From contig CALFBI010000009.1 of the NCBI GenBank assembly GCA_937951675.1, positions 62,001-126,000 of the forward strand: a stretch of DNA of 64,000 bases, in the 5' to 3' direction. This document shows positions 1 through 64,000 of the stretch, in pieces; the stretch's first letter is position 1, and the number at the start of each line of letters is the position of its first letter. Under the pieces are notes generated by a model. The model searched no databases. It worked only from the letters and a program-made list of their open reading frames with translations, and was not told the origin of the DNA. Source of the DNA: an uncultured Verrucomicrobiales bacterium (lineage in GTDB: Bacteria > Verrucomicrobiota > Verrucomicrobiia > Verrucomicrobiales > Akkermansiaceae). The position numbers and the translations under genes were made by a program.

Positions 1-708
1 CCATGCACGGTAAGGAGTCTTTATATAGATTCCCTCACTTCCTCCTGCAGCGCGAAATCCAACCCCTTTTAACTTCCCGCCAAAGGTGCGGTTTCTTTGC
101 GTATCTGGAATTTTATCTTTAACAGAATCTAAGTTTTGCTGAGTAATGAGTCGGTCTCGTAAAAGGTTTTGAGATTCGTTCCGATGATAAAACTGCACTT
201 CATCTCCAGTGAAATCAACTTGATCGGGCCGTGTGATGACCTCTCCCTGATACTGCATGTAGCTTAATGATGGATGACGACGATGCTTCGGCATTTCACG
301 GTCATTCAGCCTCCATGCTTCATAAGACGCTTTCGTATGGATCGGGCGAGCACTCTCGATCACCACATGGGCTACCGGACGCTCGATTTCACACCAAAAT
401 TGCACGATGACCCGTTCCTCACCTTTTCCAACGGACACTTCGACCCACCCTTCTTCCAGGTGAAGGTGTTGGCAGAAATGGTTCTGGGTAAGGAAGACTC
501 CCTCTTCAAATTGAATTCTCCCCCGACCTAGAGTCAGCATTTGATTGTTCTCATCAAAGCTCCCCCCTTTCCCTAGATAAAAAAGGATCTCGTTTTTCTC
601 GACCCAAATCGTCAAAGCTAAGTCATGACCTCCACAGGGCATCACATCTTTGCTCGATTCACTGGGACTCTCCCAGATCACATCATATTCTTGTAATAAG
701 GATTTCAT
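1..708 (-). CDS. DUF5703-domain glycoside-hydrolase-like protein, 3' end cut by window edge
   Basis: The first 236 residues are visible and the reading frame runs off the left edge. The start is the ATG at 708, eight bases after the stop of the gene before it, so the two are probably co-transcribed. The N-terminus (YDVIWESPS, then VMPCGGHDLALTIWVEKN, then ILFYLGKGGSFDE, then LTLGRGRIQF) matches the DUF5703 N-terminal domain, which in Verrucomicrobia and Bacteroidetes precedes a glycoside hydrolase catalytic region resembling GH95. A later VQFYHRNES stretch also fits that domain. No signal peptide is seen at this start. The catalytic region lies outside the window, so the substrate cannot be given. 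Confidence 0.75.
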   Translation of the reverse strand, partial: MKSLLQEYDVIWESPSESSKDVMPCGGHDLALTIWVEKNEILFYLGKGGSFDENNQMLTLGRGRIQFEEGVFLTQNHFCQHLHLEEGWVEVSVGKGEERVIVQFWCEIERPVAHVVIESARPIHTKASYEAWRLNDREMPKHRRHPSLSYMQYQGEVITRPDQVDFTGDEVQFYHRNESQNLLRDRLITQQNLDSVKDKIPDTQRNRTFGGKLKGVGFRAAGGSEGIYIKTPYRAW

Positions 709-716
709 ACTTTCAC

Positions 717-1334
717 TCAAAAATTAATAAGGTCACCCATCCGGTTTCGAAAAAGACGTTCTGTCTGTAAAAAAAGATCACTCTCTTCCACGTCTTTTCG
801 CGCTTGTTTCAAGAGCTGTTTCAAGGCTCTTTCTTGATCTTTCGGAGTCAATTTATTGAGCATACCATTCTCGGAGTGATAAACTTCATAGTCTTTCAGC
901 TCCAGGCTCAATATTTTCACCGGAGGGAGTTTTTCTGGGAAAGACTGCCCGGCAAGAAACTGTAAGGAAGAAAACTCCTTGAGATCATAACCCGTTTTCA
1001 CCTGGAATTTTCCTTTTAAGATCAGCAGGTTATCACTCCCCATCCAGCGAGTTTTATACTTAATAATCGAGATCGAGGTCTGATTCATCAACGCCAATTC
1101 AGCAATTTCTTCATTCTCCAAAAGGAGGCTCTCTCCTTCCACTCTCACCTCTGAATGCGTGAGTTGCGAAAGCGCTTTTGAAAACTTCTCCAGAGGAGAG
1201 CTGAAAAGGTCAATCCCTCGCCACATCACAAAGCCCAGCACCATTAAAAAAATAAAAAAAAGCCCCTTTAATAGCCACTTTGCTAAGCCAGAAGCGCCCT
1301 TTTGAGCCTCTTTGTTACGTTCCCCTTTCTTCAT
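717..1334 (-). CDS. Hypothetical single-pass membrane protein
   Basis: About 205 residues. I chose the ATG at 1334 over an upstream TTG at 1388, because the latter would leave only 16 bases to the divergent gene. A Lys-rich N-terminus (MKKGERNKEAQKG) is followed by one hydrophobic segment (WLLKGLFFIFLMVLGFVMW, about residues 20-40), so the protein is probably anchored with its C-terminal 160 residues in the periplasm. That part contains alternating hydrophobic stretches and an Arg/Lys-rich helix near the end. I recognise no family. It lies directly upstream of the DUF5703 gene and may be transcribed with it, but nothing in the sequence ties its function to polysaccharide use. Confidence 0.6.
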   Translation of the reverse strand: MKKGERNKEAQKGASGLAKWLLKGLFFIFLMVLGFVMWRGIDLFSSPLEKFSKALSQLTHSEVRVEGESLLLENEEIAELALMNQTSISIIKYKTRWMGSDNLLILKGKFQVKTGYDLKEFSSLQFLAGQSFPEKLPPVKILSLELKDYEVYHSENGMLNKLTPKDQERALKQLLKQARKDVEESDLFLQTERLFRNRMGDLINF

Positions 1335-1404
1335 CTTCTTGTTTACTCTTGCTTGATGCTGCGAATTTCGTTCACTCCCTTGCAACAAATCATTTTATTT
1401 ATTC

Positions 1405-1908
1405 GTGCAAGCTTACCAAATCTACCAACAACTCCCTTCGGAAATCGTCAACGAAATGCTTCAGTTCTTTCGAGATGAAGAACGTGACCTTTATAAAAGC
1501 GCGCTGACGAGCCTCGCTCAAGACCGGAAATTGCGTCCTGTCTTCATTCAGAAAAAACCGCTTCCGGCTCAGTTTGAATGGTTCCATAAGAGTCTCAAAG
1601 TCAAAAGCTGTAATATGATTGGAGAGCACCTCCTTCAGATGTGGCTCATGAAGGGGAAACAAGCCCTCTTAACCTCTTTCTGCGATGGAGTTGGTATCGA
1701 ACACGATGGCGAAGGTTCGGTAGACGAACTTCCTGAAACGATTGATGCTTCTAAGCTTAAAACCACGGTGGATCAACTTCTTGAGAAAGAGCACTCCATT
1801 GTGGTCGCTCTTTACCTGCAGGTCTTCAATATGCAGCAAACAGGTGGCTGGGATAGCCTCACTGAGTTACTTGCTCAAGACGAGCGCTTAAAGCTCGAAG
1901 TCGCCTGA
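1405..1908 (+). CDS. Protein of unknown function (167 aa)
   Basis: The open frame starts at GTG 1405; no ATG lies upstream in frame before a stop, and the next in-frame ATG is about 17 codons further in. The product is soluble, helical and acidic at the C-terminus. It starts AYQIYQQLPSEIVNEMLQFF, continues with Lys-rich and Trp-containing helices, and ends with KLKTTVDQLLEKEHSIV and GGWDSLTELLAQDERL. There is no signal peptide or membrane segment. The regular codon use and the terminator just downstream support a real gene. I recognise no domain. Confidence 0.6.
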   Translation: MQAYQIYQQLPSEIVNEMLQFFRDEERDLYKSALTSLAQDRKLRPVFIQKKPLPAQFEWFHKSLKVKSCNMIGEHLLQMWLMKGKQALLTSFCDGVGIEHDGEGSVDELPETIDASKLKTTVDQLLEKEHSIVVALYLQVFNMQQTGGWDSLTELLAQDERLKLEVA

Positions 1909-1935
1909 GTTTTTTCTCAGCTCTCTTAACATCAA

Positions 1936-1970
1936 AATCCCGTAGGATTCTCTTCCCCGCGGGATTCTTT
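1936..1970 (+). terminator. Rho-independent terminator after the 1405-1908 gene
   Basis: Seven-base arms AATCCCG (1936-1942) and CGGGATT (1960-1966) are followed by CTTTT. It lies 28 bases past the stop and before the helicase gene. Confidence 0.6.
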
Positions 1971-1995
1971 TGTGCCCTTTTCTCTTTCCCCCTAA

Positions 1996-3993
1996 ATGGC
2001 CTTTTCCTTCGACAGCCTCAATACCGCGCAACGAGATGCGGTGAATCATCTTGATGGTCCTCTTTTAGTCTTAGCTGGAGCAGGCACCGGGAAAACCCGC
2101 ACCGTGATCTGCCGAATCGCGCATATGCTCAAACGCGGGATCAAACCGGAAGAGATTCTCGCCGTGACGTTCACCAATAAAGCGGCGCGAGAAATGCAAG
2201 ACCGGATCGGTGGCATGGTAAGCCGAAAGCAGGCTAAACTCATGACGGTCAGCACCTTTCACTCCCTCTGCGTGCGAGTCTTACGAGAAGACATTAGCGT
2301 TCTTGGCTATAAAAAGAATTTCGCGATCTTTGCCGGAAATGATCAACAGGGACTCGCTAAGCAACTCATCATTCGAAAAGGAGGCTCGAAAGAAAAACTC
2401 AAACCTGGAGAGGTTCTCTCCGTGATCTCGAAGCAAAAAAATGCGGGCGAACCCATGGAGGACATCGAAGACGACCTCATCGCCAGCATTGCAATTGCCT
2501 ACCAGAACGAATTAAGAGCTCAGAATGCCGTCGACTTCGATGACCTTCTTATCTTAGCCGAACGAGCACTGCGCGAACATGCCCCGGTCCGGCACAAGTG
2601 GCAGGCTCGTTATTCCCGTATCACGGTTGATGAGTTTCAAGATACGAATGGGCTGCAAATGTCCTTACTCCAACAGCTCGTCCCGGCCCCTTACCACCTT
2701 TGCGTGGTAGGTGATGATGACCAATCCATTTATGGTTGGCGAGGCGCTGACGTTGCGAATATTTTAGAATTCGAACGCTTCTTCCCTAATCCAAAAATCG
2801 TGCGCCTGGAAGAAAACTATCGAAGTTCACAGGCCATTCTCGATACTGCTAACAGCTTGATTCGTCATAATGCCGGGCGAAGAGAAAAACAACTACGTGC
2901 CACTAAAGCAGGAGGTGAACTAGTTCGAGTCATCAGCATGCCTGGCGATGACGAAGAGGCCGACTGGGTTGCAGAAGACATGCTCGTTCGCAATGGCACG
3001 CAAAGTCGTCGATGGGAAGAGCTTGCGGTCTTATTCCGAACCAATGGACAGATCCGGAGGATGGAGATGGCTTTAAGAAATCTTAAAATCCCCTACCGAC
3101 TGATTGGTGCTCAGAGCTTTTACGACCGCTCCGAGGTAAGAGATGTCATGGCCTATGTTCAAGTCTTGAACGACCCTACTACAGACCTAGGCATTTTACG
3201 CATCCTGAACTCCCCCCCCCGAGGAATTGGACAAAGCACGGCCATGTTAGCCATCGATCATAGCCGTGACCTGGATCAACCGGTCTGGTCAACTTTACGC
3301 TCCGATGATTTTCTAAACTCGCTCTCAACAAAAGCGGCCAATTCCATCCGACAATTTGTCCTCCTGATCTCCCAAGCTCGAGCCAAGATTGAAGATGGGG
3401 GTCCCGCTCGAGCTGCGGCAGTGCTCAAGGACCTTATCGATGAAACGGATTATGAAGCGTGGATTCTACGCCAATGCAAAACCGATCGCGAACGAGATCA
3501 GCGCCGCGAAGGAATCTACGACTCGATTGTCTCCCTCCGCGAAGCTGGCGAAAAAGGAAAAACACTTCAACAGTTCCTCGATGCCGCGGCCCTCGCTGCA
3601 GACCGTGAAACAGATGATGTGGAATCTAAGTCTGGAGTCACCTTGATCACGATGCATGCCTCCAAAGGCCTCGAATTCCCGATCGTCTACCTCGTCGGAC
3701 TTGAGCAAGGAATCCTCCCCCATATTAGAAGTGTCAATGAAGGAACTCTCGATGAGGAAAGGCGCCTCTTATACGTCGCCATTACCCGAGCCGAAGAATC
3801 CCTTGTCATTAGTTATTGCTCTACTCGTAAAAAGTATGGAGACATCGTCTCTTGCCTCCCAAGTAAATTCCTCGATGAGCTCGATGAAACTTTCATCATT
3901 ACCGAAGACTATGAAGATATCATGGGTGCTGAAGCCAGCGATGATGAGCTCGACAGCTTTTTCGGAGCTTTTCGAACGGAGGTAGACGAGTAA
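1996..3993 (+). CDS. UvrD/Rep-family ATP-dependent 3'-5' DNA helicase
   Basis: This 665-residue superfamily 1A helicase unwinds DNA 3' to 5' in repair or replication restart. Motifs run in the expected order: Q-motif region (LNTAQRDAV), Walker A GAGTGKT (about 28-34), motif Ia VTFTNKAAREM, Walker B DEFQDT (212-217), motif III GDDDQSIYGWRGA (about 239-251), motif IV EENYRS, motif V TMHASKGLEF and motif VI YVAITRAEE. The length is close to E. coli Rep (673) and shorter than UvrD/PcrA (about 720), and the long C-terminal tail that binds RNA polymerase in PcrA is missing. The start has no Shine-Dalgarno sequence, only a pyrimidine run. The Fe-S carrier gene follows 36 bases later. Rep or a short PcrA are equally good names. 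Confidence 0.93.
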   Translation: MAFSFDSLNTAQRDAVNHLDGPLLVLAGAGTGKTRTVICRIAHMLKRGIKPEEILAVTFTNKAAREMQDRIGGMVSRKQAKLMTVSTFHSLCVRVLREDISVLGYKKNFAIFAGNDQQGLAKQLIIRKGGSKEKLKPGEVLSVISKQKNAGEPMEDIEDDLIASIAIAYQNELRAQNAVDFDDLLILAERALREHAPVRHKWQARYSRITVDEFQDTNGLQMSLLQQLVPAPYHLCVVGDDDQSIYGWRGADVANILEFERFFPNPKIVRLEENYRSSQAILDTANSLIRHNAGRREKQLRATKAGGELVRVISMPGDDEEADWVAEDMLVRNGTQSRRWEELAVLFRTNGQIRRMEMALRNLKIPYRLIGAQSFYDRSEVRDVMAYVQVLNDPTTDLGILRILNSPPRGIGQSTAMLAIDHSRDLDQPVWSTLRSDDFLNSLSTKAANSIRQFVLLISQARAKIEDGGPARAAAVLKDLIDETDYEAWILRQCKTDRERDQRREGIYDSIVSLREAGEKGKTLQQFLDAAALAADRETDDVESKSGVTLITMHASKGLEFPIVYLVGLEQGILPHIRSVNEGTLDEERRLLYVAITRAEESLVISYCSTRKKYGDIVSCLPSKFLDELDETFIITEDYEDIMGAEASDDELDSFFGAFRTEVDE

Positions 3994-4029
3994 AGAAGGG
4001 AGTGCTAAAGTCTTTTCCAGATCAACATC

Positions 4030-4389
4030 ATGGCGATTAATTACAAAATCGGGAATGAATCCCTCGTTAAAGTTCTCAATGGAGCTTCTCAGCACCTCTG
4101 TGCTCTCCTTGAAAAGCAAGGGCGGCTCACGGAAGGCGCTTTGCGTATCGCGGTGATTGGGGGTGGCTGCAGTGGCCTCCAATACAAAATGGACCTCGTC
4201 GACGGCCCCCGTGACCGAGATATCATGGTCGAATCCAATTCGGTCCGAGTCGTGATTGATCCCAAAAGTGCGCTTTTTGTGAGTGGAAGTGAATTAGATT
4301 ACTCCGACGACCTTCAACAAGGAGGCTTCAAAGTGACCAACCCGAATGCCGCAGTAACCTGCTCTTGTGGTGAAAGTTTTGCCGCTTAA
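4030..4389 (+). CDS. A-type iron-sulfur carrier protein (IscA/ErpA/HesB family)
   Basis: This 119-residue protein accepts or delivers Fe-S clusters during maturation of apoproteins in the cytoplasm. The three conserved cysteines of the family are present: Cys47 in GGGCSGLQY, and Cys111 and Cys113 in the C-terminal CSCG motif. The length is slightly above the usual 107-114 because of the N-terminus. The J-domain gene follows 26 bases later, so the pair looks like a remnant of an isc-type operon without iscS, iscU or hscA. Whether it is IscA, ErpA or SufA cannot be decided from sequence alone. Confidence 0.9.
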   Translation: MAINYKIGNESLVKVLNGASQHLCALLEKQGRLTEGALRIAVIGGGCSGLQYKMDLVDGPRDRDIMVESNSVRVVIDPKSALFVSGSELDYSDDLQQGGFKVTNPNAAVTCSCGESFAA

Positions 4390-4415
4390 TTTTCACGAAT
4401 ACCTTTCTTTGGTTC

Positions 4416-4955
4416 ATGAGTCAAAACGCATTTGAGCAATTCGGTTGGGCTTCTCGCCTCGACCTCGAAGACTCCGAAATACAAACCCGGTTTCACGAAC
4501 TGAGCCTCGAAACTCACCCTGATCACGGCGGCTCACTCGAAGCTTTTGAGCGCATTTCTGAAGCACGTCAAAAGCTCCAGCATCCTCGACTCCGGCTACG
4601 TGAATGGATGAAAGCGCAAGATATTTCTCACGACGAACGAGGCAGTATTTCAAACGAGCTTATGGCGCTTTTCACTCAAGCACACGATCTTTTCTCTCAA
4701 ATCGATCGTCATCTTAAAAAGAAAGAACAGGCCAGTAGTTCCTTAGCAAAAGCTTTACTCGAAAAGGAAAATCTCTCTCACCAACAAAGCCTCCAAGACT
4801 TCCGGGCTCAATTGGAAGAATCCCAACAAGCCTGCTTTGCTCAGTTCCCTCAACTAATCGAAACACCACAAGAAGCACCTCGTTTGTTACGTGACCTCAC
4901 CTTTCTCGATAAATGGATTGCAGAGTGCCAGCGTCGTTTTTCTTCCCTCTGGTAA
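4416..4955 (+). CDS. hscB: HscB-like J-domain co-chaperone
   Basis: A 179-residue protein with an N-terminal J domain carrying the diagnostic HPD motif (residues 34-36, in LETHPDHGG). A helical C-terminal region follows, of the size seen in HscB (171 in E. coli). HscB brings the IscU scaffold to the Hsp70 HscA and stimulates its ATPase. Its position directly after an A-type Fe-S carrier supports this role over a general DnaJ function, and DnaJ's Gly/Phe and zinc regions are absent. No hscA lies in the window, so it may use another Hsp70. Confidence 0.75.
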   Translation: MSQNAFEQFGWASRLDLEDSEIQTRFHELSLETHPDHGGSLEAFERISEARQKLQHPRLRLREWMKAQDISHDERGSISNELMALFTQAHDLFSQIDRHLKKKEQASSSLAKALLEKENLSHQQSLQDFRAQLEESQQACFAQFPQLIETPQEAPRLLRDLTFLDKWIAECQRRFSSLW

Positions 4956-4997
4956 ATTGAGACACCGCCCTTCCTTTGATTTTCATTTCCCAAATCC

Positions 4998-5795
4998 GTG
5001 AAACCACTCCCCTCTCCTGATACAAATCAATTCCTTCTTGCCTTTGATTTTGATGGCACCTTGCACTGCCCAGGGCAGAAACCGGCGATCTCACCTGAAC
5101 TCTTCGACATCTTAAAAGAACTACGAGAACGCCACCAAATCCGCTGGGGTATCGCCACCGGAAGAGCGCTCCCTCTCACGATACAAGGGATTCAAGAAGG
5201 AAACTTCCCGTTCCTCCCTGATTTTCTCATCTGCCGCGAACGAGATATCTTTCTCCCCGGAGAATTTGGAAACTGGACCTCACACCGCGCCTGGAATGAC
5301 AAAGCACATCGCGATCACGAAAAACTCTTTCGGAAGGCGCGGCGCTGCTTCAAAAAAATCAAACAACACATCGAGCAACACACTCAAGCACAATGGGTCG
5401 AACATGAGTATGACCCTGCCGGTATTATTTCTAGCACCGAAGCCGAAATGGAAGAGATTCTTCAAGTCGCCCAACCCTGGATCACAAAAGTCCCCAAACT
5501 CGGGTATCAAAAAAATAAAATCTATCTCCGTTTTTGCGATCTTGATTACAGTAAAGGCACTGCCTTACAAGAAGTCGGTCGAGGCTTTCATCTCGATGCT
5601 CAAAAAACTCTAGCAGCAGGAGACCAATACAACGACCTCAGCATGCTTTCTCCCAAAATAGCAAGAATGATGATCACCCCCTCGAATGCTCTCGATTCGG
5701 TCAAAAAACAAGTTACCGAAGCACAAGGATTCATCGCCACCCAAGAAGCTAGCCTAGGAGTCATCGAAGGGCTCAAGCACTATTTCCCTCGTTAA
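4998..5795 (+). CDS. HAD-superfamily (Cof-like) phosphatase
   Basis: A 265-residue hydrolase starting at GTG 4998. Motif I is FDFDGTL (residues 16-22), where the first Asp is the phosphorylated nucleophile. Motif IV is GDQYNDLSML, near residue 210, typical of Cof/SPP-type HAD enzymes with a C2 cap inserted between motifs II and III. Such enzymes dephosphorylate sugar phosphates, sucrose phosphate or phosphorylated cofactors; the substrate cannot be read from sequence. It sits 42 bases after hscB and 23 bases before truA on the same strand, so co-transcription is likely. No signal peptide is present. Confidence 0.8.
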   Translation: MKPLPSPDTNQFLLAFDFDGTLHCPGQKPAISPELFDILKELRERHQIRWGIATGRALPLTIQGIQEGNFPFLPDFLICRERDIFLPGEFGNWTSHRAWNDKAHRDHEKLFRKARRCFKKIKQHIEQHTQAQWVEHEYDPAGIISSTEAEMEEILQVAQPWITKVPKLGYQKNKIYLRFCDLDYSKGTALQEVGRGFHLDAQKTLAAGDQYNDLSMLSPKIARMMITPSNALDSVKKQVTEAQGFIATQEASLGVIEGLKHYFPR

Positions 5796-5818
5796 TTTCT
5801 TCTCACCCACATCCCTCA

Positions 5819-6586
5819 ATGTCGCGACTCAAACTTACTATTGCCTATGACGGGCGCCCTTTTGGAGGCTGGCAAGTTCAACCTAATACAGAAACAGTTC
5901 AACAGGTAATCGAAACAGCTATCGCAGACATTGCTAAAACACCGATTCGAATTCACGCCTCAGGTCGAACCGATGCAGGAGTTCACGCCCTTGGTCAAGT
6001 TGCTCATTTTGACGTGCCCTCAGATACCTCGATGAACCCCTATAATTGGGTTCCTGCTCTCAATAGCAAACTGCCTTCTTCCATTCGAATGACTGCATGC
6101 GAAGAAGTTTCTTCAGATTTCCATGCGCAATACGATGCCATTGATAAAACTTACACTTACGATCTCTGCCTAGCGCCTGTTGTCCCTCCTCTACAAGCTG
6201 GGCTCGTCTGGCACCTCCCGGTTTTACTCAACCCGCAAAGCCTTCAGGAAGCGCTTGATATCCTAAAAGGAAAACACGATTTCCAAGCCTTCGCCGCAAA
6301 GCGAGGGAATGAAACGGAAAACACCTGCTTTGTGCGGGAAATCTATCAGCTCACTTCTCATACCACCGAAAACGGCTACCGTCTCACCTTCACTGGTAAC
6401 GGCTTCCTCTATAAAATGGTGAGACTCCTCACTGGAGCCATCGTTCATACCGCCCAAGGCCGAATCTCTCCTGAAAAGCTGCAGCAACTACTAGATCAAC
6501 CAAAAAGTCTCCCCCACGGTCGCTCCCCTCACTGTGCTCCTGCTGATGGACTCATTCTGCAACAAGTGACTTATCCTTCTAGGTGA
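5819..6586 (+). CDS. truA: tRNA pseudouridine(38-40) synthase TruA
   Basis: A 255-residue enzyme that converts uridines 38-40 in the anticodon stem-loop of tRNAs to pseudouridine. The catalytic aspartate is Asp52 in the family signature SGRTDAGVHALGQVAHF. The C-terminal half has the conserved FLYKMVRLLTGAIV helix. The length is normal for bacterial TruA. The start ATG follows a pyrimidine-rich leader (CACCCACATCCCTCA) with no Shine-Dalgarno sequence. It is the last gene of the plus-strand run from 1996 and converges with the DEAD-box helicase gene. Confidence 0.95.
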   Translation: MSRLKLTIAYDGRPFGGWQVQPNTETVQQVIETAIADIAKTPIRIHASGRTDAGVHALGQVAHFDVPSDTSMNPYNWVPALNSKLPSSIRMTACEEVSSDFHAQYDAIDKTYTYDLCLAPVVPPLQAGLVWHLPVLLNPQSLQEALDILKGKHDFQAFAAKRGNETENTCFVREIYQLTSHTTENGYRLTFTGNGFLYKMVRLLTGAIVHTAQGRISPEKLQQLLDQPKSLPHGRSPHCAPADGLILQQVTYPSR

Positions 6587-6604
6587 AAAAGTGATCTTCA
6601 TTCC

Positions 6605-6647
6605 AAAAAAAGAAGGCCTGTGAAGAATTATTATCTCCACAAGCCTT
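6605..6647 (-). terminator. Rho-independent terminator of the DEAD-box helicase gene
   Basis: Ten-base arms, 6638-6647 and 6613-6622 (AAGGCTTGTG with CACAGGCCTT, one G-U pair), are followed on the minus strand by CTTTTTTT. It lies 30 bases beyond the helicase stop, between the two convergent genes. Confidence 0.8.
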
Positions 6648-6677
6648 AAAATGTTCATTTCCTTTACGAAGTTTTTA

Positions 6678-8411
6678 TTAACCCCTGTCCTCGCGGATCG
6701 GAATCGGACGGCCACGATAGCGAAGGCCTTTTGCTCCATCGACGAGCTTATCAAATTGTGATTCTTTCACCTGCACGAGACTGAAATTTGTAAGAATTTT
6801 GATCGGCCCAATACTTTGGTCTTCGATCCCGGTAGTGCGATAAAGCATCCCTGTGATTTCACCAGGTTGAGCTCCATCACGAGAACCAATCCCCATGTAA
6901 ACACTCTTGTATCCTGCGCGTGGACCTTGGGAGCGGTCGTCACGACCTCCTCCTCGGCGATCACGATCTCTTCCGCCTCCATCACGACTATCGCGGCCGC
7001 CTTCACGAGGGCGTCTTTCACGACGGTCACCACGGTCACGATCTCCTCGCTCATGACGACGAGACTCGCGCTCATTTTTGAGGCGTTCGTAGTAAGTAGG
7101 ATCGTCTTCTGGAAGTTTTTCTGCTTTAGAAAAGCTAACCTTCTCTAAATGCTGCCACAGAGCTTCGATAATCAAATCAGGATCTTCAACGAGCTCCTTA
7201 AGACTTTTAATATGTTCCTCGCTCTCACCAGGCTTCACATCAGCAAATACTTTTTTGATTAAACCTGCACGACGTTTATCGATCAGCTCATTCATTTTGG
7301 GAACTTCGCGATCTACAAATTTCGTCTCAGTTGCCTTTTGTATATACTTACTTAAGCCTAACTCCCGGTTCGTGATCAGGTTAATCGCTAATCCTTCACG
7401 GCCAGCTCTTCCGGTCCGACCAATCCGGTGAATATAATCTTCTGAATCTCTTGGAATCTCTAAGTTGATCACTAAATCAATATCGTCAACATCAAGACCA
7501 CGCCCTGCTACGTCTGTTGCAACCAGGCAACGAATTTTTCCTGTTCGGAAAGCATTCATCACCCGCTCACGCATGACCTGGTTCATATCACCATGAAGTC
7601 GATCGACTCGATGCCCTCTTTCGGCAAGGTAATCTGCGGCACGATCAACCATTGCTTTTGTATTTGCAAAAACAATTGATAAGCGAGGATTCTCCACTTC
7701 GATCAAACGAGAAAGAACTTCGAATTTACCGCGTGATGAAACTTCACAAACTTGTTGGGTAACAGAATCAGCAGTCCGGTTTTTTCCTTTAATTTCAACC
7801 GTTTGCGGAGAATTACCGAATTTATCGATCAGACGTCTAACGGGTGAGTTCATCGTCGCAGAGAAGAAGAGCATTTGCTTATTCTCTGGAAGATGGTCAA
7901 GGAGACTTTCCATCTCTTCACGGAACCCCATATCAAGCATCCGGTCTGCTTCATCTAAAACAGTATAACCCACTCTATCGACTCGGAGCGTGCCGCGACG
8001 AAGGTGATCTGAAAGACGGCCTGGTGTTCCTACCACAATTTGAGGACCACGACGAAGAACTTCAATTTGTTTACCAATCGGAGCACCTCCATAAAGTGCT
8101 TCGATTTGAAGGCCTCGCATATTACCAGCAAGTTTACGTATCTCAGCAGCCACCTGTAAGCCTAGCTCACGAGTCGGGCATACCACTAAAGCCTGCACCT
8201 GGCGTAATTCGGGATCAATACTATGAAGAATAGGAAGACCAAAGGCCGCTGTTTTTCCTGAACCAGTTGGTGATAATCCTACGAAATCACCTCCTGCTAG
8301 CACCAATGGAATCGTGCTACTTTGAATATCGGTAGGTTCCGTAAAACCTAATCCGTTAACTGTCTCTACAAGTTCTGGCCGTAGCCCGAGGTCCGCAAAT
8401 GTCACGCTCAT
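6678..8411 (-). CDS. deaD: DEAD-box RNA helicase with DbpA-type RNA-binding domain
   Basis: This 577-residue ATP-dependent RNA helicase probably acts in ribosome assembly and cold adaptation. Q motif (FADLGLRPELVETVNGLGF), Walker A PTGSGKT, DEAD (in VLDEADRMLDMGF), SAT (FFSATM) and HRIGRTGRAG are all present. After the helicase core, a helical linker leads to an Arg/Gly/Asp-rich low-complexity stretch (about residues 445-495) and then a DbpA-like RNA-binding fold (YMGIGSRDGAQPGEITGML to the end, with RGRPIPIREDRG). This order is that of DeaD/CsdA rather than of RhlB or RhlE. The gene is monocistronic between a terminator and a long leader. The symbol is a best family match. Confidence 0.9.
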   Translation of the reverse strand: MSVTFADLGLRPELVETVNGLGFTEPTDIQSSTIPLVLAGGDFVGLSPTGSGKTAAFGLPILHSIDPELRQVQALVVCPTRELGLQVAAEIRKLAGNMRGLQIEALYGGAPIGKQIEVLRRGPQIVVGTPGRLSDHLRRGTLRVDRVGYTVLDEADRMLDMGFREEMESLLDHLPENKQMLFFSATMNSPVRRLIDKFGNSPQTVEIKGKNRTADSVTQQVCEVSSRGKFEVLSRLIEVENPRLSIVFANTKAMVDRAADYLAERGHRVDRLHGDMNQVMRERVMNAFRTGKIRCLVATDVAGRGLDVDDIDLVINLEIPRDSEDYIHRIGRTGRAGREGLAINLITNRELGLSKYIQKATETKFVDREVPKMNELIDKRRAGLIKKVFADVKPGESEEHIKSLKELVEDPDLIIEALWQHLEKVSFSKAEKLPEDDPTYYERLKNERESRRHERGDRDRGDRRERRPREGGRDSRDGGGRDRDRRGGGRDDRSQGPRAGYKSVYMGIGSRDGAQPGEITGMLYRTTGIEDQSIGPIKILTNFSLVQVKESQFDKLVDGAKGLRYRGRPIPIREDRG

Positions 8412-8764
8412 ATATATTTTGGTTGCTACGACACTGACTCCTCATAACGACCCTTCGATATCTGAGCTTGCTGGCGTAATAGCCGGACCCTCTCCGGGTT
8501 TTTTCCGAATAGCAAGAAAATTTGCTCTTCTACACCTAAAATCCGATCACCTACTCATCACGCTCTTTCCTCACTCGGCAAAGAAGCCTCTTTTTTAAAA
8601 AATATGGTGTCTACCTTCATAAAGCCTACCCTCAAAAACACCACACACCCCCGAAATAAATGAAAATAGATTAATATTAAGTAAGTTATGTTTATTTTAA
8701 AAATAGTTAAGAAAGATTAGAAATAAATTGACCTTTATTAAAATTTATAAAACAATTCCCCTTG
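8412..8764. other. Intergenic region between divergent deaD and the LysM gene
   Basis: A 353-base divergent region. The part near deaD has balanced composition and a nested hairpin (8467-8516, listed separately). The part from about 8580 to 8760 is very AT-rich, with TTGACC near 8729 and several TATAA-like stretches, so it probably holds the LysM promoter; the boxes are not spaced well enough to call. No open reading frame or tRNA was seen. Confidence 0.5.
8467..8516. promoter_or_regulatory. Nested hairpin in the leader of the DEAD-box gene
   Basis: An outer stem CTTGCT (8467-8472) with AGCAAG (8511-8516) encloses an inner stem CCGGA (8483-8487) with TCCGG (8493-8497). The inner stem is followed on the plus strand by a run of six T (8499-8504). 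Read on the minus strand, this is about 55-100 bases before the deaD start, where cold-shock helicase genes often carry a structured leader. Read on the plus strand, the inner stem plus T-run resembles a terminator, though no plus-strand gene lies upstream. Function is unproven. Confidence 0.4.
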
Positions 8765-9421
8765 ATGAAAACGCTATCTCTTGTCTCATTCCTCCTCATC
8801 GGACCCACCATCTTGGTAGCTCAAGCGAAAGATCAGCTCACGCTCCTCAAAGAACGTTGCGCTGAACAAGAGCGCCAGATTCGCGCTTTAGAGCTGAAAG
8901 TGGAGCAGCTTCAAAAAACTTCTTTCGAAACAACCAGCTCGTCTTCAGCGATCACTCAAACTTCAAATTCTCTTCAAAATACAAAAAAGAGCGCAACGAA
9001 GGATCCTCAGCTCAGCACTTACACCATTAAGTCAGGTGATACTTTTTACCGTATTGCTAGAAACCACCAAATTTCTCTAGCTCAACTCAAAGCTTTAAAC
9101 CCTAAAACCAACCCTTCTCGTTTAAAAGTAGGGCAAAAAATTAAGGTTGCCGGTTCTTCTGTAGCGGCAGTTTCTGGTTCGATTCTCAACAATGAAATAC
9201 CTGACCTCAATGCCGATACTCCCTCTGCGCATGAAAACCTTTCATTAACCGAAAACACTCCTGAACTTAGGATCGTAATGACAGACCGGATCATGACTTT
9301 TCGGGAATTTGCAGAATCTTATCAGACTTCAACCGGTGATTTAAATTCCCTTAACGGTCTTAACCTAAGAGAAGACACCCCACTCGCGATTGGATCAGAG
9401 CTTTATGTTCCAGGTTCTTAA
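8765..9421 (+). CDS. Secreted LysM-domain protein
   Basis: About 218 residues, starting at ATG 8765 (a TTG lies directly before it in frame). A signal peptide (MKTLSLVSFLLIGPTILVAQA) is followed by a short coiled coil (LLKERCAEQERQIRALELKV) and a Ser/Thr-rich linker. A LysM domain comes next (YTIKSGDTFYRIARNHQIS to LKVGQKIKV, about residues 90-135), which binds peptidoglycan glycan strands. A degenerate second LysM-like region ends the protein (FREFAESYQTSTGDLNSLNG, then IGSELYVPG). No catalytic domain is present, so it probably anchors or organises something at the cell wall. Confidence 0.8.
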   Translation: MKTLSLVSFLLIGPTILVAQAKDQLTLLKERCAEQERQIRALELKVEQLQKTSFETTSSSSAITQTSNSLQNTKKSATKDPQLSTYTIKSGDTFYRIARNHQISLAQLKALNPKTNPSRLKVGQKIKVAGSSVAAVSGSILNNEIPDLNADTPSAHENLSLTENTPELRIVMTDRIMTFREFAESYQTSTGDLNSLNGLNLREDTPLAIGSELYVPGS

Positions 9422-9547
9422 TCCGAGTCCTTATTTTATTTTTTCCACAGCATTAGAAAAAATCACTGTTCTTTGACGCCAAACCCCCACTCGTCTCGTC
9501 AAAGTCATTGATTTTTTTATCTCTTAAAAAATGCGGCAGAGCTAAAT

Positions 9548-9592
9548 AACCCGATTTGATTTCTTTTAGAACTCAAATCGGGTTTCTTCTTT
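9548..9592 (+). terminator. Terminator hairpin downstream of the LysM gene
   Basis: Perfect 12-base arms AACCCGATTTGA (9548-9559) and TCAAATCGGGTT (9573-9584) are followed by TCTTCTTTTT. It is 127 bases past the LysM stop. Confidence 0.8.
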
Positions 9593-9867
9593 TTCAAGTT
9601 TATAGTTTGAATTTTAGAGCCCGGACTCTTTGCCGCCTCATCGTAAAAGAGACCGCCTTTCTTTATCTCTACCTACCGCACTTGTGGTCCCCCCCACTAG
9701 CTCGAGCTTCACCCCTCGGTTTTTCCTATCGTAGTTTTTAAGACTCACTCACCCGCAGCCCCACCTTTCTTAGTTTTATAAGGGGGTATCAAATGAAAAG
9801 GCTCACCGGAGATCACATTTTCAACTCCCAAATTTCCATCTGTTTACGGTAATACAGAATGATTGAC

Positions 9868-9905
9868 AAAAAAACGCCTTCTTGAAGATTCAAGAAGGCG
9901 CTTTT
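9868..9905 (-). terminator. Terminator of fusA
   Basis: Arms CGCCTTCTTGA and TCAAGAAGGCG (9875-9900) are followed on the minus strand by GTTTTTTTGTC. The plus strand also has CTTTTATT after the stem, so it may work in both directions. Confidence 0.85.
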
Positions 9906-9932
9906 ATTAAAGATAACTAAGAAACGAATGAA

Positions 9933-12014
9933 TTATTTCTTTTCTTCTTTTGATTTTTCAATGATCTCATCTGCCACATTCCTTGGGCAAGGTGAGTAAT
10001 GAGAGAACTCCATTGAGAACTGACCACGACCTGATGTCATGGTGCGGAGATCTCCAATGTATCCGAACATTTCTGAAAGAGGTGCGTCTGCTTTAATCCG
10101 AACCCCTGTTGGAGTCGTATCTTGGCTCTTGATCATTCCACGGCGACGGTTGAGGTCACCAATGACATCACCCACGTTATCTTCTGGAGTGAAGACATCG
10201 AGTTTCATGATCGGCTCGAGAAGCTGAGCACCAGCTTTAGGCATGGACTGACGGTAAGCCGCTCTTGCCGCAATTTCGAAAGCAACTGCAGAGGAATCAA
10301 CCGCATGGAAGGCTCCGTCTTTAAGAGTGACTTTAAAGTCCAAACACGGGAAACCAGCAAGAACCCCCTTGTCTTTTGAAGTTTTGAAACCTTTTTCAAC
10401 AGCAGGCCAATATTCCTTAGGAACATTACCACCGACAACTTTCGACACGAACTCGAATCCTTCGCCACCTGGCTCAAGAGGTTCGATTGTGTAATCAATT
10501 TTAGCAAACTGCCCAGAACCACCAGACTGCTTCTTGTGCGTGTAAGAATCTTCGAGAACTTTGGTGATTGTCTCACGGTAGGCAACCTGTGGCTTACCAA
10601 CTTCAACCTCAACTCCATGTGTTCTTTTGAGAATATCTACCTTAATATCAAGGTGAAGCTCACCCATTCCTTTAAGGATGGTTTCGCCAGAATCTTCGTC
10701 TGTTTCAACGCGGAAAGAAGGATCCTCTTGAACCATTTTACCAATCGCAGTTCCGAGTTTTTCGGCATTTGCTTTATCGATCGGTGCAACAGCGATGGAA
10801 ATAACGGGATCAGGGAAGACCATTGGCTCCAAAGTCGCTGGATTTGCTGGATCGCAAAGGGTGTGACCTGTTTGCGTATTCTTCAACCCGACGAGAGCAA
10901 TAATGTCTCCTGCTTGCGCAGAATCAACTTCGTTACGATCATCAGCATGCATTTCAACAATTCGGCCGATTCGTTCTGTTTTCCCGGTAAAGGTGTTAAG
11001 AACAGTCATCCCTTTTTCAATCTTACCTGAGTAAACCCGGGTGAATGTCAAAGCACCGAAACGGTCATCCATAATCTTGAATGCAAGAGCGCGGAGAGGT
11101 TTTTCGAAATCAACGATCGCGAATTCACCGGTCTCGTTACCTTCTGGATCTACTTCTGGCTGAGGCTTCACCTCTGTTGGGCTTGGAAGGTAATCAACAA
11201 CGGCGTCAAGAACGAGCTGAACACCTTTGTTTTTAAAGGAAGAACCACAGTAAGTCGGGAAGAAATCCAAGTTAATGGTTCCTTTACGAACACAACGTTT
11301 GATTTCCTCAATACTAGGCTCTTCTCCGTCGAGATACTTCTCCATGAGGTCGTCATCTTGCTCTACAGCCGTTTCGATGAGCTCATTACGATATTCTTCT
11401 ACTTTATCCACCATGTCAGCAGGGACATCTTGGATTTCGTAGTTTTCAGGAAGACCTGAATCATCCCAAACCCAAGCTTTGCGGGTCAGGAGATCAACTA
11501 ATCCTGTAAAGTTTTCTTCGATCCCGATTGGAAGGACCATGACAAGAGGTCTCGCCGCCAGAATGTTTTTGACTTGATCAACAACGCGGTAGAAATCTCC
11601 ACCCATCCGATCAAGTTTGTTCACATAAATGATACGTGAAACTTCAGATTCGTTTGCGTAACGCCAATTCGTTTCTGATTGAGGCTCTACTCCGCCTGAA
11701 GCGCAGAAGACACCCACCCCACCATCAAGAACTTTAAGGGAACGATAAACTTCAACAGTGAAGTCAACGTGACCGGGAGTATCAATGATGTTAAAACGGT
11801 GATCATTCCAGAAACAGGTCGTCGCTGCAGACTGAATGGTGATTCCACGTTCTTGCTCTTGATCCATGAAATCGGTGGTAGCAGCACCATCATGCACTTC
11901 CCCTGTTTTATGGATTTTACCCGTGAGCTTCAAAATTCGCTCGGTTGTGGTGGTTTTACCAGCATCAACGTGAGCAAAGATCCCGATATTGCGATACTTC
12001 GAGAGGTCGTTCAT
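9933..12014 (-). CDS. fusA: Translation elongation factor G
   Basis: This 693-residue GTPase moves tRNAs and mRNA through the ribosome after each peptide bond and, with RRF, splits ribosomes at recycling. G1 AHVDAGKTT, switch/G2 region [10 protein letters not shown]3 [10 protein letters not shown]4 [10 protein letters not shown] and G5 are present, followed by domains II-V with family motifs such as GMGELHLDI and the C-terminal domain V. The length is normal. It stands alone here, away from the str operon (no rpsL, rpsG or tuf nearby), with its own terminator. frr, whose product works with EF-G, is the next gene upstream. Confidence 0.97.
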
Positions 12015-12172
12015 CTTACTTATTCTTAGTGATTCTTTTCAGGCGATTTGTCGCTTGAAACGCTCTAAGTATAGAGATTCTAGAAGGAGTCAAGATGAGG
12101 TAACGTGACAACGCAAAAAAAATGGAATTAGCGCCCCCTCTTATAAAAATTTTGACGAGGTTTTTAGTCCAT

Positions 12173-12207
12173 AAAAAAGGGGTGAGCCTCCTATGGAGGC
12201 TTCACCC
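12173..12207 (-). terminator. Terminator after frr
   Basis: Arms GGGTGAGCCTCC and GGAGGCTTCACCC (12180-12207, one bulged base) are followed on the minus strand by CCTTTTTTAT. It lies just past the frr stop and separates the pyrH-frr unit from fusA. Confidence 0.85.
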
Positions 12208-12238
12208 ATTTAAAAAAAATAAAAATTCTAGCGGCTTT

Positions 12239-12805
12239 TTAAACCGTCATGACATCTTTCTCTTTCTGAGCCGTCGCTTCGTCAACCAACTTCACATGCT
12301 TATCAGTGAACTCTTGAATTTTAGCCTCGAAGTCGCGAAGGGAGTCTTCGGTAAGAAGGTTGTCATTCTTCATTTTTTTACCGGAATCCATTCCCTCTTT
12401 ACGAACCGCACGAAGACGGACTTTGGCATCTTCGGAAAGAGATTTTACCCGCTTCACCATCTCGAGACGGCGCTCTTCTGATGGTTCTGGAAGTGGGATT
12501 CGTAGCATCTTTCCGTCTGAAACAGGGTTCATTCCGAGGTTAGACTCGCGAATCCCCTTATCCATATCCCCAAGTGTTGTAGGGTCAAATGGTTGAACTA
12601 TGAGGCAACGTGGTTCCGGAGCCGTAATCACAGCTAGTTCACGAAGTTTCATGCTTGTGCCATAAGAAGCCACAACAATATCAACATTTTCAACTAAAGC
12701 AGGGGTGGCTTTACCGGTGCGCACCGCTTGATACTCTTGATTCAGATTCTCGAGAGCAGATTGCATGTTAAGTTCAATTTCTTGGATAACAGTATCAGGT
12801 TCCAT
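12239..12805 (-). CDS. frr: Ribosome recycling factor
   Basis: A 188-residue RRF that, with EF-G, separates ribosomal subunits after termination. Recognisable features are the three-helix-bundle domain with EYQAVRTGKATPALVENV near the N-terminus, the inserted beta domain, and the strongly conserved RIPLPEPSEERRLEMVKRVK, ending in KAKIQEFTDKHVKLVDE-type helix. The length is the family norm (about 185). It follows pyrH by 39 bases on the same strand, the usual bacterial pyrH-frr pair, although rpsB and tsf are not upstream as they often are. Confidence 0.96.
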   Translation of the reverse strand: MEPDTVIQEIELNMQSALENLNQEYQAVRTGKATPALVENVDIVVASYGTSMKLRELAVITAPEPRCLIVQPFDPTTLGDMDKGIRESNLGMNPVSDGKMLRIPLPEPSEERRLEMVKRVKSLSEDAKVRLRAVRKEGMDSGKKMKNDNLLTEDSLRDFEAKIQEFTDKHVKLVDEATAQKEKDVMTV

Positions 12806-12844
12806 ATTCGTAATTGTTAAAGGTAAAAGAGAGAGCAGTATGAA

Positions 12845-13570
12845 TTATTGCACAATCGTGCCGAGATTTTTCCCCATCAAAGCGTCCGTGATATGACCTG
12901 CCGGCTCCATATCAAAAACCACTACCGGGATATTATTATCCATGCAAAGAGAAAAAGCAGTCGTGTCCATGACCTCTAATTTTTGCTCGATGCAGGCTTG
13001 AAAACCAATCGTCTCATAGCGAACTGCTTCTGGGTTTTTCTTAGGATCGCTATCGTAAACACCGTCTACCATCGTCGCCTTGAAAATAGCATTTGCATTC
13101 ATCTCACTTGCGCGGAGAGCGGCTGTGGTATCTGTGGAAAAGAATGGGCTTCCTGTGCCTGCTGCAAAAATAACAACCGTTCGTTCGCTCAAAAGGCTCT
13201 GTGCTTGCCGACGAATAAAGGGGTCCGCCACATTCTTCATCTCAATTGCGGATTGGACCACACAAGGGATCCCAACCTCTTGAAGAGCTGCTTGCACGGC
13301 GAGGGCATTCATCACCGTTGCCATCATGCCTACGTAATCTGCCGTGGCTCGATCCATCCCCCGCGCACTCGCACTTGCTCCACGCCAGAAGTTCCCTCCT
13401 CCCACAACAATGGCAAGCTCAAGATCCGAGCTGTCGTAGGCTTCTTTAATTTCAGCCGCAATCCGGCCAACAATCTCAGGTGATATATTATCTTGGCTTC
13501 CTTTTTCGCGGAGAGCTTCGCCACTGAGCTTCAAGATGATTCGTTTAAATAAGCGTGATTTTTCCAACAT
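12845..13570 (-). CDS. pyrH: Uridylate kinase
   Basis: A 241-residue UMP kinase of the amino-acid-kinase fold, converting UMP to UDP with ATP in pyrimidine nucleotide synthesis; bacterial PyrH is hexameric and regulated by GTP and UTP. Family motifs are ILKLSGEALRE near the N-terminus, VVGGGNFWRG, the DYVGMMATVMNALAVQ helix, and the conserved AGTGSPFFSTDTTAALRA. The length is as expected. It is paired with frr. The start at 13570 is preceded by ACCTGCCACCACACTT, again with no Shine-Dalgarno sequence. Confidence 0.96.
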   Translation of the reverse strand: MLEKSRLFKRIILKLSGEALREKGSQDNISPEIVGRIAAEIKEAYDSSDLELAIVVGGGNFWRGASASARGMDRATADYVGMMATVMNALAVQAALQEVGIPCVVQSAIEMKNVADPFIRRQAQSLLSERTVVIFAAGTGSPFFSTDTTAALRASEMNANAIFKATMVDGVYDSDPKKNPEAVRYETIGFQACIEQKLEVMDTTAFSLCMDNNIPVVVFDMEPAGHITDALMGKNLGTIVQ

Positions 13571-13629
13571 AAGTGTGGTGGCAGGTTGAATAACTAAAAC
13601 AAGTGCAGCACGATCTGCAAAGAGAAAAC

Positions 13630-14181
13630 CTATCCTCGCACCAGGATCTTTTCCTCTAAGTCTTTCAACGTCTCAAGCCCTTCTGGAAGATTGATAAAAC
13701 GGTATTGGCATTTGAGGCCTTCGTCTGAACCCCTTAAATAAGATTCGAGCGTTTTATGAATCGAGATTTTAACCATTTTCACAAGCTGCCTAGGACTCAA
13801 CTCGATCTCTGCAGGAAGCTTAAACTGAGCGAAATCGAGGCTAACCACGATCGCGTGAGTCTTGTTTTCTTCAAGGTCCGCTTTAATTTTGAGACCTGAG
13901 ATAGGAATCAAGTTTGCTTCTTTCACCTCATATAAAGGACTAAACGATTCAATCTGGTGACTACGAGAAATCACCCCGATCAGCTCTTCAGGCACGGCAC
14001 CGCTCATCACAATCGGGCGCGCAAAAACACCTGCTTGAAGTGGCTCTTTAATCCCTTGAATCTCATGCGCCCCATCGGTGCCATGCAGAGAGAGCGGCTG
14101 AAAAATGGACATTACTTCCATCGTTGTAGCTTGAAGAGGAAGAATAAAAGCTAAAAAGGACGCCAGTAAAAAACGAATCAT
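13630..14181 (-). CDS. Small exported protein of unknown function
   Basis: About 183 residues starting at ATG 14181. A longer frame to 14235 would overlap fmt, and it lacks the clean signal peptide that this start gives (MIRFLLASFLAFILPLQA). The mature part has alternating strands, including AIVVSLDFAQFKLPAEIELS and the helix PRQLVKMVKISIHKTLESYL. I recognise no family. It lies 22 bases after fmt and 59 bases before pyrH, in a minus-strand series that also holds adk, and is probably periplasmic. Confidence 0.6.
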   Translation of the reverse strand: MIRFLLASFLAFILPLQATTMEVMSIFQPLSLHGTDGAHEIQGIKEPLQAGVFARPIVMSGAVPEELIGVISRSHQIESFSPLYEVKEANLIPISGLKIKADLEENKTHAIVVSLDFAQFKLPAEIELSPRQLVKMVKISIHKTLESYLRGSDEGLKCQYRFINLPEGLETLKDLEEKILVRG

Positions 14182-14203
14182 ATTATTTAAGCTAGCTTGA
14201 ATT

Positions 14204-15148
14204 TCAAGTATTGCGAGCCAAAAACCACTGCTCACCTACGGCCAATGGAGCTCCATTCAAATAATCACGCGCTAAAAGGCGACGAGAGCCTTCTGGCTGT
14301 AATCCCTCAATCCAAAGGGAACCTTCTCCTCCTGCCACCAAAATTCGACCTTCTTCAATCGCAAGAATCTGGCCTTGAGTGCCTCCCCTTTCATCGACCT
14401 CGACGGGAGGAAAAATTTTCAACCTCCCACCAGAATTCAAAACAGCATAGGTTCCTGGCCACGGATCATAAGCACAAACTTGGCGAGCTAGAGCAGAGGC
14501 TGATTGAGAGAAGTCGAGCTCCCCATCCTTTCGGAGCAGCTTACCAATATAAGTCACTTGCTCTAAATCTTGAGAAACTCGAGGCGCAGTGCCCGCTTCC
14601 AACATCTCAAGCGCATCGTTCATTGCCAGCGGCGCTAATTCCGCAAGACGATCGTGCAAAGCGCCTCCTGTCTCTCCGGGAAGGATTTCAATCTCATGCG
14701 CACAAATGATCTCTCCTGCATCCAATTTTTTCACCACATGAATGACCGTAATCCCGGTGTGAGTCTCTCCCTCTTTGATCGCAGCTTGGATACAAGCTGC
14801 TCCTCGATACTTTGGCAGTAGAGAGGCATGTAAATTAATACACGCTAAGGAAGGAAGATCGAGTAACGCTTGTGGAAGGATTTGCCCGTAGGCCATCACC
14901 ACGATCACCTCAGCATTCCAACGCGCCAAGCATTCGAGTGTCTCTGCCGAACCAACGCGTTCTGGTTGCCATACTTCCACTCCCGCTTTTTGAGCAAGAG
15001 TTTTAATCTTAGGAGGTGTCAAAACCTGCTTACGACCAACAGGCTTATCTGGCTGAGAAATCAGGCCTACTAACTCATGCTCCGAATCTAATAAAGCTTG
15101 AAAAGAAGGAAGCGCAATATCACCAGTGCCAAGGAAAACAAGACGCAT
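14204..15148 (-). CDS. fmt: Methionyl-tRNA formyltransferase
   Basis: A 314-residue enzyme that formylates Met on the initiator tRNA using 10-formyl-tetrahydrofolate. The start is ATG 15148 (MRLVFLGTGDIALPSF), as in the family; a GTG ten codons upstream overlaps adk and is less likely. The active-site region is complete: LACINLHASLLPKYRGAA carries the catalytic Asn-His pair, followed by GITVIHVVKKLDAGEI. A C-terminal OB-fold domain that holds the tRNA follows. It lies 16 bases after adk. def, the usual partner, is not in the window. Confidence 0.95.
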   Translation of the reverse strand: MRLVFLGTGDIALPSFQALLDSEHELVGLISQPDKPVGRKQVLTPPKIKTLAQKAGVEVWQPERVGSAETLECLARWNAEVIVVMAYGQILPQALLDLPSLACINLHASLLPKYRGAACIQAAIKEGETHTGITVIHVVKKLDAGEIICAHEIEILPGETGGALHDRLAELAPLAMNDALEMLEAGTAPRVSQDLEQVTYIGKLLRKDGELDFSQSASALARQVCAYDPWPGTYAVLNSGGRLKIFPPVEVDERGGTQGQILAIEEGRILVAGGEGSLWIEGLQPEGSRRLLARDYLNGAPLAVGEQWFLARNT

Positions 15149-15164
15149 AAGAAATCTTTCAGCC

Positions 15165-15797
15165 TTAATGTTCGACACTCATCGCCGCAATCCGGTGATA
15201 CTCAGGCAAGCTTAAAATCTTTGAAAGCATCGCATGGAGAACTTCTGCTGGAGACTCTGTCGCATCAATATCAGTGATATGATTCCCTGAATAAAATTCA
15301 AGAATAGGCTTTGTCTCCTCCTTGTAGGTTTGAATCCGATTCTGAATGACTGTATCACTCGCATCATCAAGTCGGTTCTCTTTTAAAGCCCGCTTCCGCA
15401 TCCGTCGTGCAAGCTCTTCCCGGTCCGGACACATGAGATGGAACACATGAAAGACATCAATATAATCCTGTAAGATCTCAGCTTGCTGCACATTGCGAGG
15501 AATGCCATCTAATACAAGAATATCAATATCAGGTTTATACACATGATTATCTTTCCAGTTCTTAATCTGAGCGTCCCAAAGCTCTACAGTTAATTCATCT
15601 GGAACGAGCTCTCCTCGGCTAGAGTAATCGACAAACTTTTGCCCGAGAGTTGTCCGGGTATCAAGTGATCTAAAAATGTCTCCACAGGCGCAGTGGAAAA
15701 ACCGAGGAATCGACCCTAAGATTTTCCCTTGAGTTCCCTTCCCTGATCCAGGGGCTCCAATAATGAGGATAGCTGGTCGCTTCATACTCTCGGACAT
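15165..15797 (-). CDS. adk: Adenylate kinase family nucleoside monophosphate kinase
   Basis: A 210-residue kinase interconverting AMP, ADP and ATP. The P-loop GAPGSGKGTQ, the AMP-binding segment GDIFRSLDTRT and the LVLDGIPRNVQQAE signature (usually GFPR) are present. The LID is the short form without zinc-binding cysteines. The divergence from textbook Adk (Ile for Phe in the signature, CAC before the AMP site, a longer C-terminus) leaves a related NMP kinase possible. It heads the minus-strand series adk-fmt-13630 gene-pyrH-frr, behind the purF terminator. Confidence 0.8.
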   Translation of the reverse strand: MSESMKRPAILIIGAPGSGKGTQGKILGSIPRFFHCACGDIFRSLDTRTTLGQKFVDYSSRGELVPDELTVELWDAQIKNWKDNHVYKPDIDILVLDGIPRNVQQAEILQDYIDVFHVFHLMCPDREELARRMRKRALKENRLDDASDTVIQNRIQTYKEETKPILEFYSGNHITDIDATESPAEVLHAMLSKILSLPEYHRIAAMSVEH

Positions 15798-15850
15798 ACA
15801 GGACTTTAGATAAAAAAAATCTCACAAACAAGAGCAGAGAAAACCTATTT

Positions 15851-15883
15851 TAAAAAAATTTAGAGGGCTTGAAATTCAAGCCC
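15851..15883 (-). terminator. Terminator of the purM-purF unit
   Basis: The near-perfect palindrome GGGCTTGAAATTCAAGCCC (15865-15883) is followed on the minus strand by TCTAAATTTTTTTA. It lies 74 bases past the purF stop and just before the adk promoter region. Confidence 0.75.
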
Positions 15884-15956
15884 AAAACCGTAGTAAAGAC
15901 GGTTAAGCAAGAAAGCGAAACAAGAAATTCATCAGAACACTTTGAACCAAAAAGGT

Positions 15957-17885
15957 TTAAAGTGGCAGATCGTAACTTCGCCCTTCATCACCTTCATACC
16001 ATTTCACAAAAGCATTGTTCGCGACGGCAACTCCTCCCGAAGTTGGGTAGTTACCAGTGAAATACCAATCTCCACAAGCCCCTTCGATAGAGGAGTGTAA
16101 ATTCTCGATCGTTTGATAAATTAATTCGACTTCGCCTTTCCAATCGATGTCTTTCGGCGTGACGAGTGCTGAGATCTCTTGAGAGATTTGTTCAGGACTA
16201 TAGTCTTCATAAAGATGAACGACTTGATTCACCATCTCTCCGAGAGGTTTTGCGAACTCTTCTTTTGCGGCCCGGTAAACAGCGTCAATCTTAGACTGCT
16301 TACCATCTCTTCTTAAAAGGGCGATGACGGCTTGGAATGCAATGAATTTCCCCATTTGCGACATATCAATCCCGTAACAATCTGGGAATCTAATCTGAGG
16401 CGCCGTCGAGCATATCACGATCTTCTTAGGGTGAGTCCGTGAAAGAATCTTAAGAATCGAATCGCGCAAAGTCGTTCCCCGCACAATTGAGTCATCTAAC
16501 ATGACAAGAGTATCAACGCCTGGTTTCACCACTCCATAAGTGATATCATAAACATGAGAAACAAGCTGAGTGCGACTCGCCTCTTGCGAGATGAAAGTCC
16601 GCATCTTAATGTCTTTATGCGCGACCTTTTCACTACGTGGCCAGTTACGCATGATAAGATCGTCAATTTTCTCCGCGGTAAGCTCTCCTTGTTGAGAGGC
16701 TTCGAGGATATCATTCCGCACTTCTTCTCGACGATGAAGGCGCAACCCATCCATGAGTCCATAGTAAGCTGTTTCAGCGGTATTAGGAATGAATGAAAAA
16801 ACGGCTTTATTAAAATCGTAATTAATAGATTTGACGACTTGCTGCACTAAGGCCGCACCCATCGCTTTCCGTTCCTGATAAATAGAAGGGTCATTACCAC
16901 GTGAGAAATAAATCTTCTCGAAAGAACAAGGCATGCTTGGTGCCTCGGGGGCAAAACGTTCCTTTGAATAATTTCCTCCACGTTTGACCGTGATCATGTG
17001 ACCTGGTTCAAGCTCGGAGACTTCTTCCTGCTCAGCCTCAAAGACAGTCATCAAGGGCACACGCTCGGAAGCAATCGCAATTACTTCGTCATCGATATAA
17101 TAATGACAAGGACGAATTCCTTTCGGGTCACGCATGACAAACATATCACCATTTCCTACAACACCAGTAATGGCATATCCCCCGTCCCATGCTTGGGCTG
17201 ATTCTGAAATGATTTTAACAAGGTCAATCCGATCTGAAATAATCGATGGAATTTCATGACCATCTACTTTTTCTGCTCTTAAGCTCCGGTAAATATCAGT
17301 ATGAGCTTCATCAAGATGGAAGCCCACTTCTTCTAAAACGGTCTGAGTATCGGTGCCAAAAACAGGGTGCTGCCCACGACCAATCAGCTTCCGGTTCAAC
17401 TCACCTGTATTGGTCATGTTGAAATTCCCCATGACCATCAAAGTGCGCGTTGGCCAGTTACTACGACGAAGATAAGGGTGACATGACCCTTCATCAAAAT
17501 CCCCGGAAGTGCCATAACGCAGATGTCCAATGAGGATTTCTCCCCCAAAATCAAAATTTTTCTTAATGGAAGAAGGCTCACCTTCACTCACTTTTCCCTG
17601 ACCGGCAAGTCGATCAAAGCGCTGCATTTCATCACTAAAAAGAGTGGCGAGAGAATCTTTCTCGGCATCTCGTCTTCTGAAAATATAAGGATGCCCAAGA
17701 GGCATATCTAACTTGGCACAACCAATCCCAACCCCATCGTGACCGCGATTGTGTTGCTTCTCCATCAAGAGAAACAGCTTATTGAAGCCCCAAAGCGCAG
17801 TTCCGTATTTATCCTTGTAATATTCAAGGGGTTTCCGGAGACGAATCGCGGCGATCCCGCATTCATGAGTTAGAAAGTCGCTCAT
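15957..17885 (-). CDS. purF: Amidophosphoribosyltransferase, long form
   Basis: A 642-residue enzyme for the first committed step of purine synthesis, converting PRPP and glutamine to phosphoribosylamine. The class II glutaminase nucleophile is Cys9 (in THECGIAAI), so a short leader must be removed to expose it. Glutaminase residues include HLRYGTSG and the NFNMTNTGEL loop. The PRPP-binding motif is MLDDSIVRGTT, near residue 490. At 642 residues it is well over the 505 of E. coli PurF and belongs to the long form, familiar from Bacteroidetes, with insertions in both domains and an extra C-terminal region. It follows purM by 28 bases. Confidence 0.9.
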   Translation of the reverse strand: MSDFLTHECGIAAIRLRKPLEYYKDKYGTALWGFNKLFLLMEKQHNRGHDGVGIGCAKLDMPLGHPYIFRRRDAEKDSLATLFSDEMQRFDRLAGQGKVSEGEPSSIKKNFDFGGEILIGHLRYGTSGDFDEGSCHPYLRRSNWPTRTLMVMGNFNMTNTGELNRKLIGRGQHPVFGTDTQTVLEEVGFHLDEAHTDIYRSLRAEKVDGHEIPSIISDRIDLVKIISESAQAWDGGYAITGVVGNGDMFVMRDPKGIRPCHYYIDDEVIAIASERVPLMTVFEAEQEEVSELEPGHMITVKRGGNYSKERFAPEAPSMPCSFEKIYFSRGNDPSIYQERKAMGAALVQQVVKSINYDFNKAVFSFIPNTAETAYYGLMDGLRLHRREEVRNDILEASQQGELTAEKIDDLIMRNWPRSEKVAHKDIKMRTFISQEASRTQLVSHVYDITYGVVKPGVDTLVMLDDSIVRGTTLRDSILKILSRTHPKKIVICSTAPQIRFPDCYGIDMSQMGKFIAFQAVIALLRRDGKQSKIDAVYRAAKEEFAKPLGEMVNQVVHLYEDYSPEQISQEISALVTPKDIDWKGEVELIYQTIENLHSSIEGACGDWYFTGNYPTSGGVAVANNAFVKWYEGDEGRSYDLPL

Positions 17886-17913
17886 CGTTTTCTCAGCTAG
17901 TCGTTAAAAGTTC

Positions 17914-18909
17914 TTAAACAGCACTGATTGTCACTCTGACTCCTTCTTCAGGAACCATCCGGCCAATCACTTTTCCTCCTAGGCCTGCAGCACAAGCTTT
18001 CTCCGCATCTTCTTCAGATACGATGACCACCCAACCGATCCCCATGTTAAAGGTATGGAAGCGGTCTTCGCCGTCAGCATGTTGCATGACTTTTTGCGCC
18101 GCTTCGTTTTCCCAATAAGGAATTTCGAGATCTGCACCCATTCCTTGGAAAAGACGTTCGAGGTTTTCAGGAAGCCCTCCTCCAGTGATGTGAGCCATAG
18201 CCTTTGGAATCACTCCCTCTTTCTTCAAATCTCCTGTCACGTCATGGTAAAGGCGAGTCGGAGCGAGCAAGGCAATCAATTCTTCCTTGGTTAAGCAATC
18301 TGGATACTCTTTTAAAATACGACGAACGAGACTCCATCCATTGGCATGCATGCCGTCTGAAGCGTAACCTACGAGAACATCCCCTTCTTTAATCTGGGTT
18401 GGATCGATCAAATCTCGTTTTTCAACCGCACCGATGCAGAAACCTGAAAGCTCCACAATTCCTGGAGGCACAATCCCTGGCATCTCCGCCGTTTCTCCGC
18501 CAGCAAGAATACACTTACAGTCTTCTAAATAATCAGCCATTCCCTCGATCAATCGAGTGACTCGATCGCCATCCAACTTTTCTAAACCAATGTAATCGAG
18601 GAATAAAAGAGGGTCCCCTCCAGTGGTGAGGATATCATTAACACTCATCGCAACCAGATCCTTCCCTGCAATTTCAGGTAAATCGTATTCGAGGAGTAAT
18701 TCGAGCTTTGTCCCGACTCCGTCGCATCCTGTTACCAATACGGGTTGATCATAATCACTTAAATCATAAGCTGCCGCAAACAATCCAAACGCGCCATAGA
18801 GCTGTCGGGCTTGTTGAGTGCGACGCACGTGTGATCCAATGTCCTTAACGAGTGCTGCGGCTTCGCGCGTGTCAACTCCTGCTTCTTTGTAAGTCAGCTT
18901 GCCTGCCAT
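17914..18909 (-). CDS. purM: Phosphoribosylformylglycinamidine cyclo-ligase
   Basis: A 331-residue AIR synthetase that closes the imidazole ring in purine synthesis with ATP. Family motifs are LTYKEAGVDTREA at the N-terminus, VTGCDGVGTKLELL, the DLVAMSVNDILTTGG signature, LAGGETAEMPG and HITGGGLPENL. The length is normal. It is the first gene of a two-gene purM-purF unit on the minus strand, which shares a 149-base divergent region with the fluoride channel gene; no PurR-type or purine riboswitch structure was recognised there. Confidence 0.96.
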   Translation of the reverse strand: MAGKLTYKEAGVDTREAAALVKDIGSHVRRTQQARQLYGAFGLFAAAYDLSDYDQPVLVTGCDGVGTKLELLLEYDLPEIAGKDLVAMSVNDILTTGGDPLLFLDYIGLEKLDGDRVTRLIEGMADYLEDCKCILAGGETAEMPGIVPPGIVELSGFCIGAVEKRDLIDPTQIKEGDVLVGYASDGMHANGWSLVRRILKEYPDCLTKEELIALLAPTRLYHDVTGDLKKEGVIPKAMAHITGGGLPENLERLFQGMGADLEIPYWENEAAQKVMQHADGEDRFHTFNMGIGWVVIVSEEDAEKACAAGLGGKVIGRMVPEEGVRVTISAV

Positions 18910-19058
18910 GAGAGAAGCTTGTTTTGCCCGATATGACTGCTCACGTCACGTCTTTTTTTATCTTCAAGCCAATCCGACCGCACTTCCCTTTGCAAGGGAC
19001 CTTACGCTCGTTGACTTGAGGGTTGTCAGAAAGAGTTCATTAAAGTCATGATCATCAC

Positions 19059-19430
19059 ATGACTTGGTTGGCTATATTTGTAGGAGGAGGCTGTGGAGCA
19101 CTCTCTCGCTGGGGGCTCTCACAATGGATCGATCGGAGCCAAGCCCGATGGACTGCTTTCCCTCTCGGGATTTTATGCTGCAACCTCCTAGGCTGTCTTT
19201 TAATTGGAATGGCAACTGGTTACCTTTTAGAAAAACCTCGACCCGAATGGCTTTCTCCACTTTTACTTACTGGATTTTTAGGGGGCTTCACCACCTTTTC
19301 CACTTTTAGTAAAGATTCTCTCCTCTTCATTCAGCAGGAACAATTTATTTTTCTCGCCTTTAACCTCTTGCTTTCTGTCGCAGGAGGTCTTGGTGCGGTA
19401 TGGCTAGGCATGAAAATGGCGAGCGCATAA
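19059..19430 (+). CDS. crcB: Fluoride channel CrcB/Fluc
   Basis: A 123-residue, four-segment membrane protein that works as an antiparallel dimer to expel fluoride. Features: GGGCGALSRWG in the first segment, the pore-lining NLLGCLLIGMATGYL (the conserved Asn), and the signature GFLGGFTTFSTFSKD with the Phe-box phenylalanines and the Na+-site TFSTF. The length is typical. I looked upstream for a fluoride riboswitch and did not find its conserved sequence. A hairpin overlaps the stop codon. Confidence 0.95.
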   Translation: MTWLAIFVGGGCGALSRWGLSQWIDRSQARWTAFPLGILCCNLLGCLLIGMATGYLLEKPRPEWLSPLLLTGFLGGFTTFSTFSKDSLLFIQQEQFIFLAFNLLLSVAGGLGAVWLGMKMASA

Positions 19431-19441
19431 GGGCTCGCCAT
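19414..19441 (+). terminator. Hairpin over the crcB stop codon
   Basis: Arms ATGGCGAGC and GCTCGCCAT flank the loop that holds the crcB stop codon, followed by TTTAAAAA. The T-run is short, so this is a modest terminator call. Confidence 0.5.
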
Positions 19442-19475
19442 TTAAAAATGAAATCTGAAAAAACGAATTTATTTT

Positions 19476-19691
19476 TCAGTGGGGAGCCTCTTCTTTATGC
19501 TCTTCATGATCATGCTTTTCGGCCGCATCATGAGCATGAGAATCTTCCGCCGTTCCGTGTGCTTCATGACCTTCTGCAGCATGGTGCTCTTTTGCTGGGA
19601 AAAGCTTTTTCGTTTCATCCCACTCATGACGATCACATGACACGAGAAAAAGCGCGGAAATAGCGAGAGTGAATGGTGTAAGTAATTTCAT
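19476..19691 (-). CDS. Small histidine-rich lipoprotein
   Basis: About 71 residues, starting at ATG 19691; an in-frame start 12 codons upstream lacks a proper signal. A lipoprotein signal peptide (MKLLTPFTLAISALFLVSC) has lipobox LVSC, with the modified Cys followed by Asp. The mature part is about half His, Glu, Asp and Ala, in clusters such as HHAAEGHEAHG and KHDHEEHKEE. A tail like this would be expected to bind Zn, Ni or Cu. No known family is recognised. It lies between crcB and queD, 64 bases after queD on the same strand. Confidence 0.65.
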   Translation of the reverse strand: MKLLTPFTLAISALFLVSCDRHEWDETKKLFPAKEHHAAEGHEAHGTAEDSHAHDAAEKHDHEEHKEEAPH

Positions 19692-19755
19692 TTGTCGTTT
19701 ATTTAAATGATGAGGGGATTTCGGCAATAATTAAAGTTAAAATGAGAAGGCTCTT

Positions 19756-20121
19756 TTAAAACTCGCCACGGAAAACACACCGTGCCGTCGGTGTTTCAAA
19801 AATGGTAATTTCATCCAACCCGGGAAGCTGAGGCTCTAAATGCTTCCAGAACCAAGCTGCCATGATCTCAATTGTAGGGCTTTCCAATCCTTTGATATCA
19901 TTTAGATACGAATGATCGAGCTGCTCAAGAAGCGGATTCATCGCTTCTGTAATCAGCTTGTGATCATAGATCCAACCAATCTTAGGGTCGATTTCCCCCT
20001 CGATAGTTATTTCAATTTTAAAACTATGCCCGTGCATTTGTCGGCATTTATGATCCTCCGGTAAGGAAGGAAGAGTGTGTGCTGCCTCGAAGCGGAATTC
20101 TTTGACCAAACGTGCTCTCAT
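19756..20121 (-). CDS. queD: 6-carboxy-tetrahydropterin synthase (QueD/PTPS family)
   Basis: A 121-residue enzyme of the 6-pyruvoyl-tetrahydropterin synthase family; the short bacterial type makes 6-carboxy-tetrahydropterin for queuosine and other 7-deazaguanines. The zinc ligands are the His in FEAAHTL and the HGHSF pair. The catalytic Cys is in DHKCRQMHGH, and the C-terminal Glu lies in ITIFETPTARCVF. No other queuosine genes are nearby, so QueD is preferred on length and motifs only. It is divergent from trpA with 59 bases between the two starts. Confidence 0.88.
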   Translation of the reverse strand: MRARLVKEFRFEAAHTLPSLPEDHKCRQMHGHSFKIEITIEGEIDPKIGWIYDHKLITEAMNPLLEQLDHSYLNDIKGLESPTIEIMAAWFWKHLEPQLPGLDEITIFETPTARCVFRGEF

Positions 20122-20180
20122 ATCTTCTTGTGAATCGATACTGGCAATTCTGTCAATCTTGTCTATCTCTCTTTCCAGTC

Positions 20181-20978
20181 ATGAACCGCATTGATGCTAC
20201 TTTTGAACGATTGCAGGGTGAAAACAAAAAAGCTTTCATCGCCTATGTCTGTGGAGGAGACCCTGATTATGCTCGCTCGCTTGAAATCCTGACGGCCCTT
20301 GCCGATGCCGGAGCCGATATTATTGAGCTCGGGCTTCCCTTCTCGGACCCTCTTGCCGATGGCATTGTAAATCAAATGGCAGCGCATCGAGCCTTAGAAG
20401 CAGGAGCTAACACCAAGCAAATGCTAGAACTTATTGAGGATTTCCGCAGAACGCATGAAACACCTTTAGTCATTTTCACCTATCTCAACCCGGTTTACAA
20501 TTACGGGTATGAAGAATTTCACCGCGACGCCGCAGCGGCTGGTGCAGATGGGATCCTTCTTCTCGACCTTCCACCAGATGAGGCAGTCTTGAATGAAGAA
20601 CTCCGTAAAGAAAGCAGCCTTAAAAACATCACGCTCATCGCGCCTAACACTCCCAACAAACGCCTTAAAACTCTCGCTCAGCAATCGGAAGGCTTTATTT
20701 ACGCGCTCTCTCGCACAGGTGTGACAGGGACACATGGAGGCGGTCCTTCTGAAAGCATTGGTGAACAAGTGGCCGAAATCAAACAACATACCGATACCCC
20801 TGTTTGTGTAGGCTTTGGCATCAGTAATCCTGAACAAGCATCGATGGTTGCTCAACTCTGTGACGGTATCATCGTAGGCTCGGCTATTGTAAAACAAATT
20901 GAAACCCACCAGGGAGAAGAAGACCTCGCCCAAAGAGTCGCAAACTTCACTCAGCCATTGATTGACGCGGTGAAATAA
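20181..20978 (+). CDS. trpA: Tryptophan synthase alpha chain
   Basis: 265 residues from ATG 20181 (MNRIDATFERLQ), the normal start; a longer upstream frame would overlap the divergent queD promoter. TrpA cleaves indole-3-glycerol phosphate to indole, which is passed to TrpB. The catalytic Glu and Asp lie in IIELGLPFSDPLADG, and the phosphate-binding loop is VGFGISNPEQ with IVGSAIV. The start follows a pyrimidine tract. No trpB or other trp gene is adjacent, so this gene is unlinked here. Confidence 0.96.
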   Translation: MNRIDATFERLQGENKKAFIAYVCGGDPDYARSLEILTALADAGADIIELGLPFSDPLADGIVNQMAAHRALEAGANTKQMLELIEDFRRTHETPLVIFTYLNPVYNYGYEEFHRDAAAAGADGILLLDLPPDEAVLNEELRKESSLKNITLIAPNTPNKRLKTLAQQSEGFIYALSRTGVTGTHGGGPSESIGEQVAEIKQHTDTPVCVGFGISNPEQASMVAQLCDGIIVGSAIVKQIETHQGEEDLAQRVANFTQPLIDAVK

Positions 20979-21040
20979 CTGGCATCCTTCGACCTTTTCA
21001 GGTCTTACCCCTCCTGACTTTACGTCTTTTTCTTTACCCA

Positions 21041-21075
21041 AAAAAACCCCGCTTCAAATTGAAGCGGGGTTTTTT
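21041..21075. terminator. Bidirectional terminator between trpA and the PEP-CTERM gene
   Basis: Long arms AAAAAACCCCGCTTC (21041-21055) and GAAGCGGGGTTTTTT (21061-21075) with a five-base loop serve both convergent genes. Confidence 0.9.
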
Positions 21076-21104
21076 ATTAAAAATTTCTTAATAAAAAATA
21101 AGAA

Positions 21105-21761
21105 TTAACGACGACGTCTTAATAAAGCAAGACCACCAAGCCCAAGAAGAAGCGCTGATGAAGGCTCTGGGATCGGATTAACATCGAGTTCTACGTTGAA
21201 GGAATATGTTCTAGTTAGACCAAAATTAGTATCTGAAGTGAGAGCTCCTGGTGTTGACCCAGGAATAGCATTACCTCCTGTAGAAAGATAATCAACAGTT
21301 CCCCCATTATCGAATGCAACAATCCTTCCATCTTGGTGGAATCCCGTTACAAGGGTGTCACCATCCGCTAAAGTAAAAGAAGCATTGCTCCCAGCATAAG
21401 CAACATTGTTAAGCCCTGCAGTCGCAGAAATCGCATTACTTACGCTAATGACTGAATAATCGGCCCCCGCTGTTCCAGTTCCTGATAAAATCGCTACGAA
21501 AGCGGTCACATCACTACCTGATACAAGGTTTGCAAAAAAATTGACATTTTCAATGGTCACTAATTGGTCTGCACCCGAGAGATTAGAATATGTATTATTA
21601 TAAAAAGCATAGGTTATATCTCCATTATTGGAACTATCAGTAGAAGGTCCACCTGAAACGGTAGCACCATCAGCGAAGGCATCACCAATAAAAACAGTTA
21701 CAGCCGAGGCATTCACAAGGCCTAGAGCTGCGAGAAAAGCAGTTTGTTTAAGGATTTTCAT
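21105..21761 (-). CDS. PEP-CTERM-anchored secreted protein
   Basis: 218 residues. A signal peptide (MKILKQTAFLAALGLVNASA) precedes a Ser/Thr/Asn/Gly-rich beta-type body. The end carries a clear PEP-CTERM sorting signal: IPEPSSALLLGLGGLALLRRRR. Such proteins are processed by an exosortase and attached to the surface or extracellular matrix; the exosortase itself is not in the window. The body has no recognised domain. Both sides carry their own signals: a shared terminator downstream and a possible promoter upstream. Confidence 0.85.
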   Translation of the reverse strand: MKILKQTAFLAALGLVNASAVTVFIGDAFADGATVSGGPSTDSSNNGDITYAFYNNTYSNLSGADQLVTIENVNFFANLVSGSDVTAFVAILSGTGTAGADYSVISVSNAISATAGLNNVAYAGSNASFTLADGDTLVTGFHQDGRIVAFDNGGTVDYLSTGGNAIPGSTPGALTSDTNFGLTRTYSFNVELDVNPIPEPSSALLLGLGGLALLRRRR

Positions 21762-21797
21762 AATAAAAGTAGAGTAATATACTTAGTTAAGTTTTCG

Positions 21798-21826
21798 ATA
21801 TTAATTGGCCTTATGTATGAGCACAA
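21798..21826 (-). promoter_or_regulatory. Possible promoter of the PEP-CTERM gene
   Basis: On the minus strand TTGTGC (21826-21821) and TAATAT (21803-21798) are 17 bases apart, about 40 bases upstream of the start at 21761. It matches the sigma-70 pattern only in part; no other evidence. Confidence 0.3.
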
Positions 21827-21854
21827 GTCTTATTTTCCTGGCCTGAAGGGCTTC

Positions 21855-23132
21855 TTACTTTCCTTTAATTTGCCCTTCTCCTCGAATCCGGTATTGGTAT
21901 GAGGTTAACTCCCGCAAAGCCATTGGTCCACGCGCATGGAGCTTATCGGTCGAGATTCCAATCTCGGCCCCAAAGCCAAATTCCTCCCCATCACTAAACC
22001 GGGTCGATACGTTATGGAATAGACATGCAGAGTCGATTGAGCTCATAAAAGTCTCTGCGGTGACTTTGTTTTGACTCACAATACACTCGGAATGCTTCGA
22101 GCTGTAATGATTAATATGGTCGATCGCTTCTTGCAAGTGATCGACTACCTTCACCGAAAGCACGTAATCAAGGTATTCGGTATGCCAATCCTCTTCCACA
22201 GCAGGCACTGAGTGCGGCAAATATTGCTGAGCCCTTTTATCGGCCCGCCATTCGACTTCTTTTTGAGCGAATACAGGGATCGCCTTTTCAAAAAAAGCGG
22301 CCGCCACAGACTCATGCACAAGCAGCGTTTCGAGCGCATTACAGACACTAGGCTTTTGAGTCTTTGCATCATTTGCAATCGCAACTGCCATCTCGAGGTC
22401 AGCTTCAGAATCAACATAAGTGTGACAGATCCCATCATAATGCTTAATGACGGGCATCCGCGCGAGCGAAACAACTGTTTCGATCAAACCCTTCCCTCCT
22501 CTTGGAATGATCAGGTCCAGATACTGATCCATTTCTGCCATCACTTTCACACTGGCGCGGTCCGTAAATGGAATCAACTGAATCGAATGAGCTGGAAGCC
22601 CAGCAGGCTCCCCTCCGGATTGTAAGGCTGATGCAATCGCACGATTCGAATGAATCGCTTCTGACCCCCCTCGCAAAATAGTGGCATTCCCAGATTTCAA
22701 ACAAAGAACTGCCGCGTCACTCGTCACATTCGGACGGCTTTCATAAATAATCCCGATCACCCCGATTGGAACTCGAAGCTGCTCAAAGCGCAGACCATTC
22801 GGCCGGTCCCACTCCGATAAGATCTCCCCCACCGGATCTTCTAGCAAGGATACTTGTTCTACCCCTGCCGCTATCTGCTCGACTCGCTCTGAATCTAGCC
22901 GAAGCCGATCCAACATTGCGGCACTCAACCCTTTCACCTCCCCAGCACTGAGGTCCTTTTTATTAGCAGCCACGATCTCGCTCGTGGCGGCACGGAGAGA
23001 AAGCGCCATGGCCTTTAAAATCTCGTTTTTCTGAGAAGTGGTCAGAGAAGCTAACTTCAAAGCCGCGGCACGGGCCTGCTTCCCCATCATAAAGACTTGC
23101 TCTTTAATCTCTGATTCACTCAAAACTGACAT
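21855..23132 (-). CDS. proA: Glutamate-5-semialdehyde dehydrogenase (gamma-glutamyl phosphate reductase)
   Basis: A 425-residue NADPH-dependent enzyme that reduces gamma-glutamyl phosphate to glutamate semialdehyde in proline synthesis. Family stretches are VPIGVIGIIYESRPNVT, LKSGNATILRGGSEA and the active-site Cys region KPSVCNALETLLVH, and the C-terminal GFGAEIGISTDKLHARGPM. The length is normal. It is 91 bases downstream of proB on the same strand. A small hairpin (AGGC/GCCT around 23175) lies in the gap and could be an internal regulatory or processing point. Confidence 0.96.
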   Translation of the reverse strand: MSVLSESEIKEQVFMMGKQARAAALKLASLTTSQKNEILKAMALSLRAATSEIVAANKKDLSAGEVKGLSAAMLDRLRLDSERVEQIAAGVEQVSLLEDPVGEILSEWDRPNGLRFEQLRVPIGVIGIIYESRPNVTSDAAVLCLKSGNATILRGGSEAIHSNRAIASALQSGGEPAGLPAHSIQLIPFTDRASVKVMAEMDQYLDLIIPRGGKGLIETVVSLARMPVIKHYDGICHTYVDSEADLEMAVAIANDAKTQKPSVCNALETLLVHESVAAAFFEKAIPVFAQKEVEWRADKRAQQYLPHSVPAVEEDWHTEYLDYVLSVKVVDHLQEAIDHINHYSSKHSECIVSQNKVTAETFMSSIDSACLFHNVSTRFSDGEEFGFGAEIGISTDKLHARGPMALRELTSYQYRIRGEGQIKGK

Positions 23133-23223
23133 GCCTTTAGGAGTAAGGCTTTGCTTTCATAGACACAAGGCGAATTGCCTCATGGGTCGCGTTCTTCACT
23201 CCGACAAGAATAATGAACCGAGG

Positions 23224-23985
23224 TTAACTTAGAAAACGAGTTCCCCGTCCTTTGCCTTTAACAATTTCGGCCAAGCGTTCGGGATGCTCTCCATTCGCGA
23301 TCACACACTCGATCTTCGCATCGACAGCGCGCTGCACCGCATTTAGCTTAGAAGCCATTCCTCCAATTGAAAAGCGACCTTGTGTCTCTTGAACATAGGA
23401 CCTGACCGAATCAATATCATCAACAGCAGAAACGAGCTCTTTGGTATCTGGATGTAACAATCCATCTACACTAGTCAGTAAAACAAGTAACCGAGCTCCA
23501 ATAAGTTCTGCGACTCGAGCCGATAGCATATCATTATCAGTAAAACGAAGTTCTGCGACCGCAACCGTATCATTCTCATTAATAACAGGAATGATATAAG
23601 GTTCTTTCAAAAGGCGTTCTAAGGTGGCCGCAATTCGCTTCCGCCTCTTTTCCGAACTCAAATCATGGGCCGTCAGAAGAATTTGAGCGACGTCGAAACC
23701 TCCATCTGAAAATAATTGATGATACATCTGCATGAGCCGAGTTTGCCCGACTGCGGCGGCAGCCTGCTTTGAGGCTAGATCTTGCGGGTATTCGGAAAGG
23801 TTCAAGGCAGGAACTCCCGCTCCTACAGCCCCAGATGAAATAAGAATACAGCGATATCCTACTTCAGAGAGCTTCACAATTGCTGTCACCAGCCGTTCTA
23901 AGGCGGGAATATCGAGCTGACCGTTTTCAAGAGTCAAAACTCCAGTTCCGACCTTAATTAATACGGGGGCTGTCAGCTCAGTCAT
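23224..23985 (-). CDS. proB: Glutamate 5-kinase, short form without PUA domain
   Basis: 253 residues, first step of proline synthesis (glutamate to gamma-glutamyl phosphate). The amino-acid-kinase fold is complete: VLIKVGTGVLT, LISSGAVGAGV, the NENDTVAV loop, the FTDNDMLSARVAEL segment and GRFSIGGMASKL near the C-terminus. The enzyme stops there, without the C-terminal PUA domain of the 367-residue E. coli form; short ProB proteins are known in several phyla. It follows the pyrophosphatase gene by 14 bases. Feedback inhibition by proline depends on the kinase domain and should persist. Confidence 0.93.
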   Translation of the reverse strand: MTELTAPVLIKVGTGVLTLENGQLDIPALERLVTAIVKLSEVGYRCILISSGAVGAGVPALNLSEYPQDLASKQAAAAVGQTRLMQMYHQLFSDGGFDVAQILLTAHDLSSEKRRKRIAATLERLLKEPYIIPVINENDTVAVAELRFTDNDMLSARVAELIGARLLVLLTSVDGLLHPDTKELVSAVDDIDSVRSYVQETQGRFSIGGMASKLNAVQRAVDAKIECVIANGEHPERLAEIVKGKGRGTRFLS

Positions 23986-23999
23986 ATTTTACTTAATTT

Positions 24000-25703
24000 T
24001 TATTCTTGATTCAAACCTCGAATCGCATCGGAAACGGCAGGAAAAATTTGTTTTTTTCGGCTCACAACTCCTTCTGCTTCGAAAAGGTTAGCATCTAACC
24101 TTTCAAAAGGAAGCGCATTAAGAAGCGAAGGATCTCCTACCGCAATGATCAAACTCTTATGATTGGCGATATCCGTCACCGCTAGTAAAGCGATATCATA
24201 CTGATAACTGGTCGCAAAAGTCTCTAAGGCTGCTTGGAGTTCATCACGTCGTTGCTCAAACTTGCTAAGTCCTAGTTCTTCGATCTGTGCGATACTCATT
24301 CGCACATCAGCTTCGTTGAAGTCTTTCCGGTCTGTTGTAAGAATTTGTAATTCTGAGCCAGATACTAACAAGGAACCCACTGCAAAAAAATCTTCAGCAA
24401 ACTTCTTAGGGTCAATTTCGGCGATTTCAGCAAGCCATTCTAAGATATTACGGTCTAAGTCTGTCGTCGTAGGACCAGTCAAAATCAATGTGTCAGCAAT
24501 AATTCCAGCACAGAGACACATCGCCACCCCCTTAGGCGGAGATAGATCCCGATGCTTGAACTTGCGCCCAATGAGAGTCGAAGTCGATCCGACCGGAGCA
24601 TTTAGAAAATGAATCGGGTCGCGCGAAACCAAATCGCCAGCCAAGCGGTGATGATCAATCACCTCAATCACTTTCGCCTCCTCTACACCGGTCACGGCTT
24701 GAGCAAACTCATTGTGATCAACCAAAACGAGGCGCGTCTTGGGAGGATCTATTAAATCCGACTTCGAAAGCACTCCTATTAGAGATTGAGTGCCAGGCTT
24801 CACGACTGGGAAAATTTCTTGGCTTAATGAAGCCACTCGTTTTTTTAAGCTCGAGGTGGGTTCATTAGCATCTACTAAAATCGGAAGATTTTGCCCTGCG
24901 ATCGCATTCCGCACCAGACGAGAACAACGAATCAGCTTTGCGGTGCTTGCGGTATCACTGACACAACGAAGAACCACAACCCCTTTAGCACGAGCTTCCT
25001 CCAGCAACTCTGAATCAACCTCAAAGCCTCCCGTAACAATGAGAGCGCGCACTCCGAAAGAAATCGCTTTCTGGTGCACTACCGGACGGTCACCACAGAT
25101 GACGATGTATTTTTTTACAATCCCCTGCTCTTTGGCCTTTTGAAGACGGCGCTGCACTGTTTCTTCCGAAGAAGCTCCTACCAGCATATGAAGCTCCTCT
25201 TCGTGATCCGTATCACAAGCTTCCTTACAACCATTCACATCAGATTCTAAAGTCGTCGCAATTTTCTGGAGTGAAGCGACTACAGTTCGCACGGCTAGAC
25301 CTTCTGTTTCAGGGGGGAGAAGAAGTTGTAATAAATCTAAAAAACGAAGAATCCCTAAAATAGACCCCTCATTATCAATCACGGGAACGGAACGAACTCC
25401 GCTCGCCAACATCCGACGATATGCCACGAGAAAGGTATCTTCTGGATGAACAGCTACGACATCGCGGCGCGCCATTTGGCCGGCTTGAATCCGAACATCT
25501 TCGATTAAGAGAGGAGGCTCTATCCCAGCTTGTTTCAACACCCAAACCGTGCGCTCTGGTAACTCCCCGCACCTCGCAGGAATGGCATCACCTCCCATTT
25601 GTTGAAGGAGGTTCGCTTCTCCAATGGCTGAACAAATGGCGTCCGTATCCGGGTTCTTATGTCCAATGACGTAAAGAGGCGTTTGATAAGTAGAGGCTGG
25701 CAT
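24000..25703 (-). CDS. ppaC: Manganese-dependent family II inorganic pyrophosphatase with CBS-DRTGG regulatory insert
   Basis: A 567-residue DHH-family enzyme. The catalytic core is split: the first part holds VIGHKNPDTDAICSA (metal ligands), and after an insert come LVLVDHNEFAQA and the DHH motif VIEVIDHHRLAGD. The C-terminal DHHA2 domain has the substrate-binding SRKKQ near the end. The insert (about residues 70-300) carries a CBS pair (VHPEDTFLVAYRRMLASG, and FPVVKPGTQSLIGVLSKSDL) around a DRTGG-like domain, an architecture in which adenine nucleotides regulate pyrophosphate hydrolysis. The neighbours are argS, which makes pyrophosphate, and proB. Confidence 0.9.
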   Translation of the reverse strand: MPASTYQTPLYVIGHKNPDTDAICSAIGEANLLQQMGGDAIPARCGELPERTVWVLKQAGIEPPLLIEDVRIQAGQMARRDVVAVHPEDTFLVAYRRMLASGVRSVPVIDNEGSILGILRFLDLLQLLLPPETEGLAVRTVVASLQKIATTLESDVNGCKEACDTDHEEELHMLVGASSEETVQRRLQKAKEQGIVKKYIVICGDRPVVHQKAISFGVRALIVTGGFEVDSELLEEARAKGVVVLRCVSDTASTAKLIRCSRLVRNAIAGQNLPILVDANEPTSSLKKRVASLSQEIFPVVKPGTQSLIGVLSKSDLIDPPKTRLVLVDHNEFAQAVTGVEEAKVIEVIDHHRLAGDLVSRDPIHFLNAPVGSTSTLIGRKFKHRDLSPPKGVAMCLCAGIIADTLILTGPTTTDLDRNILEWLAEIAEIDPKKFAEDFFAVGSLLVSGSELQILTTDRKDFNEADVRMSIAQIEELGLSKFEQRRDELQAALETFATSYQYDIALLAVTDIANHKSLIIAVGDPSLLNALPFERLDANLFEAEGVVSRKKQIFPAVSDAIRGLNQE

Positions 25704-25819
25704 AAAGGAGGGTAATCCGTGCTAAGTTCTAAGTATTCTAGCGAGAGAGTTTAGAAAAGCACAACCGTTGTTTCCTAGAATCCTGAACTCTTTTTCTTAA
25801 CACATTCTACTAGTAAGAC

Positions 25820-27595
25820 TTACATACGTTCTGGAACTTTAATACCCAAGAGACTTAATCCTTGTTTTAAAACACGCGCCGTCAACTCGCACAATGCCAC
25901 CCGAGAATCCCTTACTTCACCTTCCGATTTCAAAACCGGACAAGCTTCGAAGAAAGAGTGGAAAGCTTTTGCCAAATCTAGGAGATAAGTTGCTAAAAGG
26001 TTAGGGCGATAATCATCTAATACCACTGGGAGGTCTTCCGCAAATCGAGCCAAAATACGACTGAGATGAATTTCCTCATCCTCTCGCAACGAAAGAGAAA
26101 TTTGATCGAATGAAGGAAGCTGCTCAAGCTTTCTAAAAATAGAACGAACCCGCACATAACTGTATTGAAGATAAGGAGCGGTATCGCCTTCAAGGGCAAC
26201 CATCTTCTCTAAGTCGAAGATATAATCAGAGGTTCGGTGGTGAGACAACTCCGTGAATTTAACAGAACCCAGGCCTATCGTCTCGGCCAATTCTTCTTTC
26301 TCCTGCTCAGGTAAATGACCGCTCTTCTGCTCTAACACTTGGCGTGCGGCTGCCACCGCATCACGAAGAACATCTTCGAGTTGCGGAAGGTCCCCATCAC
26401 GAGTTTTAAGAGGCTTCCGATTTTCACCTAGGATCGTGCCGAAAGAGACATGCTCGAGGGTCGCACTGATTCCCCGGCGACGTGCCACATCAAATAATTG
26501 TTGAAAGTGTAGACTCTGACGAGCATCGACCACATAGAGAATTTTCTCAGCCTTCCATTCTTCCACTCGGTAATCAACCGTCGCGATATCAGTCGTCGCG
26601 TAGTTGAAAGCTCCATCCTGCTTTCGCACGATCATTGGATTATCCCGCCACTCTCCATCTCGGTTAATTTGAAAAGGATCCTTTTCGGGGGCCAGTTCTC
26701 CTGAAGTAAACACGCAGATCGCTCCGTCACTTTCTCTTGCCTGCCCTGTATCTTCTAAGCTCTTCACGACCGCTGGAAGACGATCATTATAATAACTCTC
26801 TCCATGCCAATGATCGAAATCGACCTCCAACCATGTATAAATCTTTTGTAATCCGACCTTGGAAACCTCCACACATTGGTCCCAGATCGCAGTATTTTCA
26901 GAATCACCACCCTGCAGTTTGACTAATTCTTCCCGACAAGCGTTTTTAATTTCTTCATCGTCTTTACACTTCGCGTTTACAGAGCGGTAAATACGTAAAA
27001 GCTCAGAAAGAGGTTCTTCAGCCAGAGCTTCTTGATCCAGAAGATTCTTCCATCCCCAGATCACCATCCCAAATTGAGTGCCCCAATCTCCAATATGGTT
27101 ATCAGTCTTGACTTCATGTCCAAGGAAACGAGCTACCCGCCCTAAGCAATCACCAATAATGGTCGAGCGGATATGGCCCACATGCATCGGTTTTGCGACA
27201 TTCGGAGCTGAAAAGTCTAAGACAATCATTTCCGGAGACTTCGGAGCCATCACGCCTAGTTTCGGATCGGTAAGAAGCCACTGCATGCGAGAAGCCCAAA
27301 ATGAAGACGAGATCTTCAAGTTCAGAAATCCAGGACCTGCAATACTGAGCTCCCCAAGGTCTGAAATCTCGATTTGCTCCACAAGCTTTTCAGCCAAAGC
27401 TCTTGGGTTCTGCTTCAGGCGTTTTGCAAGCACCATGGCGCTATTGGACTGATAATCACCAAAGCGTAAATCTGCTGATTGACTTACTTGCACCAAGAAA
27501 CCTTCTGGAAGGTCTAAACTGAGCGAGAGAAGCGCTTTTTCAACTCGTAGCCGAAACGCTTCAAGAATCGTTATTTCCATCGATGATGTTGCCAT
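25820..27595 (-). CDS. argS: Arginyl-tRNA synthetase
   Basis: 591 residues, charging tRNA-Arg with arginine. The class I HIGH motif is PMHVGHIRS, and the KMSKS site is the degenerate form found in ArgS, here around GENRKPLKTRDGD. The N-terminal Add1 domain and the C-terminal anticodon-binding DALR domain (ending LLGIKVPERM) are both complete. Its ATG overlaps the stop of the upstream EIIA gene by one base (TAATG), so translation is probably coupled. Confidence 0.96.
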   Translation of the reverse strand: MATSSMEITILEAFRLRVEKALLSLSLDLPEGFLVQVSQSADLRFGDYQSNSAMVLAKRLKQNPRALAEKLVEQIEISDLGELSIAGPGFLNLKISSSFWASRMQWLLTDPKLGVMAPKSPEMIVLDFSAPNVAKPMHVGHIRSTIIGDCLGRVARFLGHEVKTDNHIGDWGTQFGMVIWGWKNLLDQEALAEEPLSELLRIYRSVNAKCKDDEEIKNACREELVKLQGGDSENTAIWDQCVEVSKVGLQKIYTWLEVDFDHWHGESYYNDRLPAVVKSLEDTGQARESDGAICVFTSGELAPEKDPFQINRDGEWRDNPMIVRKQDGAFNYATTDIATVDYRVEEWKAEKILYVVDARQSLHFQQLFDVARRRGISATLEHVSFGTILGENRKPLKTRDGDLPQLEDVLRDAVAAARQVLEQKSGHLPEQEKEELAETIGLGSVKFTELSHHRTSDYIFDLEKMVALEGDTAPYLQYSYVRVRSIFRKLEQLPSFDQISLSLREDEEIHLSRILARFAEDLPVVLDDYRPNLLATYLLDLAKAFHSFFEACPVLKSEGEVRDSRVALCELTARVLKQGLSLLGIKVPERM

Positions 27596-28068
27596 TACGC
27601 CGCGGAGCTTGCCGTAGCACCCCTAAGCACCGCAAGAAGTTCTTCACGCGATTCAGCCACATCGAGCTGATTCCTCATTTCAGCGCTTTTAAATAAGCGG
27701 GCCACTTCAGCCAAAGTCAAAAGGTGCTGCTGTTGCTGATCCTTCGGAACAAGAAATAGAATCACATAATGAACGGGAGAATCATCCAAAGAATCAAAAT
27801 CAACGCCTTCCGATGATTTTGCAAAAACAGCTACTGTCTTCTCGATTTTCTCACAGTAGACGTGAGGAATGGCAACCCCTCTTCCGATACCGGTGCTGAC
27901 TTGGTCCTCCCGCTCTTTGAGCTCTTCTAGAACGCAATTTTTAGATTCCTCTGTCATCAAACCGCGCTCGATGAGATGATCTACCATCTCGACAAGACAA
28001 GCCCAACTTTCAGAAGCATTCAAAGATGGAATGATTCGCTCTTCTGACAAAAAGTCTGATAAGTTCAT
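27595..28068 (-). CDS. PTS EIIA-type (PtsN-like) regulatory protein
   Basis: 157 residues of the fructose/nitrogen EIIA family. The phosphorylatable histidine is in GRGVAIPHVYCEKI (the family has IPH), with a preceding DQVSTGIG and a following VHYVILFLVPKDQQQQHLL. No sugar-permease domains, EI or HPr are present nearby, so it is more likely a regulatory EIIA (nitrogen PTS, stress or K+ control) than a transporter part. The stop overlaps the argS start by one base. Confidence 0.85.
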   Translation of the reverse strand: MNLSDFLSEERIIPSLNASESWACLVEMVDHLIERGLMTEESKNCVLEELKEREDQVSTGIGRGVAIPHVYCEKIEKTVAVFAKSSEGVDFDSLDDSPVHYVILFLVPKDQQQQHLLTLAEVARLFKSAEMRNQLDVAESREELLAVLRGATASSAA

Positions 28069-28077
28069 GCGTTATTA

Positions 28078-28109
28078 CCCCTTCCCCATAAAGGGTTACC
28101 GCGAAGGGG
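28078..28109 (-). promoter_or_regulatory. Hairpin in the leader of the EIIA-argS unit
   Basis: Seven-base arms CCCCTTC (28078-28084) and GAAGGGG (28103-28109) lie only ten bases upstream of the EIIA start. In the mRNA this stem would sit next to the initiation site. No T-run follows, so it is not a terminator for recR. Confidence 0.3.
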
Positions 28110-28200
28110 CAGGGTTCTTACTGAGTCTGAGCTGCAAATGCAAGCAACAAAGAACCTCTCTGCTAAACAACCGTTTTGATTGCGTGATTTAAACAAACGT

Positions 28201-28803
28201 TTACTTGACAGGGTTCCGTCCTTCAAAAGCTCTCTTTAATGTTAGGTCATCAGCATGTTCAAGTCCCCCTCCAGCGGGAAGCCCTTGTGCTAACTGAGTC
28301 ACGGAACAACCGCGTTCTTGTAAAATTTCAGCTAAATAATTAGAAGTGGCCTCTCCTTCGACGTCAACACTGAGAGCAAGAACCACTTCATTACCCGCTT
28401 GAACCCGACGCAATAACGGCGCGATGCGAAGATCTTCCGGCCCCACGCCATCAAGCGGGGAAAGCTTTCCTCCCAGGCAATGGTAAACCCCGTGAAAAAT
28501 TCCTGATCGCTCAAGAGGAATCACATTCATTGGCTGCTCCACTACACAGATTTGCGAGCTTTCACGTCCTATTTGCTCACAGATTTCACACTCTTCTAAA
28601 TGCGTAAAAAAGCCGCATGTTTTACAAGTCCCGATCTCAGACTTAGCCTCGGCAAGACGTTCCCCCAAAAGAGGTAAATTCGACTTAGGGTGTTGTAACA
28701 ACCAGATCGCCACTCGCTCTGCACTCCGCGGCCCAATTCCAGGAAGACTCTTTAACTCATCAACTAAAGAAATGACCCCCTTGGGATAACTAAAACGTTT
28801 CAT
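28201..28803 (-). CDS. recR: Recombination mediator RecR
   Basis: 200 residues. RecR forms a ring around DNA and, with RecO and RecF, loads RecA on gapped DNA. The helix-hairpin-helix region LPGIGPRSAERVA, the zinc finger CKTCGFFTHLEECEIC and the Toprim domain beginning at ICVVEQPMNVI are present, and the C-terminal Walker-B-like LPAGGGLEHADD. The length is typical. Its ATG overlaps the stop of the upstream membrane-protein gene by four bases (ATGA). Confidence 0.96.
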   Translation of the reverse strand: MKRFSYPKGVISLVDELKSLPGIGPRSAERVAIWLLQHPKSNLPLLGERLAEAKSEIGTCKTCGFFTHLEECEICEQIGRESSQICVVEQPMNVIPLERSGIFHGVYHCLGGKLSPLDGVGPEDLRIAPLLRRVQAGNEVVLALSVDVEGEATSNYLAEILQERGCSVTQLAQGLPAGGGLEHADDLTLKRAFEGRNPVK

Positions 28804-29312
28804 GATTCCTCCTGAGACACCTTTCTCTCTTGAGTCACGATCGGCTCGACTCGATTCAAGTGAATCACATTATCCTCATCACCTCCCTGAGATGACCCCT
28901 CTTGATGATGTTTTTGCCATTGTTCCATCAAAAAGACACATGCCGCACAACATCCTCCACCCAGAACCCAAGAAAAAGGCACCAGTAAGCTCCCCCACAA
29001 AGCGGCGACAAACACACCAAAAAAAGTCACCATTCCAGTAAAAACCGCGACCCCTAATTTAGAAAGAAAACTAGCATCACTGGCCGCCACAAAACTCACT
29101 CCAAACATGACCGCGAGCGCGAGCAGATAGAAAAAACGTTCCGGGAATACTGTTAATGGCGTCACCGCCCCGATGCCAAGAGACTGAAGCCAAAGCTCAA
29201 CCTTCAACACCAAAGGAGCAAACACTCCTTGGAGCTCTGCCACAAAAACAATCAACCACCCTAAAAAGGCGATCACTGTTTTTATCACTACGGGATGGCT
29301 TTGAATCGTCAT
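28800..29312 (-). CDS. Hypothetical inner-membrane protein
   Basis: 170 residues. About four hydrophobic segments run from VVIKTVIAFLGWLIVFVAEL to LVPFSWVLGGGCCAACVFLM, followed by a hydrophilic Gln/Glu/Asp-rich cytoplasmic tail (about 40 residues). No family is recognised. It overlaps both neighbours by four bases (ATGA at each end), so the ClpX-like gene, this gene and recR are translated from one message; a role beside the ClpX-like protein is only a guess. Confidence 0.7.
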   Translation of the reverse strand: MTIQSHPVVIKTVIAFLGWLIVFVAELQGVFAPLVLKVELWLQSLGIGAVTPLTVFPERFFYLLALAVMFGVSFVAASDASFLSKLGVAVFTGMVTFFGVFVAALWGSLLVPFSWVLGGGCCAACVFLMEQWQKHHQEGSSQGGDEDNVIHLNRVEPIVTQERKVSQEES

Positions 29313-30928
29313 GATGGTTTCACATTCTCAGCCTCATCATCACCCTGCTTGTAAGAAGCGACGACGAGTTCACTAAGATAACGCTGTGGAGCATGAACCG
29401 CTTTTGCCGGTAAGACAAATTGATTTTCACCCGTATTACTCTCGACGAGTTTTAGGCCAAATTGGTATTCATTGAAAAATTGACGGCAAATCTGAAGCAC
29501 ATTCCGACCTTGTTCGCCCGCTTTATCAAGTAAAGCGGCAAGTGCTTCATCATCAAAAGAAATCGTAATCGAATGATCCTTTTTAAACCTGCGGCAAAAA
29601 GCCCCTACTGAATCTCGCACTTTCTCGACATCTACTTTCTGCCCGAGTTTTCGATAGTGCTCAAGTGACTTTTCGCGATCTATAAACAACTTCTGATCAA
29701 TCACAAGCTCTGTCACACTCGTTCCTGGCAGCTCAAATTTGAAATCCCGTAAAAGGCCTTCCATCACCGTCATCAAAGCTCGCGCCCCAGTGCCCTCCTT
29801 CTCTGCTAATTCCGCAATATATTCGATCGCATCATCGGTAAAAGTCACCTTAATCCCGTAGGCTTCAAACTCACGTTCATACTGCTTCAAAAGAGTCCCT
29901 TCCGAATACTTTAGAATATTAGCGAGGTCTTTCGCCTTCAACGTCTCGCATACCACTCTTACCGGAAGGCGGCCTACAAATTCGGCCTCAAACCCATAGT
30001 CGATAAAGTCCTGTGTCATCACCTGTCGATAAACCTCCTCATCATAGCCGGATTGTTTTTTCACCGCGGTAAACCCTATCTGTGAAGCCTCTGAGCGCTT
30101 ACGAATCACCTCATCGAGTCCTGAAAAAGCTCCGCTCACAATGAATAAAATGTGCCGCGTATTGATGGTGTCTTTTTGCTTAGACTGGGAAGCCCCTCCC
30201 ATCTGCATCTCCATCATCGCCTTCATCTGGCTTTTCATATCGGAGGGATTACTGAGCGGAACCTCCGTCTCTTCCATCAACTTAAGCAAAGTGGTCTGCA
30301 CCCCTCTCCCGCTGACGTCCCGCCCGATCATCCCACCCTTAGACGCTAATTTGTCGACCTCATCAATGTAAACGATTCCAAATTCGGCGAGCTCGACATC
30401 ACCATTCGCTCTCTGCACTAACTCGCGCACCAGGTCATCAACATCACCCCCTACATAGCCCGTCTCGGAGAACTTCGTCGCATCAGCTTTCACGAAAGGA
30501 ACCCCAATGAGCTCCGCGATATGCTTGATTAAATAGGTCTTTCCGACCCCAGTCGGCCCCACCACAATCACGTTCTGCTTTTGGAACTCCACCCCACGAG
30601 GTAAGGAGCCGTCTTCTTCCTGCACCGATCGTAAATATTTGGCATGATTATAATGATCACAAACCGCAATAGAAAGAGCCTTCTTCGCATCATCTTGCCG
30701 AATCACAAAGCGATCAAGATACGCTTTAATATCTCGAGGTTGGTAATCGAAATCAAAAATCTCGAGATGAGAGCTCTCTGATTCTACTGGAGCTTTCTCT
30801 TCTGGAGCCGCCACATCTCCTCCTGGCACCTCAGGGAAACTAAAATTCGCATTCCCGAGTTGCTTAAATAAATCGTTCAAAGACTTTTGAAAGTCTTCCG
30901 GTTTTGTTGAATCATCGTCTTTTGACAT
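29309..30928 (-). CDS. ClpX-like AAA+ ATPase without zinc-binding domain
   Basis: 539 residues of the ClpX branch of AAA+ unfoldases. The Walker A GPTGVGKT (124-131), pore loop 1 GYVG (in SETGYVGGDVDDL), Walker B IVYIDE (185-190), pore loop 2 GRDVSGRGVQ and the arginine-finger region FVGRLPV are all present. The ClpP-contacting IGF tripeptide is kept (SQIGFTA, about 284-286). Missing is the N-terminal zinc-binding domain that recruits adaptors; the first 60 residues are an acidic, disordered-looking stretch instead. A Met-rich insert (MKSQMKAMMEMQMGG, 231-245) and a C-terminal extension of over 100 residues are unusual. No clpP is adjacent. It could be a second unfoldase beside a standard ClpX elsewhere. 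Confidence 0.85.
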   Translation of the reverse strand: MSKDDDSTKPEDFQKSLNDLFKQLGNANFSFPEVPGGDVAAPEEKAPVESESSHLEIFDFDYQPRDIKAYLDRFVIRQDDAKKALSIAVCDHYNHAKYLRSVQEEDGSLPRGVEFQKQNVIVVGPTGVGKTYLIKHIAELIGVPFVKADATKFSETGYVGGDVDDLVRELVQRANGDVELAEFGIVYIDEVDKLASKGGMIGRDVSGRGVQTTLLKLMEETEVPLSNPSDMKSQMKAMMEMQMGGASQSKQKDTINTRHILFIVSGAFSGLDEVIRKRSEASQIGFTAVKKQSGYDEEVYRQVMTQDFIDYGFEAEFVGRLPVRVVCETLKAKDLANILKYSEGTLLKQYEREFEAYGIKVTFTDDAIEYIAELAEKEGTGARALMTVMEGLLRDFKFELPGTSVTELVIDQKLFIDREKSLEHYRKLGQKVDVEKVRDSVGAFCRRFKKDHSITISFDDEALAALLDKAGEQGRNVLQICRQFFNEYQFGLKLVESNTGENQFVLPAKAVHAPQRYLSELVVASYKQGDDEAENVKPS

Positions 30929-31096
30929 CGTCTCTTGAGCGTTAAAGTCACTTCTATTTGTTCATCCTTTCGAAAAAGAGATCATGATGTCTAGTCACAT
31001 CTACCATTCATTGAAAATCTCCTCCAATGAGTAATTAAGCCGCACGAGACCAGAAAACGGTTTGTCAAAACGAGATTCCTAAGGCTCAATAAGGCA

Positions 31097-32077
31097 ATGA
31101 ATTTAGTTGTGAACGAAGCTCAAGGAGAACGCCTTGATGCTTACTTGGTAGCAAAGCTTCCCGAATTGACCCGTTCACAAATTCAAGTCCTCATCAAAGC
31201 TGGGGAGATCACTCTCAATACGAGAACGGTAAAGCCCAAACAAACGGTGCAAGAGGGCGATGAAATCTCGATTCATATTCCCCCTCCTCCATCACTGGAA
31301 CTTCAACCTGAAAACATTCCTCTCGAAGTCCTCTATGAGGATGACCATCTCATCGTCATCAATAAAACAGGAGGGATGGTCGTGCATCCCGCCGCAGGAA
31401 ACCAAACCGGAACTCTCGTGCACGCTCTTCTTCACCACTGCAAAGGGCAACTTGCCCCGATCGGAGGCGAAGACCGACCAGGGATCGTGCATCGACTAGA
31501 TAAAGACACTTCCGGAGCCATTGTTGTCGCCAAGGCTGATGCCGCCCATCAACACCTGGTCTCGCAGTTTTCAGAGCGACAAACCACAAAACTGTATCTT
31601 GCGGTCACCCAAAAAACTCCCGTCCCAGCACGAGGCCGGATTCAGAATCAAATCGGCCGACATCCAATCAATCGCCAAAAAATGGCCGTTTTACCGGAAC
31701 CGCAAGGAAAGTCCGCCGTCACCGATATCGAAACCTTACATTTAACCGAAGACGGGGCCGCATTAGTCCTTTGCCATATTCATACAGGCCGGACACACCA
31801 AATCCGAGTGCACCTCGCCAGCCTCAAAGCCTGTATCATGGGAGACCCTATTTACTCCAAGCGCAGCCAAGACCCCCGGCCTACGGAGCGTCTCTACTTA
31901 CATGCTTGGCATTTAAAGATCCGGCACCCGAACTCGGGAGAAATGATGACATTCTGCGCGCCTCTCCCAGAAGCCTTTACTCCCTGGAGTCACTCCGTAA
32001 AAGAAAAACTCCAAGAAGCCAGCGATGCGCTTCAAGCAAACCGCCCGCCGATTCCCGACCCTCTCCTCATTCCATGA
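31097..32077 (+). CDS. rluD: RluA/RluD-family rRNA pseudouridine synthase
   Basis: 326 residues. An N-terminal S4 RNA-binding domain (RLDAYLVAKLPELTRSQIQ, about 12-60) is followed by the catalytic domain. The family signature GIVHRLDKDTSGAIVV holds the catalytic Asp (about residue 135). Typical later motifs are HTGRTHQIRVHLASL and GDPIYS. RluD makes the conserved pseudouridines in helix 69 of 23S rRNA; RluC or RluA-type specificity cannot be excluded. A small gene follows with its ATG overlapping this stop by four bases. Confidence 0.9.
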   Translation: MNLVVNEAQGERLDAYLVAKLPELTRSQIQVLIKAGEITLNTRTVKPKQTVQEGDEISIHIPPPPSLELQPENIPLEVLYEDDHLIVINKTGGMVVHPAAGNQTGTLVHALLHHCKGQLAPIGGEDRPGIVHRLDKDTSGAIVVAKADAAHQHLVSQFSERQTTKLYLAVTQKTPVPARGRIQNQIGRHPINRQKMAVLPEPQGKSAVTDIETLHLTEDGAALVLCHIHTGRTHQIRVHLASLKACIMGDPIYSKRSQDPRPTERLYLHAWHLKIRHPNSGEMMTFCAPLPEAFTPWSHSVKEKLQEASDALQANRPPIPDPLLIP

Positions 32078-32325
32078 ACCCACTCATTAATCAACTTCTC
32101 CCAGCTGTCGAACAGCAACTCGCTTCACCAGATACTCCTTATGTGCGTGAAAACTATGAGCGTCTTATTTCCAAAGAAGGAATCTCTGAGGAAGAGGCCA
32201 GACAAATGATTGCACTCTGCCTCATTGATGAAACTGATCGCATGGCAGAAGAAAAAACCGATTTTAATGTGGCACGGTATCAGATGCTCCTTGGCTTTCT
32301 ACCTACTCTCCCGGAAGGAGGATGA
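32074..32325 (+). CDS. Small helical protein of unknown function, coupled to rluD
   Basis: 83 residues from an ATG overlapping the rluD stop (ATGA). It is all helical by appearance, acidic and without a signal peptide, with ISEEEARQMIALCLIDETD and NVARYQMLLGFLPTLP. The overlap, the normal amino-acid composition and the in-frame stop make it a credible gene. I recognise no family. Confidence 0.65.
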   Translation: MNPLINQLLPAVEQQLASPDTPYVRENYERLISKEGISEEEARQMIALCLIDETDRMAEEKTDFNVARYQMLLGFLPTLPEGG

Positions 32326-32344
32326 AAGGTTTTTTTAATAGCCT

Positions 32345-34186
32345 TCAACTAGCAAGAGGCCACCAGAGCGGGATCAAGTAAGAAGCGATGATCCAGAGAA
32401 TAAAGGAAAGAGGAGCTCCTACTCGGAAGAAGTCTTTGAAATGATACCCTCCTGCCCCATAGACAAAGGTATTGGTCTGATAACCAATCGGAGTTAGAAA
32501 ACTGGCTGATGAGCCAAACATGACCGCAATCACTAGACCTCTAGGGTCAAAGCCCATTTGCTGCCCCACAAAAATAGCTAAAGGAGTCAACAAGGCTGCC
32601 ACTGCATTGTTACTAATAATTTCAGTCATGATAGCTGCCATCAGATAAAAAACCGCAATAACAATACGGTCGTCTACTCCCTCTAGAAGACCCGTCACAG
32701 CACTCGCTAGATTCGCGGCAAGACCTGATTTCTCGATCGCTAGACCCAACCCTAACATCCCAAAAATAAGAAAGAGCACTTTCCACTCAATCGCATCATA
32801 GGCCTCTTTAGGCGTCAGGCAGCCAGTCACCAAAACAATCAAGCTTGCCCCCATCGCAACTGTCACAACAGGAATAGGAGGAATCACTCCAAATCCCCCT
32901 AACGCCCCTAAAAGAATAAACAGTAAAAGTGCCCCGACTGCAATCGGAGCCTTCTTCGGGCGTGGTTGTGCGTTCACTTTAGTTTGGCTTAGATTGATAA
33001 AATCTTTCATCTCAAAAAGTCGTTTCATTTTTTCACGAGGCCCTTGAACTAACAGGGTATCTCCAAACGCCAGTTTTTCGTCCTCAAACCGGTCCCGTAA
33101 GTTTTTACCACGACGATGCACCGCCAGAATCAAAACGCCATACCTTTGGCGAAATTGTAATTCCTTGAGGCTTTTCCCTACCAAGGCTGAATCTTGTCCG
33201 ATGATGCCCTCCATTAAAATGGCAGATTCGGTGCGAAGTCCTTCGAGGCCGAGCTCCTTTTCTCCTCGGATGTCAATCCCGTCTGTATGAGTCACCCCCA
33301 TTAAGGCGGTAAGATCTCCTTTAAACACAAGCTCATCACCTTTCTCAAAAACTAACTCTGATAATGGTGTTCGAACACGTAGCCCATCACGTCGAATCTC
33401 AATAATACGAGCTTTCTTCATCTTACCCAGAGGCGTATCAGTAAGCTTTTCCCCAACTAATTCAGAATCCTCTCCAATAAAAGCATGGGTGATAAACTCG
33501 CGGGAACTCTCAGTGTCTATCAGTGAGGCTAAGGTGACTCTTTCTGGAACAAGCTTCCGGCCTAAGGTTAGAAGGTAAACAAAGGTGATCACCACGAAAA
33601 TAATGCCCAGCTTGGAAATCTCGAACATCGTAAAGGGCTTCATCCCCTGCTGTTCTGCGATCCCCGAAGCTAATAAATTCGTTGAGGTTCCGATAATCGT
33701 CACCGTTCCCCCGACAATTGCAGCGTAACTGAGTGGAATGAGAAACTTTGATGCCTTCCAATCTTTATTTCGGCAAATTCTCATGACAATCGGCATGAAC
33801 ACAACCACCACCGGGGTGTTATTCATAAAGCCTGAGAGCAACGCCACTACCAAAATCAAAATGACAAGTAACTTAATCTGACTCGTCGCCGCATTTTCCT
33901 CGAACCACTCCCCTAAGATATCGATCACTCCAGTCCGGTCCAAAGCCGCACTCAAAATAAACATACACGCGACCGTGATGGGAGCGGGATGCCCAAAGAC
34001 CCCCAGGCCATTAAACCTCATCAACTCAGGATCATTTGTCGAGATGGGGAGAATCCCGAACGCCATACAAACGAACAGCGCCCCGATCGCAACAATCTCC
34101 ACCGAAACCCACTCTTTCACAAAAGCCAAAAAGACCGTGATCACAAGGAGCCCTAGAAAAATTTGTTGTGCGAGTTCCGGTAACAT
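32345..34186 (-). CDS. SLC13/DASS-family permease with two TrkA-C (RCK_C) domains
   Basis: 613 residues. Two blocks of membrane segments, residues about 1-180 and 390-613, flank two soluble RCK_C domains (about 205-290 and 300-380). The transport core keeps the paired SNT-type motifs: IIGTSTNLLASGI in the first half and ISNNAVAALLTPLAI in the second, characteristic of Na+-coupled dicarboxylate or sulfate carriers. RCK_C domains suggest control by a small ligand. The substrate cannot be chosen from sequence; similar proteins are often annotated as sulfate or citrate carriers. Confidence 0.85.
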   Translation of the reverse strand: MLPELAQQIFLGLLVITVFLAFVKEWVSVEIVAIGALFVCMAFGILPISTNDPELMRFNGLGVFGHPAPITVACMFILSAALDRTGVIDILGEWFEENAATSQIKLLVILILVVALLSGFMNNTPVVVVFMPIVMRICRNKDWKASKFLIPLSYAAIVGGTVTIIGTSTNLLASGIAEQQGMKPFTMFEISKLGIIFVVITFVYLLTLGRKLVPERVTLASLIDTESSREFITHAFIGEDSELVGEKLTDTPLGKMKKARIIEIRRDGLRVRTPLSELVFEKGDELVFKGDLTALMGVTHTDGIDIRGEKELGLEGLRTESAILMEGIIGQDSALVGKSLKELQFRQRYGVLILAVHRRGKNLRDRFEDEKLAFGDTLLVQGPREKMKRLFEMKDFINLSQTKVNAQPRPKKAPIAVGALLLFILLGALGGFGVIPPIPVVTVAMGASLIVLVTGCLTPKEAYDAIEWKVLFLIFGMLGLGLAIEKSGLAANLASAVTGLLEGVDDRIVIAVFYLMAAIMTEIISNNAVAALLTPLAIFVGQQMGFDPRGLVIAVMFGSSASFLTPIGYQTNTFVYGAGGYHFKDFFRVGAPLSFILWIIASYLIPLWWPLAS

Positions 34187-34245
34187 AAAAAATTATAGTA
34201 AAAAGAAAGTTTATCAGAGTTTTTCAAAAAGAAACGAGTCTCTTT

Positions 34246-34599
34246 TCATAAAACGAGGGCCTCTTCCCAGACCTTTTCATTAAATCCTATCAACACCTTT
34301 CCCTGCTTTGAAATCGCGAAAGGACGCTTCACCAGATTCCCATTCGCTAACAAGAGCTTCAAGGCGGCTTGCTCATTCATTGTCTCAAGTTGACTGGAAA
34401 GTTTTTGTTCGCGGTAATCTTTCCCTGAAGTATTAAAAAGTTTTTTCAAAGGATACCCTTGCGCAAGAGCTTCCTCCAATTCCTCAAGTGTCGGCGGAGT
34501 CTCTCGAATCGCCATTTCCTGAAAAGGAATCGATTGAGCTCCTAACCATTTTTGAGCCTTTTGACAGGAGCCGCAGGCTTTGTATCCATAAAATTTCAT
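34246..34599 (-). CDS. ArsC/Spx/YffB-family thioredoxin-fold protein
   Basis: 117 residues. N-terminal thioredoxin-fold strand and redox motif CGSC (in YKACGSCQKAQKWL) are followed by KKLFNTSGKDYREQ and LVKRPFAI, the segments that line the active site in this family. It is not a classical arsenate reductase, and YffB-like proteins are often of unknown role. The ATG overlaps the stop of the Nudix gene by four bases, so the two are translated together. Confidence 0.85.
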   Translation of the reverse strand: MKFYGYKACGSCQKAQKWLGAQSIPFQEMAIRETPPTLEELEEALAQGYPLKKLFNTSGKDYREQKLSSQLETMNEQAALKLLLANGNLVKRPFAISKQGKVLIGFNEKVWEEALVL

Positions 34600-35117
34600 C
34601 CCTGGATCTGATCAAACACCACTTTACGATCAAGCATCTTTTCACCATCAAAGGCAAATTGGCCCACAAAAGAGTGCCCTTCTAGCACTTGAGGAAGCCA
34701 ATACTGATCATCCTCCCACATCTTATCATAAGGAACTTTTGCGACTTTTTCCCAGAAAGGGAGTGCTTCGATGGACTCTCCCATTTCTCCTTCGAACTCG
34801 GTAGCCGTATACACCACACAGTGAATATCGGGACCATCTGACATGATAAAGAAAAGCTCTCCCACCTCACGCGGGTTGTGAGGAGTGAGCCCTACTTCCT
34901 CTTGCGTCTCCCGGATAATCGCTTCTCGCGGTGTTTCTCCTAGTTCAATTTTCCCTCCTGGCCCATTGATTTTACCGGCTCCGAGGCCTGTCTTTTTCTC
35001 AATCAGAAGAACTTCATCTTCTCTCATGATAAAAATCAAGGTCGCACGCATTCCGGGCTTCCAATTAGACCAATCGATCTCAGAAAGGGAAGAGCGTAAA
35101 GGATTATTTAGATTCAT
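34596..35117 (-). CDS. Nudix hydrolase, MutT/MTH1-like
   Basis: About 173 residues from ATG 35117 (MNLNNPLRSS); an upstream in-frame start would lie inside the gcvP remnant. The Nudix box GGKIELGETPREAIIRETQE, followed by EVGL, is perfect against GX5EX7REUXEEXGU. The flanking KINGPGG and the downstream WLPQVLEGHSFVGQFAFDG resemble 8-oxo-dGTP diphosphatases of the MTH1 type, which clear oxidised nucleotides. It overlaps the end of the degraded gcvP and the ArsC-like gene behind it. Confidence 0.82.
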   Translation of the reverse strand: MNLNNPLRSSLSEIDWSNWKPGMRATLIFIMREDEVLLIEKKTGLGAGKINGPGGKIELGETPREAIIRETQEEVGLTPHNPREVGELFFIMSDGPDIHCVVYTATEFEGEMGESIEALPFWEKVAKVPYDKMWEDDQYWLPQVLEGHSFVGQFAFDGEKMLDRKVVFDQIQG

Positions 35118-35740
35118 AAAAACTGACTGACTCACAGGTGCACACAAGATTACGGTCACCATGCACATTGTCAATCCGTCCGATCGAGGGCCAAAATTTA
35201 TGAGCGCGCAGTGACTCTAACGGGTAGACCGCCTTTTCCCGCGAATAACAATGATCCCACTGATCCGAAATCACGGCATGAGCAGGATGTGGAGCGTTTT
35301 TAAGAACATTATCAAGCTCATTGGCCTCTCCCTCAATGATTTCTTGAATCTCGCCATGAATTGAAATCATGGCCTCACAAAACGATCCAGCTCAGCTTTC
35401 GATTCCGATTCTGTAGGCTCGATCATCAAAGTTCCAGCCACTGGCCAGCTCATCGTTGGAGAATGGTAACCATAATCCGTAAGTCGTTTCGCGACATCTT
35501 CCACCGTGACTCCTGACTTCTCGGTCAAGGCTCGCACATCAATAATACATTCATGCGCGACGAGACCTCCTCGCCCAGTAAATAAAATCGGATAAAAATC
35601 CTTCAAACGATTCGCAATGTAGTTTGCATTTAAAATGGCGATTTCAGTGGCATGTTTGAGCCCTTGCGCTCCCATCATTCGGATATACATCCACGAAATA
35701 ACATTGATCGAAGCGCTTCCATACGGAGCAGAACAAACGG
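35104..35740 (-). pseudogene. gcvP: gcvP remnant (glycine dehydrogenase P protein), large 5' deletion plus frameshift
   Basis: Only the C-terminal part of the glycine cleavage P protein remains. Frame one carries [20 protein letters not shown], then [16 protein letters not shown] and [20 protein letters not shown], and stops at 35367. Frame two resumes with [11 protein letters not shown] and ends FWPSIGRIDNVHGDRNLVC plus a short tail. Restoring one T in the TTTT run (minus strand, 35379-35382) joins the two as [10 protein letters not shown], the expected family sequence. The first roughly 680 of about 950 residues, including the PLP lysine, are absent; homology starts right after the gcvH stop. 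No function can remain from this copy. Confidence 0.85.
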
Positions 35741-35745
35741 CCTCC

Positions 35746-36126
35746 TTAAGACCCGGTAAATTCTTTATAAGCCTCACTTTTCATGAGGTGATCGATTTCC
35801 TCAATCGCGCTGAGTTTTAATTTAAAAATCCACCCTTCTCCATGTGGGTCTGTATTAATCAAGGCCGGCTCATCAGTTAATTGATCATTCACTTCCACGA
35901 TCTCACCTGAAACCGGCGTATAAATATCACTGGCCACTTTCACCGATTCAACGACAGCGCAAGGATCTCCAGAAGTGTAATTGGTCCCCACTTCGGGCAG
36001 CTCTACAAAAACAATATCTGTAAGCTCCTCTTGAGCATGATTCGTGATTCCAACGGTGGCGACTTCTCCATCAATCTTCACCCATTCATGGTCGGTCGTG
36101 TAAAAGAAATCTGTTAGTAGCGACAT
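35746..36126 (-). CDS. gcvH: Glycine cleavage system H protein
   Basis: 126 residues from ATG 36126 ([19 protein letters not shown]); a TTG four codons upstream is less likely. GcvH carries the lipoyl arm that shuttles between P, T and L proteins. The lipoylated lysine lies in [19 protein letters not shown]. The length matches the family (about 125-130). It follows gcvT by 40 bases. Its C-terminus ([10 protein letters not shown]) is close to where the gcvP deletion begins, and the last few residues could have been altered by that event. Confidence 0.95.
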
Positions 36127-36166
36127 GTTCTTGATCAAAAAATTAAGAGCTCAAGATTGCCTGTGT

Positions 36167-37258
36167 TCACCCTTTGTAGAAAGGTTTTTTCACGACTTTT
36201 GCAGCAAAATACCTCCCTCGAACATTGATGAGAAGCTCAGTCCCTATGCTTCGATAAGCTTCTGGCATATACGCAAGACCTATTCCTATTTTAAGGGAAG
36301 GAGAAAGCACCCCACTGGTCAGCTCGGAGACCTTTTTCTCTTCAAGATTACACACCTCATAACCAGCACGAGGAGGAGCCCCTTTCCCATCATACTGAAT
36401 CGCAGTCAGCCGATACTTTAGCCCATGTAGCTTTTGCTTCCGAAGCTCATCTTCGCCTACAAAAGGACCCTTATCGAAATCCACGAAAAAACCTAATCCT
36501 GCCTCCAGGGGGGTCCGGTCAGGAAGTAAATCGGATCCATTCAGAGGGTATCCCACCTCCAAGCGCAAACTATCTCGAGCCCCTAAACCACAGGGCTTCA
36601 CTCCTCCATTCACAAAATTTTCAAAATAGTAACGCGCATTTTCCTTTCGACAGAAAAGCTCAAATCCGTCTTCTCCGGTATATCCAGTGCGGCAGACGAT
36701 GAGAGCGTCGCCTTCGTAATCAAATTGCTCAACTCCATTCCTAGCAGGAAGAGTCCGCCCTAAAAACAAGCGTGAAAACACCTCTGGAGAACGGGGTCCC
36801 TGGACCGCCATCCCAGCCATCATCGCACTTCGGTCATCAATGAACACATCCTCGACCATTTGTGAACGGATCCATTTTGACACCTCTTTGACCTTCGAGG
36901 CATTAACGACTAATAGGTATTCTTCCTTTCCTGTTCGATAAAGAATAAGGTCGTCAATAACACCTCCCTCTTCATTGAGTATCATGGAATACTGACCGCC
37001 ACCTTCTTTGAGCTTAAAAACGTTATTTGTCGTAATAATATTCAAGAAAGGTTTCGCCTGCGGCCCCGAAATAAAAAACTGCCCCATGTGAGAAATATCA
37101 AACACTCCCACATCTTTACGCACGGCTTCGTGCTCCGATATCATCGAAGTGTATTGCACTGGCATCATCCAACCCGCGAAAGGAGCAAGTTTCCCCCCCA
37201 AGGCTTCATGCGAGTCATTTAAAGGACTCAACTGGCAAAGACCTTCATCATCTTTCAT
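36167..37258 (-). CDS. gcvT: Glycine cleavage system aminomethyltransferase (T protein)
   Basis: About 363 residues from ATG 37258; a TTG 15 codons upstream would extend it. GcvT takes the aminomethyl group from lipoyl-GcvH and gives methylene-tetrahydrofolate and ammonia. Family features are AGWMMPVQYTSMISEHEAVR, VGVFDISHMGQF, the folate-binding GYTGEDGFELF and LGARDSLRLEVGYPLNGSDL, followed by a C-terminal beta-barrel. The gene appears intact and heads the gcvT-gcvH-gcvP unit whose last gene is broken. Confidence 0.94.
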   Translation of the reverse strand: MKDDEGLCQLSPLNDSHEALGGKLAPFAGWMMPVQYTSMISEHEAVRKDVGVFDISHMGQFFISGPQAKPFLNIITTNNVFKLKEGGGQYSMILNEEGGVIDDLILYRTGKEEYLLVVNASKVKEVSKWIRSQMVEDVFIDDRSAMMAGMAVQGPRSPEVFSRLFLGRTLPARNGVEQFDYEGDALIVCRTGYTGEDGFELFCRKENARYYFENFVNGGVKPCGLGARDSLRLEVGYPLNGSDLLPDRTPLEAGLGFFVDFDKGPFVGEDELRKQKLHGLKYRLTAIQYDGKGAPPRAGYEVCNLEEKKVSELTSGVLSPSLKIGIGLAYMPEAYRSIGTELLINVRGRYFAAKVVKKPFYKG

Positions 37259-37360
37259 GACGTTAAACTGTAAGCCATTTGTTTTTCTGTCAATAGAAGC
37301 CAACCTCTAGCAAATTCAAAAAGCTTCCTTTTCCTTACCGAGGACCATGCCCACTTACTT

Positions 37361-38260
37361 TTATTTTCTCCCCAAAAGTTTCAATTTCAATTCTTGAGTC
37401 ATCTCAAACGCTCCCTGCCCTGAATCTTTTGCCTCTACGCCAGCCTCGACCTGATACTCCCAAACTTTAATCGGCTTAATCCCTTTGATTTCCGAAAAGA
37501 GATACACTCGCACCGTCATCGCCTCTTTCCCCGTGCCCCCTTCCATCGCTTTGATCTTGTATTCAACCGTATTCTTTTGATCCGACACGCCTCCAATCAC
37601 GATCTCAGCTCGTTTAGCGTTTTTGAAGTTATGGCGGCTTTTTCGATTCACCTGCACATCGACTTCTCGTCCCGGACAAAACACGTAAACTTTTGCAATA
37701 TATTTGGCTGGTTTTTGAATCACTACTGATACTTTTGGCTTCACGTTAGATGCTTTAAAGTCAGGACTTTTACAGTATTGATAGTCTCCAGCGTCGAGTT
37801 GCTCTCGAACCTCTGGCAATCGAGATAAATTTACAAATTCTGCTGAATCATATTTCCAAGCACCACGCTCTTGATAGAAACTAAGTAGCATAATGTTTTT
37901 GGTCGGGGCCCCTCCCACCCCAAAGTCGATAGTTCCATAATAGGCGATCTTAGCATTAACCGAACTAGCGTTTACGGAAATGACCTTAAGCCCTTGCGTC
38001 GAAGGTGGCGCGGTAGGAAGCTCAAAAACGGCTCCCGGAAAATCTTTTTTCTCAGAAAGAATACGATTTTGAATCGATATTTTACGATTCGAAAAGGTGA
38101 CCTGACTCCATAATTTAGAATCTTTTGTCATCACCGCTTGCCTCCAGTTTTCATAAGTTTGATGGAGCTGGTTGGTGAGCGCTGTGTTAATAGGAGCCTC
38201 AGCAGCAAGCCTTGCGAGTAATATCGGAAAGATCAAAAACGAAACAATTAGGGTCTTCAT
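37361..38260 (-). CDS. Secreted protein of unknown function
   Basis: 299 residues. A signal peptide (MKTLIVSFLIFPILLARLAAEA) is followed by an N-terminal helical part (HQTYENWRQAVMTKDSKLWSQ) that resembles an NTF2-like or SnoaL-type alpha+beta region, with a strand-rich C-terminal half (VSVVIQKPAKYIAKVYVF to the end). No catalytic motif is visible. It lies about 100 bases upstream of gcvT on the same strand but with enough spacing to be independent. Confidence 0.7.
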   Translation of the reverse strand: MKTLIVSFLIFPILLARLAAEAPINTALTNQLHQTYENWRQAVMTKDSKLWSQVTFSNRKISIQNRILSEKKDFPGAVFELPTAPPSTQGLKVISVNASSVNAKIAYYGTIDFGVGGAPTKNIMLLSFYQERGAWKYDSAEFVNLSRLPEVREQLDAGDYQYCKSPDFKASNVKPKVSVVIQKPAKYIAKVYVFCPGREVDVQVNRKSRHNFKNAKRAEIVIGGVSDQKNTVEYKIKAMEGGTGKEAMTVRVYLFSEIKGIKPIKVWEYQVEAGVEAKDSGQGAFEMTQELKLKLLGRK

Positions 38261-38330
38261 AGCGCCTTTAATGGACTATTAAGACGAATCTCTGACAATC
38301 TTTTTCGTCGCCACCCTTTCTTTGCTCGTT

Positions 38331-39173
38331 ATGATGCCGCCCACCACGATGCCTATGCGACCGAATCTTTCCTTCCAAGAGACTGAATCAAAACTCTTGG
38401 AAAATACGACTGCCATTCCATTTAACGCCAAAAACGAAGTTCTCCAGGGGTATTTATTAGAACCTAGCCCGGAGCATGGTGATGCTCGTAAACCTTTTGT
38501 CATCACTCTACATGGGTCTCTTTGGGAGAAGCGTCTCATCACTCAGCTCATTCCTTACGGGCATCATTTTAATCACCTTGGACTTGCCTCCGCATCGATC
38601 GAATACCCTCTTCCGGCTGAAAGCTCTCCTGATTGGCACCCGAACGATCTCCTCTTATCCATTTCTGCTTTCCTCGAAGCTCTACAGGGACACCCAGCTA
38701 GTCAAAGAATTGATTTCGAAAACATCATTCTTCTTGGCGTCGCGGCAGGAACCTACCCTCTCCTATCCCAGCAACTTCAAGAATCAAAGTGGCTGAAAAA
38801 CGTCCGAGCGATCATTTGCATGAGTTCTCTCTGCGACACGACTCCAAAGACCGGCTGGGGAGCCTCATATTTCCCAAGCCTTAAGGAAGCCAAAAAAGTA
38901 AGCCCCCTTCATTCGATTAGTAAAGGACGCCCCCCTTTATTGATGCTTCACGCGACAGAAGACCGCCTTCTCTCATTTGAAACGGCCGAGAAGTTTGCCA
39001 AACTCTATCGACGCAAAAAAAACAAAGTGACCTTTGTCGACTTTCATGGTGTTGGGCACACCTTTTTTAATTATAATTCGAATCGAGAGCATTACGAAAT
39101 GAGTCTTCGCTGCATTAATCAATTTTTATTCGAGCAAGGCTTTATTTCTAACGCTGTTCTCGATACCTACTGA
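38331..39173 (+). CDS. Alpha/beta-hydrolase-fold protein lacking the nucleophilic serine
   Basis: About 280 residues from ATG 38331 (TTG 38322 and ATG 38334 are alternatives). The fold is clear: oxyanion-hole region FVITLHGSLW, a nucleophile elbow, an acid in MLHATEDRLLSF and a final His in FHGVGHTFF. The elbow reads LLGVAAGTYPLL, so GxSxG has become GVAAG, with Ala (codon GCG at 38742) where the catalytic Ser belongs. The Asp and His are retained. No signal peptide is evident. It may be a pseudoenzyme, a binding protein, or an enzyme using another residue. Confidence 0.75.
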   Translation: MMPPTTMPMRPNLSFQETESKLLENTTAIPFNAKNEVLQGYLLEPSPEHGDARKPFVITLHGSLWEKRLITQLIPYGHHFNHLGLASASIEYPLPAESSPDWHPNDLLLSISAFLEALQGHPASQRIDFENIILLGVAAGTYPLLSQQLQESKWLKNVRAIICMSSLCDTTPKTGWGASYFPSLKEAKKVSPLHSISKGRPPLLMLHATEDRLLSFETAEKFAKLYRRKKNKVTFVDFHGVGHTFFNYNSNREHYEMSLRCINQFLFEQGFISNAVLDTY

Positions 39174-39221
39174 TTCCCCTTAGAAAAAGGGCTGACAAGA
39201 AATCTTCATGCACTGGAAACA

Positions 39222-39247
39222 GGCCTCCTTTCCGGAGGTCAGATTTT
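39222..39247 (+). terminator. Terminator-like hairpin after the alpha/beta hydrolase gene
   Basis: Arms GGCCTCC (39222-39228) and GGAGGTC (39234-39240, one G-U pair) with a TTTCC loop are followed by AGATTTTGG. The T-run is short. Confidence 0.4.
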
Positions 39248-39421
39248 GGCACCAGTATTCCCTTCTTCCAAAGCGCTAAGAAAAGGTTTCAAGTCATCCT
39301 GATCGACTCCGTTAAACCGATCCGACTTCCTCCCAAAGTCTCTCAAGAGTGATCTTTTAGAAGAATGAACCATTTCAGGCTTGGCAATTTAAGGAAGATG
39401 CCTTTTATTTCCCTCCCATTT

Positions 39422-39449
39422 AGACTTAGCTCAAAGAAGTGCTAAGTCT
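39422..39449 (+). promoter_or_regulatory. Hairpin in the gltB leader
   Basis: Perfect nine-base arms AGACTTAGC (39422-39430) and GCTAAGTCT (39441-39449) with a ten-base loop lie 56 bases before the gltB start. It may be an attenuator stem, a dyad operator or chance. Confidence 0.35.
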
Positions 39450-39505
39450 TATTGTAAGAGAGATGGAATTGAATCCCAAAACCATTTCACAACGCACACT
39501 TTTCT

Positions 39506-42500
39506 ATGAAATCTGTCTATCACCCACTGACTCCTGATTCAACCGGATCACTCCACAGTCTTCGTAACGAACGAGATAACTGCGGAATGGGCGCCATCGT
39601 TCAACTCGGAGGAGAGAAGTCATATAACGTTCTCGATTACGCTCTCTGTTCTGTTGGTAACATGACTCACCGTGGCGCGGTTGATGCTGACATGAAGACT
39701 GGTGACGGATCAGGGATTCTCAGCCAGATCCCTCGTAAAATTTACGTCAAAGCCGCTCAAGCGCTCGGACATGACCCCAAAAACGCTGATGATCTCGCCG
39801 TTGGTGTCTTTTTCTTTCCAGCTAAAGACACCGCCGCACAGCAACAAATTAAATCTTTCTCTGAATCCGTTCTCTCCAAACGTGGCATCACGTTCATTGG
39901 ATGGCGCGAAACCCCAGTCAATATCGAAGAGCTCGGCAAACTTGCGCAACGGACTTGCCCCTCAATTTGGAATGCGGTCATGGAACGCCCTCTCAATCTT
40001 GACCCTGATCAGTTTGAGCGCCAACTCTATCTTTGCCGTCGTGAAATCGAAAAAGAATTCATCAACGTTGATGAGTTCTACATGCCGACATTCTCAAGTC
40101 GTTTGATTGGTTATAAAGCGCTCGCAATGCCGACCACGCTCCGCGCTTTCTACTCCGATCTCCAAGACTCGGACTTCACCACCAATATTTCTCTCTATCA
40201 TCAACGTTTCTCCACGAACACCTTCCCTGCTTGGCCACTCGGCCAACCATTCCGGATGATGTGCCATAATGGTGAAATCAACACTGTGAAAGGAAACCGG
40301 AATTGGATCCGGTCCCGTGAAGAACTCTTCGAATCAGAACTCTGGGGAGATGATGTTCACCTTCTTCGTGACCTTCTCAGCAACTCTGAATCTGATTCTG
40401 CCTCTCTCGATCATGTTCTTGAACTCCTCGTTCTCTCTGGACGCTCTCTTGAGCATGCGATGTCGATGCTCGTGCCTCCTGCTTATCGTCACGACCAAGA
40501 ACTCTCTGACGGGGTCCGCGCTTTCTACCAATACATCCGCTCTTTCGCAGAACCTTGGGATGGCCCTGCAGGACTCGTGTTCACAGACGGAACCAAAGTT
40601 TGCGCGTCTCTTGACCGTAATGGCCTCCGCCCCTCTCGCTTCACTTTAACGGAAAGTGGCCTCCTCTATATTGGCTCCGAATCAGGGGCTGTGAAACTCC
40701 CAGATAATCAAATCATTCGCCGCGGACGCTTAGGACCAGGGCAGATGCTTTCTGCAAACACTGTCACTGGTGAGCTCAAATATAACCAAGAAATCCGCGA
40801 AGAATTAGCCAGTCAAAAACCCTACCGAACTTGGGTTGACCAAAATCAGATCCCACTTCGAAAATACGTCTCTCCTGAGCCACACACCCCTTCTGAAGAT
40901 TTCGAAACGGTCGAACTTTCTCGCCAACAAGTCACTCATGGCATCACTGCAGAGGAGCTTGACATGGTCTTCCCTCCAATGATCAAAGGAGCCCAGGAAG
41001 CGGTATTTTCAATGGGAGACGATATCCCGTTAGCCGTTCTTTCTAAATACCCTAGGCTTATTTATACCTACTTTAAGCAATTATTCGCACAGGTCACAAA
41101 TCCGCCGATTGACCCGATTCGGGAGTGGGCTGTCATGAGTCTTTCAGCTGGTCTCGGAATGGAGCGTAACTTTCTCGACGAGACTCCAGAACACGCGAAA
41201 GTTCTCAATCTTGAATCCGCGATTCTTTTCGAACAGGAGCTCGAAAAAATCAAACAGATGGAAGATCACGGCTTCACCAGCCAAACTCTTGACGGCACTT
41301 GGGACGCAACACTAGGAGCCACCGGAATGAAGGCCGCCATTAAAGCACTCTGCGAAGAAGCAGAAGCCGCAGTCGACGCCGGTATCAAAATTTTAATCCT
41401 TTCCGACCGCGCCACCTCTCCCTCTCGTATCCCTATTCCTGCTCTTATCATCACAGGAGCGATTCACCACCACCTCGTGCGTGTCCGCAAAAGAATGCGC
41501 GCCTCTCTCGTGATTGAAACTGGCGAAGTTCGCGACACACACCAACTTGCGACTCTCTTTGGCTTCGGCGGCACCGCGGTCTGCCCTTACCTTGGCTATG
41601 CCACCGTGCGCCAAGTGGTCGCCTCCGATAACAAGAAGAAACTTGGTGACGACATGACCGCCGAGAAGGCCATGGCAAATTACCGGAAAGCGCTTGAGAA
41701 AGGACTCCTCAAGATCATGTCTAAAATGGGGATCAGTGTTCTCAATTCTTACCAAGGCGCCCAAATTTTTGAAGCAGTTGGTATTGGCCAAGAAGTGATG
41801 GACTTGTGCTTCACCGGCACCGCTTCCCGCATTGGAGGAGTAGGCTTTGAAGCGATTGCGGAAGAATCCGTCATCCGCCACCGCTCTGCATTCGAAACAA
41901 AGGTGGAAGCAGGGCAAACCCTCAATCTTGGAGACCCTGGCTACAATCGCTACCGAAAATCTGGCGAGCGACACGCCTTAACCACCGATGTCATCAAAAA
42001 CTTCCACACTTACGTCAAAAACGGTAAGGCGGAGGATTACGACGACTACGTGCAAGCAGTCCTCGACAGCAACCCGATCAACATTCGAGATGTCCTCGAT
42101 TTCAAACCTCTTTCATCAGGCCCAGTCCCCCTCGACGAAGTGGAGCCCATCGAAGACATTCGTCGCCGTTTCACCACAGCCGCGATGTCAATGGGGGCGC
42201 TTTCCCCTGAAGCTCACGAAACTCTCGCTATCGCAATGAATCGAATCGGAGCCAAATCAGATTCCGGTGAAGGCGGCGAAGATAAACGTCGCTTTCAACC
42301 TTACGCCAATGGCGACCTTGCCCGCTCCGCAATCAAGCAAGTCGCTTCTGGCCGCTTCGGTGTTTCTGCTCACTACCTCGTCAACTGCGATGAGATTGAG
42401 ATCAAGATGGCTCAAGGAGCGAAGCCTGGTGAAGGCGGACAACTTCCCGGACACAAGGTCAATGGAATCATTGCTCGACTTCGAAATACCCAGCCTGGAG

Positions 42501-44128
42501 TTCAACTCATTTCCCCGCCACCTCATCATGATATTTACTCGATTGAGGATCTCGCCCAGCTCATCCACGACCTTAAAGAGATCAACCCTCGTGCTAGAGT
42601 CACTGTTAAACTCGTCTCCGAAGTTGGAGTCGGAACGATTGCAGCAGGAGTTGCAAAAGCTTCTGCTGACAACATTCTAGTCTCGGGACACGATGGCGGA
42701 ACCGCAGCCTCCCCTCTCTCCTCTACCAAGCACGCCGGCCTCCCCTGGGAACTTGGAGTTGCCGAGACACAGCAAGCGCTTGTCCTCAATAATCTCCGAG
42801 AGCGAGTAACTCTCCGCACCGATGGCGGACTTAAAAATGGTCGCGATATTGTGATTGCCGCTATTCTTGGAGCGGAACAATTCAATTTCGGCACGATCGC
42901 AATGATCGCGATGGGTTGTGTTTACGTGCGTAAATGCCACTTAAATAACTGCCCGGTTGGAGTCGCGACGACAGATCCTAAATTCCGAGCAAAATTCAAA
43001 GGAACCCCTGAAATGGTGATTAACTTCTTCAATGCCGTCTCGGAAGAAGCACGTCAAATCATGGCCGATCTCGGGGTCCGCAAATTAGATGACCTCATCG
43101 GTCACCCCGAACTGCTCGTGCAGCGCGAAATTAAAGATCACGATAAAGCGAACTCGCTCGACTTAGCTCCCATTCTTAAGAGCACTGTTAAAGAAGCCGC
43201 GGCCTTTGCTGAAATCCCTGAGTCCGAAGTGCCACGCATCCGCCTCATGGAGCGAAACGAAGGGATTCATAAAAAATCCCTCGATCTCCAAATCCTCGCT
43301 GACATTGCGAAAGCTAATGGAACCGAAAGTGACGAAAACGCTTGTCGCAATCTCGCGGACCGAGCCCCCCTCACCTTCACATACGACGTGGTTAATACAG
43401 ATCGTAATTTGGCGACCAGGCTCTCAGGCCGTATTGCCGAGATTCATGGAGACAACGGCTTAGCCGGTGAGACGGTTACCCTCACCTTCCACGGCACCTC
43501 AGGTCAATCCATGGGAACCTTCCTCGTTGATGGTATCCGAATCAATATGATTGGTGAAGGCAACGACTATGTCGGAAAAGGAATGGCAGGAGGATTAATC
43601 ACGATCCGACCTCACGAAGGGTATCAATTCGATGCCTCACAAAACTCAATCGCTGGAAACACCCTTCTCTATGGAGCAACCGGCGGCGAACTCTATGCCA
43701 ATGGCCGAGTCGGAGAACGCTTTGGGGTTCGAAATTCTGGTGCAACCGCAGTCGTCGAAGGAGTCGGCGACCACGGCTGTGAATACATGACAAACGGCCT
43801 CGTGGCGATCCTTGGACGCACCGGGCAAAACTTTGGAGCCGGAATGTCGGGAGGAACGGCCTATGTTTACAACGAAGACGGCCTCTTCCAAAGCCGCGTG
43901 AACCCCGAAATGGTGGTTCCGCTACCTGTCACACGCAAACAAGACGTTGCTGAAGCTAAGAAACTCATCGAAATACATCTCGAAAACACCGGATCAGCTC
44001 ATGCCAAAGCCCTTCTTGAGGATTGGGAAACCACTGTTTCAAAGCTCATTCGAGTTATTCCAAAGCAAAAGCACGAGCTTGAACTGGCTGAAGAAGAACA
44101 CGAAGCAGCTGCAGCGCCTATTAAATAA
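39506..44128 (+). CDS. gltB: Glutamate synthase large (alpha) subunit
   Basis: 1540 residues. GltB takes the amide of glutamine and 2-oxoglutarate to make two glutamates. N-terminal class II glutaminase with nucleophile Cys26 (ERDNCGMGAIVQ), exposed after removal of a leader, and HQRFSTNTFPAWPL. The central domain and the FMN domain follow, with the 3Fe-4S cysteines in GCVYVRKCHLNNCPVG. The C-terminal GXG beta-helix domain has repeats such as GNTLLYGATGGELYANGRVG. The length fits bacterial NADPH-GOGAT (about 1500). gltD, the NADPH-binding subunit, is not adjacent. Confidence 0.97.
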   Translation: MKSVYHPLTPDSTGSLHSLRNERDNCGMGAIVQLGGEKSYNVLDYALCSVGNMTHRGAVDADMKTGDGSGILSQIPRKIYVKAAQALGHDPKNADDLAVGVFFFPAKDTAAQQQIKSFSESVLSKRGITFIGWRETPVNIEELGKLAQRTCPSIWNAVMERPLNLDPDQFERQLYLCRREIEKEFINVDEFYMPTFSSRLIGYKALAMPTTLRAFYSDLQDSDFTTNISLYHQRFSTNTFPAWPLGQPFRMMCHNGEINTVKGNRNWIRSREELFESELWGDDVHLLRDLLSNSESDSASLDHVLELLVLSGRSLEHAMSMLVPPAYRHDQELSDGVRAFYQYIRSFAEPWDGPAGLVFTDGTKVCASLDRNGLRPSRFTLTESGLLYIGSESGAVKLPDNQIIRRGRLGPGQMLSANTVTGELKYNQEIREELASQKPYRTWVDQNQIPLRKYVSPEPHTPSEDFETVELSRQQVTHGITAEELDMVFPPMIKGAQEAVFSMGDDIPLAVLSKYPRLIYTYFKQLFAQVTNPPIDPIREWAVMSLSAGLGMERNFLDETPEHAKVLNLESAILFEQELEKIKQMEDHGFTSQTLDGTWDATLGATGMKAAIKALCEEAEAAVDAGIKILILSDRATSPSRIPIPALIITGAIHHHLVRVRKRMRASLVIETGEVRDTHQLATLFGFGGTAVCPYLGYATVRQVVASDNKKKLGDDMTAEKAMANYRKALEKGLLKIMSKMGISVLNSYQGAQIFEAVGIGQEVMDLCFTGTASRIGGVGFEAIAEESVIRHRSAFETKVEAGQTLNLGDPGYNRYRKSGERHALTTDVIKNFHTYVKNGKAEDYDDYVQAVLDSNPINIRDVLDFKPLSSGPVPLDEVEPIEDIRRRFTTAAMSMGALSPEAHETLAIAMNRIGAKSDSGEGGEDKRRFQPYANGDLARSAIKQVASGRFGVSAHYLVNCDEIEIKMAQGAKPGEGGQLPGHKVNGIIARLRNTQPGVQLISPPPHHDIYSIEDLAQLIHDLKEINPRARVTVKLVSEVGVGTIAAGVAKASADNILVSGHDGGTAASPLSSTKHAGLPWELGVAETQQALVLNNLRERVTLRTDGGLKNGRDIVIAAILGAEQFNFGTIAMIAMGCVYVRKCHLNNCPVGVATTDPKFRAKFKGTPEMVINFFNAVSEEARQIMADLGVRKLDDLIGHPELLVQREIKDHDKANSLDLAPILKSTVKEAAAFAEIPESEVPRIRLMERNEGIHKKSLDLQILADIAKANGTESDENACRNLADRAPLTFTYDVVNTDRNLATRLSGRIAEIHGDNGLAGETVTLTFHGTSGQSMGTFLVDGIRINMIGEGNDYVGKGMAGGLITIRPHEGYQFDASQNSIAGNTLLYGATGGELYANGRVGERFGVRNSGATAVVEGVGDHGCEYMTNGLVAILGRTGQNFGAGMSGGTAYVYNEDGLFQSRVNPEMVVPLPVTRKQDVAEAKKLIEIHLENTGSAHAKALLEDWETTVSKLIRVIPKQKHELELAEEEHEAAAAPIK

Positions 44129-44270
44129 AACTGGCAAACACCCTGAAACAGGCGCTTTGCAAGCACCTCAGCACAGCAATCATGAAAAAAAGCCTTCTTT
44201 TTGAATTTATTTCTTGCCAAGGACTCATGATCAGATCAAATTCTCTATACCAAATCCTATATCCTGAAAG

Positions 44271-44888
44271 ATGACTAAAAAATTATTACCCTTAGCTGCT
44301 GCCACAGCTTTCACCCTCCCTCAAGCACAAGGCGCTCTTGTTTTCACAGAAGACTTCGATGTCCCTAATGCAATTCCTACAAATACTAACCCACCAGTGA
44401 CTGCTTTCTTAACAGGAACAACAACTCGACTTACTGACTTTCGTTTTGATGCTCGTGGAACGGCTAATTTTGTATGGAATGGCGGCAACGCTCAGACTCG
44501 TGCAGCAGCCTTTAATGATTTTGATGGGTCATCACTCATTGCTCCTACAGCCGGTTTATTATTTTCAGGATCACCAATTCCTAATGGTGCGGTATTCGGA
44601 ATCAACTACATTTTGTTCGCAGATGCCGATGGCAATAACGCTACAGCAGGACAAACCATTTTAGCTTTTGAGCTTACTGATAACAATGCTGACGGAATTT
44701 GGCAAATTACTGATTCTGCTACCCTCCTCGGCGTTATTTATGATGATGGCCTCAGTGACACCTTCGAATTCACTGCTGCTGACGAAACTGCAGTAAGAGC
44801 TCTTGTTGAGTCTATCCCAGAACCATCAAGCGTTGCTCTTCTTGGACTCGCTGGACTTGGATTCCTTGGTCGCCGCAAGCGCGCCTAA
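44271..44888 (+). CDS. PEP-CTERM-anchored secreted protein
   Basis: 205 residues with a signal peptide (MTKKLLPLAAATAFTLPQAQG) and a C-terminal PEP-CTERM signal IPEPSSVALLGLAGLGFLGR followed by RKRA. The body is Ala/Thr/Asn/Asp-rich with strand-like segments, without known domains. It is the second such protein in the window, and it is unrelated in its body to the one at 21105, apart from the similar sorting signal. A strong terminator follows. Confidence 0.85.
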   Translation: MTKKLLPLAAATAFTLPQAQGALVFTEDFDVPNAIPTNTNPPVTAFLTGTTTRLTDFRFDARGTANFVWNGGNAQTRAAAFNDFDGSSLIAPTAGLLFSGSPIPNGAVFGINYILFADADGNNATAGQTILAFELTDNNADGIWQITDSATLLGVIYDDGLSDTFEFTAADETAVRALVESIPEPSSVALLGLAGLGFLGRRKRA

Positions 44889-44917
44889 TTTGATCATCTG
44901 ATCTTTCCTTTTTTATC

Positions 44918-44953
44918 AGCGCCGTTTCTCTTTTTTGAGAGCGGCGCTTTTTC
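44918..44953 (+). terminator. Strong terminator after the PEP-CTERM gene
   Basis: Arms AGCGCCGTTTCTC (44918-44930) and GAGAGCGGCGCT (44937-44948), with a loop of T, are followed by TTTTTC. It lies 29 bases past the stop. Confidence 0.85.
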
Positions 44954-45012
44954 TTTGCCTTCATTTCGAAAAGTTCTTTGCCGATCGGCCTAGGATCGCT
45001 AACTTCTCGCCA

Positions 45013-45864
45013 ATGGCTGGCTTCTTCAAAAACCTCTTTAACAAAATAGCGCAAACCACTGAGGTCGACTGGGATGAGCTTGAAGCAGATTTAATTAAAG
45101 CTGATCTTGGAATGCCGGTGACAATGAAGATTGTCGATGAGCTCCAAGATTTAGGCCGGAAAGTCACCGCTGAAGAAATTGAATCAGTCGCTAAAAAGCA
45201 TATCTCTGCTTTATTTCCCGAAGACCCCCCACTTCTCAAGCCTCGGGAGGATGGAAACCCTTTCATTATTTTAGTCGTGGGGGTGAATGGAACAGGGAAA
45301 ACAACCTCGAGCGCTAAACTGGCCATGTATCTTCAAGATCAAGGCTTTTCAGTTCGGCTCGCCGCGGCGGATACCTTCCGAGCTGCCGCTGTAGAGCAAC
45401 TCGAAGAATGGGCGACCCGTCTTGAAATTCCTTTCACAAAAGGGAAACCAAATGCTGACCCCTCTTCGGTCTGTTACACTGCGCACTTCGAATGTATCGG
45501 AGAAGGAACTCAATTCCTGATTTGTGATACCGCTGGGAGAATTCATACCAAGCATAACTTGATGGAGGAACTCGCCAAAATCAGAAGAACGCTCGGTAAA
45601 CAAGACCCCGACGCCCCACACCTCACTTACCTTGTAGTGGATGCGACCACGGGCGGTAATGCTCTCATTCAGGCCAAGGAGTTTCATAAAGCGAGCCCTC
45701 TTAATGGGCTCATCATCACCAAATTAGATGGCTCAGGAAAAGGAGGCATTGCGGCAGCGATTCAAGAGCAGCTTCAGATTTCGCCTCATTTCATCGGACT
45801 CGGTGAAGAACCCTGGAAATTCAAACCCTTTCAGAAGCAAGAATTTGTGGAAGATATTTTATAA
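45013..45864 (+). CDS. ftsY: Signal recognition particle receptor FtsY
   Basis: 283 residues from ATG 45013 (MAGFFKNLFNKIAQ); an in-frame upstream start overlaps the terminator. FtsY binds the SRP-ribosome complex at the membrane and releases nascent chains to the translocon through paired GTP hydrolysis. The NG domain is complete: G1 GVNGTGKTTSSAKLA, DTFRAAAVEQL, G3 DTAGRIHTKHNLMEEL, and the TKLDGSGKGG motif. The long acidic A domain of E. coli FtsY is missing, giving the short form common outside proteobacteria. Confidence 0.95.
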   Translation: MAGFFKNLFNKIAQTTEVDWDELEADLIKADLGMPVTMKIVDELQDLGRKVTAEEIESVAKKHISALFPEDPPLLKPREDGNPFIILVVGVNGTGKTTSSAKLAMYLQDQGFSVRLAAADTFRAAAVEQLEEWATRLEIPFTKGKPNADPSSVCYTAHFECIGEGTQFLICDTAGRIHTKHNLMEELAKIRRTLGKQDPDAPHLTYLVVDATTGGNALIQAKEFHKASPLNGLIITKLDGSGKGGIAAAIQEQLQISPHFIGLGEEPWKFKPFQKQEFVEDIL

Positions 45865-45882
45865 TCAATTCCTCTCTATCAG

Positions 45883-47286
45883 ATGACAACTCCGATCCCA
45901 GAAGAGCTCGAAGAATCCTTGGACTACCTACGCCAGGCCGTGCAAGGGAATGATGGGAGTGCTATTTTAAAGATCTGTGACTCTCTTCATTACGCCGATC
46001 TGGCTTCGGCCTTTGTGGAGTTTTCAGAGGAAGAACAAATCTTTTTTCAAAAGACTTATGGGTCTGAAAGGTTCGCTGACATTTTTGCGGAATTACCTGA
46101 TACGATTTTATCAACAGTTCTCAATCGCTTTAACAAAAACGAGCGCAAGCAACTTCTCAAAGCACTCAACGATGATGACCGGGTTGATATCCTTCAAGAC
46201 CTGAGTGATAAGGAACAAAGGGACCTTCTTTCTCTCCTTCCCGACGAAGATGAAGCCCTCACTAGAACTCTCCTCCGCTACGAGGAAGATACCGCCGGGG
46301 GCCGGATGACGACTCATTTTGGTAAAGTCAGATTTGATTTAAGAGTTAAAGAAGCGCTTGATATCCTACGAGAGCATCTCGAATCCACCGAAACTCTTGC
46401 TCGGATCTTCGTCCTTGATCATGATGGTGTTGTCCTTGGGAAGCTACGCATGCGAGATATCGCCTTTTCCACCTGGGACACTCCTGTCAGCGATATTATG
46501 GTGCCTGTAGAGCATCAAATTCTGGCCACCGCCGACCAAGAGGAAGCGGGTTCAATGTTCGCTCGTTATGACCTCATCGTGCTCCCAGTAGTGGATGAAG
46601 CCAATCGGATCTTAGGAGTCATTACTCACGATGATGCCATCGAAATTCTCGAAGAAGAATCTACGGAAGATTTCGAGAAAGTAGCCGGTATTGCTGGAGA
46701 TAGCTCGGAAAACACTTACCTCAACACGAATATTCGCCAACATTTTTCACGTCGAGTGGGCTGGCTTGTCACTTTAGCAATTCTCGCAATTGCCTCAGGT
46801 TACGTCATGTTAGAATTTGAGCACACCTTGAGCACCATTCCGCTCTTGGCGCTCTTCCTCCCGATGGTCATTGCGGCTGGAGGAAATACGGGAGGGCAGG
46901 CTTCGACTATGATTATTCGTAGCATGACTCTCGGTGAGCTCGATGTTTCAGACCTTGCTCAGGTCGCTTTGAAGGAATTAAAAATAGGGGTGATTTTGGG
47001 GCTTATTCTTGGCACGACGATGGCTTTCATTGCGAGCTTCGGGATTCCCGCCTTCAAACCCACCGTTCCAGAAAATTTCAGCTACCCTCTTTTTGCTCTT
47101 GCGATTGGAATGGCGATGATGGCACAGGTGACCACCTCGGCTGTGATAGGAGGACTACTCCCCCTTTTGGCTAAATCAGTCAAATTAGATCCTGTCGTCG
47201 TCGCTTCCCCTGCGATCACGACGATTGTCGATGTGACCGGGATGGTTATTTATTTCACGATTGCTCGGGCGGTTTTAGGCGTTTGA
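45883..47286 (+). CDS. mgtE: Magnesium transporter MgtE
   Basis: 467 residues. MgtE is a Mg2+-gated Mg2+ channel. The N-terminal helical domain (ADIFAELPDTILSTVLNRFN repeats) and two CBS domains (VPVEHQILATADQEEAGSMF, VVDEANRILGVITHDDAIE) sense Mg2+. The five-segment pore follows, with MVIAAGGNTGGQASTMIIRS in the first conserved segment, ILGTTMAFIASFGIP, and ASPAITTIVDVTGMVIYF. The length is normal. It follows ftsY by 18 bases and its end overlaps the convergent MauE-like gene by 32 bases. Confidence 0.95.
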   Translation: MTTPIPEELEESLDYLRQAVQGNDGSAILKICDSLHYADLASAFVEFSEEEQIFFQKTYGSERFADIFAELPDTILSTVLNRFNKNERKQLLKALNDDDRVDILQDLSDKEQRDLLSLLPDEDEALTRTLLRYEEDTAGGRMTTHFGKVRFDLRVKEALDILREHLESTETLARIFVLDHDGVVLGKLRMRDIAFSTWDTPVSDIMVPVEHQILATADQEEAGSMFARYDLIVLPVVDEANRILGVITHDDAIEILEEESTEDFEKVAGIAGDSSENTYLNTNIRQHFSRRVGWLVTLAILAIASGYVMLEFEHTLSTIPLLALFLPMVIAAGGNTGGQASTMIIRSMTLGELDVSDLAQVALKELKIGVILGLILGTTMAFIASFGIPAFKPTVPENFSYPLFALAIGMAMMAQVTTSAVIGGLLPLLAKSVKLDPVVVASPAITTIVDVTGMVIYFTIARAVLGV

Positions 47287-47728
47287 GTAACACTTTTTCC
47301 AACATGAGAAAAAGACTCAATCCGATCAGAACCATATTTCCAATAAGATGTAAGGGGTAGTTACTCGTTTGCCCTGCTTGCGAGCTAAAACACCCGCAAT
47401 GAATTTCTAAACCTCGAGCCCAGGCACTCGCGATTCCCGCAATAAACATCAATAGCATGACAAGAGTTAATGCTAAGCTAGCCTGGTATTTCCTCCCCCA
47501 AATCAGAGCCAACCCGCATACAAATTCGAGTGCAGGAACCCCATAGGCCACCATTAAAAGAGTCACCCCACTCACTAAGCGGTAATTCTCGACATCTTGA
47601 ATAAAGCTTTCCATCCGGAAAAACTTCTCTCCGCCAACATAAAGCCAAAAGACACCCAATCCGATTCGTAAAACGAACCCTACCGGGTGGCAATGTTTTT
47701 CTGGACCTTGAGGCAGCAGTAAACTCAC
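47255..47728 (-). CDS. MauE/DoxX-family integral membrane protein
   Basis: 157 residues from GTG 47728, eight bases after the stop of the giant lyase-like gene. Four membrane segments are visible, with family features GVFWLYVGGEKFF near the first and a short cysteine motif IHCGCFSSQAG between the third and fourth, as in MauE/DoxX-type proteins that work with thiol-disulfide partners. The 3' end overlaps the mgtE 3' end by 32 bases. Its role is unknown; the lack of a clear redox partner means no pathway can be assigned. Confidence 0.7.
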   Translation of the reverse strand: MSLLLPQGPEKHCHPVGFVLRIGLGVFWLYVGGEKFFRMESFIQDVENYRLVSGVTLLMVAYGVPALEFVCGLALIWGRKYQASLALTLVMLLMFIAGIASAWARGLEIHCGCFSSQAGQTSNYPLHLIGNMVLIGLSLFLMLEKVLLKRLKPPEQS

Positions 47729-47736
47729 AAGAAAAT

Positions 47737-50700
47737 TTATTGGTCCTTCTGGTCCTTCTGGTCCTTCTGGTCCTTCTGGTCCTTCTGGTCCTTCTGGTCC
47801 TTCTGGTCCTTCTGGTCCTTCTGGTCCTTCTTATACTTCCGATAGAGCTCGGCCACGTCTTTGGCAGTCAGTTCTTTATTCTGCAGACTGACTTCATCGA
47901 CAATCCCTTTGACTCCTTCAAAAAGCTTGATTGAAGTCACGTGCGCCTTGCGCTCATTAACGGTCTTGAGTCCACGAGCAAGATGTTCCCCATTGGCATA
48001 AATATTCACATTTTTCCCAAAGGTCGCCGTTAAGTAAATCCATTCGTCTTTCTTGAAGCCGGAGCTCTTGGAGAGATCTGAAATCGCAATTTCGGAGCCA
48101 CGGAAATAAGAGGCTTGTAGATTAGCGTAACGCAATCGAATCGAAGGATGAGAAGCCCATGAAGAACCAATGACGGTCACATCTGACAGCTTATCCGCTT
48201 TCAGCCAAAAGCTGAGAGAAAAGGCATTCTCACTTGTTTTCAGACCATCGATCAGAATCGATGATTTTTTACCTGAAAATTGGATCCCTGTCCCTTCTTT
48301 ACCCTCAGCTTCTTCGAGTCCATAACCACTGACTTTCAAAGACGCAATCCCGGTGCTTTTTACAACGTTTCCTTCTCCTAACTCCCCATTAAGATGGGCA
48401 ATCAACTGGTCATTGAAAAACTCTTCTTGAGAAGCATCTGCGGCTGTCATTCCGGCCGTAAGAGGAACAAATATTTTCGACCCAGGGAATTTCACCTGAC
48501 AACTCGCATTGCTAAATGAAATCGCTAAGCGTAAATCATAGATTCCACTTTTGAGTTTCACTCTCCCGCTAAGCACTGGAGCATCGACCTGATTACGAGT
48601 GACGCTAACGCCTCCTAGCTTCAGATCGTTAGCACCAGCTCCGTCTAATTTGAATTCATAAACTCCTGGCAAATCGGCAAAAAACTGGCCTTCGTAAACA
48701 AGTAACTGATTCGTATTATCACTACTTTCTCGGCTTGCTTGCACGAATGACTGACGATAGGGCTTCTCCCCTTTTGTCTCAAAGAATGACTTAGGAAGGC
48801 CTTCAGCACTCAAGGCTGCAATCATTCCTTTCGTTCCTTCGATCGCACCACCACTTCCCTCACCTTCAAAGCGGTTATACGATGAGAGTAATAACCCTGG
48901 CTTCGATTCAGCAAAAGCTGCGCTGGTTTTAGGAGTTACTAGTTTTTCAGCCGAAGCTAATCTTGCCTTTGAAGAATCAAAAGCAAAACGTGACGCAGGG
49001 ATTTCTAGATATTCAGTATCTGACTCACCCATAAGCTTTACTGATAAAGGGTAACGGCCAAGGGCTGATTTTTTCCAAAACATAGGATCACATGCAATGA
49101 GACTAAACTCATGCCATCCTTTCTCTAAAGTCAGCTGCCCATAGCGATTTTCAAGCGAAGTCCCATAGACTTGATGCACATTAATCAACTCCTGGTCTGC
49201 CACTACAAGGCGCACGGGAGCATTAGAATAAACCTCAAATGACTGCACGCCGCTTTTCTCAACATAAAAGCGACCTTGATAATGATAATACCCTTTGGCC
49301 TGCTCACTGGCCGGAAGAGTTGCGGTCACATCAGGAACCGTTAAATCCGACTGAGCGGCAGAATAAATAGGTTTGAGCTTACTCAAATCAGGCAGCAAAG
49401 ATTTGCCGGCACGAAAGATACCATCTTTTTCATCGAAAATCGTCAGATGTTTCTCGTAAACCTTCAATTTCAAGCCGGGTTGATAACTTTGAGGTAATTT
49501 TTTGACGCCTTTCAAAGGATTCGTAATGAGAACCTTTAGAGCCGTAGAAGCGGAAGCAGCCTCCACTGCTGTTCCTTCTTGGTGAGGCCAATAACGAGCG
49601 AAATTTTTCACTTTGACCGTCCCTGTTTCTTCCACTGTGATCACATTTGAGGCGACAGGAGAAGATTGAGTCGGCTCTGAACCATCGGTTGTGTAGCGGG
49701 TCACTAAACCTGCTGGTGGAGCTTTTAATTTTAGTTGAGCCCCGGCACTCATCACGACTACTTGCTCTTCATCTAAACGATTACGGTCTGGAGTCCATCC
49801 CGCGGCAAGGTCAAAGACAGGAGCTTTGGGCGCCCCTAAACTCCCCCCGATCACTTTCCCGTCTTTCACCACACTCATCACGGTGCGGTCATTATCAGTT
49901 TTGTCGAAACGGTAAATCTTCCGCTCAGGACCCACGCTCACTTGAAGCTCTGTCCGCTCTTCGTTCCAGGTTGTCACTGGAATTTCATCCCCGTAACGAT
50001 AAGGGAAGATCATGACTTTAAATTGGGCATCTACTCCAAAAGAAGGAATCCTAACCCGTGTAGGGCCGTCTGCTTGTTCAAAAACTGGTGAAGGGAAGGC
50101 GTGAGGAGCATTGCGCATGAGGGCTCGAACAAGCAGCATGGGATCTCCTTTCTTGGGTTGCCTTTCAACCTGATAGCCATAACGCTCAAAACGCTTATGC
50201 TTCGTATCTGCGAAGCATACATGAATATCAGTCATCGGAAGCTTATTGCCCACTTCGCTACTCAGGTAACGGAAACCTGCTTTGGATTCTACTTTGGCAA
50301 GAGCCGCATCACGAATCAAATTAAAGCACCAATCATACTGATTCTGGTTCTCATCTTTTTTCACGTCATCCACAATAATGAGGTAAGGAGCTTTTCCTCG
50401 TGAAAGATGCATCGTGCGGAACACATAATCGACTCGATTCTTCCGTTCATAAAGTTCAGGGCCTCGTGTTTCTCCATGCCAATTCCCCCAATCAAGTCCA
50501 GCCAACCCTTCTTGGTATTTTCTCATATGTGGCTGAAATGGAGGTTCTACATTCCGATTGAGATATTTATCACCTACGAAGTAAGAGTTCATATGAATTG
50601 AACTAGCATCCTTATCCGCAATACTTTGATGCCATTTATAAAAACCTTTTTCTAACTTCTTCCACTCATAGTAATCTGTTAAATCTGAAACAATGGTGCT

Positions 50701-52428
50701 TCCGTCTTTATTATCACTCATCTGAATCGTGCGCGCCGCAACTGGCCCGTAATAGCCCCCTTTACCATTAATCAGCACGGTGTTACGGAAAAAGGAATCC
50801 ATATACCAGCGATCATAAACACTCCACATCGTGCCATGAGCACTCAGCTGAAAATCACCCGCTTCTGGAGATTCATGCCCGGCTGAATAAATATCTGCAC
50901 GCGCTTCATAATGCACAAAGAGCGCATCCTTATCCCAAGAGCTACGAGCAGCGGCCACCCCACGCTCAGGATCTGCTCTAAATAGTGGTTTATTACGAAT
51001 GGCCTCAGGCAGTTGCTCTTCTTCATCATAATCAACCGACACCCCACCCTCTCCGACTAAACCTTCCGTAGCTCCAAGTAAAAAAAGCTCTTTAAAATGA
51101 TAACCTCCATATCGATGTCGTGAGGTGTTCTCGTTAACCCCTTCCTTCCCGAAACAATCAAAGCCGTGATCTTTCATCCGGCTTTTGTAAAAGAAATCTA
51201 CCCCAACATCATTAGGGTAAACTAGTTTCATAACCGGGCTCCAGTTATGGAATTGATCCATCCATGGACCACTCCCTCTTCCTAAATACCAACGATACTC
51301 TTCTTTTTCTATTTCCCCAATATCAATAACACCTTCCTTCGTCTTATAATGGCGCATGCCAACATAACGAGCATCCTCAACCTTGCTATCAACCATCGCT
51401 TTCAAAAAACTATGGGCGATGAAATTTCTTTTCCGACGAGTTAAAGCGTAAGAAATCGTTTCTGGAATAAACCCCTTGAGCTTTTCATGTAAATATCCCT
51501 GAGGAGAACCATCATAAGTGTATTTATGAGTTAATGCTTTCGCATAGCCTTCAACGATCCGGGCATCGTAACCCTCTTCCCCTTCAATCGCGAGAGCTAG
51601 GAGAGGGAGATCCTCACCCATGCTCATATGATTATTAATGAACATATTACCAGGAAGCCCCATCCCTGCACTGAATCGCCCTGAAGTCAGTTCAGAAAGA
51701 TACGTTCTCACTTCTTTCCGTTCCTCATCAGTGAGCCATTCGTAAAGGTAATCATATCCCCAAGGCACAATCGGAGCCCCAGGCTCTGACAGGTAACCAT
51801 TTTTAAAGGTCACACTCTTCTTCGCCAACTCCTTCACTCGCTTCTCGCCACCTTGCTGATAAGCTTCTTTAAACGGAACGCCTCCAACCCGATCAACATT
51901 GGTCCGTGACATGTAATACCAATAATCACGAATCGTCTTCGTATCAGGATGCGCCATCATGACATCAAGCATCACTTGCTTGTAACGAACTTCTTCAAAC
52001 AACTCCTTTTTACAGGCTTCGATCTTCTCTGGATCTCGGGTAATGAGCGCTTCTAATGCTCGTTCATTATAACGTTTAGGGTGCTTTGCATCTTTTACAA
52101 CGTCTTTCCATACCGCTTGGAAAACTCGATTGGCATGCTCCCCTTTTTCAATTTGTTCCCTGAAACGGTCTACGTCTTCTGGGCTAATGAGGATCCGAGG
52201 GTGAACTCCTGGGGCTGGAACTTGCGAAATCAATTCATCCGTATACCCATCCGCTTCGCCTAAATAAGTAAAAGGGCGCTCTGGCAGCTGAAAACGCTTT
52301 GCAAATTCACCACTGAGAACCGATTCGGCATCAGGGGAAAAAGCACCACGGTATTCCTTTGTTTCAGCAAAGGCTGGAACACCTGCCAGCAGGGCCAAAC
52401 AGGTAGTAAAAGTGATTCTAGAAATCAT
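47737..52428 (-). CDS. Giant secreted heparinase II/III-like polysaccharide lyase with PA14-like, LamG and KDQ-repeat regions
   Basis: 1563 residues. Signal peptide 1-21. An alpha-helical toroid domain (about 75-460; INNHMSMGEDLP at 265-276 is a likely active-site stretch) precedes a heparinase II/III-type beta domain (about 485-720; GHESPEAGDFQLSAHGTMW). A chitobiase/hexosaminidase-C-type domain follows (VTRYTTDGSEPTQSSP, about 905-960), then two PA14-like modules (about 1040-1180 and 1230-1340) and a LamG/concanavalin module (about 1390-1530). Residues 1534-1563 are ten KDQ repeats. The lyase domain would cleave uronate-containing polysaccharides; the substrate is unknown. The C-terminus lacks a PEP-CTERM signal, unlike the two PEP-CTERM proteins in this window. 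Confidence 0.75.
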   Translation of the reverse strand: MISRITFTTCLALLAGVPAFAETKEYRGAFSPDAESVLSGEFAKRFQLPERPFTYLGEADGYTDELISQVPAPGVHPRILISPEDVDRFREQIEKGEHANRVFQAVWKDVVKDAKHPKRYNERALEALITRDPEKIEACKKELFEEVRYKQVMLDVMMAHPDTKTIRDYWYYMSRTNVDRVGGVPFKEAYQQGGEKRVKELAKKSVTFKNGYLSEPGAPIVPWGYDYLYEWLTDEERKEVRTYLSELTSGRFSAGMGLPGNMFINNHMSMGEDLPLLALAIEGEEGYDARIVEGYAKALTHKYTYDGSPQGYLHEKLKGFIPETISYALTRRKRNFIAHSFLKAMVDSKVEDARYVGMRHYKTKEGVIDIGEIEKEEYRWYLGRGSGPWMDQFHNWSPVMKLVYPNDVGVDFFYKSRMKDHGFDCFGKEGVNENTSRHRYGGYHFKELFLLGATEGLVGEGGVSVDYDEEEQLPEAIRNKPLFRADPERGVAAARSSWDKDALFVHYEARADIYSAGHESPEAGDFQLSAHGTMWSVYDRWYMDSFFRNTVLINGKGGYYGPVAARTIQMSDNKDGSTIVSDLTDYYEWKKLEKGFYKWHQSIADKDASSIHMNSYFVGDKYLNRNVEPPFQPHMRKYQEGLAGLDWGNWHGETRGPELYERKNRVDYVFRTMHLSRGKAPYLIIVDDVKKDENQNQYDWCFNLIRDAALAKVESKAGFRYLSSEVGNKLPMTDIHVCFADTKHKRFERYGYQVERQPKKGDPMLLVRALMRNAPHAFPSPVFEQADGPTRVRIPSFGVDAQFKVMIFPYRYGDEIPVTTWNEERTELQVSVGPERKIYRFDKTDNDRTVMSVVKDGKVIGGSLGAPKAPVFDLAAGWTPDRNRLDEEQVVVMSAGAQLKLKAPPAGLVTRYTTDGSEPTQSSPVASNVITVEETGTVKVKNFARYWPHQEGTAVEAASASTALKVLITNPLKGVKKLPQSYQPGLKLKVYEKHLTIFDEKDGIFRAGKSLLPDLSKLKPIYSAAQSDLTVPDVTATLPASEQAKGYYHYQGRFYVEKSGVQSFEVYSNAPVRLVVADQELINVHQVYGTSLENRYGQLTLEKGWHEFSLIACDPMFWKKSALGRYPLSVKLMGESDTEYLEIPASRFAFDSSKARLASAEKLVTPKTSAAFAESKPGLLLSSYNRFEGEGSGGAIEGTKGMIAALSAEGLPKSFFETKGEKPYRQSFVQASRESSDNTNQLLVYEGQFFADLPGVYEFKLDGAGANDLKLGGVSVTRNQVDAPVLSGRVKLKSGIYDLRLAISFSNASCQVKFPGSKIFVPLTAGMTAADASQEEFFNDQLIAHLNGELGEGNVVKSTGIASLKVSGYGLEEAEGKEGTGIQFSGKKSSILIDGLKTSENAFSLSFWLKADKLSDVTVIGSSWASHPSIRLRYANLQASYFRGSEIAISDLSKSSGFKKDEWIYLTATFGKNVNIYANGEHLARGLKTVNERKAHVTSIKLFEGVKGIVDEVSLQNKELTAKDVAELYRKYKKDQKDQKDQKDQKDQKDQKDQKDQKDQKDQ
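47740..47829 (-). repeat. Ten perfect 9-bp tandem repeats encoding (KDQ)10
   Basis: Nine units read CTGGTCCTT and the last, next to the stop, is TTGGTCCTT on the plus strand, i.e. AAGGACCAG/CAA coding Lys-Asp-Gln. The unit is nine bases, so changes in copy number keep the frame and the stop codon, which follows directly. Confidence 0.97.
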
Positions 52429-52603
52429 AGATATTAAGTATACGAACTGTTTGAAAAATTATTTCAATGAAAACAAAAAAGCTTAGGTTATTAATAAAAA
52501 ATCTCCTGAAGAGCGTCGACACTTTTCTTTCTCTCAGCAAAAGAGATTTTGTTTTCCATTTTATCTCGTTGATACCGCTCCCTTTCGGCATCAGAATCCT
52601 GCC

Positions 52604-53737
52604 ATGGATGTCATCCCTCTTCTACAGCAACTGGTGCAAATCCCTTCTGTTAATCCAGATGGGGATCCGGGCACCGACCTCACCGGTGAACACCGGATGG
52701 TCGCATGGTTGGAAGAATTCATGACCCCTCTCGGATTCGAATGCCTTACCGAAGAAGTTCTCCCCAACCGATCAAATTTCATCGCGCGCGCTCCGGGCTC
52801 CAAGCAACGCCCCCGAATTCTTCTCGGGCCACATACTGACACAGTAGGAGTAAAAGGGATGACAATCGCTCCTTTTGAAGGATTCATCAAAGAAGGAAAA
52901 CTTTGGGGAAGAGGAGCTTCTGACACTAAAGGCTCCATGGCAGCCATGCTCTGGGCCTTACAAGAAAACGCTAAAAAATTAGCCAAACTTCCTATTGCGG
53001 TAGATTTTGTAGCTTTTATGGGAGAGGAATCTTCTCAACATGGCTCCATCCACTTTGCTGCCCAGCACGCTACTGATTATGAATTCGCGATCGTAGGCGA
53101 ACCCACTAATATGAATATCGTCCACGCTCATAAAGGCACTTTCTGGGCGAAACTCACCACTACCGGTCAAAGCGCCCATGCCTCACAGCCTGAAACCGGA
53201 GAAAACGCGATTCTCAAATTAACCCGTTCATTAGATCTTCTGAACCGAAAACTCGTTGGAAGGCTTGCGAATGAAACACACCCTCTTCTTCACCATTCCA
53301 CTCTCAATATAGGAATGATCCAGGGAGGCTCACGCCCGAATGTCGTCCCCGACGAGGCTCAAGCCACCATTGATATTCGCTACACACCCAGCCTGCAGGA
53401 ACAAGGCGGCCCCCTGCCTTTGATCCAAGAAATCGTCTCTCAATACCAGCTTCCAATCGAAGTCTCGACCATTGGACACCAAGTGCCATCAATGATCAGT
53501 GCGAATCACCCTTGGATCCAAAAAATCCAATCGGCACTCCCAACCGCACAAACAGAGGGTGCCCCATGGTTTGCAGATTCAGCGCATCTTAACGCAGCAG
53601 GCCTTCCTTCGGTCTGCATGGGACCAGGCTCCATTCATCAGGCCCATACGGCAGACGAATTCATTTCCCTAAAAGATCTAGAAAATGGAGCCCAGCAATT
53701 TTTTAAACTGATTCAATCCTTCGCTCCGCTCGCTTAA
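52604..53737 (+). CDS. M20-family metallopeptidase (ArgE/DapE-like deacylase)
   Basis: 377 residues of the M20 fold. Zinc-site motifs are GPHTDTVG (metal His and the catalytic Asp two residues on), GRGASDTKGS (bridging Asp), FMGEESSQHGS (catalytic Glu and metal Glu), and the final metal His in GSIHQAHTADEF. A dimerisation insert lies at about 170-290. The family includes acetylornithine deacetylase, succinyl-diaminopimelate desuccinylase and carboxypeptidase G2; the length and motifs best fit ArgE/DapE, but the pathway is undecided. It diverges from the lyase-like gene. Confidence 0.87.
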   Translation: MDVIPLLQQLVQIPSVNPDGDPGTDLTGEHRMVAWLEEFMTPLGFECLTEEVLPNRSNFIARAPGSKQRPRILLGPHTDTVGVKGMTIAPFEGFIKEGKLWGRGASDTKGSMAAMLWALQENAKKLAKLPIAVDFVAFMGEESSQHGSIHFAAQHATDYEFAIVGEPTNMNIVHAHKGTFWAKLTTTGQSAHASQPETGENAILKLTRSLDLLNRKLVGRLANETHPLLHHSTLNIGMIQGGSRPNVVPDEAQATIDIRYTPSLQEQGGPLPLIQEIVSQYQLPIEVSTIGHQVPSMISANHPWIQKIQSALPTAQTEGAPWFADSAHLNAAGLPSVCMGPGSIHQAHTADEFISLKDLENGAQQFFKLIQSFAPLA

Positions 53738-53797
53738 TGACTTTTAAAAAAGCCTGTTGGCAATCCACTTAGAACTCGCTTCAATACTTCTATTGTT

Positions 53798-54733
53798 ATG
53801 ACATTTTCATCATTTCCTCTCCTTTTGGCCTCTGGTCTTCTTGCGCTTACTTCTTGCTCTAGCCTTCAAGAGCGCCCTCCCGAAATTGGAACCGCCACTC
53901 AAACTCTTCCTGAAGCAGACCTTCTGCTGAATCAAGCTCGCCAAGCTCAAGCGCAAGGCGACCAATCCAAAGCTCTTAAACTTTTTAAGAAAACCGCTAA
54001 AAGCTACCCTCTAACCGAGTCCGGCTCTCTTGCTCAATACGAATACGCTTCCCTTCTTTATTCAGAAGGAAAAGTGACCGATGCGTTCGATGCTTATCAA
54101 AAATTCATTGAAAGTAATCAAACAAGCAACCTGTATTCAAAAGCCCTCAAACGGCAATCTGATGTCGCCTTTGCATCCTCTAAGGGAGAGGTTAAACACC
54201 GATTCCTAGGCCTCAGTTCAAAAGTCGCCACTGGTAAAGTCATCAGCATGCTCGAAACAGTCCGAGAAAATGCCCCGCAAGCCCTGAGTGCTGAAAAAGC
54301 TCAATTCGAAATTGGGAAGATTCACCGCAGCTCCGGGAAACACAGCGAATCTGTCAAAGCCTTCAACAAGCTGGTATCCGAACAGCCCAATAGCACTCTA
54401 GCTCCTCAAGCCCAATACCTGATCGGGCTCTCTCTTCTCGAACAAGCACAGAATGGAAACCAAAACCAAGCGAATCGTGATGCCGCAAGACGCGCTTTTG
54501 AAGACTTAATTCAGGTCTACCCTAACTCAAATTACGTAGGGAAGGCTCGCCAAAAAATCACTCAAATTGAATCTGGCGATATTCAATCTAATTACGATGT
54601 CGCTGAATTCTACCGTAAAAAGGGACAAGTCAATTCTGCACGTTATTATTACGGTGAAGTGATCCGTCTTGGTAAAGGTTCCCCGCTCTCAAAAAAAGCA
54701 CAGGACAGCCTTAACTCCCTCCCCGCACAATAA
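53798..54733 (+). CDS. BamD/YbgF-like outer-membrane lipoprotein with TPR repeats
   Basis: 311 residues with a lipoprotein signal peptide (MTFSSFPLLLASGLLALTSC, lipobox LTSC). At least five TPR-like helix pairs follow, including QSKALKLFKKTAKSYPLTES, ESVKAFNKLVSEQPNST and AARRAFEDLIQVYPNSNYVG. This is the layout of BamD, an essential part of the outer-membrane protein assembly complex, though the protein is longer than proteobacterial BamD (about 245) and could be a relative such as YbgF/CpoB. It lies three bases before the LptE-like gene, which supports an envelope-assembly role. Confidence 0.75.
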   Translation: MTFSSFPLLLASGLLALTSCSSLQERPPEIGTATQTLPEADLLLNQARQAQAQGDQSKALKLFKKTAKSYPLTESGSLAQYEYASLLYSEGKVTDAFDAYQKFIESNQTSNLYSKALKRQSDVAFASSKGEVKHRFLGLSSKVATGKVISMLETVRENAPQALSAEKAQFEIGKIHRSSGKHSESVKAFNKLVSEQPNSTLAPQAQYLIGLSLLEQAQNGNQNQANRDAARRAFEDLIQVYPNSNYVGKARQKITQIESGDIQSNYDVAEFYRKKGQVNSARYYYGEVIRLGKGSPLSKKAQDSLNSLPAQ

Positions 54734-54736
54734 ACA

Positions 54737-55267
54737 ATGCGCGCTTCTCTTCACGCTTTAATCACTATATGCGGAGTAAGCTTCTTACTCTTCTTTTTCT
54801 CGTCTTGTTCAGGGTATGTCTTAGGGGGAGGGAAACCTGTCCAGTTGAATAAGGTTACAAACCTCTACATTCCTCTTTTCGACAACAGCACCCAAATCCC
54901 ACACGCTAATGTTCTAGCAACTAATTCGGTCGTCGATGCTATTACTCATGATGCGACTTATCGAATCACGTCTGAGCACAAAGCGGACGCGGTCCTCATC
55001 GGTAATTTCAAGCAGGTCAGGAATCAACAATCCCGCTCTCTTGAAGAAGATCGTCTTCGTTCCCAACGCTACAACCTCATTGTTTTACTTGAGTGGAAAG
55101 TGGTCGATATTAATGACCCTCAAAACGTCCTTTTCTCGGGATCTTCTAGTGGCCGCACTGACCTCTTTAACGAAAGAAACATTAGAGCCGCTCGAGCTAA
55201 TGTGCTTTCGGATGCCACCCAAAGAGCTGCCGAACGTCTTGTTTTACAAATCGCCGATGGACTCTAA
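54737..55267 (+). CDS. lptE: LptE-like LPS-assembly lipoprotein
   Basis: 176 residues with a lipoprotein signal (LLFFFSSC, then Ser-Gly-Tyr). The start of the mature protein (CSGYVLGGGKP, then VTNLYIPLFDNSTQIPHANV) matches the LptE/RlpB pattern, as do EHKADAVLIGNF and WKVVDINDPQ. LptE plugs LptD, which inserts lipopolysaccharide at the cell surface. It overlaps rsmI by 11 bases. With the BamD-like gene upstream it implies a Gram-negative envelope. Confidence 0.8.
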   Translation: MRASLHALITICGVSFLLFFFSSCSGYVLGGGKPVQLNKVTNLYIPLFDNSTQIPHANVLATNSVVDAITHDATYRITSEHKADAVLIGNFKQVRNQQSRSLEEDRLRSQRYNLIVLLEWKVVDINDPQNVLFSGSSSGRTDLFNERNIRAARANVLSDATQRAAERLVLQIADGL

Positions 55268-55970
55268 AAAAGAAAACAAAGAGCCCATTGAACTTGAAGC
55301 TCTCACTCTCGTGCCCACCCCGATTGGTAACCTTGCTGATATTACGCTGAGGGCACTTGAAGTTTTAAAAACGGTTGATCTCATTGCTTGTGAAGACACT
55401 CGTCATTCCAAGCGTCTTCTCAATCATTATGAAATCAATAAGCCTCTGATCTCCGTTCATGAGCACAATGAGGAAAAAAGAATCCCTGAACTCCTAGCCG
55501 AACTTAAAGCTGGCAAAAAAATAGCCCTTGTTAGTGATGCGGGAATGCCTGCCGTATCCGATCCTGGATACCGGCTTCTCCAAGCAACCATCCAAGCTGA
55601 ACTCAGCCATACAGTGCTTCCCGGAGCTTCTTCTGTAATGACCGCGCTAGTGGGGTCAGGTTTAGCCCCTCTTCCATTTAGTTTTTACGGTTTTCTTCCC
55701 GTCAAAAAAGGAAAACGCCTCAAAGCCCTCGAAGCAGGTCTAAGCACTCAAGCTACCAGCATCTTTTTTGAATCTCCGCACCGACTGAAGTCTACGCTCG
55801 AAATTCTCAATGAACATCACCCCGAAGCCTCCATTTGCGTGGCTCGGGAATTGACTAAAAAATTCGAGACCTACCACCGCGGCAGTAGTCATGAAGTTTA
55901 TGACTATTTCCAAGAGCGGTCTGTAAAAGGAGAAATTGTCCTTCTCTTATACCCTGCTGAAAAATGTTAA
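55257..55970 (+). CDS. rsmI: 16S rRNA 2'-O-ribose C1402 methyltransferase RsmI
   Basis: 237 residues, start ATG 55257 overlapping the lptE end. RsmI methylates the ribose of C1402 in the 16S decoding centre using S-adenosylmethionine. Family motifs: LVPTPIGNLADITLRALEVL, IACEDTRHSKRLLNHY, ALVSDAGMPAVSDPGYRL, GASSVMTALVGSGL, FYGFLP and FFESPHRL. The full domain is present and slightly shorter than E. coli (286), as the extra C-terminal segment is missing. It overlaps the following gene by seven bases. Confidence 0.95.
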   Translation: MDSKKENKEPIELEALTLVPTPIGNLADITLRALEVLKTVDLIACEDTRHSKRLLNHYEINKPLISVHEHNEEKRIPELLAELKAGKKIALVSDAGMPAVSDPGYRLLQATIQAELSHTVLPGASSVMTALVGSGLAPLPFSFYGFLPVKKGKRLKALEAGLSTQATSIFFESPHRLKSTLEILNEHHPEASICVARELTKKFETYHRGSSHEVYDYFQERSVKGEIVLLLYPAEKC

Positions 55971-56893
55971 GCTTTTCAACCTGTTGGAATAACCATCGCC
56001 ATAACGATGGAGAGGCCGTAATCGACGAAATTCTTGAACTCGGGTTTTCTAATATCGAATTAAGCCACGGGATGACGATCACAAAGCTCCCTGGCTTCCA
56101 AAAGGCTTTTGCTGACGGCCGGTTTACGTGCTCTGGAGTTCATAATTTTTTTCCTTCGCCTACGGAGGTTATGATTGATGCTCCAGACGCTTACGAGTTC
56201 AGTGCTCCTGTCGCTTATGATCGTGAACGAGCGATGGAAATGACAGAGCGCACTCTTGACTACGCAGCGGAGTTTAAGGCGAAATACGTCGTTTTACATA
56301 TGGGATCTGTTCCTAAAATGCCCCATTCAAAATGGTCTGGCAAACTGATCCAAACTCTTAAAAAAGAAGGTATCGAGAGCCCTCAATTTAAAAAAATCAA
56401 AATCAAATGCGAGAAACGTCGTAAGAAAAAGGGAATCATTCCTTTCTCTCATTCTATGGTCGCTCTTGAAAAAATTGCCGCGTATGCCGAAAAAGTAGGC
56501 GTCCCGGTGGCCGTCGAATCACGGTCCAAATACGAAGACATTCCTTATCAACCCGAAATGCTTTTCATGATGGAGCATTTCAAAGATAATCCATGGGTCG
56601 GATATTGGCATGATTTCGGCCACGTGCAGCTGCAACATCAACTCACTTTCAATGACCATGAAGAATGGCTCAAGACCTTTCATTCTTACCTCATCGGAGG
56701 CCACCTCCACGACGTTGAAGAACCTATGAGGGATCACCGCGTTCCTTTCACCGGGATCATTGATTACGATCAGCTCGTCCCTTATTTCCCTTCGAATTGC
56801 CCGATTGTATGGGAGCTTTCCCCGACCCGAAAATCGGCACAAATCAGGGAAGCTCTCGAAATATGGAAGCAAAAATTCCCGGAGCGAACTTAG
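55964..56893 (+). CDS. TIM-barrel sugar-phosphate isomerase/epimerase-type protein
   Basis: 309 residues of the xylose-isomerase-like TIM-barrel superfamily (AP endonuclease 2 fold). It starts LSFSTCWNNHRHNDGEAVID, keeps the metal-ligand type residues in VAVESRSKYED, WVGYWHDFGHVQLQH and LIGGHLHDVEE, and ends IREALEIWKQK. A Lys/Arg-rich insertion (about 140-155) is unusual. Real substrates of such proteins vary widely, so no reaction is assigned. Its ATG overlaps the rsmI stop. The gene ends about 110 bases before the tRNA. Confidence 0.75.
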   Translation: MLSFSTCWNNHRHNDGEAVIDEILELGFSNIELSHGMTITKLPGFQKAFADGRFTCSGVHNFFPSPTEVMIDAPDAYEFSAPVAYDRERAMEMTERTLDYAAEFKAKYVVLHMGSVPKMPHSKWSGKLIQTLKKEGIESPQFKKIKIKCEKRRKKKGIIPFSHSMVALEKIAAYAEKVGVPVAVESRSKYEDIPYQPEMLFMMEHFKDNPWVGYWHDFGHVQLQHQLTFNDHEEWLKTFHSYLIGGHLHDVEEPMRDHRVPFTGIIDYDQLVPYFPSNCPIVWELSPTRKSAQIREALEIWKQKFPERT

Positions 56894-57007
56894 CTCAAAG
56901 GTCTTAGCCTTCTCTAAAGCCTTCTCCCTTTTCTTTCTCTTGTTTTGGCGGTTCTTCTCCGTTGACAAATGAATCCAAACCGGCAGGATTCACCTCTATT
57001 AACTGAA

Positions 57008-57092
57008 GGCGGCGTGGCGGAATTGGTAGACGCGGCGGATTCAAAATCCGCTTCTTTCGGGAGTGAGGGTTCGAGTCCCTCCGCCGCTACCA
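57008..57092 (+). tRNA. tRNA-Leu (anticodon CAA)
   Basis: An 85-base cloverleaf with 3' CCA encoded. The acceptor arms are GGCGGCG and CGCCGCT (one G-U pair). The D region is TGGCGGAATTGGTAGACGC, and the anticodon stem GCGGA/TCCGC surrounds TTCAAAA, giving anticodon CAA for codon UUG. A long variable arm (class II) and T arm GAGGG-TTCGAGT-CCCTC follow. Confidence 0.97.
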
Positions 57093-57153
57093 TTCAGTGG
57101 GGTCAAATAGTTTAATTCGTAACAGCATCCCCCCTTTCTCTCTTACTTGCACC

Positions 57154-58476
57154 ATGATGACAGAACTGCGAGAACAAGCCACTTCGATCGTATCTCGATT
57201 AAGGACAGAGGGTCATGAAACCTACTTTGCAGGAGGCTGTGTTCGGGACCGCCTCTTAAACCAAACTCCGAAAGATTACGATATCGCGACCTCTGCCACT
57301 CCCGAGGAAGTGATGAGGCTTTATCCTGATTCTGATTCGGTAGGAGCTCACTTCGGTGTCATTTTGGTGCGCCTTTCTGGAGCTCACTTCGAAGTCGCCA
57401 CCTTTCGAGAAGATGGCGAATACTCCGATGGGCGCCGACCAGATCAAGTTGTGTTCAGTAATGCCCAACAAGATGCGCAGCGAAGAGATTTCACCATTAA
57501 CGGGCTTTTTGAAGACCCGATCACCGGTGAGATCATTGACTTTGTAGGAGGACTTGATGACCTCAAATCTCATTGCTTGCGGGCTATTGGAAACCCTGCT
57601 CAGCGATTTCAAGAAGATGCCCTTCGGCTCATGCGAGCCATTCGCTTCTCCCTTAAAACAGGTTTTACTATTGAGAACTCCACCTGGAGTGCCATCACTC
57701 AACATTCCTCTCTCCTTTCCGATATCAGCATCGAAAGAATTACCCAAGAGTTCAGCGCGATCTTAATGCACCCTCAACGTCGCCAGGGGGTTGAAAAACT
57801 TGTGAAATCAGGCTTAATCCGCGAGTTTTTACCTGAAATTCTAGATCTGATCGGTTGTGAACAACCTCCTGAGCATCACCCTGAAGGAGATGTCTACACT
57901 CATACCTGTATCGCCCTAGAACACCTTCCTCCGGATCCCCCTCTCTCGCTTTGTTTCGCAATGCTTTTACATGATATCGCAAAACCAGCGACTTTTGCTT
58001 ACGATGCTGAAAAGAAAAAAATCAGCTTTCACGGGCACGAACACCTCGGAGCTCAAATGGCAGAATCTATTCTGCGTAGGCTCAAGGTCTCGAATCAACT
58101 CCGAGAGACGGTAGTGACCATGGTGAGTCGGCATATGCAGTTCATGAATGTGACGAAAATGCGCACCGCCACTCTTAAAAGGTTTATGGCTTCAGAGCAT
58201 TTCGAACAGGAAATAGCTCTCCACCAAGCGGATTGCCTCAGTAGTAATGGCCAGCTCGAAAACTTTGAATTCATCAGGGCACAATATGAAAGTTACGAAG
58301 ATCAACCCGTCCTACCTCAACCGCTTCTTACTGGGGCCGACCTTATTCAGCATCACCTGTCTCCTGGCCCGCTCTTCAGGCAGATCTTGACTGAAGCGCA
58401 GACCGAGCAGCTCGAAAATAGACTTACAACAAGAGAAGAAGCTCTCGCCTGGTTGACTCAAAAACTCACTTCATAA
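57154..58476 (+). CDS. cca: CCA tRNA nucleotidyltransferase with HD domain
   Basis: 440 residues from ATG 57154 (MMTELREQA). The class II nucleotidyltransferase signature is AGGCVRDRLLNQTPKDYDIA, with the two catalytic Asp of DYDI, and then DRRPDQVVF-type and RRDFTINGLF. The C-terminal HD phosphohydrolase has LHDIAKPATF and RHMQF-type residues. The enzyme adds or repairs the CCA end of tRNAs. Because poly(A) polymerases and CC-adding enzymes look similar, activity could be partial; the neighbouring tRNA-Leu already encodes CCA. Confidence 0.9.
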   Translation: MMTELREQATSIVSRLRTEGHETYFAGGCVRDRLLNQTPKDYDIATSATPEEVMRLYPDSDSVGAHFGVILVRLSGAHFEVATFREDGEYSDGRRPDQVVFSNAQQDAQRRDFTINGLFEDPITGEIIDFVGGLDDLKSHCLRAIGNPAQRFQEDALRLMRAIRFSLKTGFTIENSTWSAITQHSSLLSDISIERITQEFSAILMHPQRRQGVEKLVKSGLIREFLPEILDLIGCEQPPEHHPEGDVYTHTCIALEHLPPDPPLSLCFAMLLHDIAKPATFAYDAEKKKISFHGHEHLGAQMAESILRRLKVSNQLRETVVTMVSRHMQFMNVTKMRTATLKRFMASEHFEQEIALHQADCLSSNGQLENFEFIRAQYESYEDQPVLPQPLLTGADLIQHHLSPGPLFRQILTEAQTEQLENRLTTREEALAWLTQKLTS

Positions 58477-58532
58477 TTTATTTCCGCTTCGACAGATGCC
58501 TGATCCCGTGCATTGATAAGGGTATTCAAAAC

Positions 58533-59645
58533 ATGAGCATGACGAAGATTCCTACAGAACACGACGATCCTATTAATTCTCAAATTCTGAGTATTTCAGA
58601 AGACCTGATCGCGGGGTTTCAGCGCCACCCTTTCCAAGTCATTGCCGAGCAATCTGGGATCGAGCTCCCGATCGTGATTGAACGTATTCGCGCCATGCTC
58701 GAAGCCGGAATTATCCGACGAGTGCGTCAGACTTTATTATCGACTAAACTTGCTCACGGAGCCTTAGTTGCCTGGAAATTACCCGAGTCAAAGCTCAACG
58801 CCGCATTTGACTTCATGGCCAAAGAAGACCCTTTCTCAGGGCATGTTGTTATTCGCTCAACCGACACAAAAGTTTCAGGCTCTGGTTACCGGCTTTGGAC
58901 CACTCTCAAGGTCCCTCAAGGAGAGAAGCTCGAAGACCACGCTGATGTCCTCAAACGTATCGTCGGGGCGGAAGAATACCTCCTCATGCCTGCGCATGGT
59001 GTTTTCACTTTAGGTGTAGGACATGTCCGGCGTAAGGGCCTCGAATATGGCGCTAAAGTAGATGAGCCAGCTTCCATGATGACGACCCAAACCGTCCAGT
59101 TAAGTGATGAAGAATGGAACATTCTCTTGCACCTGAAAGAAGAGCTCACCCCAGAAGAAATCAATGAAAACCCATGGGAAGCACGAGCCCAACGAGCTGG
59201 AGTTTCTCTAGAACGCTTTTTTGAGGTCGCAGAAGGACTTAACCAAAAAAAAGTCATCGGCCGGTTCTCTACCTTCTTGGAACATGTAAAACCTTCCGAG
59301 CAATCCGGTAAAAGAGTCACTCGATTTAATGGACTCTTCCATTGGGCCGTGCCAAAAGGGAAAGAAATCGAAGCGGGCGGCGAAGTCGGGCGACACCATT
59401 GTATGACTCATGCCTACTGGCGCGAGGGAGGCCCTCAATTTGGAAATGTCAATGTGATGGGCGTGGTTCATGGCACCGAAAAAGAGAAAGTTCTCAAACA
59501 TAAAGAAGCGATTGATAAGCACCTCGCCTCTTGCGGAATCGAAGTCTCATATACCAATGTGTTTTGGGGTGGGCGCAGTGAAATTGTTCCTTCTGAAATC
59601 TCTCCCGTGATTTATCGAGAGTGGCACGAGAAACACAGTCACTAA
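58533..59645 (+). CDS. Fused AhbA/AhbB-like Lrp/AsnC-family protein (possible siroheme decarboxylase)
   Basis: 370 residues in two related halves. Each has an N-terminal winged-helix segment: FQRHPFQVIAEQSGIELPIV with IIRRVRQTLL in the first, and ENPWEARAQRAGVSLERFFE with VIGRFSTFLEH in the second. Each then has an AsnC-type ligand domain (ALVAWKLPESKL and LFHWAVPKGKE). This is the arrangement of the AhbA-AhbB siroheme decarboxylase pair, here joined into one chain. Such enzymes remove carboxyl groups from siroheme on the alternative heme or heme d1 route. No other heme genes are nearby, so a transcription-factor role remains possible. Confidence 0.65.
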   Translation: MSMTKIPTEHDDPINSQILSISEDLIAGFQRHPFQVIAEQSGIELPIVIERIRAMLEAGIIRRVRQTLLSTKLAHGALVAWKLPESKLNAAFDFMAKEDPFSGHVVIRSTDTKVSGSGYRLWTTLKVPQGEKLEDHADVLKRIVGAEEYLLMPAHGVFTLGVGHVRRKGLEYGAKVDEPASMMTTQTVQLSDEEWNILLHLKEELTPEEINENPWEARAQRAGVSLERFFEVAEGLNQKKVIGRFSTFLEHVKPSEQSGKRVTRFNGLFHWAVPKGKEIEAGGEVGRHHCMTHAYWREGGPQFGNVNVMGVVHGTEKEKVLKHKEAIDKHLASCGIEVSYTNVFWGGRSEIVPSEISPVIYREWHEKHSH

Positions 59646-59668
59646 CCCCCCTTTTAGACCTCCGCATT

Positions 59669-60352
59669 ATGGCAACTATTTTGATCATTGAAGACGAGAA
59701 AGACATCTCTGATCTTGTTGCCTATCATCTTAAAAAAGAGGGTTTTGAGACTATTCAAGCCTTCAACGGAAACACTGGATACCTTCAAGCAAAAGAATTT
59801 CTCCCTCACCTCATCATCCTCGATTTGATGCTCCCAGAAATTGACGGAATTACTCTTTATAAAGAGTTTAGCAACCATCCTAAACTTAAAGAAATCCCCG
59901 TCATTATGCTCACAGCCAAGAGCCAAACGGAAGACCGCATTAATGGTCTTTCTCTAGGGGCTGATGATTACATCACAAAACCCTTCAGCCCCAAAGAATT
60001 GGTATTAAGAGTGCAGTCATTACTCCGAAGGTCTTATCAATCTCAACCGGCTCTTCACAAGCAGTCGACCGAGGGTATTGGTGTGAACCCTTCTCAACTT
60101 ACCACAGTCATTAAGGGAGAAGAAATCGAGCTCACCTCCATCGAATTCAAACTTTTCTCATACCTCTTAGAAAGAGCGAACCACACTCAAAGCCGCCATG
60201 ACATTCTTAAGGCTATTTGGGGGTATAGTGACCAAGTGAATAGTCGAACCCTGGACTCTCACATGAAGCGCCTTCGCCAAAAATTAAATACTCATTCTGA
60301 CATCATTGAAACGATCAGAGGAGTAGGATACCGACTCTCTCTTAAAAAATGA
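59669..60352 (+). CDS. phoB: PhoB-like response regulator
   Basis: 227 residues from ATG 59669. An N-terminal receiver domain (IIEDEKDISDLVAYH acidic pocket; phosphorylated Asp52 in LIILDLMLPEIDG; Lys in ITKPFSPKELVLRV) precedes an OmpR/PhoB-type winged helix (IELTSIEFKLFSYLLERA to SRTLDSHMKRLRQKL and IETIRGVGYRL). The pairing with a PhoR-like kinase overlapping by four bases suggests phosphate control, but no pst or pho genes lie nearby. Confidence 0.85.
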   Translation: MATILIIEDEKDISDLVAYHLKKEGFETIQAFNGNTGYLQAKEFLPHLIILDLMLPEIDGITLYKEFSNHPKLKEIPVIMLTAKSQTEDRINGLSLGADDYITKPFSPKELVLRVQSLLRRSYQSQPALHKQSTEGIGVNPSQLTTVIKGEEIELTSIEFKLFSYLLERANHTQSRHDILKAIWGYSDQVNSRTLDSHMKRLRQKLNTHSDIIETIRGVGYRLSLKK

Positions 60353-61563
60353 TTTGGGTTCTTAGCGCTACTTGCCTCCTCCTTTCAGTCATTGCGATTT
60401 TTCAATACCGATGGAGAAAGCAGGAGTTAGAAAAATATGGTCATGAACTCAGCTCTCAATTTAGCGAAAAAAAAACAGAACTGACCGCTCAAATCACAGA
60501 ACGGGACCTCCTCTTAAATACGATCCCAGAAGGGTTTTTTCTTTTTGATAATGAGGGAGAAATTCTCTACGCCAATCAACCTGCTCACTCTTTACTAGGC
60601 CACCGAGCAGTGATCGGATCTTCTGTCCACCAGGCACTCCTTCACCCAGATCTCATCACGCTATCGAGATCTTGTTTAGAGCATAAAAAAACTCAGCAAG
60701 AGCATTTTCTTTATCATTCCAATGCGTCCCCTCTTCAGTCGGCGCATCAAAGCCATTACTCTACCCTCGCTTTTCATTGTTCCAGTGGCCCGGTAGAAAA
60801 CACTGATAAAAACTACTTCATTATTAAAGATCTCTCTTCTCAACATCATACCGACCAAATTAAAAAAGATTTTGTCGCGAATGCTTCCCACGAATTGAGA
60901 ACTCCCCTTTCTATCATTCAAGGTTATCTCGAAACGATAGAAGATGACAATCTCGTTCAGACAGATGCCGCCATGTGTCAGAAATTCCTGGAAATCATAG
61001 GAAAACACACCAAGCGAATCACCATCATTATTGAAGAGATGCTCCTCCTCTCTCGCATCGAAGCCAGTGAGGAATCTCCTCATATGAATAAAGCCTCTTT
61101 TTCTCTCCAAAACTGTGTTCAAGAAGTTCTTGAAAGGCTCGATTCCATGATTACGGACGAAACCGACATTCAGATTAAACTTCACCACAGAGAGTTAAAA
61201 ATACAAGGGGACGCTCTCTATTGGGATCAGATCTTTTTCAACCTCATCGAAAATGCTCTCAAACAGAATAAAAATGGCCCACTTCAAGTGACTATTTCTT
61301 CCAAGATCACTCCCGAAGGCCTCTTCCAAATCGAAGTCACTGACACTGGTGTCGGAATTCCTTCCAAAGACCTCACTTACCTGTTTAACCGTTTCTATCG
61401 CGTGGAAAAACACCATTCCCAGGAAGAGACCAAAGGAACAGGCTTAGGGCTCGCCATTGTCAAACATGCGGTCGAAGTTCATGGAGGAACCATCACCGCC
61501 AGTTCTTCGTTGGGAGAATACACCACATTCACGATCTCTTTACCCCGTGAGATTATTGATTAA
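60349..61563 (+). CDS. phoR: PhoR-like sensor histidine kinase
   Basis: 404 residues. One N-terminal membrane segment (MIWVLSATCLLLSVIAIFQY) without a periplasmic domain is followed by a short coiled coil and a PAS-like region (LLNTIPEGFFLFDNEGEIL, about 55-150). The H-box His181 is in NASHELRTPLSII, then the catalytic domain has N-box FNLIENALKQN, G1 DTGVGIP and G2 TKGTGLGLAIV. With only one membrane segment it probably senses through a partner, as PhoR does with PstSCAB-PhoU. The ATG overlaps the phoB stop. Confidence 0.85.
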   Translation: MIWVLSATCLLLSVIAIFQYRWRKQELEKYGHELSSQFSEKKTELTAQITERDLLLNTIPEGFFLFDNEGEILYANQPAHSLLGHRAVIGSSVHQALLHPDLITLSRSCLEHKKTQQEHFLYHSNASPLQSAHQSHYSTLAFHCSSGPVENTDKNYFIIKDLSSQHHTDQIKKDFVANASHELRTPLSIIQGYLETIEDDNLVQTDAAMCQKFLEIIGKHTKRITIIIEEMLLLSRIEASEESPHMNKASFSLQNCVQEVLERLDSMITDETDIQIKLHHRELKIQGDALYWDQIFFNLIENALKQNKNGPLQVTISSKITPEGLFQIEVTDTGVGIPSKDLTYLFNRFYRVEKHHSQEETKGTGLGLAIVKHAVEVHGGTITASSSLGEYTTFTISLPREIID

Positions 61564-61628
61564 ATTCCTGAGCTTTCTTCCACTTTTTCTTTGCCAAATG
61601 AGGTGAATTCGCGACACTATCTTCCTCA

Positions 61629-62309
61629 ATGCCTAGAATTATTGTCACCCAACCTGATCAGGACCCTCAGCCCTATAAAATCCCTAGTGACATGAAAACG
61701 ATTGTCATAGGAAGAGACCCTAGCTGCCAGATTATTCTAGAAGACTTATCCTCCTCAGGCTTTCATGCTGAAATCCGAAAAGTGCAAGGCGGCTATATCG
61801 TCAAAGACACTGACTCGACCAACGGAATCAAAATTAACGGGAAGAAAAAGCCTGTCATTGACTTAGATCGTCCTCGTAAATTCCAGATTGGAGATGTCGC
61901 CTTTGAAGTCTCCTTTAGCGACGAAGAAAAGGAAGAAATCGCGCAGCACCCTTTTGAATCTCGTGAAGAAGACACCTCTTCTGAAACGGAAAAAAGCTTC
62001 GAGCCCACTCCGACCGGTGATATCAAAACCACCGCCTTAAGAGAAAGTGGCTCTAAAAAGCCTCAAGCCATTGTCAATGCTGGACCAGCCACCATGCCAG
62101 CACATCGCACTTCTCAGGCCGCTGCTCTTCCTCCTCAGAAAGAAAATGGATTCGTTGGTTTTCTTAGTATGGTCGTGATTCTCGTCATCGGAGCTCTTGC
62201 CTTTTTATTCGGAATGTCAAAGAAACACGAAGCGCTTGGCGGTTCTGATTTCTGGGGGCTCCTTTTTAACGGACAACAAACCACTCAAGTCGAAACACCT
62301 GAGAAATGA
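61629..62309 (+). CDS. FHA-domain membrane protein
   Basis: 226 residues. An N-terminal FHA domain (about 15-105), which binds phosphothreonine peptides, has the conserved TIVIGRDPSCQIILED, SSSGFHAEI and DTDSTNGIKINGK motifs. A Glu/Ser/Thr-rich linker follows. One membrane segment (FVGFLSMVVILVIGALAFLF, about 180-200) anchors it, with a short tail beyond. The partner kinase or phosphoprotein is not in the window. It comes directly after phoR but with its own leader of about 65 bases. Confidence 0.8.
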   Translation: MPRIIVTQPDQDPQPYKIPSDMKTIVIGRDPSCQIILEDLSSSGFHAEIRKVQGGYIVKDTDSTNGIKINGKKKPVIDLDRPRKFQIGDVAFEVSFSDEEKEEIAQHPFESREEDTSSETEKSFEPTPTGDIKTTALRESGSKKPQAIVNAGPATMPAHRTSQAAALPPQKENGFVGFLSMVVILVIGALAFLFGMSKKHEALGGSDFWGLLFNGQQTTQVETPEK

Positions 62310-62365
62310 TTCAGTGACCTCCTTGTGCATCTAAAAAACTTTTATTAGTTTTAGCAAATCTCATC

Positions 62366-63592
62366 ATGAAAGCTCCTTCCTTATTAATCGTAGGCGCTGG
62401 TGGCGTGGGACATGTAGTGGCTCACAAATGTGCTCAACTCGCTTCACAGCTAGGGCGCATCTCACTGGCTTCGCGCACCCTTTCGAAATGTGAATCCATC
62501 GCGGAATCTGTCAAACAACGCACTGATATCGACATTGCAACTTTTGAATTAGATGCCGATCAAGTCGCCTCAACAGTGCGACTTCTAAAAGAACTCAAAC
62601 CGACCTTACTGATTAACGTTGCTCTCCCCTATCAAGACCTTGTCTTGATGGATGCTTGTTTGGAAGCTGGAGTTCATTACCTCGATACCGCGAATTACGA
62701 GCCCAAAGAGAAAGCTTTGTTCGAATATCATTGGCAATGGGCCTATCAAGAAAAGTTCCAAAAAGCGGGGCTCTGCGCCCTTCTAGGATCTGGATTTGAC
62801 CCTGGAGTCACTAATGTCTTTACCGCCTGGATGCTCAAACACCACTTCGATGAAATTCATGAAATTGATATCATCGACGTCAATGGAGGAGATCACGGCC
62901 AAGCATTTGCAACGAACTTTAATCCTGAAATCAACATTAGAGAAGTAACGGCTCCCTGCCGTCACTGGGAAAAAGACCGCTTTATGGAGACGCCCCCCAT
63001 GTCTCTCAAAGAAACGTTCCAATGCCCGGAAGAAGTAGGAACTTACCAAATCTACCGAATGTATCATGAGGAGCTTGAATCACTCACCAAACATTTCCCT
63101 ACGATCCGTAAAGCTCAGTTCTGGATGTCATTTTCAGAGAATTACCTCAAGCATCTCGAAGTTTTACAAAACGTAGGCATGACTCGTATCGACCCTGTCG
63201 AATACGAAGGAAACAGTATCATCCCTTTACAGTTCCTCAAAGCTGTTCTCCCAGACCCGGGCGACCTCGGCCAAACAACCAAGGGCCGCACTTGTATTGG
63301 AGTCATCGCACGAGGAATAAAAGACGGAAAAAGCAAAGCCTTTTATACTTATAATATATGTGACCATGAAGCCTGCTTCCAGGAAGTCGGGTCGCAGGCC
63401 ATTTCTTACACCACTGGAGTGCCCGCGATGATTGGTGCTAAAATGATCCTTGAGGGAATATGGCAAAAACCAGGCGTTTGGAATATGGAGCAAATGGACC
63501 CTGATCCTTTCATGGCAGACCTGAATCAATACGGACTTCCTTGGACCTGTATCGAGATTGACCCCCATTCACCCTTCAAAGTCACCTCCTAA
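62366..63592 (+). CDS. Carboxynorspermidine/saccharopine dehydrogenase family protein
   Basis: 408 residues. The Rossmann fold begins with SLLIVGAGGVGHVVAHKCAQ (GxGGVG). The sequence keeps the family's LLINVALPYQDLVLMDACLE, GVHYLDTANYEPKE, and GSGFDPGVTNVFTAWMLKHHF. The distinguishing context is the next gene, an NspC start. Carboxynorspermidine dehydrogenase joins aspartate semialdehyde to a diamine (diaminopropane or putrescine) and NspC decarboxylates the product to norspermidine or spermidine. A lysine-pathway saccharopine dehydrogenase is less likely. Confidence 0.85.
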   Translation: MKAPSLLIVGAGGVGHVVAHKCAQLASQLGRISLASRTLSKCESIAESVKQRTDIDIATFELDADQVASTVRLLKELKPTLLINVALPYQDLVLMDACLEAGVHYLDTANYEPKEKALFEYHWQWAYQEKFQKAGLCALLGSGFDPGVTNVFTAWMLKHHFDEIHEIDIIDVNGGDHGQAFATNFNPEINIREVTAPCRHWEKDRFMETPPMSLKETFQCPEEVGTYQIYRMYHEELESLTKHFPTIRKAQFWMSFSENYLKHLEVLQNVGMTRIDPVEYEGNSIIPLQFLKAVLPDPGDLGQTTKGRTCIGVIARGIKDGKSKAFYTYNICDHEACFQEVGSQAISYTTGVPAMIGAKMILEGIWQKPGVWNMEQMDPDPFMADLNQYGLPWTCIEIDPHSPFKVTS

Positions 63593-63602
63593 CTACGACT
63601 TT

Positions 63603-64000
63603 ATGCCAGCTCAGTTTTGTATCTCTCTTCCCAAAATCCGGCGGAATTGTGAAATCCTAGCTGATGTTGCTCAACAAAGCGGTGCTCAAATCGCGCTCGC
63701 ATTAAAGGCCTTCTCTCTTCCGCAAGCACTTCCTGTCATTGCCCAATACCTCGATGGATGCTGTGCTTCTGGATCATGGGAAGCTCAACTAGCTCACGAA
63801 TATTTTGGAAAGCAAATTCTAACCTGCTCCCCGGCCTATTCAGAAAAAGAACTTTCCGAGATCTTAGAGGTCACGACTCATCTCGATTTTAATTCACTTT
63901 CACAATGGGAAAAATTCCGAACTCAAGTTCAGTCCCACTCCCGCTTTAAAGACGGTTGCCTACAAATAGGCCTCCGGATCAATCCTGAGTTCTCTACTGG
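63603..64000 (+). CDS. nspC: Carboxynorspermidine decarboxylase, 5' part (cut by window edge)
   Basis: About 132 residues visible from ATG 63603, 10 bases after the dehydrogenase stop. The sequence PAQFCISLPKIRRNCEILAD, followed by GAQIALALKAFSLPQAL, GCCASGSWEAQLAHEYFG, and RINPEFSTG, matches the fold type III decarboxylase NspC, where the PLP lysine is in LALKAF. The catalytic C-terminal part is outside. With the upstream gene it completes the carboxy(nor)spermidine route. Confidence 0.88.
   Translation, partial: MPAQFCISLPKIRRNCEILADVAQQSGAQIALALKAFSLPQALPVIAQYLDGCCASGSWEAQLAHEYFGKQILTCSPAYSEKELSEILEVTTHLDFNSLSQWEKFRTQVQSHSRFKDGCLQIGLRINPEFST

Follow-up and report, generated by a model that had tools for sequence, protein, structure and literature searches.

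A probable slippage-grown 9-bp minisatellite encodes the C-terminal tail of a predicted secreted lyase-like protein in an uncultured Verrucomicrobiales bacterium

Introduction

In-frame tandem repeats are a feature of the Ureaplasma multiple-banded antigen, a surface protein for which size variation is documented, and of similar size-varying surface proteins; the protein described here carries such repeats as well. More generally, when the repeat length of a prokaryotic satellite is divisible by three, the satellite commonly encodes an amino-acid repeat (PMC6749651). Our locus resembles these coding satellites in that a tandem DNA repeat is translated as an amino-acid repeat with the frame kept, but its unit is very short (9 bp), it lies at the very C-terminus of its protein, and Verrucomicrobia are not mentioned in that survey.

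The nearest counterparts in sequence are found in Bat-like VWA-TPR proteins (Bacteroides aerotolerance operon type, cf. PMC3557215), which contain the same residues and, for several genera, exactly the same DNA unit, AAGGACCAG. In those proteins the array is an internal linker leading from the TPR to a conserved C-terminal stretch that ends in ...KDW/KTW, whereas the array reported here is terminal and belongs to an unrelated secreted enzyme. A literature search for K/D/Q repeats in Bat-like proteins returned nothing relevant. The same 9-mer, read in another frame, also encodes collagen-like (GPE)n repeats in proteins of phages and firmicutes (L072, L079, L082 and L183-L186), the last four being IMG/VR phage contigs with fibre-like proteins; in our gene, by contrast, the GPE frame is noncoding and has no start codon.

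Results and Discussion

Sequence and assembly of the array

The window (the 64,000-nucleotide stretch of contig CALFBI010000009.1 analysed here) contains on its minus strand, at 47740..47829, nine copies of AAGGACCAG followed by a final AAGGACCAA, a 9-bp minisatellite coding for (KDQ)10. The ten codon triplets, AAG GAC CAR, are in the reading frame of the gene and run directly into its TAA stop codon (47737..47739, minus strand, read 47739-47737). The first-pass annotation had reported ten perfect in-frame copies immediately before the stop, and both the position and the count were reproduced from the sequence, the ORF list and TRF (47741-47831, period 9, 10.1 copies, 100% matches, score 182). 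By TRF ranking this is the strongest tandem array of the window by a wide margin; the perfect periodic run measures 91 bp, and the runner-up across periods 3 to 39 has only ∼3 copies. With head-to-tail units of at least 7 bp, a location within an ORF and a unit length that is a multiple of three, the array belongs among coding minisatellites. It is the single instance of a AAGGACCAG array in the 2.05-Mb genome (28 contigs). Weak tandem repeats also occur in the window at 44903-44956 and 6940-6988 (periods 22 and 21, 75% matches), one of the two at the start of an FtsY-like (SRP54 GTPase domain) gene.

None of the three forward frames is interrupted by a stop within the array; they read KDQ (the one used), EGP and RTR. 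The EGP frame is that of the downstream MauE-like ORF, into which it continues, and is open backward through the array as far as a TAA immediately before it. Translation in the collagen (GPE) frame was rejected on account of this upstream TAA and the lack of a start codon.

The reliability of the copy number can be judged from a second array in the same genome. Its Bat-like gene carries a perfect 9-bp array of a different unit, AAGCAAGAC (KQD), at which the gene is split between two contigs, one ending in 105 bp of the array (L125, G000:C19) and the other starting with 99 bp of it (L148, G000:C16). This break, together with the position of the arrays of several relatives at contig ends, would favour an artefact in the window, in the form either of a wrong copy number or of two loci falsely joined at a common repeat. 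However, the 91-bp run is shorter than both array ends at the broken site and thus lies under the limit of the assembly, no other array of the unit is present for a false join, and, because what lies upstream of MauE-like genes varies, no expected neighbour is missing; we consider an artefact very unlikely. Since perfect arrays of around 100 bp are where this assembly breaks down, the window array was probably resolved at its true length, albeit near the limit. A chimeric contig at the array was discarded as an explanation, given that the genome has no second array of the unit and that no conserved gene is expected upstream of MauE.

The lyase-like host protein

The array closes the gene of a 1563-aa secreted protein (47737..52428, minus strand) that was characterised by translation, Pfam, PDB profile matches, and AlphaFold with Foldseek. 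The initial description of a giant secreted protein agrees with its size, its multidomain architecture and an N-terminal signal peptide recognised by eye (MISRITFTTCLALLAGVPAFA). Pfam matches were limited to CHB_HEX_C_1 (residues 894-943), a weak PA14 (residues 1047-1086), LamG_3 (residues 1388-1526) and Fn3_assoc, with the (KDQ)10 tail occupying residues 1534-1563. As neither VWA nor TPR is among these matches, a Bat-like VWA-TPR identity for the host protein was dismissed. The first 870 residues had no Pfam match, the protein had none in NCBIfam, and the whole single sequence searched directly against the PDB likewise gave no match.

A profile built from ten relatives (A1) did match PDB entries, namely PL15 oligoalginate lyase (4e-12), dermatan sulfate epimerase and heparinase II. 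The AlphaFold (AF2) model reached a pTM of 0.76. Its best 25 Foldseek matches (E 3e-15 to 5e-9) were all heparinases, alginate/ulvan/GAG lyases or dermatan sulfate epimerase, and at E <1e-3 the matches remained confined to the heparinase/alginate-lyase superfamily. By model, Foldseek and profile, about residues 21-870 form the alpha/alpha toroid plus antiparallel beta-sandwich that characterises the heparinase II/III-like superfamily, and residues N246, H498 and Y567 (A1 segment numbering) are invariant across the ten relatives. We regard the protein as a secreted heparinase/alginate-lyase-like protein with a predicted enzymatic role. Its N-terminal 850 residues have a fold in common with Atu3025 (3a0o), exoHep (6lja), Alg17c and heparinase II (heparinase II/III-like, PL15/PL17/PL21 lyases), although the structural alignments show no more than 9-13% sequence identity, and it differs from these enzymes by its additional CHB_HEX_C, PA14-like and LamG regions and by the tail.

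Sequences related to the host protein were found at seven more loci of its own genome. Many heparinase/alginate-lyase-like paralogs are present in this one 2.05-Mb genome (L022, L028, L030 and L032-L038, besides window 47737-52428), an abundance that suggests polysaccharide specialisation.

KDQ arrays in other genomes

An exact 36-mer (four units) was found in 17 genomes of an 84,980-species collection. Judged by frame and flanks, ten of the 17 have it in a Bat-like VWA-TPR gene, four in other proteins read in the KDQ frame and three in collagen GPE repeats. The ten Bat-like arrays, which all sit just after the TPR, come from seven Verrucomicrobiota (including Luteolibacter pohnpeiensis), Shewanella mangrovi, an Ignavibacteria MAG and a Deltaproteobacterium MAG; that of S. 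mangrovi (L073:5623-6027) comprises 45 perfect copies of AAGGACCAG, or 405 bp. Assignment as Bat-like was based on Pfam for two representatives and NCBIfam for one, and on sequence resemblance for the remainder; VWA and TPR were found, and Leptospira Bat models matched under their curated cut-offs. Two of the four non-Bat arrays in the KDQ frame lie near a stop codon, in Streptomyces (L074, 6 residues before it) and Actinomadura (L077, 7 residues before it).

Within the family, KDQ arrays of at least four units (synonymous-codon pattern) occur in 15 of 254 genomes, and the 14 besides the window genome all have them in the Bat-like gene, in a DNA unit identical or almost identical to that of the window array, and with tracts of 4 to at least 24 units. 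A sample of the phylum yielded six KDQ arrays in 388 genomes: the window array, four in Bat-like genes and one without a clear gene. In Verrucomicrobiota, KDQ-coding 9-bp arrays are thus found almost only in the linker after the TPR of the Bat-like VWA-TPR gene, and the window array is the exception. This recurrent expansion of a short unit (4 to 45 units; Verrucomicrobiota, Ignavibacteria, Shewanella and a Deltaproteobacterium) is a by-product of the analysis that we find more interesting than the window array itself. Bat-like arrays repeatedly break assemblies, and the gene is therefore likely truncated in many MAGs. In one Verrucomicrobia MAG (L083/L090:289-700) the Bat-like array shifts reading frame inside the repeat, which is either a real frameshift or an assembly error. 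An array of eight copies of AAGGACCAA (L152, G433:C277) has no clear coding gene.

Origin of the tail

The sole full-length relative of the host protein that was found is a paralog on contig C24 of its own genome, with 37% identity over nearly the whole length. The alignment reaches residue 1530/1531, at the end of LamG, where the paralog stops (...KELAQ-stop) without a tail; the tail is therefore an add-on. Neither the 58 relatives nor the 387 genomes of the order that were searched contained an ortholog with the host C-terminus or tail, and the window genome is the sole representative of its genus in the searched set. Across 18 window genes, the codons AAG, GAC and CAG are the minority synonyms (35, 33 and 37%), yet the array uses them throughout except for the last CAA. 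Given the residues, such a codon set has P about 4e-14, which indicates that a DNA unit was copied and not that residues were selected singly. This uniformity also speaks for the recent expansion proposed in the first-pass annotation.

We estimate a probability of roughly 0.7 that the array is a de novo slippage minisatellite, recently grown by local slippage and with little functional effect. Growth would have started from one 9-bp unit, located at the very 3' terminus of the gene (e.g. ...YKKDQ-stop or similar), that was duplicated and then amplified to ten copies via replication slippage. The frame would have been kept throughout, the unit having no stop codon and a length that is a multiple of three, and each step would only have extended the C-terminus past the last folded domain (LamG), where added residues are presumably tolerated. 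What results would be a zwitterionic K-D-Q tail with no net charge, flexible or forming a lone charged helix, of small functional consequence; strains may come to differ in its length, by three residues with each event. That 9-bp slippage is active in this lineage follows from the second expansion in the same genome, the AAGCAAGAC array of the Bat-like gene, and the Streptomyces and Actinomadura arrays count as two further cases at protein ends. Read this way, the window array would be neat but ordinary slippage at a tolerant protein end, and the tail is probably dispensable.

The properties of the tail bear on this near-neutrality. With 10 K and 10 D its net charge is zero, so the proposal that a "strongly charged" end binds anionic polymers by charge is weakened. 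A single-sequence AlphaFold prediction of the tail fragment gave a continuous helix that begins before the tail and runs to the end (pLDDT 81-90), the remainder of the fragment being poorly modelled. Over-prediction of helices is common for repeats of this kind, and the helix is for this reason only a hint, one that counts against a neutral tail insofar as the tail may be structured.

Slippage could instead be under selection, the array acting as a contingency or length-tuning locus that alters the length of a surface-exposed tail, and so attachment or presentation, between strains; each unit would add three residues, or about 4.5 angstrom if helical. Such a role would fit the perfection of the array, its place in a secreted protein that has a lectin-like LamG domain, the predicted helicity, and the 4- to at least 24-unit span of the Bat-like tract in related species, and variable-length repeat regions are known in bacterial surface proteins, at least in the case of the Periscope proteins (PMC8201768). 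We nevertheless think it unlikely: the searches of relatives and of the order gave no ortholog, the net-neutral tail has no domain beyond it to display, and 9-bp units cannot shift the frame or turn the gene on or off, so that tail length alone can change.

The occurrence of the same triplet, as an identical 9-mer in other genera, in the unrelated Bat-like gene is a hint that K/D/Q tracts may be selected for, or that arrays may move between genes, as opposed to a purely local accident. If selection were responsible, K/D/Q 9-bp minisatellites would be a module that keeps arising independently, a charged helix of tunable length, both within and outside Verrucomicrobiota; it would usually serve as a Bat-like linker and would here have been recruited to form the tail of the secreted lyase-like protein. 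We hold this generalisation to be distinctly doubtful. Transfer would mean ectopic recombination from a Bat-like array, of an ancestor or another species, into the end of the secreted-protein gene, and the confinement of the other 14 family arrays to Bat-like genes, in the same or nearly the same unit, is consistent with it. Against this, the genome's own Bat-like array differs in unit and residue order (AAGCAAGAC, KQD), the window array carries no Bat flank, and the 9-mer also arises in unrelated genes and as GPE collagen in other phyla, so convergence is easy; a transferred origin appears quite improbable. A copy of the genome's own present Bat-like array was discarded outright as the source, on the same difference of unit and order.

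The downstream gene

A MauE/DoxX-like membrane protein is encoded at 47255..47728 on the minus strand (ORF list, Pfam and homologs), its GTG start lying 8 nt past the stop of the large gene. This spacing fits translational coupling, and every unit of the array contains a Shine-Dalgarno-like AAGGA, so the repeat could act as a signal that sets coupling or re-initiation of the MauE-like gene. The closest AAGGA, however, is 15 nt from the GTG and beyond the usual spacing, additional copies further upstream alter nothing at the start, and RNA folding is ordinary (z -0.44), which together make such a role most improbable. The same fold score disposed of an RNA hairpin or terminator function for the array. 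No promoter-like site was found, and the only terminator-like match falls where the MgtE and MauE genes end.

What may be a diverged unit, AAGGTCCAGAA, occurs 31 bp beyond the array on its 3' side (approximately 47690..47700, minus strand), within the 5'-terminal part of the MauE-like ORF. It agrees with the array at 10/11 positions, a match reached by shuffles at a frequency of 0.003-0.03 depending on length (uncorrected), and is suggestive only. Among MauE-like homologs, conservation is confined to the core, from about residue 14-19 onward.
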